A program made the position numbers and the translations under genes. This document shows, one piece after another, positions 1-64,000 of a stretch of DNA of 64,000 bases. The first letter of the stretch is position 1. Each line of letters opens with the position of its first letter. Source of the DNA: Cyathus striatus (taxonomy: Eukaryota > Basidiomycota > Agaricomycetes > Agaricales > Nidulariaceae). Location: positions 2,480,001 through 2,544,000 of the forward strand of contig JAOVFP010000004.1 of assembly GCA_025738555.1 (NCBI GenBank). The letters are read 5' to 3'. Below the pieces are notes generated by a model. It searched no databases, was not told the origin of the DNA, and saw only the letters and a list, made by a program, of their open reading frames with translations.

Positions 1-1700
1 GGTCCATATAGATTAAATTAGACTGCTACTCATTCCGTTTAATTAAATTTTGTACATGTTACATATACCTGTTACATTTTAATTAAATAAGCCTACTTCT
101 TATGAGCCTATAAGTATCAGTACTCTTCTAGTTGACCGATGTGACGCCGCTCGCGCATTTAGGCGTAAAATTGTGCATTTTTATCATTTTCAGCATTAAA
201 GCTGAACACATTAAGGAAGCCCATATAATAAATAAAGATCCATGGACTGCTATTTAATAGCAAGCACTCAACAAATTGACTTAATATTCATAGTCATATA
301 CCATCTACAAATATACATATACAGTATAAGTGCTCCAATGTCCAACCTACCACTCACCTGGAAATAAAGGAAAGAGAATATAATCATTAAAATGGACCGC
401 TTTAGCATCAGTCACATGACTTGTATAGGTGTCTGTTAGGTTCTAATACCGATATAATTGTTTGTTTGGTAACAGGAATGATATTAAACAATTAGTCAGA
501 CATGATATAATGGAATATTAATAAAGAAATCTATGCATTACTCGGAGTACAAGACTCTACAGAAAGTTAATGTTGGTCTATGAGTAATACATACCTATAA
601 TGAATGAAATATATTCGAAAGAACAAGTGTAATATACTGTATCAATGGTAAATTGCAGTAATGGAATGATCAGCATATATTCTGAGGGCATACAGAGGTC
701 AAATCTCCATGAAAATGGGTGATCTTGGGCTCGTTCGAAGCTAGAAAGAAACACATGTTAATCGACCATGATTAGCAATGCAACGGACGGGATTCCGGCC
801 GATATCAGGCTGATAAACCAATCAGATATGTAAATGATGCTTATCTACCAGAAATAGCATTGATAAGGACATCTAAGGTCCTGAAACATAGGAGATTGGT
901 TATGAATGATTAATGCGCAGTGCTTCACAGCCTGGACCTAGGTAATAATATTACCAATAGTAATGAGGATCTGACTAATAGATGAGAGTAGTGTTTCCAT
1001 ATGTTTTCACTGTACATATTTAGTATTTATGATCTGAGAACTTGCTTTGTAATATGTTTTTCAATTCTGTATATAACTAGGTACATTAGAGGGTGGCAAA
1101 GGAAGCAGCTTAGCGCCTTTCTTGCCCAGTACATAGGTATAGGGTAGTGGTTTTGGTCTAGGTGTTTCAAAGGAATTTAAAGTGATTTTATCGGAATTGT
1201 GTGGTTACTACAAAGTACAAAGGACTGAGATTCCAGTGAGGGTCTAGTATTTGGGATTTTGAGTAAAGCGAAATCAAGGAAAGCAAAGGGTTGCTTTCAA
1301 CCAGTTCGAAGGATTTAAGTTAGCACAAAGGTGTTAATTAAAGTCTTGCAATTTCGGAGTAGTACAAAGAGTATTACTTCTTTTTCTTACAATAAATCAT
1401 TATTGTTTCGGTTCATTTGGGATTGAAAAGCGAACTTAAAGATACCTTAACATAAAGAGGAGCACTACCTTACCCGTCACTCGCATTTTCGGAGTTTTTG
1501 TACAAGTTAGAAGTGATCTTGCTGTGGAAACATAGTAGAATTTACATCTAGAATACAAGTACCCGTTTCACCGAGTGTAAAACAAACTACCTAAGAATTA
1601 AAATTCCAGCTCAAACATTGAACAACAAACCATTGAACAACAAACAGTAAATAGTATCGGCCTATCGCCGATTCGCCGTAGTGTCCCTACTTATCACACC
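1..1700. other. AT-rich intergenic stretch, no gene seen
   Basis: No open frame of convincing length or composition, no RNA gene and no repeat structure was recognised on either strand. The sequence is A+T-rich with scattered short direct repeats only. Confidence 0.6.
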
Positions 1701-1714
1701 ACCATCACCCTCGC

Positions 1715-1850
1715 TGCTTTGGTAATTCTAAAGCAGACTTCTTTCTTCCCTCATACCCCCACCTCATTGACTGCTTTGGTAATTCTAAAGCAGACTTCCT
1801 TCTTCCCTCATACCCCCACCTCATTGACTGTTTTGGTAATTCTAATGCAG
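1715..1850. repeat. 57-bp tandem repeat, about 2.4 copies
   Basis: The unit begins TGCTTTGGTAATTCTAAAGC and recurs at 1715, 1772 and 1829, which gives a period of exactly 57 bp. Copies one and two are almost identical; the third starts TGTTTTGG and breaks off after about 20 bp. Because 57 is a multiple of three, the array stays open on both strands and produces repetitive spurious reading frames. I see no gene context that would make it coding. Confidence 0.85.
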
Positions 1851-1944
1851 ATGCTCCTAGCTCATTTCTCAACTGCTTGGAAGCTTCATTACCGAATTTT
1901 CCTGCTCTGGTAACTCCAAAGCAGAGTGTTGCATATGACAACTA

Positions 1945-2205
1945 CAAATCTTGCAAGTGACGTTGCTGACGTTGCTCACCAATTTCGCATGTGACGTTGC
2001 CTGGCATTGCCCCTCTGAGGATTGATGTTGCCTGGCATTGCTATTCTGTGAGTTGACGTTGCCTGATGTTGCTGACGTTGCGAACATCTGAGAATTGACG
2101 TTGCCTGACGTTGCTTGCATTGCCTGACGTTGCTGTGACATTGCTGGCATTGCTGTGATGTTGCCCTGGCGTTGCCTGTGGACGTTGCTGGCATTGTAAG
2201 CCGAC
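1945..2205. repeat. GACGTTGC-motif degenerate minisatellite
   Basis: The octamer GACGTTGC, with variants such as GGCATTGC and GATGTTGC, recurs more than a dozen times in about 250 bp, mostly in one orientation and at irregular spacing. The variants differ largely by C/T or G/A at the CpG of the motif. The same motif, in both orientations, reappears at 4895-4990 just before a KDZ transposase remnant, and once at about 15990. This is compatible with subterminal repeats of a DNA transposon, but no terminal inverted repeat was identified. Confidence 0.7.
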
Positions 2206-4527
2206 CCATCTGTGTGAGCTATCATTTCTAGTGGATATTGGTGATTGGCTTATATATGACCTTATATATGATTATTACTGCTGGTAGACCTAAGAAAATC
2301 TTCAATTCAGTAGACCAACACAATAGCTAGTTGACATCACAACAGTTACCTGAAGACTGTATTCAAGGCGTAGATGATAACAAACACTATCCATCAAGAT
2401 TTGGATCAATAACATGGAATGGGCGAGAACGACGATACTCACAGGCGAGGCTACCATCATCCATTCAAGTTCAAGTTCACTTGTTTAAGTCTTAGAGTGG
2501 CAAGGACCTGCACTGATGAACCTGAGGGCCTTTTCCGTAAGTACTAATCCAATTGTATAACGTCTTGCACTGACTGAAAAGTACTCTCTCAAGGCTTTTA
2601 GTGACAAACGTCGCCGAGTAAGTCAGATTGTTGAAGATACGTAGTCCAATTCAAGTTTGACGAGTTTTTGAACTTATTGCGTTTCGATTTTGACCAATGG
2701 CAGACAAGGGTGCCAGTGCAACAGCGTAAAAGGTACGAGGGACCAAGGCTGAGCCAGTCCGCGTTCAACCCCGGCTGTGTGCTCCAAAAGAACGTAACAC
2801 TAGCACTCGCAAGCTTGTCCATCCCGTACCAAACATCTCCTGTATGCTTTGCACTTCATCTCAATTTCGAATGGTGCTGGTCGTAGTTACCCGTCCAAAT
2901 GCAACCTCAAGCTATCGTGTTGGTGTCATCAGTGTCCTCGGTTTACGATATTTCGTGTTCGATACTTGTAAAGAGTAAGGTACCAATAGACAATACTATC
3001 ATTACTCCCCTCTTCTCTCACCATCGCCACCTTCCAATATCTTAGAAGCAAGCTCGGGCTGTAGCATGGGGGAGCGATTGGACTCTGGCTATATGCAATG
3101 TAGTAATCATCACATCTTTTTCATTTGTCTTTTATTCCAACCATTCCAGAATTAGAAGGTTGGTGGAGGGCAGAAAATGACCCCTCCATGAGACTTACAT
3201 TGTTGTATTGCAGCTGAACACATTCCATTCTTAACCGATTTATTATTTATGCCATTCATCAAGTCGCCGCAACAAGGTATATCCACCATTTTTCACTCCA
3301 GAATATCTCTAAACTTATGGCTTTGTTGTATAATTGTCTTTACAACGTTACAACTTTTCAAACTACATATTTATGTACTGTATATTTCGTTTAATTTCCG
3401 CTATTTCGAGCACTGACGATATGGAAGATAGAAAAAATGCAACAGTTACAAAAACTTATGGGTAGTGGATATCGTACCACCCTACTACCCTGCAGCTTCT
3501 AGGTGTCTTTCCCGTACACACATAGAAATGGACAGTCTATTACAAGGATGGGTCAGTGTTAATTGCTTTGCATTGACTCGAGACTTACTTCAACTTCAGT
3601 AATTTTTAGCCCTTTTTCCCTCCTCTCATCATTTTCCTCTCCTTGATGATGAACGCTCATCAGCCTAGCCGGTCTCCAATGCTTCCCTGGGCCACCCCAC
3701 TGCACCATCACTCGGTTGCCAGCCTAACGTGGTTTTGCTGTCTAGAAAGAATCATGAAACTGAAGAGAATGGTGCGTACGTTAAAAAAGTCGGCCTGCTC
3801 GCAATAACTGATGAATGTAGGTTGCATTTTTGGTCTACAATCAATGCTGTGTAAATTATTACAATAATTCTATCTAAAATAACATGAAAACCTACCTCTG
3901 AATGCTTGGTATGGGTTGGGTATGGGTTGGTACAGGAAGTTCGGCTATGTGGTGACTTTGGAAGCACTCGAAAGCTTAATTCGAACGCGGGTCACTACTA
4001 CCCCGTCCAAATACGCAACAACGCTCAGCCTCCTTTTCCTTACCACTTTCATTTACGACGACACCCACAACATGGAGAACGACCATATGCGAAAGCCTGG
4101 TTTGTCTTTTTCATCATACTCTACATAGACGGTATGTTCTTTCCTCCTTCTCTCCCTTCTCCCCCTACACTTTTCATCCCTAATACCACTACAGCCATGG
4201 TTTCATCCTCACAATCACAAGCTCCGTCCTCAACCGCAAGTTCCAGCAGGTCGTCCAGTACCGTCCTTCGTCCCCCCATAGCTTCTCTCCCTGGCCGCAT
4301 ATCTGTCCCCCCCAACATCGTCTTGCACACCACCAGCACCACAGCCTTCCCACCAGCACCTCCCTTCTACCACCCACCTCACACCACCACGCCACCTCCA
4401 CCTCTGGGTGTAGCTATCTCACACCCCCTCACATCCCACACGGTCGTTCTACGCCATGTACTAGGTCTTGGAGCAAGTGACATGAGTTAATCAGTCCCTA
4501 CAAGCCTGCTTCCTAGGCCTCCTCCTC
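2206..4527. other. Non-coding interval, no supported gene
   Basis: The longest open frame, 3906-4490 on the plus strand, is 194 codons but becomes Ser/Thr/Pro-rich low-complexity sequence driven by C-rich tracts, and it has no recognisable domain. The other frames here are short. Nothing supports a gene. Confidence 0.5.
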
Positions 4528-4735
4528 GTGTCCCCTACCTCAACATCCCCCATCTCTACGTGTACTAATGTCCCCCACCTTACATGTTTCAACGTCCTCA
4601 CCTCTACACATATCAACGTCCTTCACCTCTATCGTCCCCCACCTTACGTGTCTCAACATCCCCACCTCTACACGTATGAACGTCCCCCACCTCTACATGT
4701 CTCAACATCCCCCACCTCTGTTGTTGTCGCCTCAC
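4528..4735. repeat. Degenerate C-rich tandem repeat
   Basis: A sequence of the type TCAACATCCCCCACCTCTAC recurs about seven times at roughly 25-30-bp spacing, with variation at several positions. It creates overlapping His/Pro/Ser/Thr-rich spurious frames on the plus strand. Confidence 0.7.
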
Positions 4736-4894
4736 CCCTCACAACGATTTCATGTCCTTCAACCATTGATTTATCTATTAAATATGTCTTAATGTATGTC
4801 TACTTTCTTCTAAGTACTAAATTATAACCTCTCATGTGCCTCATCCTTCAATTTCGACCACAGCTACACTAGCACGCACCCCACACTCTGCAAT

Positions 4895-4990
4895 GTTGCC
4901 GTGACGTTGCATGACGTTGCCATGTGAGAATTGACGTTGCCACAAGATAAATTACTGGCAACGTCAAAATCCAGGCAACGTCAAAAACTA
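4895..4990. repeat. GACGTTGCC repeats in both orientations
   Basis: At least three copies of GACGTTGC on the plus strand (4895-4945) are followed by two copies of its complement GGCAACGTC (about 4960-4985). One inverted pair flanks a 14-bp spacer. This is the same motif as the 1945-2205 array, here turning back on itself about 40 bp before KDZ-derived coding sequence. It may be the inner part of a transposon end. Confidence 0.6.
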
Positions 4991-5019
4991 GTAGCCCCTT
5001 TAGTTCTACTATGAGGTTT

Positions 5020-5590
5020 TAATTGAGTAATGGGTTACATAGGCTATTACAAGCTACAAAAGCACATCACAAAGGCCCCTGAGCAACACTTGCATGCTAT
5101 TCATTCAGCTTTGGAGCATTACAAGTTAAACACTGCTGCATAGGCAATGCTATCCCCCCACCAGTCGCTGTCATGGGATAAAGTGGTTAACTATGCATAT
5201 TTAGCCGATTTCGACCTCTTGCGAGATACCTGTTAAGACATTTGAGAACGACCTCAGGTTAAGCCCTCTTCATGTATTCTCATGGGTCAGCATTTTAAAA
5301 TATGCCGTGCACATGAAGAAATCACTAGAGTCGATATCGAAATCCGTCATGTAATTACACACCTTCATAATGAAGATCAACACCTCCGTGCTAAAGAGCA
5401 AGAATTCAAAGCAACAGATCCTTTCCTTGCCCATCAGATTCATCGCTATTGGCTAGAACATATGTGCTTTTCTGGGGTGCACTTGCAGCAGTTTGGGAAG
5501 TTAGCCATACTACCACATTTTACAGGCAGGATTTTGCCAGGCAACAGCATGGATAAGACCTTACATCAGGGAATAGAATATAAGTAATTC
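5020..5590 (+). pseudogene. KDZ transposase remnant, C-terminal part
   Basis: The translation carries the landmark LSWDKVVNYAYLADFDLLRD followed by ICRAHEEITRVDIEIRHVIT. From memory of the family, these match the C-terminal region of Kyakuja-Dileera-Zisupton (KDZ, CxC-associated) transposases of Agaricomycetes. The frame is interrupted by TAG at 5143, TAA at 5234 and TGA at 5243. In the RDT-C-stop-DI-stop-ERP stretch, the family expects Arg, Gln and Arg, so each change is explained by a C-to-T transition (CGT to TGT, CAA to TAA, CGA to TGA). The catalytic part of the transposase is missing upstream. It is a dead fragment, useful as a record of mutation. Confidence 0.75.
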
Positions 5591-5819
5591 CGAGTATATT
5601 ACTGGCACTAAGTGGAGAGTAAGAGGATGCCAAAAGAGAAGAGGAGGATGCACAAAGTCTTGAGGAACGATTCGACGTTATGTCCACAGTTACATACTAA
5701 CAATAACATTATATATTCAAATACTAGCTAAATACAAATGCATACTAGAAGGAGCTATACATACTGATACACGACAGGCAAATGCATACTTGCTGCTGAC
5801 ATGGTGCTGGAGGCTGCAC

Positions 5820-5945
5820 TAGGGGACGGGTGGTGGTGTTTGGTGATGGCGGTGTCAAGTGGTGATGGTGGATGGTGGTGGTGAGTGGTGGCGAGTGGTG
5901 GCGTGATAATATGGTGATGGCGGTGTTGAGTGGTGGCGATAGCTA
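5820..5945. repeat. GGTGGTGA-type simple-sequence tract
   Basis: A purine-rich plus strand built from variants of GGTGATGG, GGTGGTGG and GAGTGGTGGCGA. It produces a His/Pro/Thr-rich spurious frame on the minus strand. A shorter similar tract lies at about 6683-6720. Confidence 0.75.
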
Positions 5946-5949
5946 CAGT

Positions 5950-8900
5950 GGGTATGCGTAGCATACTATCATGGTCATTGGCATGCAAAGTGACATAGTA
6001 ATGCAAACTCACATTTTTTGACCCATACCCTTCGCATACTTGCCTTAACAACTCTCGGGATTGGAAGTGATATGTCTCGTCTGCTTAAGTCTGCAAAATA
6101 CAAGAGTATATTGCAAGATTCAATGAATACAGAACACTATTTATGTCTTGCAAAATGTAAAAATTGTACTGTTTAGCTTCTATCATCTGATATATTTACT
6201 CTAAAGAAATATAATTTGGTAAAAACATTATTACTATGTGATAGATCATATTGCAAAAGACAGAATGTAAATTGAGTAGGAGGAAGTGAAGATATTCTGT
6301 TTGAAGACGCAGAGCATGACATCTGCTCTTGAGATGCGTTGAATTCCAATCTCCACTTGAAGATCCATCACGATCAAAGGGTCTTCAAAGGGACGACCTA
6401 ACTGATAATCAATGGACAATGCTGAGTTTTCTTATGAACCTCATCGCCGCACCATGACATAACGTGACAAAAGTTTGCAACTCCCTGATTTTGGACTAGG
6501 CCTCACTTTGCACTTCATATATTGTCCTCCTGTTGGTGATTTTTTATATAATTTGGAAGTAAGAACATTCAGATGCATTACTATCAATTTGTAAAATTTG
6601 AAGTGGATACAAGCAATAATGAGTAAGTCTGAAGGGATTTTCAAAAAAGTTTGCAACACCCTGAGCATGATAGTAGTGTGTAGAGGTGGTGAATGGTGGT
6701 GTGATAGCTGCGGCAGGTGCATACTCCCCACTTTTACACAATCCCTCCACGCAGTATACATCAAAACAACAAAAGTCTGCCCCTCAGGGTTCCCAACCAA
6801 ATATGGTGTCATATCACCTCAACCCAATCAGTTAACAGCAGGCACAACCTGTCTGTCACCCAAGACATGTCCATCCTGTCCCAATGTCCTGCATATGTAC
6901 AAAAGCTCAACAGTGTCAATCACTGCCATATGGTATGCCACAGCAGCTAAAAGTGAGCTCCCTGAAGTGATATCCATCTCTCATATCATTAGGGTAGTTC
7001 CTCAGTAGGCCATTTTCAACTGGGGGAACAGATTGCACCATCTAGGATCTCCTTGATCTACAGCAAAATGCTGTGTACTGCCCTTGCATGTCATATAATG
7101 GTATCTTGAAGAGTGATAATGTGCACCATGGCATGGTATGCGAGACATAGAAGAGCCATATGAACAAAGTCTGCCCTAGGAATAATGTTAGTGGTGCTAG
7201 ATACTGAAGAGGGAAACTTGTGTTTGAAGGTCCTTCGCAAAGAAATGCGAGTCACTGGCACATCCGTCCAGTGTAAGGGTTCTAAGGTGATGGAATAAGA
7301 TAGTTAGCAATGTATGTGAGAGAAATGATGACACAAAAACAAAGAGAACTTCGAGTTGAAGTTCTGAGACGAGAGTGGTTGAATGAAGTTTGTTTCAATG
7401 AGTTGAAATGAGTAGAGCATTGCAGGACGATGCAGACAGTGACAGAGAACAATTATGAAATGCTTAAACGGGAGCTTGAGGTGGTAAACTTCACTGAATT
7501 TCGATATACCTAGATGTACAGTTTATATAGAAAAGAAAGAAAGAATATATCTAAAAAGAGCGAACTGAGTATAAGTAAGGCCAAGGATAAGATATGAATT
7601 GAATAATTGTTCCAAGGAGCCAAAACACGAGTCTGTTTGGAATAGAATGTAGAGAATGAATTAAAGGATAAGGGGAGAGAGAGAATGTGTTGAAATGTTG
7701 ATATGGAGATGATTAGGTTTTAAGGTGCTGCTGTTGAGCGGTCTCTTGGTTACTTGAGTCTGTGTTGTAAACATTCCTGTGGTGGTCTTGGTGTTGAATA
7801 TATGGTTAGCATTGTGGCAAAGGGGGTGGAGGCAGAGAGCATCAGGGAGCATGTTGAGGTGGCAGAGATGATAGTGTAGACACGCTGTTTCAAGCTTGAT
7901 GATGTGAACACATCACGTGACTATATGCATTCACAGAACTTGTAGAATCGTTCATTTCATAGTGCAGGCCAAACGCCTGCTCTACAATACATGAGGTGCA
8001 ATGGACTTATCATAGCTCGGGGAATGTGCACAAAGGGAGATGGCTCCGTTCCAGAAATGAGGTGTTGCCTCATGCTCCTTGTCTTGATCCTCTTTCACTG
8101 CCCACCAACTCACCTGTTCTATTCGCATCTCCTATGAACTTAGAATACCCTACCCCATACATGGAAACATGGGAACACTACAACACAAATAATCAGCCTC
8201 TCTTGCCCCCCCAAGCATAACAGAAGATCAGCTCACCACACAACAGCACCCTGTGGAGCCCATCGAGGGGCAGTAGTGAGTTGGCTTTAAGTGGTTGGTT
8301 GGAAGTTGCAGGTGGTGAGAGTTGAGTGGTGGTTGCCACTGAGAAGGGTGGAAAAGAGCACTTTTAGATCACTGTCAGGGCAAGTTGTGAAAGGAGGGGA
8401 GGAGTAACGTACAAGAGTGAAGGAGGGTTGTCACATGAGCATCCTCAACAATGCAGGGCGTAACCAGCAAGGAGGTCATATGACAGCCTCATACTGTAAC
8501 CAGTGATGTGGAGGGAGACACAGTGGCACATTGAGGAGGTAGCAGTAGAATGGTGATGGCCACGTGCTATATCCAGCAAGGAGAGGAGGAAGTGGTAGGT
8601 CGAGAAAATTTTACTTGGACCAGTGGCATGAGTGTTATCGTTTGTATCAGTGGCATATGAAGATCATTATAATGCTGAGGATGAGGAAGGCCATTATACT
8701 TAATGAGAGGCCTATTATTGCGCATGTATTGTGTGTAAATCTGTGGGGGGTGGGTGTTGGTTAAGAAGGGAGGGGAAAGAGGAAGGGAAATGCACCAGTT
8801 GCTTCTGGGTACATTGGTACTCAACAGGGTAACATGCTCATAACCATTTTCATAATAGTTATCACTGAGGGTATTTGTAGTCCCACTATTGCACTGGACA

Positions 8901-10570
8901 TGGCTATTTCGGTAGATGCATTTGGGTCTGTTGAGCATAGGGGGAGGGAGGAGAAGGAGAAGGTGGCGGGTGGGAGAGTTGATTGTGATTCAGGTCTGCA
9001 TGATTGTCAGCTCAATGTACAAAGATAGAGAGAGGAAACATATACATCACAGTTGTAGAACTGCCCACACCAGAAGTCAATGACACACTCTCTGTAACCG
9101 ACACTACAGCTGAGCTTGAATCAGCCACAGACATCTCTGTCTCTGAAATCACCAACAAATTATCCCCTCTACAGCTGATACTAGAACTCCCACTCCCACT
9201 CATGGTCTGGCTACTGCTAGAGCTCTCAGTTCCATGACGAGATAAGTCCCAGTGTAACAGAAGATGGAGAGTACTAAAAGTTGCAGATGAAGATAGGGGA
9301 GTTGCATCGTTTTGTTCTGCTGAGGAGCCTGAGACAGGGAGGAGGGTCGATGCGATACGGGGTGGGTGATACTGGGTGATACAATGAGGCAGTGACGAGG
9401 TAGCGATGGGATGGTGACAGCCGCATGTTGTATCCAGCAAAGAGAAGAAGAAGTGGTAGGAGGGGTAGGAGGGAAGGATCTGGTGGCGATGGCCAGCCAA
9501 TGAGGAGCAGAAAGATATGGGGAGGTAGTAGACCTCATGCTGTATCCAACAAGGTAGGCTTCACACATACATGACATGGTGGTGCAGCGAAGAGGTAGTG
9601 TCTGTCATTTGAACTAGTGAGGATCATACCATATCCAGTGGTGAGGTCATGGAAGGCGGGGTGGGAGGGCATGGTGGTGACAGCTAGCTAGCAGCTTACT
9701 ACATAGCCAATGACAACAGTTAGCAAGGCACAGCAAGAGTAATGTTTGAACTTACTTGTGCACATGTTCTACCCTATCTCCTAGGTGGTCTCCAACACAG
9801 TGTCATGGACTTGAGGGAGCAGCCTTGACAGTATAGTATGTTTGGGGGTTATGGGTGAAGAGTGAGGCAGAGGGGAGGCAGGCTGGCAGCAGGAGGGATG
9901 ATGAGTGAGGTGGTGGGGAAGTGCCATAGCCGATAACAATGAGCAGGATTAAACAGCTGTATACAACAAATAACTTACCTAAGCGCAGTGGACAGCTGAA
10001 AGGTGGGCGGGAAAGAGGAGCAAGAAGAGCATAAGGTGGGAGTGTGATGAGCAGGCCATCACAATGATGAGGGGGAGGGATAAGCACTAAGCGGCAATGG
10101 CAACAATGGAAGTTGCTGGTTGTATTTGAAGTGCCCTTGAGGTACCGAGACTGGGAATTGCTGACTGCATCGGCAACAACCTTGCTTGATTCAAAGGATA
10201 ATAGGTAGTGGTTTGGAGCAAACTTACGTGCTGTTAGTTCTACAAGTACAGTATATAGTTACAGATACGATAGATAATAAATATATATCAAAGTTGATGT
10301 TGAATGCTAGGTGAATCTATGTCATGGAAGGTAGTATGTGGTTTGTTCTTGTTGCCAACAGTGTAGGCTTTCTTTGTGTAATGCATGGGGATGAGATCGA
10401 GTTGAAACCAAAGGGTAGGAGGGGGAAGGATAGAAGTTATGGTAGGAGGGAGGTTGACACAAATTGCGACAAGGTTTGCCATGTAATGGTCATACTGTAC
10501 CAAATTTTGTCCTTGAGGTGTAACATAATATGCTAGTTCAAAGTTAATTTTGACAGTAGCATTAACGAGC
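5950..10570. other. Repeat-rich non-coding interval
   Basis: No credible gene was seen. A direct repeat of AAAGTTTGCAAC followed by (T/A)CCCTGA lies at about 6470 and 6648. Variants of TATCCAGCAAGGAGAGGAGG (or GTATCCAACAAGG) recur at about 8570, 9430, 9545 and 9630, each in a similar neighbourhood, and suggest a degenerate repeat of several hundred base pairs. Long purine-rich tracts at 8940-8975 and 9880-10080 give spurious Ser/Pro/His-rich frames on the minus strand. Confidence 0.5.
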
Positions 10571-13500
10571 TGGTGTTGGTAGTTGCTAGGATGAATACTG
10601 TGTCCATTAATGTTGTATACAGCTGGGTGGACAATTTTATGAGCCATGGCTTACATCAAAAGTACACACTGCCTTGGTCCTACCACATCACTTTTGACTC
10701 CTGGATGTTCCTTCGTGCTAATAACTGTACACAAATTGCTATTATTGACAGTGATGACAGCACCGCTGCTTCATGTTTTGAATGCAGAAACCTTGAAAAG
10801 ACAGCATATCTACAGGGGATCATCAAACGATTAAACAATGGGGTATTGGAGACGTCACCACTTGCATATCATGGTTTTAGTGGCCTTGAGGAGTTGCTAC
10901 ATCAGAAAAACAAGACTATTGAATTTTACCGGCTTCGTGGTTTAAATCAGGCAAAGAAATTGCTCATGAATGCAAAGTCCTTCAATAACCATAAGTGACT
11001 CTTGATGGCAATATCTAGTGGACAAGTCAATCATGTGGATAGGCTCATTAGCATTGGACTTCAACAAGGGAAAAGTATTGAGGCTATCTATGACTCATAT
11101 AATAATGCAGCCAAAGGAGTATATAGCCCAAAAGGTTATACTGAGGAAGAAACTATGAAGGCACTACTCGCATGGAGACTTACTGGAAATTGTTTTGCTC
11201 ACATAAACCACAAAGCAAATGGAGCACCAAGTGTTTCATACCTGCGAACACGATTGATCATGTCACCACTTATACCATCTTGTGGGCCACCAGAAATCTA
11301 TGAGATTAAGTCTAATCTTGATGAAAGCATCAAGAGCATAACTCAAGTAATCGAAAACTATTTGAAGCCAAATCAGGTTATCCATGTAGTTCTTATGTTT
11401 GATGAAATTGTGATGGAGAAAAGGATCCGCTGGGACCCAAAAACAAATTTATTCTTGGGAGTCTGCAGGGAACACTCACATCGAACATGAATACAATTTA
11501 TTAATGAAGACGATATGAAGGAACTATTTAAAAATCTTGACAGTGATATTATTCATTATGCCAGCAAGGTGAGAGTTTTATGTTGCATAGCCTGTTGCTT
11601 TTCAAGACTAAACAATCTGTTCTAGGCTACAGTGGTGGCTACTGGTGCTCTCTGCAAAGATAATAAAATATATCCTGCCCAACCAGTAATGGTATCTGGT
11701 GACTGTAAATGCGAGTCTGCGCAGGAACATGCTACTGTTATTCAGACAGTACTCAATGAGGTCAATTCATTAAAGGATAAAACAAGATTTCATGTTGTAT
11801 CAATAGCTTCTGATGGTGAAACTTGACATGGTTCTGCCTTGGCACAGCTGGCATTCAAGAGAAAGCTTGGAGCAGACTCTCCAATATATCCACTGCTCAG
11901 ATTCCTAACATTTTTAGACTTTCATGTGGGCAAAGATGACATTACCATTGACAAAGATTTCAAACACATTATCAAACAACTCCAGAATCTCTTTATGCGT
12001 GAACATGGTGTTGTTATTAATCAGCGTCGCATAACACCCCAAATAATTATTGGCCAGCTCAAGAGCGAAGGAATATCCACTGATCACATCTGGGCAATAT
12101 TTAATCCTGAGGATAAGCAAGATGTAAAATTGGCATATGATATGCTAAGTAATATCTGGAGTTTATCATGCTCTTCCAATGTTTTAAAGCCTGCATTCCA
12201 AGAGAATCAGAATGCACTGTGGACTCTTGGAAGGTTGATATTTCATTTGGTTTTCCCTTACCTCTGTGTTGATCTTTCACTGTCGGAGCAAATCGAACAC
12301 ATTAGTGCTGCTGCTCATATCAGTCTTGCACTATACCGGCTTGATGGAAAGGATTTTTTTCCAACCAATCTATACATTGATCTAATGCTCAATATCAAGA
12401 ATGTGATATATTCTGTCGCTAAAGCCATAGTTGATGATCCAGATGGTGAATTCTGGATAATCTTACTCGGAACTGATTGCTTGGAGGCACTGTTTGGCAT
12501 TCTTAGAACAAAGGTTGGAAACGATGCAAATTTGGATATATTGCAACTGGTATCACGAATATCTGGTACAATTGAAGTCTCAAATATTTTGGCTATGTAT
12601 CCACATTTTGATTGCTCTCCTCGTCGACTTAGGCTTCCAGCCTTAACATGCGAGGCCACAGTTATTCCTGATAGTGCAGACCATATCAAACCTAGCTGTT
12701 GGAGAGGCAATGTCAAAGTAAAGAATGTGTCACTTCAGACATCCTGGAATCAAGGTTGAGAACTTGCAGAAAGCGAATGTGAATTTATTAAACCTATTCT
12801 CAAACAAATGGAGCAGGAAGGAGCTGACATTCTCTCTCCTAATGGAGTGCTTCTAATAAATGTACCTCACAATGCAGATGATGTGGACATAAGCCTTGAA
12901 GAAACAGCAGAAGCAGTGCCACCTCCTGCCAAAGACACAGAAATTTGTATTAATGTTGAAGACCAATTACTAGCCACAAGTAATTCTGAGTTTTCATGTG
13001 ACTCAAATTCAAAAGGAATGGTCATGTTTGATGGAAAAGAAACAGCAAAAGCAAGGGCTCTATCACAATTTAGTAAATATCGGAAATCTGCAAGCTCAAC
13101 TGACCAGCTAAAACGAGTACAGTCACTTGCATGATATCAAGATAAATCTGACGTAACTGAATCATTTTTCTCCTTGGATGATGGAGATGATGCAATACTT
13201 ATAGGTGATCCTGTTGCAACTATTCTCTGCTCAGAAAATCGCTTCTGGCTGTGTATAGCAGAGATTAATGGCTTACAAGTTGATGGAAAATCAACTGACT
13301 GTATCAACTTAAAATTGCTTTCAGAAGAGATTATATCTGTCTCTTACCAAGTTCTTGGACTCAAAACAGCAGATTCAAATGATGATCCTGAAGAAATATA
13401 TGACTGGAGAACTTATTCTATGGCTTATGAACAATCCTTCATTGTTCCAGGACGATTAATTCAAGTGGTTGACCCAGTACTCTCAAAAACACATCGCAAA

Positions 13501-15023
13501 TCTCCATTTTATCTATTTCAAGAGTCAGAACTTGTTGCATTAACAGCAAGTATATTTCAAAACCTTATGACATCCGATCTTAAGAGGGTTCCAAATATTA
13601 CACTGTCAAAGGAGTACCCATATCGAGAGCAAATGGGTGAGTATGATCATCAAAAATAATCTAAATGTCAAATAACTAGACCACATACCTATTAGGAAGT
13701 GCTTGTTTTGTCTGTGAAGGGGACCAAAATATCGAAAATGTCAGACAAAATGATAGTATTGAATGTCCTTGTTGCTCACCTACTGTTTTACTCGACCTCA
13801 GTCAAGGACAACGAATACTGGAACATATGGGAGCACATATCCTATATGATCCAGAGGTGATATGCTACAAGGGACCACTATGTGGATTATGTCTTCGCCC
13901 TCCATCCCAATGTCAATACTATTTGGGAAAAGGTAAAGGAGCATGTGGAAACCTATGAATTAATCACGAACTATCAAAAGGTTGTCTTATGAAAACAAAC
14001 TTCTTTTATCATGTAGCTGCCAAGTCAACTTCATCATCACCTTGCTCAAATGTTCCAATAACATGTCCAATTTGTCCCAAAAGTGAACAAGCAATCTGGA
14101 AATATTTTATGAAAAATCATTTCGAAGACAAACACAAATCAGTAATGAGCAGCTACTCACACCTGTGGAAGATCACAGAGTTTGAACACACTGAACTGAA
14201 AAAGATATGGTCAAAACGAGCAAAGGGTGTATGAAAGTCAGTAAAGAGATTTGAAAATAAACTGACAGTAGTCATATCCGATGCTCATTGGGCTCACATC
14301 CCCTCAGTATTAAGGTCCACTTCACAATCTAACTGGTTAGACTGTTACTGAACACACCTTACATTTTGCAGATCCGAAAATATGTTAGTGGAAGGTGATT
14401 CTTCAAATAGTGGATTTCTGGATGTAGACGTGGATATGTATGAAGAGGGTGAAGAAGATGACCCACTTCCTGAATATATACTTGAAGTACCAGACAAAGG
14501 ACCTCGGTCCTCCCTTCCTCCAGCCATAGAACCTGTCGGTGACACGAGCCTGATGGAAATAGAGGGGACAGAACAGTTGTCTGGTACATTCACTGACAGC
14601 GTGAGTCTGTTACTTTTGAACTGATATAAAAATAGTTACCCAATGATATATCAATCAGATTGTTACCACAATGGACAAAGTTTCTATTGATGCACATACA
14701 GATGAATGTCAACAGTCCATGCCCACTGAAAATGACGAAGAAGTTGAGCTGCCTCGAAGAAAGAGAGTTCAACAAGTGTATCAATTTGATAGTTGCTTGT
14801 GTGGTCACAATGTTGATCCTTCAAGCACTGAGAGTGTAGAATGTAAGTACAAAGGCTGTGAAACTCGACTGGTGTGTTATCTTTCTTCTAGTAAAAAAAT
14901 TCTTTACTCATCATGTACTTTCTTACTTTCTTCAGTACCATCGAGAATGCGTCACTGATGGTAATCATATTCCAAGAAACTGGATTTGTGCAGCTTGCAG
15001 TGTTACTGAAAGACGAGGCAGTA

Positions 15024-15957
15024 AGGTAGACGACTTTCATAACCAAACAATGTCATGTGATTAGTGTGACACATCCGAAAAAGGCAATTTTGCGGAAGTT
15101 ATACTAATTAGTTGAATAACTTTACAACTGGACATTGCTTCGCAAATCTGGCTCTAGGAAATTGTTGGTAGTAGTGTATTACACATATATATGTTTTTAT
15201 TTTGTGATAAAACATCGTGCAGAGAAACTAGTAGTAGAATCAGTGTTGTAGCTACAGTGTTGAGCATGGAAATGGTGAATGAAAGTTGTGTTGCATCATC
15301 AATATCCTCAAATATCATTCAGTAATGCCGCAGAGAAAGAGATCAATTCGAACAGCACTTGGGAATCTTACAAAAATGGCAGCTGGACAATGCTGGGGAT
15401 ATGCAAAAAGGGTGTACCAGCTGAATCCTGAATCATCTTGTGAAGATGTACTTGAGAAGAATGCATTGGCTGCATTGGAGTCCATACCTTTGCAGACAAT
15501 GTGACGATTTGCAAACAAATCTCTTCAGTTTATGGATGCATATGAAAGGGGGTTAAATGGAAGACAGGCAGCATGGGCTGCACAGGTATACTGCAGACAT
15601 CATGTCCTTCCAGATGAACTTATGGAAGAGCTTGAGAAGGCAAATGCCGTCTGGTTGTCTCACATGAAGATTGATCATCACAGTTCTCAGCAATAACCTT
15701 AAACTGAGTGATTGATCACTGATTTGGAACAAAAACAAGAAAATAGAACTTCTCGCTAAGCAGGCACCCAAAAATTATGAAACTTCATGGATGTGTTCTA
15801 TTCATTTGTATATACCATTTCCTCAAGCTATTATTTTCATAATGTATCATATAACTGCTCTAATACCTTATTCAAAGAAAAATTTCCATTTTTAGATGTG
15901 TCGTCACAGCAAAGTAACACACACGTGACATTGTTTGGTTATGAAAGTCGTCTACCT
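15024..15957. mobile_element. 934-bp Tc1/mariner-type deletion derivative with TIRs
   Basis: The ends are inverted copies of AGGTAGACGACTTTCATAAC continuing through CAATGTCA. The first 32 bases are identical, then there is C versus T, then GTG. TA lies directly outside both ends (15022-15023 and 15958-15959), the target duplication of the Tc1/mariner superfamily. The interior keeps only a C-terminal transposase fragment (15350-15700), so it cannot move itself. It sits inside the last codons of the PHD-finger gene. The element at 41712-44049 has closely related ends, and the 21796-24997 element shares the terminal AGGTAG. Confidence 0.9.
15353..15695 (+). pseudogene. C-terminal fragment of a DDE transposase
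   Basis: Located inside the 934-bp element. The stretch RFANKSLQFMDAYERGLNG followed by QAAWA and HHVLPDELMEELE matches the C-terminal tail of the mariner-like transposase encoded at 21923-24545 (YANCSARFIDAYKNGLNG, EAAW, YHGHRTLPPEM). The catalytic DDE part is absent. A TGA at 15502-15504 stands where the family has Arg (TM-stop-RFANKS), again explained by CGA to TGA. Confidence 0.8.
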
Positions 15958-15976
15958 TAAAAGAATGCGGAATTAA

Positions 15977-18124
15977 GTTGAAACTTGGCATGACGTTGCA
16001 AGTATTACAATACCTTCCTAATATAGAAATTTTGATCATTACGTAATGAGGGGGGAGGGGGGTCTGCTAGCAGGTCGATTTAGAAAAGTTCCTAGTTCCT
16101 TTTTTTGAATCCCGGTGCCCCCTTGCACCTGGTGAGCTTCCTCTGTGGTAATAGGCTAGTTGAGTAATAGGCCACAATCTGACAAAAAAATGAGATATCA
16201 GAGAGGTTCATTTTAACTGTAAGGTAGGTGCTGGACTTACGATCAGTGTTGTACTCATTGGGTAACTCACATTCAGGCTGGGGATAGAGGAAAGTTAGGA
16301 AGTATAAATAAATTAAAATTAAGAAGGTTTGTTACTTACCTCGAACAATCTATATTGTACTTTGATTCTGGGAGCACAGGATCTACCAATGATGAGTCCT
16401 ATTTGCGATTTGATTTAGAGACCTCCTCAATAAGCCACTTGATATTGTCGATTACATTGGGTTATTGAGACTTGAAGCTTGAAGGGTTCAATTGTGGGAG
16501 GACCTCTTGAGAGACTAAGAGTAAGACATGTAAAGTTGATCATGTACTGTACTAATTGGGATACTTCGGCACCCTTGCATGTGCGTGACAGCCCCAACCG
16601 ACGAACCATTTCGGCAGGTCAGAATTACAGTGTGACAAATTGAAATTTTCGGTATTTTCATCCCTACATATATAGAATTTAAGGTATTTTACTGTATAAC
16701 ATGTTATGGCATAGCGGAAAATTGAGCAAATGCATCGTAAAAGACTAAAAATGTATGAAAAAGTAGTGAAATTGACAGTTTGAAACCTGCTCGAAGAAAA
16801 TTTTTATTCGTGACTTCTCAGACCTTTCGTCAGTTGCAAATATGACGCGTGACAAGTACCAAATTTCGGCAAATCAGGTAGCTCTGTGACGCGTGACTGC
16901 CAAACTATTTCAATTAGTACAGTACTCTCGTATCCAGCAAACCCTGCATCGGAGCTAAAAAAGAAATCATCTTCGGCAATTTTTACTACTGCACAGAGAC
17001 AAGCGATTTCAGGATCTGTAGTAGTAAGGTTGGCAGTGGAGGAGGAGGTGATGTTGGAAATATTGGTTGATCATACAATCTTGTCGCGCATCTCGAACTG
17101 ATGCGATGTAACGTTGAAGAGAGTGTCACCGAGATAGTTGTCGGAATACAAGAGTCGTTCCTGAACAGTTCGGAGGTGTTGAGTGATATCAAGTTGGCTT
17201 ACAGGAAGATTGGAAGTCATGATGAAGAAAATTTGGTTATAGGGGACAAAGCCAGACTATGTTATTTAAGTCCTAGATATGGTGAAGCGGATGAAGAACC
17301 GATGATGAAATTGACATCACATGCAGGTCGAAGAGTGAAACCATTGCCAATTATGACCTGGAGAGATACCTTGTCAAGCAAGGTGATCTTATCATTTCCA
17401 ACAGATTACACAATGACAAAACTAAGCAAAGGGCGTGAGGGGAAGAGGCGGGATGGGTGGTTGGCCAGGATCTCCAGCCTCGTCAACGGTCTCCCCGCAA
17501 ATACAAGGCTAATAAGGGTTGCGTTGCGTTTGAGCATGCTCAAACGGACTCGGAGCAGTCGAGTCGCTGGGCGGGTGGGAACTGCTCCGTGATTTGCCTT
17601 GATTCACGCAGAGATCATCGATATCCTGTGTATTACATTACATTTGATTTATATATAAAAACCATGCAGTCCAACATTATTAATGACAACTGAACAAAAC
17701 ACCATAAAGCAACACTAATGAACACGACAATGCAACGTTAAACTAAGCTATAGACCTCGAATCTTGGTCCTTCGAGAATACTGAACAGTTCATCAAGAGC
17801 TGGGGATCAGGGAGGGAGCGAGGGAATAAGGAACAAATATAACTAGAATGCAGGGACCAAAGTTGAGGATGTTGAGACGAGCGTTCACGCGAACGGTGCT
17901 GGTAAGTGATGAGATGAGAGAAGCGACGCGGACGAAAAAAGGCTTGAGCCACGACCTTGCTCAGCTGGACGCCGGATGCCGGATATGTTCATAGCCGGCA
18001 CCCTTGCTCAAAGACGACGAGCAGAGGGGCTGGAGACAGGGAGCGAGAGGGGCTGCGGGATGATGCAATGCGTGGGAGGTGAAGGCACCGGCCTTATCTC
18101 GCCATCGATCTCCCTCAGAAACAT
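15977..18124. other. Intergenic interval with one unsupported frame
   Basis: A G-rich run at about 16049-16062 and a repeated GACGCGTGAC (about 16843 and 16888) are visible. The frame 17101-17592 (+, 163 codons) has no domain I recognise, no clear splice context and a basic, low-information C-terminus; I do not call it a gene. TAAGGTAGGTGCTGG at about 16223 resembles the AGGTAG transposon ends but no inverted partner was found. Confidence 0.45.
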
Positions 18125-18163
18125 TCCTCAGAGTCATCTATAACAATGCTTTATGCATCCTAT

Positions 18164-18320
18164 CACTGAGGGAACTTGCTTCTATTTCCTTTGATGATAT
18201 TGAGAAGATACGACGAAATCAAAATACTCCCAACTTATCTTCTCAATATTATTGATTTTAAAATATTTTCATCGTATCTTCTTTTTATCTTCACGCTTTT
18301 AGAAGCAATTTCCCGGGGTG
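18164..18320. mobile_element. 157-bp MITE, possibly CACTA-type
   Basis: Copy B gives the empty site: GCATCCTAT joins directly to GAGAGAA at about 26411. In copy A a 157-bp block starting CACTGAGGGAACTTGCTTCT and ending GAAGCAATTTCCCGGGGTG lies between two TAT triplets (18161-18163, 18321-18323). The ends are inverted copies of each other over 21 bp with about four mismatches. A 3-bp target duplication and a CACT start fit the CACTA superfamily; a PIF/Harbinger-like origin is the alternative. There is no coding capacity. Confidence 0.75.
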
Positions 18321-20048
18321 TATGAGAGAATGACCCCACGCTGGATTAGCAGGTGTCGGATCGACCCATGCGCAGCCCTACGGGTAATCAGCCGATAATG
18401 GCAGCATCAGCTGCTCCCATCAATTTAATTATCGTCGAGCCTCTCGGATCAGCCACTGCTTCCGTCTCAACTCCTGACCGTTGGGATAATCGTTGCTTTC
18501 TGTTCTTTCTTCCTTTCCCCACCTCCCGCACTCTCATCCCTCGTTTTGCTGTCTTGCCGTCACTGTCTCTGTTCAAGCTCACTAAGTCTTGTGTTCTGCT
18601 GAATCAGGGTCAAGATCTTGGTAAGTCTGCATTCCGTCTGTCTCTACACTTTGTATCTCGTGCTGACTTTGGCAATAGTCACAGTATCTGTTCTGGGTTT
18701 CTAGTACTAGTGCACAGGATGCAATGTCGTTTTAGAAAGGTAATGTGTTATTTTTTATTATTATTTTAAAGGGTGTAAAACCAATACTGGGGTGGAGTTG
18801 TGTTTTAATGGGTGTATTTGGTTTAATCCCTTAGTTATTTATAGGAGGCGGCGCGGGAACTCAGCCCCCCGCGCTGTTTCCTTACTCAACGCGCTCGGTA
18901 CTGGGGGTGTATCAGGTTGGAAGTGAAGGAGGTGGGGAATGTGGGTTGTGAGGAGTTAAGTGGGACTTTATTTTTTGCATCTCCTTTTAATGGTCTTGTG
19001 ATTCCCTCGGAATTCGCCATCCATGCTTCTCGCTATAATATGCATTCTCAAACTTCGCCTTCACATTCCCCACTTTTCTCAGCCCTCACTGCCTTCACCT
19101 ATGGATATGCTCATGCTCGCTTACGCTCGCACACGCCACATGTCATTCAAACAAGTCCTCAGGGGATTCCTGCAAAAGAATAACTGTCGCTTCCTCCCTG
19201 AAGTGATACCTAAAATGGGACCAGATTCCGCGCAAACTTACGGGCGTGGGTAGCAATTTCCGAGATGCATCTGGGATGTTTGGTGTTATGAAACTTCGTA
19301 ATTTTAAATAAAATTGAGCATTGAATATTGAACGTTTGAACATTCATAAACACTAATCACTGACACCGAGATCTAACCTCTGAACTCTGACCGGGACCTT
19401 TAAGATTCTTAGAGCTCGGTAGCGGACTTACTTATTTGATCTGTTACGTATGGATTACATTACCAATTTGAGCCAAAGGCTGTGAGCTTATGACACGAAA
19501 CGACAAGGGGGATGGCATGCCGTTTAGGAACACCGTATATCAGTGGCTATACCAAATTCGAACCAGTACAGACGCTGATACAACACTTGTTGTGTGCACA
19601 CCTGAAAGACCCACTGGCGCGCATAACCCAAATTTATATCGTTGAAGCTCTTGAAGATAATTTTCATCTCACGCCCTATCAGCTCATCAAGCCTGACTAG
19701 ATTATTACTTAATGCTAGTGATCAGTGATTAAGTACTACTTCTCTTTCGCTGATATTCAATAAAAATCGTGAGATCGCATAGATAGTGGTATGCATTCAT
19801 TCAACAGTAGTGTTACTCACAATGCCTTCCTAGTATCTCACAATATGAATTGTATCAATCTGGTTGAAGTACTTATTTCGGGCCTAATGCTCAAATGTCT
19901 TTGCAAAGTGCCGGGGTTAGAACGGATAATTATATTTGATTGATACAAACTGTAGCCGTGCTCTTGATCATCTATCAAACCAACATAGTATACATACTTA
20001 AGGGGCCCCACTGTCTCAAGCATCCCAACGCAATATCATTCAGGCATA

Positions 20049-21640
20049 ATGGGCTCTTTAGCACAGGAAATTTCATTTATTCCTTCTGCTCTGGCTAATG
20101 CATATAACCGCCGGGTCGCACAAGGTATGGGCTAATATATTTATGTCTGAACCAGCTGATCCGTTTTGCTTGACTTTCCAGTGGCAATATCATCTGCAAT
20201 TGTACGTCTACACTGATTTCCTATGAACATGCAGTTAAATGACCTATGTATATGCATAATAACATCAAGATTTATGATTTCTGTATAACCCTCGACCATG
20301 AAATTAAGTACATTTGGAATTCACCCTGGAGTATCGTAAAAGTGTTATATCTCATAACACGGTATCTGCAATTCGTCGAAATTGCATTAACTGACTCCAG
20401 TAAGTGTGATGTGTTAATCTAGACGAGGTGTATCTAAATCAGATCCTAGTCCAACTATATTTCAATGCATCAGAAGACACATGTATAAAACTTGACCGGG
20501 CCGCACCGTGTACGTTATCCATTCCTCATACTTCAGTTGTGCATTGCTGACATTGATATCATTAGGGATTTACGTGGCGGGGTTATCCGCAGGACAAGGT
20601 AATCACGGTTATATAATTTACAAATAACATTTGGTAAACACAGGTGACTACTAGTGATATTATCCATTCGGGCTTGGGCTTTTTGTCGTAGACAAAAATA
20701 TGTATTGATTATACTGTCAGCTGCATGGGTTGCAAATGCAAGTGCAGCATTTGGCCTCGCAGGATATCAGTCGTTCACTTATAAATGTAAGTAGTACTAT
20801 GGCACTGAGTCCCAGCTGATTCTGATCTTGATTGTTCTAAATATTTCTTATAGTTGAAATTCAGGACATAGTTAAGGAAATAAATCAAGGAGGACTCGGA
20901 TGCATATTTACTGGTGGGGATACAATGCTGCTTTACGCAAACTTGGGTCTTTTGTTGTTGTATGATGCAGGTATGAATGCGCGCCTCTCGGATTTGTGTT
21001 TCCCATCACTAATCTCACTCATAGTGATTACAATGTTCATGGTTGCACCGTCATATCGTTCATGTCAGTGTGTTTTGTAATTTTTTTAGGAGATAAATCA
21101 TCTTACAATAATACCAGTCCTTGGTAATGGAGTGGCCTCGAGAATCATGTATACAATGCTTGTGGATGGTATGTCACTTAAACTGTATGTATTGGACTTG
21201 TGGACTAAGCTACGCAGGTGTTGCATATTACATTTATATTTTCAGCAAGTATTCACAGACTTTGTTGGTGTTAAGCATCTCATATGCTTTTAGTTCTAAC
21301 ATTAGCTAATCTTGTGGTTCTACCAGTACTGAGTGCAAGTTATTTTTACTGCATTATCTGACTTGTCAATCGGCTTACAGAATTATTGCAGCTAGAATAC
21401 TTTGGCATTATTATGCCGTACGTAGTTTTCCTCAGCTGCAAGCAGTGGTTAAACCTATGATACTGAAAATATTAATATTTCAGATTAGTATTGGCCATTC
21501 ATTCCGTTCTTACCTGTAGGGTAGTGCTACATGCAAGAGATGAAGCATATAAAGACGACATTACTCCCACTAATTGCTCTATACTGCACCAATCGATTCA
21601 ATTCAGCAGTCATAGTCACGCGTGACTATGACGCTCCATC
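20049..21640 (+). CDS. DUF6533 membrane protein, copy A
   Basis: Following splice signals gives one multi-exon frame from the ATG at 20049 (MGSLAQEISFIPSALANAYN). The DUF6533 signature is IYDFCITLDHEIKYIWNSPW followed by SIVKVLYLITRYLQF. Further hydrophobic segments follow: a spliced junction reads PWIYVAGLSAGQVILSIRAW, then KYVLIILSAAWVAN, LLYANLGLLLLYDAG, and the C-terminal tail RLVLAIHSVLTCRVVLHARD. About eight short introns are implied (for example donor GTACGT at about 20510 and acceptor TTAG at 20565). I saw no stop inside the exons. The family is basidiomycete-expanded, integral to membrane and of unknown function. The upstream 62-codon frame at 19512-19700 is conserved in copy B but is not part of this protein. 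Exact exon ends are uncertain. Confidence 0.75.
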
Positions 21641-21795
21641 TATTAATAAAACCTGCACCATATTTCGGTTCGCCGTAAACTCAGAATTGGCTCATTTCTC
21701 AATATTTTATACACAAATATATTCTCCGCTTTTATAATATATGCTTATATGTCGATCTACTGTAAATAGGTCTGTGAAATTGACCGTTTCGACTA
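21641..21795. other. Short gap between copy A and the mariner-type element
   Basis: No gene. It contains an AT-rich stretch and the TA target site (21794-21795) of the element that follows. Confidence 0.6.
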
Positions 21796-24700
21796 AGGTA
21801 GGGCTTGCTGAAATCCAGCACCCTTATGTAAGCCATTATATAAGTGCCAAGCCTGGCCAAATGTCAGGTCAAGGGAAAAAAAAATTGTATGTTGCTAGAA
21901 ATTGGTCGTAGATACTTTGTATTTATATATTAGACTCTACAAATTCTTTCTGTACTATTGCTAACATCTCTGGAGGTAATGTTCTATGTCCATGGTATCA
22001 CCTATTAATCCAAGCTGCCTCAGCACCATTAAGTCCATTTTTATATGCATCAATGAATCTAGCAGAGCAATTTGCATAGCTATTAAGTACATACAATTAT
22101 TAGTTGTTATATACTTGTTGATTAGTAAAGAAATAGGACAAACCAGACTATTTGGACATGTGGTATATCATCCAGACATTTTAATACATTTCTTATCATG
22201 TCATCTTGTCGTGAGGTTAATGGAGTGTTGCGGTAAAGAAGCTTAGCAGCACCCCAATACTGCTCAATGAAATTTAATTCACAATGATACTTAGGATAGA
22301 AATCACAGATGTGACCACAAGAGGTAACAAGCTCCTCCAACTGAGACTTTTGATTGGTGAAATCAGGTTGCGTGAAAAGAAGTCACTGACAGCAGCAGTC
22401 TGTTTGGTTCATTTCGCAGTGAAAACCATTGCATTGAGCACACAGACCAGCTTCAGGCCATAATCCTCGCTCACGAATGATCTGCTTCATACCCTTGAAC
22501 CATCCTGGCATGGTAGGGTGATCTTCGTCATAATTAAGTGATTGTATTTGACCATTGGCTAGTGTAGTGTTGTGCATACATGGACCATCTTTGTGATGAG
22601 TCCAATTTTGGTTTGGTCCTTTCGGCATTTTTCTGGCAGAAAGGGCATCTGGTGCATGCTTCTGGTGGCTTGGAGCATTATCAAATAAGAATAGACCTGT
22701 TGCCATTCCATTTTTTTTGCCTCAAAAACATCAATAGCATGATCTGTCTGTTTCAACAAATCATCTCCTGTAAAGTATCCATCTCTTTCTTTACCAGCCT
22801 TGAAAACAATATGTGGGTCCATTAACTTGCCTGTTTCACTAAATAAAATAGCATTAGTGTATAAATAGATAGAATAAGTAAACCAAAATACTGGAACTTA
22901 CAGATCCATGTGAATGAGTCTGCCCCATTCCACTGTCAAAAACTCTGATATCATTACTGACACCCCCTCCCCTTTCCTCTGTGGTGTCGGCTTGTCACTT
23001 TCATGGCTCCAACACATTTTTCTGCGGTTGTTTTCATAGAAGGTAGACTCATCATGTGTGACAAGAATTATTCGAAAGCATTGGCCATAGGGAACAGGGA
23101 AGCCATCTGGTATGTGAACAAGGTTTCCATCCATATCATACAAAAGCATTCGTTTCAGATACTCCATCCAACGTTCAATAAACTTTTCCTGATATTCAAT
23201 GTTATCCTCATGCTCATGCCCATCAATATACATTCCATTGCACTTTTTGCCATAGCACCAGCCATACATCTCAAGCCACCGTTTTGCTGAGCTTAAACTG
23301 ATAGTCTTACATTTCATTCGCATATCCTCAATCTTTGCTTGTATTTCACCTAATGTTTCTACAAAGTCAATGATGTCCTGTGCACATATGTATCCACATT
23401 TTGATTTCTCTTGTAAATGAAGTTGAATTAGATGTGAAAAATCTTCGTCTTGAAGAATAGTTGAATGTAGCCCACCATATTGGTGACATGGAAGTGTCTC
23501 TAGATCACTATCAAGATATTGGTGCATCCAGGTGTGTAAATTTTGTGCATGAGCTTCTCCATGGCCTTGTGCACATGATGTGATCAATGAAGCCTCTCGC
23601 CAGGTATAGTTTAAGTTTGGACTAAGAAACAAGTTCAGCATTCCAACCATACCACTTAAATGTGCACGAAAGAAAACATTGAAAACTTTATCCTTGCTTC
23701 GAACTGTAAGTGCTGCCTGTGCACACCTTAACTTAGGCATATCTTTCCAGTTCTCCAGCTTCTTGTCTGTAGGTGTTGTTTCAGTATTTCCCATTGGCCT
23801 TTTACCTGCCTTCAAGTCTGATAACATCTCTTCAATGGTCTTCCATGGTTCCCCCAAAGGATTATCAGGAGGAATCACCTCAGTCTCAACAGTGGACTGC
23901 CCCACACTATCTTCCATTCCATTGGGAGCAGGAACAGGTGTTTCAGTTGTGTGAAGCTCACTGTGGGATGTCTTGGGCACATATTAGTGAGTATTCAAAA
24001 CCATTGGTCTCAAAACATACCTGATCACCCAACTCAGCATCCTTCACTGATACCTGCTTGTAAATCATCATATCCTCATCACTCCCATCACCTCCCAACA
24101 TTATATTTCACTGTTTAATATCATTCCGAATTTGGGTGAAGAATTTCGCTACTGAGGGGAACCCTTTCTTCTCAAGTTCATGACCTTTCTGAAGCTGGTG
24201 TTGTTTACTGCGGCTCAAATTTCCGAAATAGTGCATAGGCCTCTTGTTCCTGGAATGCCTATCCTTCTCTGCTGCTTCTGCTGTCTGTTGTGCAAGTGAT
24301 AATGTACACATGAAGGCCTCTAGTTTATTGGTTTCCACCAGTTCCTCCTCTGTTTCTGAATCCTCTGAGTCTGATTCAGAGACACTGCTGGGCTCCTCAT
24401 TACCCTCCATGATGCTAGGCTCAGCCTGAGTGGTGCAACTGCTTGTAGAGAAGCTTCTTGATGTGTCCTGGTTGGTTTTCTGACTGGAAGCACCATTTGA
24501 AAGGTTTTCAATGTGAGCCTTATTAGCTTTTGAATGTGCAGGCATGGTTAAGGGGGGGAGATTTGTTGGGTTGGGTTAGTGATTTATTTCAGCATTTTAT
24601 CTGATTTATTCAAGCATTGTCCAAGCAATGTCTCCATTGTTGTTGTCGTTGTGGACCGTTCTCGGTACACTTTAAGAGTCACGTGAAGTGTGATATTGTC

Positions 24701-24997
24701 ACGTTTGTCACAGTATGTGACTGGCCAAATCTTGAAGTCAAAAAATACAATATGCTCTCAAACACATTGAAATGTGTCAAAGATGTGATTTTCACAAAAA
24801 AAATAAAACATGTTTCTACTTGACAAATAACATCTTTATAATAAATTTTTTCTCTGGGAATCATAGATTGCATCTTTCTAAATGCATCCCAGTAGTTACA
24901 TTTGATACAGTAACACTTGTGGAAGAGTTGATGACCTCATTGTCAAGCAACATATTTGCTTACATAATGGGGTGCTGGATTTCGGCAAGCCCTACCT
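21796..24997 (-). mobile_element. Near-complete 3.2-kb Tc1/mariner-type transposon
   Basis: Terminal inverted repeats of 28 bp, AGGTAGGGCTTGC(T/C)GAAAT followed by CCAGCACCC, lie at 21796-21823 and 24970-24997 with a single mismatch (TG versus CG). Both ends are flanked by TA (21794-21795, 24998-24999), the target duplication of the Tc1/mariner superfamily. The whole interior is taken up by one transposase gene on the minus strand with family-like exon structure. The gene is broken, so the element is no longer autonomous. Its size and coding layout make it the reference copy for the two deletion derivatives in this window (15.0 kb and 34.2 kb). Confidence 0.93.
21923..24545 (-). pseudogene. 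DDE transposase (IS630/Tc1/mariner type), decayed
   Basis: Starts MPAHSKANKAHIENLSNG at 24545. An acidic, Ser-rich N-terminal region is followed by the catalytic core. The three acidic residues lie in ILVTHDESTF (about 23055), FLFDNAPSHQKH (about 22680) and CELNFIEQYWGAAK (about 22255). The C-terminal tail ends about 21923 after YHGHRTLPPEM. Introns fall at about 23970-24020, 22825-22900 and 22068-22135. Breaks: TGA at 24108 and 22383, TGA at 21998 (all where CGA/Arg is likely), and a frame change at an A8 run (T8 on the plus strand, 22711-22718), where the catalytic frame resumes one base out. Two Arg positions in the tail read Cys (CGN to TGN). The protein would bind the element's own terminal repeats and cut and join DNA. 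Confidence 0.88.
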
Positions 24998-24999
24998 TA

Positions 25000-26367
25000 C
25001 TTTCTAAAGATTCGGAAAATTCCGTATTTATTCCCACGCTCTTCTGAGCATTGTGCCATTCATTCCAAGTTCACTCAGCGAACAATTGTCGTTCCAATAC
25101 CATCTAAAGTTGGTCATTCCAGTAACCTTCCAGTCATGATTCCAGTTCCAAACATGTGTATGTATACTTACCGGCTTGTTATAACAAAGGAAACATGGCA
25201 CAGGTGGTCTCAAAATGGTGAGCTAGTTTGGCCCAACATGTGGACAGCATGTCTACCAAAGCGGCATGTGAAAGCATTTCTGGATAGGGCCAAGCCTCAC
25301 TCTGGCTATTTGCCTTCGCTCTTGGTTATCCATATTATTGCACAGTTATGTATGAACATAATATAATAGTTTTTACTATATAGATGAAATAGTTTTTAGT
25401 AACAATATACAATTGAATCAATGTATTTTCTCTCATGAAGACAATTGAATATTTGGCACTTTGGCACTTGCCCAAATGCCATTTCATGCAAGTTCCTACA
25501 TATAGTTGTTCATAGTCATTCCATATTTCCAAACTTCTGAAGGACTTGTGAGTAGCTAAGAGTAATATGTTGTGGTAAAATCAAAATGGGTAACAATTGG
25601 CACACTTCATGGAACATTTGTTGTGTTAGTCATAGTTTCATGCATTACGGTCATCCAAGTTCTCAGTTGAACATTTCACCAAGACACTTGGGGAAGGTTT
25701 GCGAGTCAGAGGCAAAATGTGGGCTATAGCATATAGGAGGTCAATGGCACTTCCAGACAGCGAATTAAGTGTTCTATGCATCAGTATTAAGAGTCAGTCT
25801 CACATAAAAACTAGCAATCATGACCAACCTCTAAAATTTGACAATCATATTAAGTACTTACATTTTTTCAAAGTCGCTCCAAAGTTGGCTGTGAGCTGTG
25901 GTCAAATGTGTGGTTGACATAGGCAAAGCATCTCATGCAAAAAATAGCCTTATTTCCTAGTTTTAGATTTCCATTTACATCACTCCCAAAGAGCCTCTGT
26001 ATTCAACAGTTGAATTTGAAGATAGTGAAGAAGTTTGAGACATACTTATTGTATATGATACAGTACTTAGAACATATCCAATATGTAGACTAGATACTGG
26101 CATGTAGTGCATGGTTGTTGAATTGATGAATATGCAACACATTGAGAAAGATGCCTCTGAATGCCGTATAAGTGATGATAAGATTAACAATTGGCAAGGC
26201 AGTAGTAGCAAGGTGATGTCATACTATGCAGTGGGACAGAGATTCAAAAGTAAGCAGCCAAACAGTCTTGTTTACCAGTTGCCAGTTTGCCAGAGCTCGG
26301 GGGGGGGTATGGGTGGGGGATACCTCCATGGGAACTTGTCCGAGATCGGCAAATCTGATGACTCTTA
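25000..26367. other. AT-rich intergenic stretch, no gene seen
   Basis: Only short frames without recognisable domains. A G-run (about 26300-26306) precedes the start of duplicated copy B. Nothing else was recognised. Confidence 0.5.
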
Positions 26368-26476
26368 TTCCTCAGAGTCATCTATAACGATGCTTTATAT
26401 ATGCATCCTATGAGAGAACCCCCAAAACCCCCTCCAATCAGAGTGGAACCTTGACCATATGTGGGATTAGCAGGTG

Positions 26477-27926
26477 ACTGGATGACTTCTCATAAGGATC
26501 TGGCGCAGTCTGGCAATGCCAGATTTTCAAACTCCAGTTTATGCCTCTCTGGTGCCAGACTGTAACATGACCATCCACCAACTTCAGATCATCGTCAGAC
26601 AGCTTCAGACAAACAATAGATGAATGAAACAGAGATAAGCCAAAGGAAATCATGTGGAAACTGGAAAAAACTTCCTTTTGAAGATGTTATATCGTGAGTA
26701 ACTACCTTTTAAAGAGGTCTGAAGTGGTTTCACAAGTCTGGCAGAGGGGGGGGCCTTGCCAGATGTTCATGTCTGGCCCAGTCTGATAGTGCTCAAGAAT
26801 TTGAAATCCATCTTGGCAACTCAGTGCACCCATGTCTGGCAACATCAGACTGTGCTGGATCCTTGCAGGAAGTCATCCCCAGTCAAAAGTCCATCTAAGG
26901 ACATCATGTCTTGTCTAGTATCATCAAGGGACTAGCTATCAGTAGATAGGCATAGAAAAAGGAGAATATTTAGATTTTTTTCTAGCATGCTCAAAGCTCA
27001 TCTAGACTAGTATAATACCCAGAAAATGTTAGATTTTCCTATATGCAATATCTAGCAACATCTAGCACCATATAGGCACACCATAATCTCATTTATGTAT
27101 TTATAGTTATATGATTGAGGCTAACACTTATTGAATATGCTTTGAAGAGGGGTATCTAAACTGACAAAAAATGTATTATGCATGCAGCTAGTGATACAAA
27201 TCTAATTTACCTATGGACTAGATCACTACTACTATAGTACTACTACCATATACTACGTGAATGAACTAATGTCAGTAATACTATCTACTACATAGCTAGC
27301 TGCTTAGCATCAGTGATGAGGCACATACCTAGAGCCAATGTATGACATACCAGCTGCAGCTATGCCCCAGCTCCCACCAAAAGCAACATTCCTGTGTCCG
27401 CTCATTTCAATTCCTTCCGACAATGATATGATGACCACAACACTGACAAAACATTTGAGTCAGTATAGAAGGCATGATTTATGGAAAGGAATACGGCACT
27501 TACAAGTGTTCATTCCTCCTGGCATCAAACGATTCAGATTCTGCTGTGTTTGAGAAACAATAAATCTGAAAGAGAAAAAGGGAGGACTTAACGGAAATGT
27601 GCAAAGTCGCATGTAGTGTTGGTGGGAGAGAAAGAAAAAAAGTCGTCATTCTGCGAGAAGTGCCACGGTTATATTAGTGAAATGATGAGCTTACGTTGGA
27701 GATGCTAGTGGCAAAAACTACCAAAGTCTTTCGTGTCGTTGATGGACCTAGATTTTAGTTTGGTTGTGAGGCAAGAATTTGAGTTTGTGTAACAGCCGAG
27801 AATTCATTTTAATTCTTGACTATATGTTCCTAGATGACAATAGATAGTGTATAGAGCCTATATCTCGCTATGTATCATTAGATACCAGTAGATGGACTTT
27901 TCACTGAGAGTCATCCATTGATTGTG
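26477..27926. mobile_element. About 1.45-kb non-autonomous insertion with CAGTCTGGC-type repeats
   Basis: Copy A shows the empty site: AGCAGGTG continues directly into TCGGATCGACCC. In copy B a 1.45-kb block intervenes, starting ACTGGATGACTTCTCA and ending TGAGAGTCATCCATTGATT. GGATGACT and AGTCATCC are imperfect inverted ends. Its first 400 bp are full of CAGTCTGGC / GCCAGACTG / TGTCTGGC in both orientations, typical of subterminal transposase-binding repeats. The interior is AT-rich with no transposase. The exact ends and target duplication (possibly GTG) are uncertain. Confidence 0.65.
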
Positions 27927-29734
27927 TTGGATCGACCTGGATCGACCCATGCACAGCCCTACGGGTAATCAGCCGATAACGGCAGCATCAGCTGTTCTCA
28001 TCATTTTAATTATTGTCGAGCCTCTCGGATCAGCCACTCCTGACCGTCGGGGTAATCGTTGCTTTCTGTTTTTTCTTCCTTTCCCCCTCCCGCGCTCTCA
28101 TCTCTCGTTTCGCTGTCTCGCCATCGTTGTCTCTGTTCAAGCTCGCTAGGTCTTGTGTTCTGCTGGATCAGGGTCAAGATCTCAGTAAGTCCACTTGCTG
28201 TCGGTTTCCACACTTTGTATCTCGTGCCGACTTTGGCGATGGTCACAGCGTCTGTTCTGGGTTTCTAGTGCTCATGCACAGGATGAAACGTCGTTTTAGA
28301 AAGGTAATTTGTTATGTTTTTTTAAAAAAAAGGTGTAAAATCAGTAGGTTTAATCCCTTGGTGACTTATGGGAGGCTGCACAGGAACTCAGCCCCTCCCC
28401 GCCGTTTCATTACTCAACACGCTCGGTACTGGGGGTATATCAAATTGGAAGTGAAGGAGGTGGGGAATGTGGGTTGTGAGCAGTTGAATGGGACTTTATT
28501 TTTTGTGTCTCCTTTTGATGGTCTTGTGATTCCTCGGAATTCGCCATCCATGCTTCTCATTATAATATGCATTCTCAAACTTCGCTTTCACATTCCCAAC
28601 TTTTCTCAACCCTCACTGCCTTCACCTATGGATATGCTCATGCTCGCTTACGCTCGCACTCGCCACATGTCATTCAAACAAGTCCTCAGAGAATACCTGC
28701 AAAGAATAACTGTCGCTCCCCCCTTGAAGTGATACCTCAAACGGGACCAGATTCTGCGCACTTACGGGCGTGGGTAGCAATTTCCGAGATGCGCCTGGGA
28801 TGTTTGGTGTACGTTCCTCCTTTCCTCGCACTCCGTACCATGAGCTGACGTCGATGTAGATGTCGATGCAGATTGGGATTTTAACGTAGGTGTAGATAAG
28901 TGAGAAACAGAGAGAGAACTTGAGGGATACACATGTTATTTCCTTGCAAAATTATGAAACTTCGTAATTTTAAATAAAATTGATCATTGAATATTGAATA
29001 TTGAACGTTTGAACGTCCATAAATACTAATCACTGACACCGAGATCTAACCTCTGAACTCTGACCGGGACCTTTAAGATTCTTAGAGCTCGATAGCGGAC
29101 CGTGTTGATTACATTACCAATTTGAGCCAAAGGCTGTGAGCCTATGACACGAAACGACAAGGGGGATGGCATGTCGTTTAGGAACAACGTATATCAGTGG
29201 CTATACCAAATTTGAACCAGTACAGACGCTGATACAACACTTGTTGTGTGCACACCTGAAAGATCCACTGGCGCGCATAACCCAAATTTATATCGTTGAA
29301 GCTCTTGAAGATAATTTTCATCTCACGCCCTTTCAGCACATCAAGCCTGACTAGGTTATTACTTAATGCTAGTGATCAGTGATCAAGTACCACCCTTCAA
29401 TGAAAATCGTGGAATCGCATAGATAGTGATATGCATTCATTCAATGTCCTTTCGGGAAGCCTATATGGTGATCATCAAGTAGTGTTACTCACAATGTCTT
29501 CCTGGTGTCTCACGATATGATTCGTATCAATCTGGTTGAAGTACTTATTTTTGGCCTAATGTTCATGTATCTTTGCGAAGTGCCGAGGTGAGAACACAGA
29601 ATCGAGAGGACAATTATAATAGATTGATACAAACTGCAGCCGTGCTCTTGATCATCTATCAAACCAACATGGTATGAACATACTTAAGGGGCCCCACTGT
29701 CTCAAGCATCCCAACGCAATATCGTCCAGGCATA

Positions 29735-31326
29735 ATGAGCTCTTTAGCACAGGAAATTTCGTTTATTCCTACTGCTCTGGCTAATGCATATAGCCGCAGG
29801 GTCGTACAAGGTGTGGGCTAATATATTTATGTTGAACTAGCTTATCTGTTTTGTTTGACTCTCTAGTGGCAACATCATCTGCATTTGTACGTTTACACTG
29901 ATTCCCTGTGAACATGCAGTTAAATATGTATATGCTAATAACATCAAGATTTATGATTTCTGCATAACCCTCGACAGTGAAATTAAGTACATTTGGAAAT
30001 CACCCTGGAGTATCGTAAAAGTGTTATATCTCATAACACGATATATGCAATTCGTTGAAATTGCATTATCTTACTCCCGTAAGTGTGGTGTGTTAACTGG
30101 ACAAGGCGTACCTAAATCAGATCTTAGTTGAACTATACTTCAATGCATCAGAAAGCATATGTGTAAAAATTGGCCGGGCCGTGCCATGTATGTTATCCAT
30201 TCCTCATACTTCAGTTGTGCATTGCTGACATTGATATCATTAGGGATTTACGTGGCGGGGTTATCCGCAGGACAAGGTAATCACGGTTATATAATTTACA
30301 AATAACATTTGGTAAACACAGGTGACTACTAGTGATATTATCCATTCGGGCTTGGGCTTTTTGTCGTAGACAAAAATATGTATTGGTTATACTGTCAGTT
30401 GCATGGGTTGCAAATGCAAGTGCAGCATTTGGCCTCTCAGGATATCAGTCATTCACTTATGAATGTAAGTATCACTATGGCACTGAGTACCAGCTGATTC
30501 TGATCTTGATTTTTCTGAATATTTCCTATAGTCAAAATTCAGGACTTAGTTAAGGAAATGAATCAAGGAGGACTCGGATGCATATTTACTGGTGGGAATA
30601 CAACGCTGCTTTACGCAATCTTGGGTCTTTTGTTGTTGTATGATGCAGGTATAAGCGCATGCTTCTCGGATTTGCATTTTTCATTACTAATCTCACTCAC
30701 AGTGATTACAGTGTTCATGGTTGCACCGTCATATCGCTCATGTCAGTCTGTTTTGTAGTGTTTTTAGATGTTAAGTTGTCTTACAACAATACCAGTCCTC
30801 AGTAATGAAGGGACCTCGAGAATCATGTATACAATGCTTATGGACGGTATGTAAATTAAGCTGTATGCATATGTATTGGACTTGTGGACAAAGCTACGCA
30901 GGTGTTACATATTACATTTATATTTTCAGCAAGTATTCACAGTCTTCGTTCATGTTAAGCATCTCATATACTTTTAGTTCTATCATTAGCTAATCTCGTG
31001 ATTTTACCAGTACTGAGTGCAAGTTATTTTTACTGCATTATCTGACTTGTCAATCGGCTTACAGAATTATTGCAGCTAGAAAACTTCGCCATTATTATGC
31101 CGTATGTAGTTTTCCTCAGCTGCGAGCAGTGGTTAAACCTATGATACTGAAAATATTAATATTTCAGATTAGTATTGGTCATTCATTCCGTTCTTACCTG
31201 CAGGGTAGTGCTACATGCTAGATAAGAAGCACACAAAGACGACATCACTCCCACTAATTGCTCTATACTGTACCAACCGATTCAATTCGGCAGTCATAGT
31301 CGCGCATAACGCTATGACGCTCCATC
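29735..31326 (+). CDS. DUF6533 membrane protein, copy B
   Basis: Paralogue of the gene at 20049, beginning MSSLAQEISFIPTALANAYS at 29735. The signature reads IYDFCITLDSEIKYIWKSPW, then SIVKVLYLITRYMQF. The loop and next helix read VILSIRAWAFCRRQKYVLVI, and LLYAILGLLLLYDAG follows. The exon/intron layout is the same as copy A with donors and acceptors conserved. Near the C-terminus an AGA TAA GAA replaces copy A's AGA GAT GAA, so the last roughly 25-30 residues are lost (stop in about 31219-31224). Otherwise I saw no break. It may still make a protein. Confidence 0.68.
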
Positions 31327-32870
31327 GTTACTCCATCATTTAATTTATTCACTGTAGTTCTAGTTCGTTTTGCCTTAGTTAAGTGGTCGCCGTATTCTCA
31401 GGATCTACTCATTTTTCTGTATTTTCTGCACATATCTTTACTTATAAATTTTGGTAATAATCTATTTAATAGTGATGCAAAGGTGATGTGTATTTTGACG
31501 CGCTAGTGCGTCGTGAATATCGGTGTGAAAATCATTTGTTGTATTGTTGGTTATTAATGAGTGAGTGTATTATTGAAGCCGCGAGATTTGATCCTATCTG
31601 GAAATTGCAGGTAATGAGCGATCTACTTCCAACTCCTACACTCTATTTCGAACATGTATGAAATACTTAATAACTTTACAATTACTAAGTAGTGACTAAT
31701 GAGTTGTGTTGATGAAGCAACGAAGCAGGTAACGCAAGGTAAGGCTTACTTACACTTAAGCAACAGGCAAGTCAAAGCCTAAGGCAAGTGCAAGTAAGTG
31801 CCCTTTCCAGGAACAGCGGGCCGGAAAACTTTGTCTGCCTAATAATGTAATTGTAAACAACATAGCACGTCGTCGTGGGATGCGTGGGACCAACGTCGTG
31901 GGAATGCCCATCGTCCTATATCGGTGTTCAGCATCCAACTCCCTCACTTACGGTCTCTTCCGGTGTCCTGGCATTCTTCCCTCTTCCCAACTCGCAATAT
32001 CCTTTGATCTTTTGATTTTCTGTTTCGCCTCCGCTCAAGCCCGTTGCCAAACCCGCTGCTTTCATTGTCCTTTCATATTGCTTGCAATACTACACCCTCG
32101 GACCCCTCAGAGTCAGAACTGGAATGACGACAATGACTTACCGTGGCCTATACCAATTATGAGCACTGCTACTGTAGAGTGGGTGAGTATCGTAACTCTC
32201 TACTTGATGTTGGAGCAGGTTCTAATGAATGCCATCGTTGACGTTGAAGTTGAACGTTTAGGAATGCCACGCGACTCTCGTCGAAACTTTCAGACCACGA
32301 AGGTTACCTGCCTGAAGTGCTCTAGCTTACTCTCTTCAAATGTCTTGGGGAAGCGGTAGTTCTTGCAGGATGGATAGTGAAAGTGCCCTAAATCATCCAC
32401 AGTACGCTTGTGACATATCCTCCAGCTTTCCACCTACTAACCCTTCACTCAACCTAGTCCTCCGCTACCTCCACCCACTGCCTCTACCTCCTTTATAGTG
32501 CATCCCTTGAAATGCTCCACCACCGGAGCAGCTGAGCTTCGAGTTCTTCGCATACTGCTCCTGTCCATGCAAATGCTTCCACCTCATACATTTCCCATCG
32601 AAAAGCAGCACCAACAGTGTAAACTCACATTGCTGTGCATCTTGGTCCCACTGGGACTGCCTATGCTCGTACAGTGCCGCTCGACGTTTTGAACACTCAA
32701 TCTTCCGTTGATGCGCACGCCAAAATCGCTCCAGATCGTCCGGAACCATCGATTGCGCTCGACAAGTCACGTATCGAGCAGTGCAATGGTTAGACTGTGC
32801 TGCGTGGTGTTGGTACTCGATGTGGTACTTGGCGTGCAGATAAAGGCACTCTGAGGAAGAGGTTGGAATG

Positions 32871-33200
32871 AGGTGAGAGTGGGTCGTCCATATGAGCAAG
32901 GTAGTGTACCTAGCCACGTGGCGGAACAGGATGAAGAAGGTAAGATTGATTTTTTTGGTTCGATTGTACGATATGTGAACTGACGAGGGTGTTTAGTCAA
33001 TACATGGCACTCTGCGGGAGGAAGGGGTACGAGAAGCCAAGGCAGGTGAGGTGAGGTGGGGGTGTGTCGACCATATGGGCAGGGGAATGTACCTAGTATG
33101 GCTTTCGTGTAAGAGAACAGGAGGAAGAAGGTAAGCATGGTTTTTTGGTTCCATTGTACGATAAATGAGCTGATGAGGGTGTTTAGTCAATGTATATGGT
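32871..33200. repeat. 191-bp tandem duplication, two copies
   Basis: GAAGAAGGTAAG recurs at 32933 and 33124, which sets the period at 191 bp. Around each copy lie a shared GTCG(T/A)CCATATG upstream and GATTGTACGAT or CATTGTACGAT followed by GAGGGTGTTTAGTCAAT downstream. The two units are clearly related but diverged. Each contains a good splice donor (GGTAAG) and an acceptor-like TTTAG, so they could be duplicated exon-intron units of a gene I do not recognise. Confidence 0.65.
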
Positions 33201-34115
33201 TTAGTACCGACCGCTGCACGCAAAGTGGGCGAAGCATAGTGTCAGGGTATCTGCGTGTGATATAGATAGGGATTTGAAGGGGGGCTAGGGGAGGAAGCAG
33301 GAAGGGATATGCTCTTACTATCGAGCAGAAATCTCAAAACGACGTTTCTGAGCTATTCAGTCGTTGGTTTACGGCTGAACGGCATGCGAAGGCAGGGTGT
33401 ACGTTCGGAAGAAGTTTAGGATCGATATGCTTGCGGGGCGGCGTTGCAGGAAGTCTTGGCGGAAGAAGGTACGTGAGCATTGATTGCTCTATGAATGTAT
33501 AAACTAACAGCTATATTATCTAGTTTCCAAACATCATGTAGCTAGATGGCTGGTTCCCGAGCTCTGGTAGTCAAGTAGTTGGCCATTCCTAGCGCATGCA
33601 GTGTTGCCCACCATGCACTCTCGGTATGCGTTCTTTCAACATGCAAGCATAGAAGCCTTGAGATGTTTGCTTGTGTCGCTGCCTTTGCAGGGTCGCACTG
33701 CGTTGATGGTACACTCTTGTGTTTCTCTAGCCACCCATTTTTACGCTTTGTAGTACCTTCCTAGTCTAGCTGGCGCATTCTACATCTCAGCTATAGTAAT
33801 GCTCCGGCACTACATCTGGACTGTCAGTGGGTCGTTGGAGTGCAGTGTTGAATAATATTGTCTAAGCACTTCGTACTGGGTGGGGTTGAGTTGGCCGTAA
33901 TTCGGTTTAGACTAGTAAGGATTATCAACGGGAAAAACAAGGGAGATTATTGTGTAATAAGTACTTTTCGTTCTAACCGTATTGTTGCATAAGGTGCTCC
34001 TCACTTTCGACCCATTATCAATTGAGTCGTTGGATGTAGCGTGAAAAATATTGACGCGTTAGACGTTTACTTCAGCGAGTTACGATACTAGTATCGGTTG
34101 TCAATAATAATAAAG

Positions 34116-34150
34116 AAATAAGGCCGACAAGCGGCACAGCCCACTACCTC
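34116..34150. repeat. Short dispersed repeat, copy 1
   Basis: AAGGCCGACAAGCGGCAC followed by AGCCCACTACCTC. It matches 42252-42286 (GGGCCGGCAAGCGGCAGG, GCCCACTACCTC) with four differences, three of them transitions (A/G). Its origin is unknown; possibly an end of a repeat family. Confidence 0.6.
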
Positions 34151-34185
34151 TGTATTTATGGGGATTCTCATCTCAATTTAGTATA

Positions 34186-35125
34186 CAGTCCGTGACAGGC
34201 AAAGTCCACCAATTTTATTTCAGTACAAAAATGAGTTTTTTAGGACAAACTAATTACAGATTCAGATTCAGAAAGTCAAAATACATACAAAAATGATGTT
34301 TTTAAGAAATTCCCACGAGAAAATAGGTTTGCCAAATTTTTTGGCAAAAAAATTGACATGTTGCATGACTTATTTTAGGATAAAATAGCTTCAAGTGCCA
34401 TCATGGCCTGATTGGAGACTTGACAGTGTTGGTACTGCTTCCTCACAGCCCATCCTGCTGCTTCACCTGTTAAACAATGCCTATAAGCACTTATGAATCA
34501 CCATGTTCAGTTAATAAAATGGCAAATAACATCCAGAGAACAAGCATCTAAGTATTTCATAACCACATTTTTTGCATCTTGAAATGTTCTTTTCTCTTCT
34601 TCACATTACCAATATTTTACCCACCCCCAGCACTGTTAAAATGTATTGAATAATTCAGACATAGATTATAATAGAAAATATACTCATGCTACATGATTCC
34701 AGTCAAGCTCAAAGTCATTCTCATCTGAGCAGTAAGGGTCTTGAAGTAATTCACCATCCTCACTGATTAGCTGTGGTTTAGACACACTTATAGATCCCCC
34801 ACTGATCACATTTTCAGGACTTATATTGGGCTCTGGGGAGGATGTATTAGTGACTGGTAGTGGGGAGGAGCTTTGAAGATTAGTTCTTGACTGATTATTG
34901 CAAAATCCACTTGCATTTCAGCTCTTTTTCTTGGGTCAACCTCCAGGCATGGTGGTTAGAAAGATGAATTTTTGGCACCCATTGAGGCGATCCAGGGGCT
35001 TATATTTTTGCGGGATCATATCGCAATTGATGAGAGGATGCTAAAAATGCATTTTCCGTGAATTTTACTATTTTTTATGGCCAAGTGCCAAATTTTTGGG
35101 TCAAAACCTCAGGCACACCAGGTAC
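34186..35125 (-). mobile_element. Internally deleted mariner-type element
   Basis: Between about 34186 and 35125 lie only the first and last coding pieces of a transposase on the minus strand, with the catalytic middle missing. The outermost sequences (TACAGTCCGTGACAGGC on the left; GCACACCAGGTA on the right, read inverted as TACCTGGTGTGCCTGAGG) are only loosely similar, so the terminal repeats and exact limits are tentative. It lies immediately upstream of the 5'-truncated DUF6533 copy. Confidence 0.55.
34378..34950 (-). pseudogene. Transposase with the catalytic core deleted
   Basis: The N-terminal exon runs from the ATG at 34950 (MPGG-stop-PKKKS-stop-NASGFCNNQS) to about 34684 and includes an acidic stretch LISEDGELLQDPYCSDEND. 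This is the typical start of basidiomycete mariner-type transposases. The C-terminal exon at about 34470-34378 reads CLTGEAAGWAVRKQYQHCQV and matches the usual GLxG-AAxWA-KY tail. The several hundred codons that hold the DDE residues are missing between them. Both internal stops (TGA at 34936 and 34918) sit where Arg is usual. Confidence 0.7.
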
Positions 35126-35275
35126 TTCCCTCTGCATCCTTATTCCAACCTTCTTATTGCAGTTATTGATATCGGAATCCACAGTTGCACCGTTTCTAGC
35201 ATTGAACCCTTTCTCTGGAGACATGATGTATGCCAGTTGAGAAGCAAGGATAATTACTTATATCATTTCACATTA

Positions 35276-36475
35276 TGACTGGAATAGGTGTATCTAAATC
35301 AGGCCATAGATGAATTACCCTTCAATCTATCAGAAGAGACATGCTTAAATCTCGGCAGAGCCTCCCCATGTACTACAACATTTCTAATAATTCAGATGCA
35401 CTTTTTGACATTTACATTCTAGGGATTTATGTGGCAGGTTTATCTACAGGACAAGGTGATGTTGCTTCATTATTTACAAATGAAACCTAGTGAACATTAA
35501 TCATTTCTAGCGACATTGTCCCTTTGTGCGGCCTGGGTTGTAATTGTTTCAATTCAGCTTGGACTCTTAGGATATGATGCATTCAATTTTAAATGTAAGC
35601 AGTATTACTTAGATTCCAGCTAATTCTGACCTTAATTGTTCTAAATACCTTTTATAGTTGAAACTCAGGACATAGTTAATGAAATCAAACAAAAGGGATG
35701 TATATTTACTGGTGGGAAAATGACATTGCTTTTTGCAAACTTTGCTCTTTTGGTGTTCTACGACGCAGGTATGAGTCCATGCTGCCAAGAATTGACATTA
35801 GTATTATATGATCACAATTAAGCTCGCTTTTAGTGATTACGTTGATCATGGTTCTACCTGCATATCGCACATGTCAGTGTATTTTCAATAGTTTTAAGAA
35901 GAACATTTGTCTTAGATTCACATCAATCCGTAATAAAGGGAATTCAAGAATCATGCATACAATGCTCATGGATGGTATGTCTAGTCAGCTTATGGGGATA
36001 CTGCCGGAGTCCAGGCTAAACGACAGGTGTTACATATTACATTTATATATTTCGCAAGTGTTCATGCGCCTTAAATATGTTAACCGTCTCATCTGTCTTT
36101 AGTTATAATGTTGGCTAACATGGTGGTAGTAACAACTCTAAGTGTAAGTTATGCCTTATTATGTATGTTTTCAATCGCCTTACACAGAACCACTTCATCC
36201 AGATTACTTTAGCATCATTCTTCCGTATATAATATTCCTAAGCTGCAAGTCAGTTGGATCACCCATACTCAAAATGTTAATACTTCAGGTTTGTATCGGC
36301 TATTCATTCTATTCTGACCTGTCGAGTGCTGCTACATGCTAGAGAAGAAGCATATAAGGATAGCATTGTTTCTATTTACACTACATCTGGACTGTGGGAG
36401 TCATGGAAACAGTGTGCACTATTACTGATTTACTTGAAGAAGACTATCCTGTAAAGTGAAATTGAAGTGGGTAGA
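35276..36475 (+). pseudogene. DUF6533 gene, copy C, 5'-truncated
   Basis: Homologous to the 3' two thirds of the genes at 20049 and 29735, but clearly more diverged. The exons read VYLNQAIDELPFNLSEETC, a spliced PWIYVAGLSTGQ, then LCAAWVVIVSIQLGLLGYDA, LLFANFALLVFYDAG and the tail SAIHSILTCRVLLHAREEAY. The SIRAWAFCRRQ loop present in the other copies is missing across the intron at about 35456-35511. The start codon and the signature exon (IYDF...SPW) are absent. The sequence upstream is occupied by the deleted mariner-type element. Frames and splice sites of the remaining exons look preserved, so it may have been lost recently or may use another start. Confidence 0.65.
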
Positions 36476-38040
36476 TAGGTTTTGGTACTGACATCGCTGG
36501 ATGTGTATGAATTGACTGTACTGAAATTATTTCGACCAACTACTGTTCGCAGCCATTTGAGTGATGGTCTGACCTGAGTCTATTCGCAGCTTGGTGGAAT
36601 GTGTAACAACTAGAGTGAAGTTTAGTATTCAAAATCATGAGCTGAAGCAAAAAATCACCATTCTAATGGAACAAGGAAATATGACATTCGATCGGGAAGA
36701 TAAAAGAAATTTGCATACAAAAGTACATAACTGGTAGATGCCAATTACAGTGTAGAGTAAAAATTAACTGAGAATGATGTCACGAAAGTCCGAATCACAT
36801 TGTAAGGCCTTAAGCCTTAAATCTCAACACCATACATTATAATGTTCTTAAAAGGCATGATATAAATGATTCTAAGCCTGTCATATTCCATCATAAGGCA
36901 CGGGTCTCATTGAAATACTTCTCTAGGCCACGGGGTTTCATGAAGCAAAATTTAAGGTTTTCGTAAGATTATACATGGATTCCAAGGTGGCCGCAGTATT
37001 ATTTAGCTCATAATACTACTTGTAGGCCATCTGAAAAAGAGCACTGTGTACGGCTGTGTATCATCCATTAGATATATTGTGGAGGTACTTACTCTTGTAC
37101 TTAACTCACTGGCTATAGTAAAATCTTGATGTATTGCAGAGGTAGTAAAAAATATAGTAAAATGAATATCCCTCGGCTCGTATGCATTGTGATAGGGCTC
37201 GGGATTATGACAGTGTGACTAATGTAAGTATGCGGAGATGTGGGCAGGTCTAGATTAGCCTGGAGAGAGCTTCAGAGCTGGTTCCGGAACTTGGAAACCC
37301 CCCTGCCGAGACGGTGCAAGATCCGGGTGTGATGACTAAAACATCTGCCTGAGATGTATAAAAGAGCACTGACTTTCTCGTTTACACACAAGGTAAGTGA
37401 AGTTGTAGAGAGCATGAAGGTAAGCAAAATGGCTTGGTAAGTGACATTAGTACTGAAGTACTGAAGACTTAAGTAACAATGAGTAGTATTTGTAGTATAT
37501 AATTTTGTATGTATGTAGTTTCTAGTCCAATACTAATCTATTTATTAGAATCATCGCAAATTAGGCTTCCAAATGGAATAAAAACAGATTCACCTTTTTA
37601 CGAGCATCCTTACACCACATTATAAGCAATTGTAGAGAATGAATGTATTGTAAGACTTCACAGTGGGCCCTTACATCACGTTCTAAGGCTCTCTGCGATG
37701 CCATTAAAGACTGTTTAAGGATTCGTGTTCAACAATTTGCCTTATGTGGCAGCTGCTGCCTTAAGGCATTACAATGTACCATAATTCACGGTATGGCAAA
37801 CTCAACTTTTGTGACACTGAGCACATCCGAAAAGTATTTACTATGTGAATGATATGAGTGGGGGTGTAGGAGAATGGAGTACAAATAAAAGGATGCTGCA
37901 TGCTGGGGATTGTGTGCAACTAAGTGCAAGGTAGTCCAAAATAAGGAAAGGAAGTTACTAAATGCGCGAGACTGTATGTAAATGCATGATAGCTTAATGA
38001 TGAAATGTAGAATGAGAAGTATACTTCCTCCCTAAGAAAA
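36476..38040. other. Intergenic stretch with an orphan core promoter
   Basis: No gene was recognised. TATAAAAG at 37357-37364 is followed 25-35 bp later by ACAAGGTAAGTG (about 37389), a good splice donor, which looks like a transcription start and first exon without a recognisable gene. CATTGTAAGGCCTTAAG (about 36811) and an imperfect inverted copy CTTAAGGCATTACAATG (about 37758) bracket about 950 bp. Confidence 0.4.
37357..37364 (+). promoter_or_regulatory. Possible TATA box without a recognised gene
   Basis: TATAAAAG is followed about 30 bp downstream by a pyrimidine-rich CTTTCTCG start region and then a strong 5' splice site. No coding exon could be linked to it, so it may belong to a dead gene, a non-coding transcript or a transposon end. 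Confidence 0.3.
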
Positions 38041-38102
38041 ATGGTATGCCTTCAGTACACTGAGACCCTTTCCAGAAGGCTAGCAATTAAATGTGTCAGG
38101 GA

Positions 38103-40003
38103 CTATATTATTTCCAAATATAAAACGGTACATACCATTACCAAAGCGACACTGTCACTCGTGAAGAATATGTCTTTAACTTCTTCTTGGATTATTCCCG
38201 ACTTCGCCAGTACAGAACCCCTCCCGGAAGATATTTCTGAATGATTAGCAGACCAACTGGAAGACCATACACTACTTCCATGAAAGAAGTGTTGGCAACT
38301 CTTCTCAACGGAATATTCTTTGCCATTACGAATGTAAGAATCCACTGCGTAAGGATTGAAATCTTGAACAGTAACATATTTCTGAGATGAGTTCGGCTTA
38401 GTTTCTACAGTGAGCACTCGATGGCCAAGAATATTTATATTCTTTACATTTCCACCTCCTCCCCTCACCATAATCCAATTTGGTTTTTGCGAGAGTATCG
38501 ACAACAATGTCGTGGTGAAAAATGCATTGTGATATTTATCTGCGAGTACCACGAGTCTTTCTAAGGGAGTTTCATAAAATGCCAGTGTTTGGTCGGCGGA
38601 ATTATTGTTTGGGGAAAGGTTCTTGACTAAGTTTTCACACCAAGTAGGAATGCAGGCACTGCCCGGCATGGAGACTCTATAATTTCTTTCTGGGTCACGC
38701 AAATTATACTTTCCTAAGACCCTCGCAGCTACGCATAGTATAGGAGCAGTGCGACCATCTGTACTGACCATGAGCAACCTGTCTTGGTCAACAAATAGAT
38801 AGTCAGCAATAAAACGCTCCGCTGGTTGCTATCGTGATGTTCATATGTAAGTTTTTGGCAGTTATTTATCTGAATAAAAAAGATTACATACATTTCCTAT
38901 TTTCTGTGTTTTCCAGTCGAAGAAAAAGAGATTTGAAATCGTCCCCATGGGTTGTTTAGGCTAAGAGCTTTGCGTCACCTTTGCCACACTACATGTATGC
39001 ATATGCACTTACATCATTATCGTCGACCACAATTTTTAATCCCACAATGCATCCGCAGATTTGGATACAAGGTTTGCTTAATTTATTAAAAGTAATCCAA
39101 GGCATCTGGGAATGTGGCATAAACGGTGGTCTACGGGGGATGCCAGGCTGTGAAATTCTGTAGGTATGTATCATGAGTTCTTTTCGGCGATTGGTGGTTG
39201 GGACACTATTAAACGTTCAGTGGAAATATTTCGAAAATAAATGAAAATGAACTACAAAGAGAACAAAATCAATAGGTCTTGCGTCACGTCAATCAGTAAA
39301 TCTTCAAAGTTAAAATTGAACGTGTGATTGTATTGCCTCATCGTTTGACTGGAATTCCGCCTAGAAGGTAATTGGTAAATTGTCAGTTTAGACGTGTGTG
39401 TAATTTCATTTTCTTCGTATGAGCATACGCATCCTCCCCTAACCATTGAGACAATGGTGTGCGAAATTCCTCGATCTTTTGCAGACCAGTATGGTAAACC
39501 CGCATTCGACGGGTTAAGCTCAAATTCGTACTGAGGCCTCAAACATGACCACCCACTTGAATATTGTTGAACGAGCCGATAAAGATCCAGAGGATGAGAT
39601 CGAAGAACAAGGACAAAGTCCGGTCTCCCGACGGACATAAACTGTTTGGACAATTCGGTCCTGCAGGGGGTTGAGCTGTTTTGACCGTTATGTATAATGT
39701 CTTTCATTCCTCTCCATGCCTAAACGACGTCAGTACAACGGTAGGGTCATAGTAATTTGAGCTCGAAACCATCACCTCTTTCAAGTGACGTAAGGACTCA
39801 TCCGGGAGGTATTCCACAATTTGCATAAACACATCAACAGGAAGTTTGGCAATACTACATCCCAGGCGTAGATTACGGCGGTCAATTGCAGGGGCCTCTT
39901 CGTCCATCCGATAGCCATAACAATCGTAGAGAGGCGCATTGCCTTCGCCGAGCTGTTGTGAAAGGCTAGTGAAAAAATCCGGAATCCCGTAGTCCATATT
40001 CAT
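38103..40003 (-). CDS. F-box domain protein
   Basis: Four exons join in one frame without any stop: 40003-39737, 39641-39256, 39157-39013 and 38828-38103. They total 1524 nt, or 507 residues. The start MNMDYGIPDFFTSLSQQ is followed by an F-box at about residues 50-75 (IAKLPVDVFMQIVEYLPDES). The remaining 430 residues form one C-terminal region of the type seen in the large F-box families of Agaricomycetes; I see no clear WD40 or LRR signature. The role inferred from the family is substrate adaptor of an SCF ubiquitin ligase, binding Skp1 through the F-box. The partner and target are unknown. Exon phases agree at all junctions, which supports the model; the second junction has two possible donors. 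A TATA-like box lies about 85 bp upstream of the start. Confidence 0.82.
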
Positions 40004-40085
40004 TGTGAAATAGTGTCTTTATATTGTGCTTGCGTGTGAGTAGAAGATGTGAGTTTGTGAATGATTACATTTAATACTACACTCC

Positions 40086-40093
40086 TATATATA
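40086..40093 (-). promoter_or_regulatory. TATA-like box of the F-box gene
   Basis: TATATATA lies 83-90 bp upstream of the F-box ATG (40003) on the minus strand, at a suitable distance for a short 5' leader. Confidence 0.45.
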
Positions 40094-40099
40094 CCTAGC

Positions 40100-41560
40100 A
40101 CTTTTGGGCGTTGGTGGAAACGTTTAATCCCGCGGCACATGTAGAACAATGAACAAAGGTTTTTGTCGCAAACTTGAAGACAATTTCAAGCTGTCTTAAG
40201 TAAAAAGACAAATTTAACAAGTCAGTTACTATGCAGGTAAAACATGGAGATAATAGCCGATGAAAAGAACAAGGTAGCATGTCGATCTCGATGGCAACCT
40301 CTGCAAATAACGACCCACGCGTACTTCCTGAGTGGCGGCGTGGTTATAGAATAAGACGGGAGGTTCATTCGGTGAAATGCGCCGCAGTGTAGATATGTAA
40401 GTATTGTGTCTTATTCTGGATACAACAAGATAGGGATGACTCAGAACTTCGTGGTGATCAAGTACAGCACGTTTTGTGTTTTCCGAATCCAGACTCAATT
40501 GTTCATAATGCAAATATCACGTGACTATGCGATAAACAATTTTAGTCAGCGGCCGCGTCTTTCCAGAGGTTGCAGCTCCCCGCTCATAGACGCTGAACTG
40601 TGCGTTGGATTTTGGCAGTTATATACGCCTTGTGATTCATCGCGATATTAAAAGACATCAAACAATGTAATGACATCTATCACCTCATAAAATAAACTAA
40701 AATATTGTCTCCTACAGCAGAGCATGAATAACGGTACAAACATGTTAACAATTAAAACAAAGTAACCCAAATTTGTCGAATGCAGTCCTGCGATATTTTC
40801 TAGTTGCAGGTATGTTGTATATTTTTGTAGCCGTTTTCGCATTGCACTTCGCCGATTTATGACTCCAAGTGTAGCCTTGAAAGCACCTATGTCTTTAACA
40901 TTCGGTGCCCTGAGTCGCCCTTGTAGCCCTCGTACGCTCAAAGTTTAGAAACCGTTGATGAAACAAGAACAATGTCACTGTATTATCTGATAACCGATGG
41001 CTGTAATTTAATATCCGACGGCATTTACGTTGTGAAACCTGTAATTCTTCTCTTCCTTCCAACTGTCTTCGGACAAGAAAGCGTAGCATCTACTTTACTA
41101 CCGGGATTCAATAAATACACGGAACAGAAGACAATGTAGCGGAGGAAGGCCCTGGGAAAGTCACTTAAATGATACCTGTAGATTGCCCGTAGATTCATTC
41201 CCGCGACATAGTTATATAAGTACTTTGTACAAGGACGGTGCATGGGACCGGAAGATAGAAGAGTTAAGGAATACAAGACGTCCTAATTGATACCTTACCA
41301 TTGACTTACCACCCTTGACGCACGGTTTAAGTACGACTTTAAGGTCCAAGTAGGCTATAGTAAATATTGAACATCACAATTTTTTCAAACAGTTGCGTTT
41401 GTCGGCATGTATGTGTAAAAAAACGGGAAAATTCATAGTTAAATCTTCCTGTAGAAGCACCGTTACATCACTACGTTTGACACGTTTGAGGCCCTTAAAA
41501 TGAGATCCGATGCGCTTCACTAGTGGTACATAAATAGCACAATGAGTCCAAAATACGTTT
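40100..41560. other. Intergenic stretch, no supported gene
   Basis: Several minus-strand frames of 60-100 codons (40229-40513, 40648-40941, 41025-41276) have no recognised domain and do not join into a longer model by obvious splice sites. Confidence 0.45.
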
Positions 41561-41566
41561 ACAATT

Positions 41567-41668
41567 TCCTTCTAGCCGACTTGAACGACTGACCTCGTCA
41601 TTGCCGTACTACGAAACATTAAGATCTCGAATACTAGTGACGCGCTCTAGCAACTGAGCTAAGAAGGA
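41567..41668 (-). tRNA. tRNA-Thr (anticodon AGT) with a 30-nt intron
   Basis: A complete cloverleaf can be drawn on the minus strand. The acceptor stem is TCCTTCT (41668-41662) pairing with AGAAGGA (41573-41567), 7 of 7 pairs. The D arm is GCTC-AGTTGCTA-GAGC. The anticodon stem is CGTCA/TGACG with loop CTAGTA plus A, giving anticodon AGT at 41635-41633. The variable loop is AGGTC, and the T arm is AGTCG-TTCAAGT-CGGCT with one G-T pair. The intron sits at the canonical place one base after the anticodon, 41631-41602. A-box and B-box promoter sequences (TAGCTCAGTTGC, GTTCAAGTC) are internal. It lies 43 bp from the end of the 2.3-kb transposon. No T-run terminator was seen close downstream, although short T-rich stretches occur. 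Confidence 0.9.
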
Positions 41669-41711
41669 ACTACCAAAAGTGTTATGTAATATGGTACATA
41701 CACATTACGTA

Positions 41712-44049
41712 AGGTAGACGTAGTTCATACTCATCCAATGTCATGTGATGTGACATGGGCGTGACGATGAACTTAGCAAAACGTAACCTTGGCTCAGGGC
41801 CTCGGAAGTGCGCTAGCCGTGCATTCCCAATGCATTCTGCCAATGTTACACACAAGAACAATAGCAATGTAATGTCAAAAGAGTGTTCTAATATGTATAT
41901 ACTTCACTCCCTAGCATTAAATGTTGTATATGTACAGTAGATACTTAGTTCTTGGATAGTATAAAAATAGGAATGTATGCTTCGCCTGCCCAAGTGAGAT
42001 TTGGAGTATGTATACTTCCTGAAAACATTACCATCTGGAGGCGGCACCTATGGTGAAGTATTACACAATTGTATAGAAACAACTTATGGAGCAATACATA
42101 ATTTCATTGTTTTCCTCTTCTAACTTCACCCTCCTGACTTTCTTTGCATGAAAGTTGTTGCTCTCAGGCTGCAGTGTTTCATGTTTGCTTAAGTATTCCA
42201 CCATACAGCAGTATGCCGTCCCTGTCTGTTTGTGTATATTATGTATATAAAGAATAGGGCCGGCAAGCGGCAGGGCCCACTACCTCCTCATTTAACAGAC
42301 AATTACAATTAGAAATACAACTTGTTGTGGGGAAAAGTTTATACGTCCGAGAGACATGATCTTGCCGCCAGCTTTCACCAAGTTGGTAGCAAAGAACTCC
42401 TTGTGTGACTCACTTCCACTTCGGCTTCCATGGCTCTTCAAGTGAGCACATGTATGATTGAAGGGTAGGTTTGCAGTTAAGAGATTTGAGGTGATTGAAT
42501 AGATATAGCGTGTTAATTCTTGACAAAAGGAAACTGACAAGAAAAGGAGTGTAAATCAGAAATGGAGTGTACAAGGGAAAGTGTTTGAGGGGAAAGAGAG
42601 GATGACAAGAAGCTGAGCATGAGTCCCTTCCTCAATTGTCGCATCCACCTACATCATGACTATGACTAGTGTCAGTCACTCTTCCCATCTTGTCCACACG
42701 ATTGAGCATGCAACATGCTCAATCGTGGTGCAAGCATTACAGTACCACCCACTGTCTCCACCTCCATTCCTAGTCCAAAGACACCACTCACACAAGTAGT
42801 CAAGTCAAAGGAGAGCTCACCCTCCCTCCACGCCATCTACGCCCTCCTCTCCTATCATATGTGAAGCCCAGCAGTTTCATGTAGTCAGCTGCTTCAGTAC
42901 ATATGCACCACATCAATGCATAATGTATATGTCCCTGCACAATGAGCGCGTGTGTGATTGAAGGGTGCCTTTGTGGTGGGTGAACTGGAGAGGGGGTTAG
43001 CACTTGCATGAAATGAGAGGAGAGGAAGGGAGGAGGATGGAGGACAGAAAACAGAACAAAGAACAGAAGAAAGAAGACATGGTGAAGGAAGAGAATAGAC
43101 GAGTTAAAGAGAGAAGATGAGAAGAGGCTCATTTACATACATTTCTTGACCTTGACCCTAGCCCATCTTACTTTAAGTTCCCAGCACCAGCACCCATCCC
43201 ATTCATATCTTCATACTGATTCACTAGGCAATCACACCACATTCCCAGGGAAGACTCAACCATATTCTGTCACACCCTGGAGGGCTGTTTGGTGCTTGTC
43301 ATCTCCCATTTGCTTTCGATCTCAGAGAGTGAGATGAATTGAGGTGGGGTACTGCTGGGAAGGGGTTAGCGGGGTGGAGCCAGGGGAGGGAGGTGAAGAG
43401 AAGGGAAGTGAAGTGAAGAAGGAATAAGAAGAGAGCGAAACAAATGAACAGAAAGAATGAATGGGATGGGTAAGAGGAGAGAAAGGACAGTAAACAAGGA
43501 GGGGTATGAGAGGAGAGGAATGAAGGGAATGAGGGGAGGGACAAACCAAAGGACATGACCTCAATTGGCTATGTTATCATTTTGCAAAGGCAACCAGTGG
43601 TTAAGTATGTGGCAAAGAGTGACAGATGTTGACCCTCACTATCTGAATACAAAAATCAGCAAGGAGAGGATCTGAGACGAGTGAATTCATCAGCAGTCAC
43701 AGGATTGTCACAGGCTCCATCCAATCAGGCTGAGATCCCGTTCACAAACCTGTAAATCGCCTTATAGGGAAATCAGATGTCCCTATAACCCAACTACCTT
43801 AAAAGGTAGTGGGAATTTAGATACAATATTTACAAGGGTGCAAATGCCCTGATTTAGTTCACGCTCTCAATTAGAAAAATCAAACAAAACTGTCATCACC
43901 ATATCTGAATTAGATACCACTCTAAAACTTTGGTGTAGTCGATTTTTTTTGAAGAGAATTACTTGAATTACGAAGTCAATTTCTTCTGTTTGTCATGCTA
44001 TATCACGCTTTTTCACGTGACATTGGATGAGTATGAACTACGTCTACCT
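41712..44049. mobile_element. 2.3-kb non-autonomous element with 37-bp TIRs
   Basis: The ends are inverted copies of AGGTAGACGTAGTTCATACT continuing through CATCCAATGTCA. The first 32 bases are identical, then T (left) versus C (right), then GTGA. TA flanks both sides (41710-41711, 44050-44051). The ends closely resemble those of the 934-bp element at 15024 (AGGTAGACG...TTCATA...CAATGTCA). No transposase is recognisable inside. Instead there are low-complexity purine/pyrimidine-rich tracts (43020-43130, 43380-43560), a short dispersed repeat (42252-42286) and a palindrome CCCAACTACCTTAAAAGGTAGTGGG near 43788. It may carry nested insertions or captured sequence. Confidence 0.88.
42252..42286. 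repeat. Short dispersed repeat, copy 2
   Basis: GGGCCGGCAAGCGGCAGG followed by GCCCACTACCTC, matching 34116-34150. Its position inside the 2.3-kb element suggests that a second repeat family inserted there. Confidence 0.6.
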
Positions 44050-44051
44050 TA

Positions 44052-45690
44052 CATAAGATGTACTACATATGCTATGACATCACACCAACCGGGCCTGACG
44101 AAAAGGAAAAGAAAAGTTCGGATCCGAACCGGAACCGTGAAGATAACGGAGAGATAAACGGCTGCACTGTCGCTTGCTTGGTCTAGCGGCGGACAGGTAT
44201 CGTCTATTACATGGTGTTTGGCAGCAGCTTCGTGTAAGTAAACATGTGGGAATGTAACGCATCAACACGAAACAGGAACCCTGAACGCACTCACACCATA
44301 CCTACACCTTATTTGCTTGTTCTTTGACAATATGTATTCTGTAGATCATCTAAATATACTCCTGTGTTTTAATTAAAAGTATAGCCAATAAGAATAGCCA
44401 ACTGTTCACCCACTGCTCTCAGCAGTGGCGTACTACTTTGCCCAAATACCTGTGATTATATGCAAGGGTCACAGGTGATTTACTTTCGAAAAGCTCATTA
44501 ACCTTCTAGATGTTTCGAAAGCATCAATGGTACACATAGGTAAATTCCCTGAAAGCTATAAAAGTGCGAAGTTCGACCAGTCATTGGATCCCCAAGACGT
44601 TTGTGCTTCTTTCATAGTATGTATCAATTCTATGAGAATGGAAGTGAGTATTGTTTATTATTAATTCAATCGCCATTTTTCTAATCTTATATACATTTTG
44701 TAGTCGATTATCAGCGCTGGAGCATATTTTTCCTCGTATATTTATCACCTCGTCACTCATTTTAAATTGGTTTAATACTCGCACCCAATTACCCACTCTT
44801 TGTTGCGTACACATCTCTCTAAATGTTTTATTTATCAAGTAAGTCTCATTATCCTAATCTTGCAAGTCATAAGGGAACTCTTATGCATTATTTAAACTAT
44901 TTGGTCAACTCTTCATCTCTCACTTCATGTTTAGGGTTTGATTATAATTGGTTATCTAAACCTTTTATAAAGCCGAATTCTGCTTCATTTTATATGATAA
45001 TATTTGTTCACGGACTCCGTGAAAGCTCGTGCAGTCTCAGTAAGTGTCATACTTTATTACTTAAATACTCTGCAACTAATTTGGATCGTTCCTACCACTT
45101 CTAGAATCAGAATTTCCAAAGAAAAAGCGAAAAACTACCTCCTCCAACTTGAAGCACATCGTAATTAACAATACTAATGATCATTCTAGCGCCTAAGCCT
45201 TTCACATTTTTCTACTTCAATAAATTTATTAGCGCATTAATTTATACTAATACTTATATAGAGTACTTGTCCATTTACTATACATCACAAAGAACTAATT
45301 ATCACCACATTGCTAAGTATGTGGTCAGCTGTCCAGTCCGTTCAGAGTCCGTTTTATTTGTTTATTATCAACTGCAAGACGGTGTTAGTAAACAAGGTCT
45401 TTGTGGCCGGCCATACCATCGGACGCTCCGTAGAGCAAGCGGCCTGATAAGACCTGAAACATCGGTTCCCACTCGGAACCGAACTTTTCTTTTCCTTTTC
45501 GTCTATGCCCCACGCCAACACACACTGCAACTCACTACTAACCAACTACTAACAAGGCGAATCACCGGTGTTCCGCTGGTAATTGCAAGCAAAAATGTAT
45601 GAAATAGATATGTATACAATTAACATGTAATAAAGCTGATAATATAGTACTGCCAGTACAAGCCGACTTCAAGATTCAATACTTCAACCG
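44052..45690. other. AT-rich intergenic stretch
   Basis: Several short plus-strand frames rich in Leu, Ile and Phe occur at 44651-45104 (for example VDYQRWSIFFLVYLS after a possible splice at about 44703). They could be exons of a small membrane protein, but no start, domain or continuous model could be supported. A GC-richer patch at 45400-45480 has no RNA fold that I recognise. Confidence 0.4.
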
Positions 45691-45697
45691 ATACCGC

Positions 45698-46755
45698 CTA
45701 CTGCCTCGCAGCTGCAGCATAGCTAACCCCACTGACAGGCTGGGTCTCCTCCCGGAATTCTTTACCCGTCTCCTTCAAATACTCCTTCTCGTTGTACGCC
45801 TTCTCTTTCCCAATATCAGCCTTCTCTTTTCCCCAATTAACCGCCTCCTGCTCGGTTTCAAATCCCTGACGAGCTTTCTCGGATCCCCACTGCGCAGCCT
45901 GGTTGGCCTTCTCTTGACCATACTTGGCTGCTTCCTGCCCCCGCTGGATACCCTGATTGGTTTTCCCTTGACCCCACTGAGCCGCCTCCTGGCCCCTTTG
46001 CATGCCCTGGCTGGCTTTCTCCTGACCCCAATGGGCGCTTTGACCAGCCTTCTCCTGGCTCCACTGGGCACCCTGCTGCGCCTTCTCCTGTCCCCACTGC
46101 ACTGCGTCAGCACCCTTCTCCTTGGCCTGCCCAGCCCTTTCTTGGCTCCATTGGAGACCTTGCATAGCTTGCGCTTTTGCATTTTCGAGTATGGGAACAC
46201 TCTGACCGATGAGGGTATCCATAAGGCCAAAGTTTCCCGCTAGGAGGATAGCAGAGAACCAGAACACGTCTTGGAGAGATGCGAGAAGTAGGAACGACGA
46301 TCCGAATTTACGTGGGAGTGCATAGCACCCAATAAGACCTGTGAGTGCGAACACACCATTCAAGGTTGCTGAAAATGCATGTAAGTACAAAGATTGTTGA
46401 TATGGGGAATGAAGGGAAACATACCGACTGTCTGATAAGCTTCGTTAGAGTACGATCGGCCAGCTTTTATTCCTGCGAATGCGGCCCCCATGCAGAGTGC
46501 TGCGAGGCCGTAGGCTGCGTCAGGATTTGCAGCCCAGTTGGGCGTTAGCTGTATGAGGAAAATGTGTTAGAAAACGGGGAACTGAACGTACAAGGAGGAA
46601 ATACAGACAAGTCCGGTTTTACGCGATACAATTAGTGGAATAGGACCATCGTATAGTAATGCTGGCGCAAAGATAAGCGATAAAGAAAGAAAAACGTCGA
46701 AGAGCCCCTTTACGAGGACGATTTTGCGTGCGGATTCTGAGTGTGCTGTAGACAT
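45698..46755 (-). CDS. Four-TM protein with an 11/7-residue repeat tail
   Basis: The model is exons 46755-46609, 46548-46425 and 46368-45698, which sum to 942 nt or 313 residues with phases agreeing at both junctions. Four hydrophobic segments occupy about residues 13-37, 62-82, 96-110 and 114-140 (for example FLLLASLQDVFWFSAILLAG). From residue 163 to about 278 the chain is a run of 11-residue units (QWGQEKAQQGA, QWSQEKAGQSA, HWGQEKASQGM) with interspersed 7-residue units (QRGQEAA twice, ETEQEAV). The final part is charged and ends SYAAAARQ. 11-mer repeats with Ala, Gln, Glu and Lys are known from amphipathic-helix proteins such as LEA group 3 proteins and lipid-droplet coat proteins. The function is unknown; a membrane anchor with a membrane- or lipid-binding helix is an inference. 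A TATA box is present 42 bp upstream. Confidence 0.85.
45812..46153 (-). repeat. Coding tandem repeat (33-bp and 21-bp units)
   Basis: DNA of the repeat tail described for the 45698-46755 gene. Units of 33 bp (11 codons: QWGQEKAxQGA type) and 21 bp (7 codons: QRGQEAA type) follow one another in the order 11-11-11-7-11-7-11-11-7-11. Eleven residues make three helical turns and seven make two, so both unit lengths keep the same helix face. The G+C-rich repeats leave all frames open, which explains the long arginine-rich frames seen in other frames of the same DNA. Confidence 0.8.
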
Positions 46756-46796
46756 GGCAAAGATAAAGTTATAGAATGAATGTTTTGATTTTTTGG

Positions 46797-46804
46797 CTTT
46801 TATA
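46797..46804 (-). promoter_or_regulatory. TATA box of the four-TM gene
   Basis: TATAAAAG on the minus strand lies 42 bp upstream of the ATG at 46755, followed by a short A+T-rich leader ending TTTGCCATG. Confidence 0.6.
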
Positions 46805-49800
46805 TGTACTTTAGAATGGAAGAGACAAGAGGATGATGCTGCAGATGACGGAGCTTAAGGCGGGAGGAAGTGATGTCATAGTGGCGAGGTGTGATCGATG
46901 TGATCATCGACGTCCGGGATATATGGTAATGTGGGGCGGGTGTACATAGTTGTTTGACGACATTGCTAGAACCTTTTAGTGGAGTGGAGTGTGTAATGAG
47001 TTCGATAAGCACTTATGAAAACCTACTGTACGGACAAGAGTCTATGTCCCGACGTTGTAACCCCAGTGTAAACTAAAAGCACTTCCAAATGAACAAAAAT
47101 CGTCAGGCTACAGAATTAATCATAGTTGAGTACCTGGACATATGCCTGTTAGGCACGTTCAAAGGTCCCATGGGAAAGTCTTCATGGCCATTTCAAAAAT
47201 AGCACGATTCTGCATGCCTGCTTGGAAGCAGAAGAAAAGCGACAGAATTAACCCTATCGAATTCGGAAGTCTGAAAGATAAGTCCGTGCCATTCACTTAG
47301 ACCTGCAACGAAGGACGACTCGTCTTGTTGCGGAGTTAGCGTGACATCTTGCCAGCGCCGAGCGATAAGAACCAAATACCTGTAAAGCACGGCTATACGA
47401 ATAATCTTTATCATTTCGTCCAATGTCCCTACCTTAAAATATTTCGAATCAGCAATGAAAAATAGAAGAGACAACTACAGATGCGCCTGAGAATGACATG
47501 AGACGTTCTGAACAGCCAAAGGGTCCAAGGATAGCATTTCTGGTGCTTAGGATGGAACAACGGACATGTTACATAAGTAGCCAGTGAATTGGGGGTGACC
47601 AAACTGTTATCTAATTTCTAGGTCTTGACTCTTGACATGGCACTTCCGCTGCTGCCGAGGCACCGATCGTCGAAGGACGCGACAAGCTAACCTGATACAG
47701 GCTACGAGGGCCTTGCGAAGGCCACTCATAAGTGCGGTATCATTCCAACTTCGGCGTCGGCCTGCCGATAAATGAATGATTATTGATAAATTGATGATAA
47801 GTTTAAACGGAACAGACATACTAAATATTGACGTGGGGCTATGAACATCTCGGCATCGCTCTTTGCACTGTCGAGGTATCAATTATTGAATAACTCTAAA
47901 TGCAACCTAAGAGATTCCAGCTTCGGCGATCGTGACAACAACTTAAATAATGATAGAGATACACATTTTTGTTATTATATGTCGGACAAGACGTTTGATA
48001 ATCTAGCCTTAGGCTCATCAAATCCCCTCCCATGATTTCACGTGGTCTATGTCTATTCCGGATAGGTAGTACCTAAGGCTAAGGTAGCTCTATGCGAGCT
48101 ACAGTATCACTCGTGTTGGCTTACCAATAATATTAGTATGAAAAATCATACTTATCAACAGAATACAATACACCTCAGACAAGGGTGAATCAGATCGTTG
48201 TAAATATGGTACAACCCGATGTATGTAACAATTAGAATAGCTGTTTAAATATATTAAGTGTCTGATTTTCGAGCAAATTTTGAATATGCACAACAATATG
48301 ATAACCATCTGATCCATGCAAAATACTTACAATAAGATCCATGATCCCATCCGATCTAGGCCAATCGGAAATTTTTCGGGGGCTCGGTTCATGTCACACA
48401 TTTAAATTCGGTGCGAAACAATTGGAACAATAGACAGATTTATTACTCGTTTTAAAATTTGCTAATGGATCTGGCACCTTACATATTTTACAGCATATTC
48501 TAATTATTAAGGAAATCGGGGTGCACCATATTTACACTGACCCGATTTAGGCCTGTCTGAGGTGATAGTGTCTTGACGAGAGGAGGCTTCACCCTGGGCT
48601 CTCTCTTCAATGCAAACGCCGTCGAGGTGTCAATCATTAAGCTCGAGTGGCACTAAACCCGGGCTACCTTGAGCATCAGTGTCATTCTACCGTTGGTCAC
48701 GTCGGTCTGCCAACAGTGAAGCTGTGTTCAGAAGGGCCAATTTTAAAGTGATAGTTATTTTTGACGAAGTATAGCAATCCATCATGTATTACTTACTTTG
48801 TCAGGCGTATAAATCTATTATCTTGGGCACAACTTTCGTTAGTATTGAATGATAATCATTGGAGCTCGAAGCCAAGACAATGCATATACGAATCATTTCA
48901 GCTTCGGCTTCAACTTTCCGTTAGTAGCAAGTTAGTAGGCTTGATATATCCCAAATATGAATGTCCTGACGTATTCGTTGGCGTCATGGTCTTGCTATTG
49001 TCACTGTCAAATATCAATCTTTTAGTAGCTGTACAACTAGCCTAAGACGTAAGCACCCGTCTCATTTCATCGGCTCTAACTATAACATACTTCAAACTTT
49101 ATACCATGTGAAAAATCACGCGAATGAAGTATGTATCTGCGCTCAAAAGTGGCATGAGAGGCATCAAAAGAATTGCGGTGCATCTCAGAATAACCTGAAA
49201 GCGGCGTGCTATCGATGTCGCCACAATCATTCCTTGCAGTGCTGTTAGTCTACCTCGACAAATTTATCATGGGAAAGTGACGGGTATTGTGCGCATGCCA
49301 AAAACAAACATAATATTTCAAAGTGTTAAGTGCCAGTCAGTGCACACCACTTCGACAAGGTGGCAATTCCTCGACCTCTCTATTCCGTAGGATGTGTGAA
49401 AATCATTGAGGATAAAGTATGGGAGCTGATCATCTCAGTTTGTATCATTCTGCTGTAGTTTTACGCCTATATCAATTCGCGGAGAAGGAATGAAAGTATG
49501 GGGAGGCACTCAGGATCTTGTTATAGTCAACACCAATCGCTTGCTACTATCGGTGCATCTACATCATAATATCTCCCAAACTTGTCGCCTGCTTACCTTG
49601 ATAGTCCTATAAATACCGCACTTTTCTCCCGGACCCCGGTGGGCCCTTTCGTAGGCTTGCCACGATTTTGTTAGATTGAGCTATGGCCGAACAGGTTAAT
49701 GATGTGCACTTGAGCTCATGATTAGAAGGAATGTGCATCTGTCGTAAATCGTACTTTGGTTAATGACGGTGGGTGTGAAGACACGAAGAGGGAGACTGGT

Positions 49801-50900
49801 GCAATGCAGGGAAGTTGCAAGGAGGTGCGCTGGCCGCTGGTGCCGCCAAAGCCGCGTTAGGCCGTTACTGATATGCGAGTGGTCACATACACGTGATGCA
49901 GTTGCAGTTTCGTTTACAACTTGTTACCAACAGTATGTAGTAAATTGGTAGTAACTAGTACAAGTACCTAATTGTTTTAGAAATATGTAAATAGCTTAGT
50001 CTCAACCACCGCTGGCCATTATATATCAAGTCCCAAATCTCTACTACGATTCAGCTACATACCTAGGCATCCATCCTAATAATAGACTCCTGGGACTTCG
50101 GTACATATGTTAATCGATAGAAGTGGGAACACAAGAGCGACTTGGCGATAGACACGGAATACTAAGTGAGATTTTGCCGTCTTACGATTGTCTTAGAAAT
50201 GCACTGTCAAGCGCAGTGGCGTTCGGTCTAAACTCCATTTTTTTTCCGTTTTCACCACGTGCACCGAGGGGTCAAGGAGGTACTAATTTTATTCTGCCGA
50301 CTTGTGCAATATGTCCCCTAAATAACTTCGCCAAAGCTCTCATCAAGTTCTCATTGCGAGTATATTTGGATAATATGTCCGTAGTACGTATCACCAAGGA
50401 TAACCGTTTTGAATGCACATATCTAGGAAGCGACCTTCTTCTGATTTCTAGCTACTATCGGTTAAAATCGTAGATACTTTGATTCATCATATATTTTAAT
50501 ATGCGGGCCATTTTTACACCGAGTCGTCCAAAGACCGCTATAATGATTTACATTCTTTAAGAAGTGGTTCTATGAGTCTTATGTTATCAGAATGTTCCGA
50601 TGAGCTCGTTGATTCTCTAATCAATCGATCACTAAGGAACATAAACGAGCCATTCTTGTATACCAGGCATGTCGTTCTGGCCTTGTTCCTTTTAACATGT
50701 ATAATGACAGAAGTGTGGTCCAGCTCCACATGCCAAGATGTAAATGTCAGATTGGCTGTTAGATGCTTACAAGATACGACCATGGCGGCCCGTAATATCA
50801 CACGTTGACAATCTCTAGTATTATAATATTATTTACTATGCCAGAAACATCACTCTCTGCTACTAATTAACTATCTTATCATTACATACTCTGTAAATAA
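46805..50900. other. Gene-poor interval left of the cluster
   Basis: No gene is supported. Related GC-richer patches occur at about 47640-47780, 47855-47935, 48575-48720 and 48890-48910: GTCGAGGT(A/G)TCAAT, CAGCTTCGGC and GTCGG(C/T)CTGCC recur among them, which suggests fragments of one degenerate repeat. CTATAAATACC at about 49608 resembles a TATA box but no reading frame follows it. Confidence 0.45.
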
Positions 50901-50907
50901 GATATGT

Positions 50908-52992
50908 CTATAATTCGTCTCTACTCAGCCTATTTCTCCTTGTAAGTGTTGCCATTAATCTTTGTGGCTTATGCATAAACCCTTCAACGGTCGGCATACT
51001 CTGCTCCCTTAGCTCTATCTTGTAATGAAGCAACATCATCGCCAAGATCAGGCGCATCTCAATGAAGGCTAAACTTAGATCGAAATCAGTTTGTAATTTC
51101 TCAACACAGCAGTGAAGCACATACTTCCGTCCTAGCTGTGAGAATAATTGTCAATATCAAGTTTTTTCAGCACACAAAATAGGTCAATGACAAACACTTA
51201 CACAAGCCCTTGGACCCCGCCCAAATGTTAGAAGATATGGCTTTAGATCATCCGAATCTAACCATCGTTCTGGTCTAAAATTCTCTGCATCACCCCAGAT
51301 CTCCTGGTGTTATTATATTAGTGCATTTATTAGGTATGCGATTGTCGAGTATTATACCTACAGGGTCATGTTGGATGGTGAACGCTGGTATGGAGACCTC
51401 AGTCTATAGACAGAAGTAATCAGATTCCTGGAGACGAGTTGGTAGTGGTCTTTGCGTACGCCTTCCGGAATTTCATACCCACAACAAACTATTCCTCCAG
51501 TTGGAACCACTCTGTGAAGGCCTATCGCTGTTGTAGCATGATATCGAAGTCTGAGTTGAGTGATGTGAATGCCGTGAACTGGGTTCGAATTTGTTCACCG
51601 ACGTACCCTTCGTAGATGACTGCGTCAAGATATGGTATATTCTTAACGAGATCGTAGGTCAATGATCTATCACCAATTTCTGATTCCAAGTTCTCCACCA
51701 GCTTAAAATAGACAGGTTGATGGGTGAGCGTTAGGAACATTATTGCTGCTAAAGAACTTGATGTTGTATCAGACCCAGCAATTCTATCTCACTTTCTTCA
51801 GCGTGATGGGTAAACATCAGCGAAATATAACACTTACAGTAATGTTACTGTTTCCGCGGTCAACTCGACAATTGATTCAGTTGTGTGTACATCAACCATC
51901 TCTCCGTGTGCATCGATTAGTTTTGTAAGCAGATCGGCACGGCGAGTTTGTGCCTCTAAACGTTTCATGATACACCGACGGGCAAAGTCTGCAAGGCCAA
52001 CTGACGATTTACATCCCTTCTGGAATAATGGATCTGGAATCCATTTTGCTATTTTACCTAAAATTGGCCAAATTCCGATTATAGCTGACAGATGTTCGCG
52101 CTGATTATAACAGTTGTGTCAAAAAAACTGCAGAAATAGAAAAGTTGCGGCGATACCTCATCAACCAGTGAAATAGCATGCTCTTGGTCTATTTTTCCAT
52201 CAGAACGCTGAACTTCGACGATATCCGAACGCTGTAGTAAGTCAATAGCTCAGTGCTAGTTCATAAAAAGTAACTTCAAAGGTACCTTATTTACCATTCC
52301 GATTGCTTCCCCAAAAGCCAAGTCGGAGAGTATGTCGAATGCGAGATGGTTCAGCCATTCAAGTACATCTATCACTTCTCCCGTATCACTGATCTTATTT
52401 AGCTCCTGAAAGAATTGTTGCAGAGAATTCTCGATTAATGCAGTGCATTTCCGTAACGACTCGTAGGAGAAGGCCCGCGAAAGAAGTTTACGTTTTCTCG
52501 AATGTTCATTACGATCAGTGGTAGAAAATACTGACGGCGTTTCGCAAACGAATGCATCGTAAAACTTGGATTTGTCGAGCGCACGAGTGCCTTGTCCGAA
52601 GACAGTGTCTATCTCTGTATAATCTGAAATTGAAATATGACGAGGTGATATACGAACTATCTTTCCAAATTTCTGAATTTGTGCTCCAATTAGCATTTAC
52701 TCCGACATGATTATATTAAGACGAACCTTGTGTAACTCATTTACTGCAATATATCTCTTACCCATGCGAGCTTGGTACGCTAACCAAGCAGGAGAGAGCC
52801 TTGTAATAAATGGACCAGGTATTTTACTGAGGGGATCGCGCCTCTTTGAATTCCAATGTATGAAACAGATAATGCATGCAGCAGCATACAATGCTCTAAG
52901 AAAATTATGAAGGTATCATCGTAAGTGATTTTCAGCGAAAAGGGGGTCTCTACACACAATTGCCTATAGTCTTCTGTAAGATAGAACAACAT
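50908..52992 (-). CDS. Cytochrome P450, CYP53-like (benzoate hydroxylase type)
   Basis: Splicing gives a complete P450. The proposed start is MLFYLTEDYRQ at 52992 joined to a membrane anchor ALYAAACIICFIHW and the proline-rich hinge DPLSKIPGPFI. FGKIVRISPRHISISDY and KFYDAFVCETPSVFSTTDRN, then EHSRKRKLLSRAFS, follow the pattern of benzoate 4-monooxygenase-type P450s. The I-helix oxygen-binding motif is IAGSDTTSS (about 51775). The K-helix ExxR is EGLR, formed across an intron at about 51540-51590. The PERF-like motif is FRPERW (about 51275). The heme loop FGRGPRACLGR has its Cys codon at 51202-51204, directly before an intron. The C-terminus ends at 50908. No stop or frameshift is needed. The likely role is to hydroxylate an aromatic intermediate of the neighbouring cluster. 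The start exon and about nine introns were placed by eye. Confidence 0.87.
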
Positions 52993-53951
52993 ATCTGCGA
53001 AATTGCCTTTGTTAAACTGATGTACGAGGTTTAGAACGAGGGGAATGGTTAAGATATGATGTCGGTCGAAATGTTCATTTATATATACGCTCCCTGTACT
53101 TTTCCGCACTGTCGGTATCATTTGTTCGGACGAAATATGTGCTTTATTGGTTACCTAAGCTGTGATTCCATGGATGTCAGTCGCAGTTAAGTTAGCAATA
53201 AATGTAATAAGTCCTGAAGGCGCAGAGTGAACGAGACTTAAACATGTCTTTCTATGCATAGCGTTACCCCATCCTTCCGTAATTGAATATATATTCTGCA
53301 GCATACAATGAACGAATTTACTTATAATATAAAGTATTTGAACGTTATGAATTGTACATTATGGAAAGATGCTGAAAAGGTACGCTACCGAACCACCAGC
53401 ACTTTTAAGGTAGCAAATTACTATAAAGGTTGCCATCTGGTTGAATCATCCCGGCATCCCGAAGGAAGTTTATGCTAAGGAGGGTATCTTCATTTCCAAT
53501 GCATGCATACATAGCAGAAGCTATTCATGGTGAAACATCTGAGATCCGTGCCAATGTCGGAAGTAACTGAATGCGATGGTTTTACTTATCAATGACGTAA
53601 CCATCGGGGCGCTCATGCCACTGACAGTAAGGTTTGAAGGGTTGCAGGTTAAGCTATACAAGGGTGACAATGGACAAGTTTACAAGAAGGAATAAAGTTA
53701 AGCAAATACTATACCCTGAGTCATTTTTCATTGATGCATTTATTGCATATCAGTGTGACAAATAAACTTATTCTCAGCACAGATAAGTTCATATACATGC
53801 CTGTAAAAATTCTCATTTACTGTTTTTCCCGTAGGCACGTCCCCGTCAAAGAGTGAAGTGACCTTTTTAATCACTACTATCGACAAGATATATAGAAGTA
53901 GAATGAGTGATCAGGTTCCCGCTATTTCATATACGTTCTCAGGAGTCAGAT
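52993..53951. other. Intergenic region between P450 and oxygenase
   Basis: About 960 bp holding the P450 promoter side and the oxygenase 3' side. No further gene, RNA or repeat was recognised. Confidence 0.55.
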
Positions 53952-55346
53952 CTAGACTGCAGCTTTGATGTGTTCAGTTCCCCTGCTTTCGAGGTATGCG
54001 TCAACTCTCTGTAAGTTAAATATAATTAGTACCGCGTGATTGTCTCAAAGTACTTAGTACTTACTTTTTTATTATCGGTTCTCCACTTACTCTGCCTGCG
54101 ATAAAACCAATCCTTCGCAGTAGCTCCAGGTCGATAAATGGAGGGATTATCACTCTTAGAAACAGATTCAGCTATAATGTAGCTTTCGCTCTCAAGGGCG
54201 TTAAGAACCGTGGAGTTCCCGGGTCGACTGAAATAAACCAAAGACCACCTTTCATATTTTGATTGAGGTCCCGGTGGGGGGCTAGTATGAAGGGTAATAT
54301 ACTATAAGAGGAGGATGAGCAAGTGCAAGACTTACACCACACGATGCACACATGATTTTAGAATTCCACCGCTAATAAGGTTCAAAGCGTCTCCAATATT
54401 ACATATAGCGTGTCCTTGGCGAGGCTACCGTAGATTAAATAACTAATACGAACTGCTAGTCAATTTTATATGCAACGTACTATAACATATTTCCAAACTG
54501 TGTCACCTGGCAGAAGAACCTGCAGTCCTCCTATTTCATTGATCAAAAAAGACAAGCTTATATTTAATATAGCAACGTTAGCAACTTGAAAGAATGTATT
54601 TGATATAATAACAAACCTTCCAAAATCTGTATGAGCACCCAGAGCAATTTTATCTTCGTCGGGTTTACTAATTATTGGAACTTTGATGCACCTTGCTTCA
54701 CTAATGCTCGACTCTTCAATTGAATGTAGGCGTCCCAGCGAACCCACAGGTAGATCAAGATATTCATTAAATATCTCGATAAGTGTTTTCGTGATACCGA
54801 CACATTCATTCACAAATGGCTTTACGACAGTTTCCATGCTGGTGCTTATTGGCTCTGGATATTTCTGATGCTGAACTTCGGGAAATGACAGTGCGTCATC
54901 CTTAGCAATGTTTATGAATTCAGCTATATCCTTTGATCCTTTCAGATCGACATATGTTGCTCCTGCCGCTTTGTATCTTCAACAAGGGTTATTAGTAAGG
55001 TTTGATCTAAATAATTGAATTATATACCCAAAAGAACCGCCAGAATCACCCTGCCAGAATTTCATCTTTTCCTCGAAGTCAAGTTCCATGGTTTGACGTC
55101 CTATATCAAACATAGACGTTATGAGATTGTCAACACTATGGTTCTTCAAGCTAAATATGGAGGGCCTAAACTGAGACTGACGAAAAACAGCAGAATTGAT
55201 TAAACGCACTACCAAAATCCTAAAGTCGTCGCTGCTTCCCATAACTTATGCTTCTCAAATGAATCGCCAGTCAATAATAATGCATAGTCAATGACTGGCA
55301 AAGAAACAACAGGAATGTCACTGGGAAAAGGAGGGACGTCTGGCAT
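53952..55346 (-). CDS. 2-oxoglutarate/Fe(II) oxygenase, isopenicillin N synthase type
   Basis: Starts MPDVPPFPSDIPVVSLPVID at 55346 and ends RVDAYLESRGTEHIKAAV at 53952 after splicing about six introns. The N-terminal DIOX_N region (LWEAATTLGF joined to LKNHSVDNLI) precedes FGYKAAGATYVDLKGSKDI and the FINIAKDDALSFPEV stretch. The metal ligands of the core are in GAHTDFG (His codon 54631-54633, Asp codon 54625-54627) and SCVHRVV (His codon 54344-54346). Arg-x-Ser for 2-oxoglutarate is RWS (54250-54242). GGLQVLLPGD is the typical strand before the distal His. All key residues are present and no break is needed. The family oxidises small molecules in the cytosol using 2-oxoglutarate (isopenicillin N synthase itself does not). 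The substrate here is unknown. It is divergent from the halogenase. Confidence 0.87.
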
Positions 55347-55751
55347 AGTTGAGGATACCAAAGGAATCAGTTTGGATCCGTGGTAGATACTTAACTCAAC
55401 ACTCACATGAATAAATACCGTATACAAACATATAAACACAAACAAGCACGTTGTTGAAAGACCATATACTTAATCGGGCCGTGACATTCCTTGACATACG
55501 GATACATCAAGCGCGTGGTGTGTACTATAGTATATTTACGGACGATAGAAATCAAAGTGAATACAATGTCCGAGGTGATGGTGCGCTCATCAAATGCATC
55601 TTAAGATATCCCCATCCAGAGGGTTATGCATTTATGTATTACATTCTCACAGTTGCATCCTCAAATATAGTGAGATCCATCTGAAACGTATGAAGTTAGG
55701 GTATAAGATGCCTAATGTTCAATTCTTGTGGTATTCAGATATATCACCAAA
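55347..55751. promoter_or_regulatory. Shared divergent promoter of oxygenase and halogenase
   Basis: About 405 bp separate the start codons of the two divergent genes (55346 minus, 55752 plus), so they probably share regulatory sequence. No clear TATA box was identified on either side. ACACTCACATGAATAAATAC lies 60-80 bp from the oxygenase start. Confidence 0.55.
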
Positions 55752-57780
<2,029 letters not shown>

Positions 57781-58564
57781 GGTTCCCTGCTTCGTTCCTC
57801 AGATTATCATAATCACATGTTTGTCAAGTAAGAATATGGTACTTCTCTCCATATTATGCTCTACATTCGGCTGTAAATTCAGAGGATAATCTATTTTTGT
57901 TAAGCTACTGGCGAAAAAAGAGCCTTATACTTCATGCGCTAAAACAGCGCCGACATGCGGCCCGGAAAACCCGCCAGCTTTCGATGCCACCGCTTAGGGC
58001 CTCAACATGATGATACACAGTTACACTAACGCACTTCTCCTTGCGTATTTATATCATTAATGCACTATACCACTAAACTACTACTATGAGTGATATTTGA
58101 TGAGGCATGGTGTGCTCGCGTCCGCGGCCGCACAGTCTCCTATATAAGTCGCACCCTAAAGATGAAGCGTCAATCACCAGGCTACTCGTGACATTCAGTG
58201 ATTTGGTCCTTGGTTCTAACATTGGTCAATCTATGATATCAGCGCGGCATTATGTGAAATACATCATAAGAATCCCAAATTTACATACTCCTCGATATTA
58301 ATATGAGAATTTCGACTTCGTGACTGGGCGCCCTGGTTGAAGGAAGCTGAACCTAAATAGCAAGGTTTATGCCGATCAAATAGCTTTCTCGGTCATCTTG
58401 TCGGGGTTTCCGAAAGGCATTATAGCCGCAACACATGTCTATAGTTGTGTAGGACTATTCTTAATCGTATGCTCCTCGGTTGGACCCACCAAGAACCCAC
58501 AGCCACACAATAAACCATAAAGGAGGCAGCATTGAGCATCCATGAGTAAGCTCTTACCGCTATC
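57781..58564. promoter_or_regulatory. Intergenic region upstream of the NRPS-like gene
   Basis: About 780 bp. CTCCTATATAAGTCG at 58137-58151 contains TATATAAG, a possible TATA box, but it lies about 415 bp from the ATG and would need a long or spliced leader. A NotI-type GCGGCCGC sits just upstream of it at about 58124. No gene was seen. Confidence 0.4.
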
Positions 58565-61500
58565 ATGTCTGACCCTTTCCTTCTGCAAATTCCTAAGACC
58601 TTTTCTTCCAGTCCTAAATTCAATTTTCACATACCACCGCTCGACGGTTCCTTGACGGTTCCGCAGATTTATGACTGGCACCTTGAACATAACGCTGATT
58701 ATCCGTTTTTTACATTTTACTCGGAGGGGCAACATACAACCTTAACCTATAGCTCTGTAGTGCCAGCAATGCATCGAGCGGCGAAACTTGCTTCTTCATT
58801 TGATCGAAATGATAACGCAAGACCAATAGAGACAATCGCTATCTTATCTTCGTCTGGTAAGCGCTGTACAAAGTATTCCCACACCCTCTCATTATGTGAT
58901 CAGATACTGTCAGCTATTTTAGCACGATGGTTGGGATCATGCAACTGGGGGTTCCAGTTTTCCCGATATCTCCAAGGAATTCCGCTCCTGCAATTGCTAA
59001 GCTTTTGGAGCTTACGCATGTTAGCCACATACTCGTTGGAACGGAACCAGTCCTCCAGAAGTTGATTGCTGACGTTGTAAACTTAACACGCAATCACCAT
59101 CGACTTAAAGACTTACGAATAGGAGACATGTTCTCTTACGACCAGTTGTTTACAAAAGTTGAAAAAGAGGACTGGAATCCGGTTACTCCTTTGACGCATA
59201 ACTCCAGTACCGACTACCATTCTCCACTAATATACGTCCATTCCAGTGGTAAGTCCGATCCTGTAAGCAGCAAGCTGTTCAGTTATTTCACAAGTGTGTA
59301 TTAGGATCGTCTTCTTCTATGCCGAAGGCTATGAAATGGACACATGCTTCGCTTTTGCAAGTTGCTATAACACCGTGTATGTGAGATTCTACCAGAGTAA
59401 CTGCTATGTTCTCTAACCATCTCATCTCTACAAGACTTTGGAGCGTACGATCTCCGCGGCGAAATCTTTGGGATGCATCATATCCCCATGCCTCATGCAA
59501 TCGGCCTCAATTACCTTGCTTGGGCGGTAATATCAACCGTAATACCATGATTTTTGTATGTACAAACTAACAATAACATTAGACCAGTGGGATTATTCTT
59601 GCAACCTTTCCCCCCGGCAACACGCCCAGGATTCCGAATCCACAGATTGTATTGGAAGCTTTCCGCGAATGTGAGGTAGCATATTCTATCTGCCCGCCAA
59701 CTTTCCTGGAGGTAATAGTATGATTTTTTAAATCTACACACGCACTGATATCGACGCCCATTATTAGACCTGGTCAAAAGACCAAAATGCTATCCAACAA
59801 CTAACGAAGCTTAAAGGCTTGGTGATTACTCCATGTTGCTATTTACAAATTAATTCAGTTAATTTACGTCTGGATAAATAGGTCTTCGGTGGCGCTCCAT
59901 TGCGCAAGTCAGCAGGCGATAAGCTCGTCCAAAATGGTGTCAAAGTAATATCAATTCTCGGGTGGTGTGTGGCTTGTTGTTCTCCTATCGAACAGAGTTT
60001 AAACCATACCTAATAGCTCCGAAGGAGGTGTTATCGCATCGATGCTAACAGGTATCTACTTATTATATATTGGCTGTAGTTGACATTGACTCGCTGAAGA
60101 ATTTCAGGGAATGGACTGGGAATACATGTCCATTAATCCTCATTGCAATGCTAAATTCATCCCTGAGGGTAACGAGCTGTATCATATGATATTAGTTGTG
60201 CGTTGTGTAAACTTTCATTGCAGTAAATGGAAATCTGCACTAAATACTTTTATAGAGACAACCAACTCACGTGCTCTACGTGATAAACGCAAAACACGAA
60301 GGCCAAGACGCGTATGCAACCGGTGATCTTTACAGTCCACATCCTACCAAACCCGGGTTTTGGAAGATTCATGGAAGGGCAGACGATCAAATTACCCTGT
60401 CTACAGGGAAAAAAGTCAACCCCAAGTCTCTCGGTAAGGGTACAACCAGATGGTATCGAGATTCGTACTGACAATGAGCATAGAAAATGGCTTGAAGGAA
60501 CATCCATTAGTACAGATGGCGGTAGTATTTGGGACAGGACAAACACGAATTGGTATAATTGTTTCACCGGAGAAAAGCTTAAAGGATGACGGGGACATCT
60601 CCAACTTGATTGATTCTATCTGGTAGTTCGCCCCTCTAACTGCTCGAATTGAGTTAATCCCGTGTACATCCTAGGCCAAAGATCGAAGAGTATAACATTG
60701 TCTCTTCAACATACGCAAAGTTATTTAAAGAGGTCAGGATCTAGCGACCTCTGCATGTGATTATATGAACTGACCAATGCGTTTGAAATCTTGCAGATGA
60801 TTATTCTGACTACACTTGATAAACCAATCCCAACAACGGACAAAGGAACTATTAAACGTAATCAACTCCTTGCACTTTACGAAAAAGAAATACAGGATGC
60901 GTATTCCGAACAGAACCTCGGATCACAAGAAAGCGACATTGTTACGCCTAAAGATTGGACTTGTCAAAATTGCATAGAATTCCTGAAAGAGTTAATAAAT
61001 AAAATGCTTCCTATGCCAGTCAAGGACGAAACGTCTAATATATTTGATTATGGTTGTGACAGGTGAACTTCTTATGTTGCTACATCCAGCTCTTTACTAA
61101 TGAAATACCAGTGTGCTCGCTACTCGGATCAGAAACTCGATAGTAAACGCCTTCCGCCTCACCGGATTAGAAAAACTTGTCGGTTTCCTCCCACAGAATC
61201 TCCTTTATCAACAACCCACATTTTCTTCCCTCGCAAACTTTGTATCTGCCGTGGCACACAGTGATGGATCCTCGGAGAACTTACCTTCAGCTTCTGTAGA
61301 GCAAAGAAAACAATATTTAGAAGATTTGCGTCGGCGCTTATTGTCTCAAATTAACGCCAGGTACAACGGAGCGAGCAAGAAGAGTTCCAAAGACGTCATT
61401 TTGGTCACTGGAACCACTGGTGGTTTAGGTTCTCATGTTCTAGCTACACTGGCGTCCTCTGAGGAGGTTTCGTGGGTGTATGCGTTGAACAGACCGTCGA

Positions 61501-62705
61501 AGACCAGTTTGTTGTCGAGGCAGCAGGCAGCATTAGCGAGACAGGGACTCGATCCGGGCATTGCTACGTCCTCTAAGGTTGTACTCTTGGAATCCGAGCT
61601 TTCAAAAGACGTTCTGGGTCTCGATAAAGATGTTCTTGAAGAAGTAAGTTGGAAAAGTTTTTAGTCGGTCATACTTATTAAATTCGTCAAAGATTCTTTC
61701 GACTGTTACGCACGTCCTCCATGCAGGTACGTTCAAATACTTATACCTTATTCAAGTACTAAACGACTTTATTTTAAGCCTGGCAAGTCGATTTCAATCT
61801 TCCCTGTGAATCGTTCGAAGCAGACCTTGCGGGCGTCGTCTCACTTATCAACCTGTGCTTGAACTCTCGATTGCAGTCCCCGCCAAAGCTCCTTTTTGTG
61901 AGCTCTATCGGAATCTTCCAGAGAGGTAATTACCACATACCATACGTTCATAGATCACTCATCCAATGTAATCAGGCAACAACCACGAGGCTATAGCGGA
62001 AGAACCATCCACCGATCCCTCCCAAGCTGTAGGAATGGGATACAGCGAATCCAAATGGGTCGCAGAGTCAATTTTAACAGCAGTGTCTCAAACGACTCCT
62101 CTCCGTCCAATCATTGTTAGATTAGGGCAATTAGCAGGTCCACCTAAAGGCCCATGGAAAACGTCCGAATGGGTCCCGTCGCTCGTTAAATCGAGTATGA
62201 CTCTCGGATGGCTCCCGGAAGCACCCGGGGTACGTCCTTGGGTTCTGTAAATATTACTTAATGCTCATTGTATAAACAGGTAGCATCCTGGATACCAGTC
62301 GACATCGCCTCATCATCTCTAATCGAAATGCGCAATGCAGACGCTCCAATCGTCCACCTCGTCCACCCCAAACCGATCGCATTCAACAGCATCATGGGCG
62401 AGTTTGGTAAAATATTAGGCTTACCTTCGTGCGCTTACAGCGAATGGAAGTCAAAGCTTGTCGATTTGACCAAAGAGGGAAGTATCTCGGATACCATGAT
62501 GAGTGATGTACCGGCTTTGAAGTTGCTTGATTTCTTTGTGCATTTGGAGGATAAGGTGGAGGGCGATGAGGTATTTGGTCTTCCGACGTTGTCGACGAAG
62601 GTGTCGACGGAGGTTTCGAGGAGTCTTAGGGAGTGTAAGGCTCTTTCGGCCGGGGATGTTGAGGGTTGGGTTAGACAGTGGGAGAAGGCAGGATTTTTGC
62701 ATTAG
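58565..62705 (+). CDS. NRPS-like carboxylic acid reductase (A-T-R)
   Basis: From MSDPFLLQIPKTFSSS at 58565 to WVRQWEKAGFLH at 62705, with about 15 short introns and an estimated 1,050-1,100 residues. Adenylation domain: LIYVHSSG joined to SSSSMPKAMKWTHASL (A3, about 59226-59363), ILGCSEGG (A5-like), YATGDLYSPHPTKPGFW (A7) and GRADDQITLSTGKKVNP (A8, about 60375-60430). The A10 lysine is in PTTDKGTIKRN (about 60828). Thiolation domain: NIFDYGCDS, whose Ser codon is split by an intron (61061-61062/61112). Reductase domain: VTGTTGGLGSHVL for NADPH (about 61400), FVSSIG, and GYSESKW with catalytic Tyr and Lys (about 62037). There is no condensation domain. Known relatives activate a carboxylic acid with ATP, load it on phosphopantetheine and release it as an aldehyde. 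All motifs are intact. It is convergent with nothing and lies tandem to the halogenase. Confidence 0.9.
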
Positions 62706-64000
62706 TTTGATAGAAATTGTGTATATGTGATATGGAATGAACCACTGGTTGGAATTGATTTTTTTTCACTTGACATTGCGACTCTGGGTGGGACTTGGCC
62801 ATGAAGTATGTCCAGGTTAAGCATCCTTGCGTCTTGCGAGTGCTCTGAGCGTAAGCGGGGCCGACCGCCGGCATTTACCAGCCTCAAGCATTCTATGACG
62901 CCCTAAGATCCTACTATGTAATCAAACCTGGTCAGCGGGCACGTATGTAGCTCTATGTAACTTGACTAACCTCTAAACCCACTTCCCTACATCGCAACAA
63001 TTCTCAGGAACTTCACAGAGCAATAAACTCCGCAGATATAGTGGCAATGCCACACTATGTAGTATGCACTCGTGATATCTTTTTTTATAACCCTGCCGCT
63101 CAACGAACGATGCATAAGCACCTTGATCAACATTTTACCCAAACCTTGCCCAAACCTATTCCTCGTGAATGACTTTCCAATGACGGATGGTAAGTGAGAT
63201 ACGATAGCGGTGACGTTTTCGTGGTTGTGTGTTTGAAATTCTAGGAACGTATTTGTGCTTGTGAATATCTACCTCGTGGTCGAGGACTTGATTTGGAAGG
63301 TATTCGAGATTGGAATATCGTTTTGTTTGGTGGTGACTCAGAGCAATGAGGCAGCCAGTGGGATCCAGATTGCAGAAAAAAAAGAGAGATGTATGAAGTC
63401 GTGCTAGAACTGTTCCAGACAAAGAAGGACCACATAGTATCGGGAAAACCGAGTGCTTGGCTTTTCATGAGTCTTGACTTGGTGCGCAAGTCTGCATGTA
63501 AGGATACGGACAAAATACGGACGGACCCAACGGAATAAAGCACATGGCAATATCTAATGGAGATCGAGTCTATTTGCTCGCTTGATTGCGGAGTACCACC
63601 AGGGTCGATCTGGTACGATGATGGTCGCTTATGCGGGTATGAATTCCCGGGTGATTTTGAATTCTGTGAAATTGGTATTTTACTAAAAGAGCGGGGAAGG
63701 ATGCGGTATGGGGAACTGGTACCGGGGAAGTGTTTCGTATCTCGAGAAATTTCTTCGCGAGTTGTCTTTTTCACTGACATTCTCCATACTTCTTTGTCCT
63801 CGAGGGAGAGGTGTCCTTAGCTTTCAAGGGAGCGTTTTGGGGTCGGGACGTACCCTTCGGACTTGAGATCCGTCCAGAACGAGCTTGAGGAAAACCAGCT
63901 TTGGTGTGTGCAGACCCGTTTTCTTTGCGCTAGGGTAACTGATTACTCGTAAGCTGTCTTTAGACGAAGCGTCAGGGACACATTTTTGGTTGAATAAGCG
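62706..64000. other. Right edge, no supported gene
   Basis: Opposing frames at 63241-63780 (-, Ser/Pro-rich, 179 codons) and 63557-63820 (+, 87 codons) overlap; neither has a recognised domain. The plus frame has a less biased composition (SLDCGVPPGSIWYDDGRLCG) and could be an exon of a gene running off the window, but I cannot support it. Confidence 0.4.

Follow-up and report, generated by a model that had tools for sequence, protein, structure and literature searches.

Cyathus striatus carries a compact locus of four adjacent genes that very probably serve one pathway: a cytochrome P450, a 2-oxoglutarate/Fe(II) (2OG) oxygenase, a flavin-dependent halogenase, and an adenylate-forming carboxylate reductase of the A-T-R type. 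The locus, in which no polyketide synthase (PKS) was seen among the ORFs sampled, quite possibly yields a chlorinated 4-hydroxyaryl aldehyde or alcohol from an aromatic acid.

The four-gene locus and its surroundings

The genes occupy positions 50908–62705 of the window, the 64,000-nucleotide stretch of DNA that was analyzed (Table 1). All four are intact, with 41 introns in total (10, 6, 8, and 17 in the P450, 2OG oxygenase, halogenase, and A-T-R genes, respectively); every intron is of the GT–AG type (41/41) and 47–69 nt long, and the final models contain no internal stops. The models were built by hand from three-frame translations, with splice choices guided by the expected appearance of each family, and NCBI gene models from another C. 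striatus strain provided an independent check for the halogenase, A-T-R, and P450. Our halogenase model matched its counterpart at 98.7% over 521/521 residues without gaps, the A-T-R at 95.8% over 1061 residues, also gap-free but with a differing C-terminal end, and the P450 at 98.0% with one gap. The preliminary description of four intact, intron-rich neighboring genes is thus upheld, with other-strain agreement for three of them, as is its statement that the catalytic residues are present: the expected motifs were found in all four proteins, and Pfam agrees. Possibly, the stretch between the divergent 2OG oxygenase and halogenase genes acts as a shared promoter.

Table 1. Features of the C. 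striatus locus (positions within the window)
Feature	Position	Strand	Details
P450 gene, benzoate-para-hydroxylase-like (CYP53-related) subfamily	50908..52992	-	11 exons, 503 aa
2-oxoglutarate/Fe(II) oxygenase gene (isopenicillin-N-synthase-like superfamily)	53952..55346	-	7 exons, 352 aa
Divergent intergenic stretch, 2OG/halogenase genes	55347..55751	.	405 bp, computed gap
Flavin-dependent halogenase gene, RadH/ArmH-type	55752..57780	+	9 exons, 521 aa
A-T-R adenylate-forming carboxylate reductase gene (NRPS-like)	58565..62705	+	18 exons, 1077 aa

On the left side, a sample of 19 hand-picked longer ORFs in the window gave no Pfam match above cut-off, nor did 10 ORFs sampled in the next 20 kb leftward, which fits the earlier view that nearly everything on this side is decayed. 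On the right, a glycoside hydrolase 31 gene (L005:925–2528) lies 0.9–2.5 kb past the window edge, followed by genes for a KDZ-transposon-associated protein and for WD40 and NACHT proteins. With these families among the 10 ORFs scanned, a longer cluster extending rightward is unsupported, and no further biosynthetic gene was seen past the A-T-R. In a sample of 40 ORFs, taken from the rest of the window and from 60 kb of flanking sequence, neither a PKS nor a prenyltransferase was seen. The ORFs sampled likewise included no O-methyltransferase and no terpene synthase, in keeping with the initial characterization of the locus as one without PKS or terpene synthase.

Predicted functions of the four enzymes

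The halogenase (PF04820, 9.6e-29) has as its best solved relative RadH (8gu0; E 1.1e-142, query residues 1–518 of 521), a phenol chlorinase. It carries the FAD-binding motif GGPGG at 14 and GWIWFIP (GWxWxxP) at 222. By full-length similarity and motifs, the protein is predicted to be a RadH-type flavin-dependent halogenase that would chlorinate phenols; RadH itself is listed among the phenol-type enzymes in the available text of PMC9144378. Proteins named ascD are approximately 51% identical to it. Lepista nuda, a synonym of Collybia nuda, contributes one of the closest halogenases (66%) together with a P450 relative (56%).

The A-T-R protein contains the Pfam domains AMP-binding, AMP-binding_C_3, PP-binding, and NAD_binding_4 in the expected order, with the carrier serine in DSV at 613, TGTTGGLG at 713, and YSESK at 874. 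The preliminary description had named L-2-aminoadipate as an example of an acid that would speak against its reading, and we can reject assignment of this protein as L-2-aminoadipate reductase (Lys2): TIGR03443, scored on the 96%-identical protein P0121, gave 97.3 bits against a cut-off of 1030.1, and a genuine Lys2 gene lies on another contig (C16:2735937–2740409). The A domain matched the best solved A domain at 32.9 bits. Amino-acid-activating A domains keep an acidic residue where the amine is bound, and none is present here; two rows annotated as 'putative aminoadipate reductase' in the alignment also lack it, so its absence does not discriminate.

The P450 (PF00067, 1.8e-67; motifs EGLR, AGSDT, and FGRGPRACLG) had been described as resembling benzoate para-hydroxylases, a likeness that holds in part. 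Its identity to three ascomycete benzoate para-hydroxylases (bphA-type) is 40–43%, right on the line of approximately 40% identity to known CYP53 that is the minimum for membership of that family. Identity is 37% to a canonical CYP53-like gene of its own genome (C20:0.102 Mb), which is separate from the locus. In a quick tree, the C20 gene, on a long branch, and the three bphA-type proteins of ascomycetes form one group (4 rows, support 100), whereas the locus P450 falls outside this canonical group in a separate 58-row basidiomycete set (support 95) and groups with P450s from Hygrophoropsis and Phlebopus (4 rows, support 95). Given these identities, benzoate as the substrate is a lead and not a result.

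CYP53 enzymes also detoxify benzoate, a role that would suit a primary or degradative locus in which a Lys2-like reductase accompanies a detoxifying P450 and oxygenase. We consider such a locus highly improbable: the separate Lys2 and canonical CYP53-like genes can already fill these roles, the latter being our reason for setting aside housekeeping benzoate detoxification, and the halogenase has no part there.

The 2OG oxygenase matches the Pfam families 2OG-FeII_Oxy (1.5e-15) and DIOX_N (2e-12) and contains the HxD...H and RxS motifs (H202-x-D, H259, and RWS). Its earlier designation as an isopenicillin-N-synthase (IPNS)-type enzyme stands at the level of the 2OG superfamily, but no IPNS family or structure was matched: the best of 39 solved relatives were thymine dioxygenase and ethylene-forming enzyme, with no IPNS among them, and no families (0) were matched in NCBIfam, a library built for prokaryote annotation.

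Recurrence of the genes in C. striatus and other fungi

Cross-species protein searches were performed with the halogenase, A-T-R, and P450, and the matches, in which each row is a 90% cluster, were compiled in hand-made species tables. Other Agaricomycetes also have relatives of these proteins encoded on shared contigs, the co-occurrence to which the preliminary description had looked. In Hygrophoropsis aurantiaca, all three are encoded on one contig of 114305 bases, and in Pleurotus cornucopiae the halogenase and A-T-R genes bear consecutive tags (0005282/0005283). By the hand-made tables, 9 of the 28 species have a halogenase and a P450 on the same contig, with one pair more than 500 tags apart; such pairs occur in Mycena, Favolaschia, and Collybiopsis. 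The shared contigs include 190524 of Mycena metata, 293552 of Mycena sp. CBHHK59/15, and 1676884 of P. cornucopiae. With C. striatus excluded, 8/54 same-species halogenase–P450 pairs share a contig, against 0.7–1.9 expected for assumed genomes of 100–40 Mb. The excess is modest for halogenase–A-T-R pairs (4/44, against 0.7–1.9 expected).

A shared contig does not amount to adjacency, as illustrated by Hohenbuehelia grisea (tags 6677 and 7195) and Leucocoprinus (tags 7139 and 7248). Among the 12 halogenase rows with 60–66% identity over nearly the full length (P0002–P0013), only that of Hohenbuehelia has a P450 row on its contig. Two halogenase–A-T-R links were set aside as weak: the Phlebopus halogenase belongs to another halogenase clade, with the P450 of this fungus on another contig, and the Leucocoprinus genes lie approximately 109 tags apart.

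Within C. striatus itself, three further P450–2OG oxygenase pairs lie elsewhere in the genome, at C4:2.81 Mb, at C4:2.875 Mb (where the P450 is partial), and at C5:2.77 Mb. The P450 and the 2OG oxygenase are under purifying selection, with dN/dS of 0.11–0.14 in four long comparisons (P450, 0.14 against two paralogues; 2OG oxygenase, 0.11–0.14 against two paralogues). No halogenase match was found near the duplicated pairs, so a P450–2OG pair can act without chlorination. Together with the P. cornucopiae arrangement, in which the halogenase adjoins the A-T-R and no P450 row so named appears among the 120 matches listed (such a P450 may be hidden in the 90% cluster of another Pleurotus row), these duplications would suit two modules acting apart: a lineage-specific P450–2OG oxidation unit and a halogenase with an A-T-R, brought together by chance or recent rearrangement. 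We regard this division as unlikely, given the shared halogenase–P450 contigs in 8 further species, the single Hygrophoropsis contig with halogenase, P450, and A-T-R, and an A-T-R relic at C4:2.860 Mb, in the same region as the duplicated P450–2OG copies.

Proposed pathway and comparison with known systems

For a single pathway, we infer the aromatic acid, chlorine position, order of steps, product, co-regulation, and role of the oxygenase. The position of the P450 on the benzoate-hydroxylase side of the P450s points to a small aromatic acid as substrate, most likely benzoate or 4-hydroxybenzoate, which would derive from phenylalanine or tyrosine. The P450 would hydroxylate the ring, and the halogenase, using reduced flavin, oxygen, and chloride, would chlorinate beside the resulting phenol. 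The A-T-R would convert the acid to an adenylate, transfer it to the carrier domain, and release the aldehyde with NAD(P)H; chlorination could occur either before or after this reduction. The 2OG oxygenase may perform one further oxidation.

Alternatively, the substrate could be a larger phenol made elsewhere, such as an orsellinate-type polyketide, a meroterpenoid, or a terpenoid aryl ester, which the locus would only tailor, as the freestanding halogenases of Armillaria do. The halogenase forms a 16-row group with Armillaria and Guyanagaster halogenases (support 94), and the A-T-R belongs to a 12-row clade (support 100) that includes those of Hygrophoropsis, Phlebopus, and P. cornucopiae as well as those of Armillaria and Desarmillaria. 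The A. mellea enzymes ArmH1–5, which like the C. striatus protein are basidiomycete flavin halogenases, act on a free phenolic substrate, melleolide F, and are encoded outside the melleolide cluster, unlike the present halogenase with its neighboring P450, oxygenase, and reductase (PMC9144378, available text). The ilicicolin A-T-R reduces a prenylated orsellinate, according to the accessible part of PMC9569342. We give the larger-phenol substrate little weight, since the P450 suggests a small acid and the ORFs checked revealed neither a PKS nor a prenyltransferase.

The preliminary description knew of no described cluster with this gene set. The pathway logic is less new than this suggests, because the nearest described precedent, the ascomycete ascofuranone/ilicicolin systems (asc, Ndi_Ili), already combines an A-T-R, termed a 'non-canonical NRPS', that reduces an aryl acid to the aldehyde with a flavin halogenase that chlorinates the aromatic ring and belongs to the same superfamily as the one here (PMC9569342, accessible part). 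AscB is counted among carboxylate reductases in the part of PMC9605436 available. Those systems include a non-reducing PKS and a prenyltransferase, neither of which was seen here in the ORFs sampled, whereas in C. striatus the halogenase and A-T-R have a benzoate-hydroxylase-like P450 and a 2OG oxygenase as neighbors.

The predicted product type is that of the chlorinated anisyl compounds known from Bjerkandera, Hypholoma, and Lepista: benzoic acids, aldehydes, and alcohols that bear chlorine and are oxygenated at position 4 (PMC7036779 and PMC8181146, both in part). No proven gene for these compounds was seen in the literature consulted. The known compounds are O-methylated, in contrast to a locus with no methyltransferase among the ORFs sampled. 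No halogenase is listed for the cluster proposed in Hypholoma in the available portion of PMC8181146. Mushrooms produce chlorinated benzoic acids and aldehydes de novo; PMC7036779 has among its references a 1992 paper on the formation of 3-chloro-anisaldehyde from glucose by Bjerkandera, and its accessible text reports 3-chloro- and 3,5-dichloro-4-methoxybenzoic acids from Lepista nuda-associated soil. Our literature search returned nothing joining C. striatus and a halogenase, no chlorinated Cyathus metabolite in the titles and abstract openings of the papers listed, no halogenase tied to chlorinated anisyl compounds, nothing on basidiomycete chloro-p-anisaldehyde biosynthesis, and nothing pairing a benzoate para-hydroxylase with a halogenase.

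A P450–halogenase pair could also yield a chlorinated, oxygenated ring like that of strobilurin B. Cyathus is not known as a strobilurin producer. Unlike this locus, the published strobilurin clusters lack an obvious halogenase in the part of PMC6158276 available, and the accessible text of PMC11591248 did not confirm a strobilurin link for Favolaschia or Mycena.

The occurrence together of parts of this line in other mushrooms may help to explain natural chlorinated mushroom compounds. Speculatively, mushroom organohalogens of the chlorinated anisyl type might have their genetic basis in the halogenase/P450/A-T-R core, which C. striatus shares with Hygrophoropsis and of which Pleurotus has the halogenase/A-T-R pair and Mycena, Favolaschia, and Collybiopsis the halogenase/P450 pair, and the P450–halogenase pair might be the missing ring-decorating unit of chlorinated strobilurins in other species. 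The locus offers concrete gene candidates for knock-out or assay, and relatives of these genes adjoin each other in fungi that can be cultured, such as Pleurotus.

The four-gene locus and its surroundings

The P450, 2OG/Fe(II) oxygenase, flavin-dependent halogenase and A-T-R reductase genes that the preliminary description placed side by side and intact were borne out, at the same coordinates, by models assembled from three-frame translations; the expected Pfam domains and the catalytic motifs sought are present in all four proteins. All 41 introns are GT-AG and 47–69 nt in size, and the intergenic gaps along the locus are 959, 405 and 784 bp, the second separating the divergent 2OG and halogenase genes. 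Because a second C. striatus strain has counterparts of three of the proteins (halogenase, 98.7% over 521 residues, gapless; A-T-R, 95.8% over 1061 residues; P450, 98.0%), the splicing of these three models is checked; the 2OG model is based on hand splicing and its paralogues. At the A-T-R C-terminus (window about 62610–62705), the last 31 residues differ by eye from the last 39 of P0121, the NCBI model of the other strain. The mismatch resembles reading in another frame and could stem from a difference between strains or from a faulty gene model.

Coordinates of the locus genes and related features in the C. striatus genome
Feature	Position	Strand	Details
P450	window 50908–52992	minus	11 exons, 503 aa
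2OG/Fe(II) oxygenase	window 53952–55346	minus	7 exons, 352 aa
Flavin-dependent halogenase	window 55752–57780	plus	9 exons, 521 aa
A-T-R reductase	window 58565–62705	plus	18 exons, 1077 aa
Canonical CYP53-like benzoate para-hydroxylase gene (L050)	C20:101362–104958		49–51% to three ascomycete bphA-type proteins, groups with them
True Lys2	C16:2735937–2740409
P450–2OG neighbor pair	C4:2811.6–2819.1 kb
P450–2OG neighbor pair	C5:2765.5–2771.0 kb
P450–2OG neighbor pair	C4:2874.7–2878.2 kb		one P450 exon only
Extra 2OG copy	C4:2833 kb
Truncated A-T-R relic (L063), near P450–2OG copies	C4:2859851–2860778	minus	in-frame stops; 64–78% identity over residues 509–798

Forty selected ORFs were scanned with Pfam: within the window, 19 on the left and 1 on the right of the four genes; beyond it, 10 in the 20 kb on the left side and 10 in the 40 kb on the right side. 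This is a sample, and small split exons could escape it. Among these 40 ORFs no biosynthetic core enzyme, prenyltransferase or methyltransferase was seen, and the earlier description of a cluster without PKS or terpene synthase held for the same set. The sampled ORFs right of the locus include a GH31 gene, a KDZ-transposon-associated protein, and WD40 and NACHT proteins. Elsewhere, window 10999–11487 (plus strand) weakly resembles a TNP-like transposase RNase H domain, with an E of 0.0015 that misses the cut-off; window 48171–48564, lying 2.3 kb to the left of the P450, holds an inverted repeat with 114-nt arms, 72% complementary and spaced by 166 nt; and the DNA right of the window (L005) is minisatellite-like at about 7.2–10.0 kb, with repetitive translation in several frames.

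Family assignments of the four enzymes

The A-T-R protein comprises adenylation, carrier and reductase domains. Assignment as an L-aminoadipate reductase was rejected (97 bits against a cut-off of 1030, scored on the 96%-identical P0121), and the genome encodes a true Lys2 elsewhere. Amino-acid-activating adenylation domains keep an acidic residue at one fixed place. None of 15 aligned A-T-Rs has it, the window protein reading PMPHAIG; since two of these 15 rows are named 'putative aminoadipate reductase', the missing residue does not separate substrates. Other A-T-R-type genes are many (47 AMP-binding_C_3 model matches, counted by exon). Paired matches of equal or near-equal score lie on opposite strands at C16 3.46–3.49 Mb and C22 2.01–2.04 Mb, and may reflect segmental duplication.

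The match to RadH, a solved fungal phenol-type flavin halogenase (8gu0), spans the entire halogenase (E 1.1e-142). In quick trees with SH-aLRT support only, as for all trees here, it falls in a 16-row basidiomycete group (support 94) with Collybia nuda, Hypsizygus, Infundibulicybe, Pluteus, Hymenopellis, Mycena and Armillaria/Guyanagaster, nested within 19 rows including Pleurotus and Hohenbuehelia (support 98).

The likeness of the P450 to benzoate para-hydroxylases stood in part. Its relatives carry that annotation, and it is 40–43% identical to three ascomycete bphA-type proteins; it shares 37% with the genome's own canonical CYP53-like protein, which groups with the ascomycete proteins, so the window P450 is related yet belongs to a subfamily of its own. 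For the 2OG enzyme, membership extends to the superfamily, with no closer named relative in the solved-structure and family libraries tried.

Putative pathway and known systems

Judged from enzyme family at every step, the P450 would hydroxylate the ring, the halogenase would chlorinate ortho to the resulting phenol, the A-T-R would adenylate the acid, form a thioester and release an aldehyde reductively, and the 2OG enzyme would perform one further oxidation. The weakest point of this proposed mechanism is which acid is used. For the ilicicolin pathway, PMC9569342 places reduction ahead of chlorination with some flexibility, so here either reaction may come first.

A flavin halogenase paired with an A-T-R is already known, but alongside a PKS: the ascofuranone/ilicicolin clusters share both enzymes with the window locus yet have a PKS, which was not seen among our sampled ORFs. 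The ArmH enzymes are basidiomycete halogenases encoded outside their own cluster (PMC9144378). In the literature searched, mostly non-subscription and thus not proof of absence in print, we found no halogenase tied to chlorinated anisyl compounds. The gene list examined for the Hypholoma cluster proposed in PMC8181146 lacks a halogenase, and none is obvious in the strobilurin clusters (PMC6158276); the word 'halogenase' is absent from the main text of the C. olla genome paper (PMC11186289).

Linkage in other fungi and copies within C. striatus

Contig sharing was scored when two matches from one species had an equal base count for the longest contig behind the 90% cluster; misses do not mean absence. 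Halogenase and P450 share a contig in 9 of the 28 species found in both the halogenase and the P450 match tables: C. striatus (206502 bases), Hygrophoropsis aurantiaca (114305), Mycena metata (190524), Mycena sp. CBHHK59/15 (293552), Collybiopsis luxurians (819367), M. crocata (1260010), M. sanguinolenta (1606951), Favolaschia claudopus (2061054) and Hohenbuehelia grisea (2096480). On the larger contigs this means the same contig and does not give gene spacing; in Hohenbuehelia the two are far apart (tags 6677 and 7195). Without C. striatus, 8/54 same-species pairs share a contig, against 0.7–1.9 expected for assumed genome sizes of 100–40 Mb.

Halogenase and A-T-R share a contig in 5/22 species: C. 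striatus, Hygrophoropsis (the same 114305-base contig), Phlebopus sp. FC_14, Pleurotus cornucopiae (consecutive tags 0005282 and 0005283) and Leucocoprinus (tags 7139 and 7248, far apart). At 4/44 pairs without C. striatus, against the same 0.7–1.9 expected, this count is by itself only a modest excess, and the case depends mainly on the triple in Hygrophoropsis and the adjacent Pleurotus genes. P450 and A-T-R share a contig in two of 15 species, C. striatus and Hygrophoropsis. In the 53-row A-T-R tree, the window protein sits in a 12-row clade (support 100) that includes the Hygrophoropsis, Phlebopus and P. cornucopiae A-T-Rs, each sharing a contig with a halogenase; the sole such sharer outside it is the distant Leucocoprinus pair. 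In the P450 tree, the C. striatus enzyme joins the Hygrophoropsis and Phlebopus proteins (support 95).

Of the four-family co-occurrence proposed as a check, shared contigs elsewhere showed the halogenase with P450 or A-T-R, and all three together in Hygrophoropsis; some pairs are far apart. Several tree placements count against a conserved neighborhood. The Phlebopus halogenase belongs to a different clade. Outside C. striatus, eight halogenases share a contig with a P450, and seven of them fall outside the 19-row group of the window enzyme: a Mycena/Favolaschia/Collybiopsis group contains six, and the seventh is from Hygrophoropsis.

Within C. striatus, P450–2OG repeats at C4:2811584–2878154 and C5:2764622–2770969 are in some cases nearly complete and in others partial. 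Against the window genes, dN/dS is 0.14 (437 codons) and 0.14 (454 codons) for P450 copies, 0.11 (261 codons) and 0.14 (334 codons) for 2OG copies, and 0.30 (50 codons) and 0.19 (69 codons) in short comparisons, all values biased downward by prior removal of badly aligned stretches. The recurrent pairs and the nearby A-T-R relic point to a common history of P450, 2OG and, probably, A-T-R in this genome. Since a genome search gave no halogenase match near the copies, the P450–2OG pair is not bound to chlorination alone, and its repetition suggests that small oxidation clusters form a family specific to this lineage.
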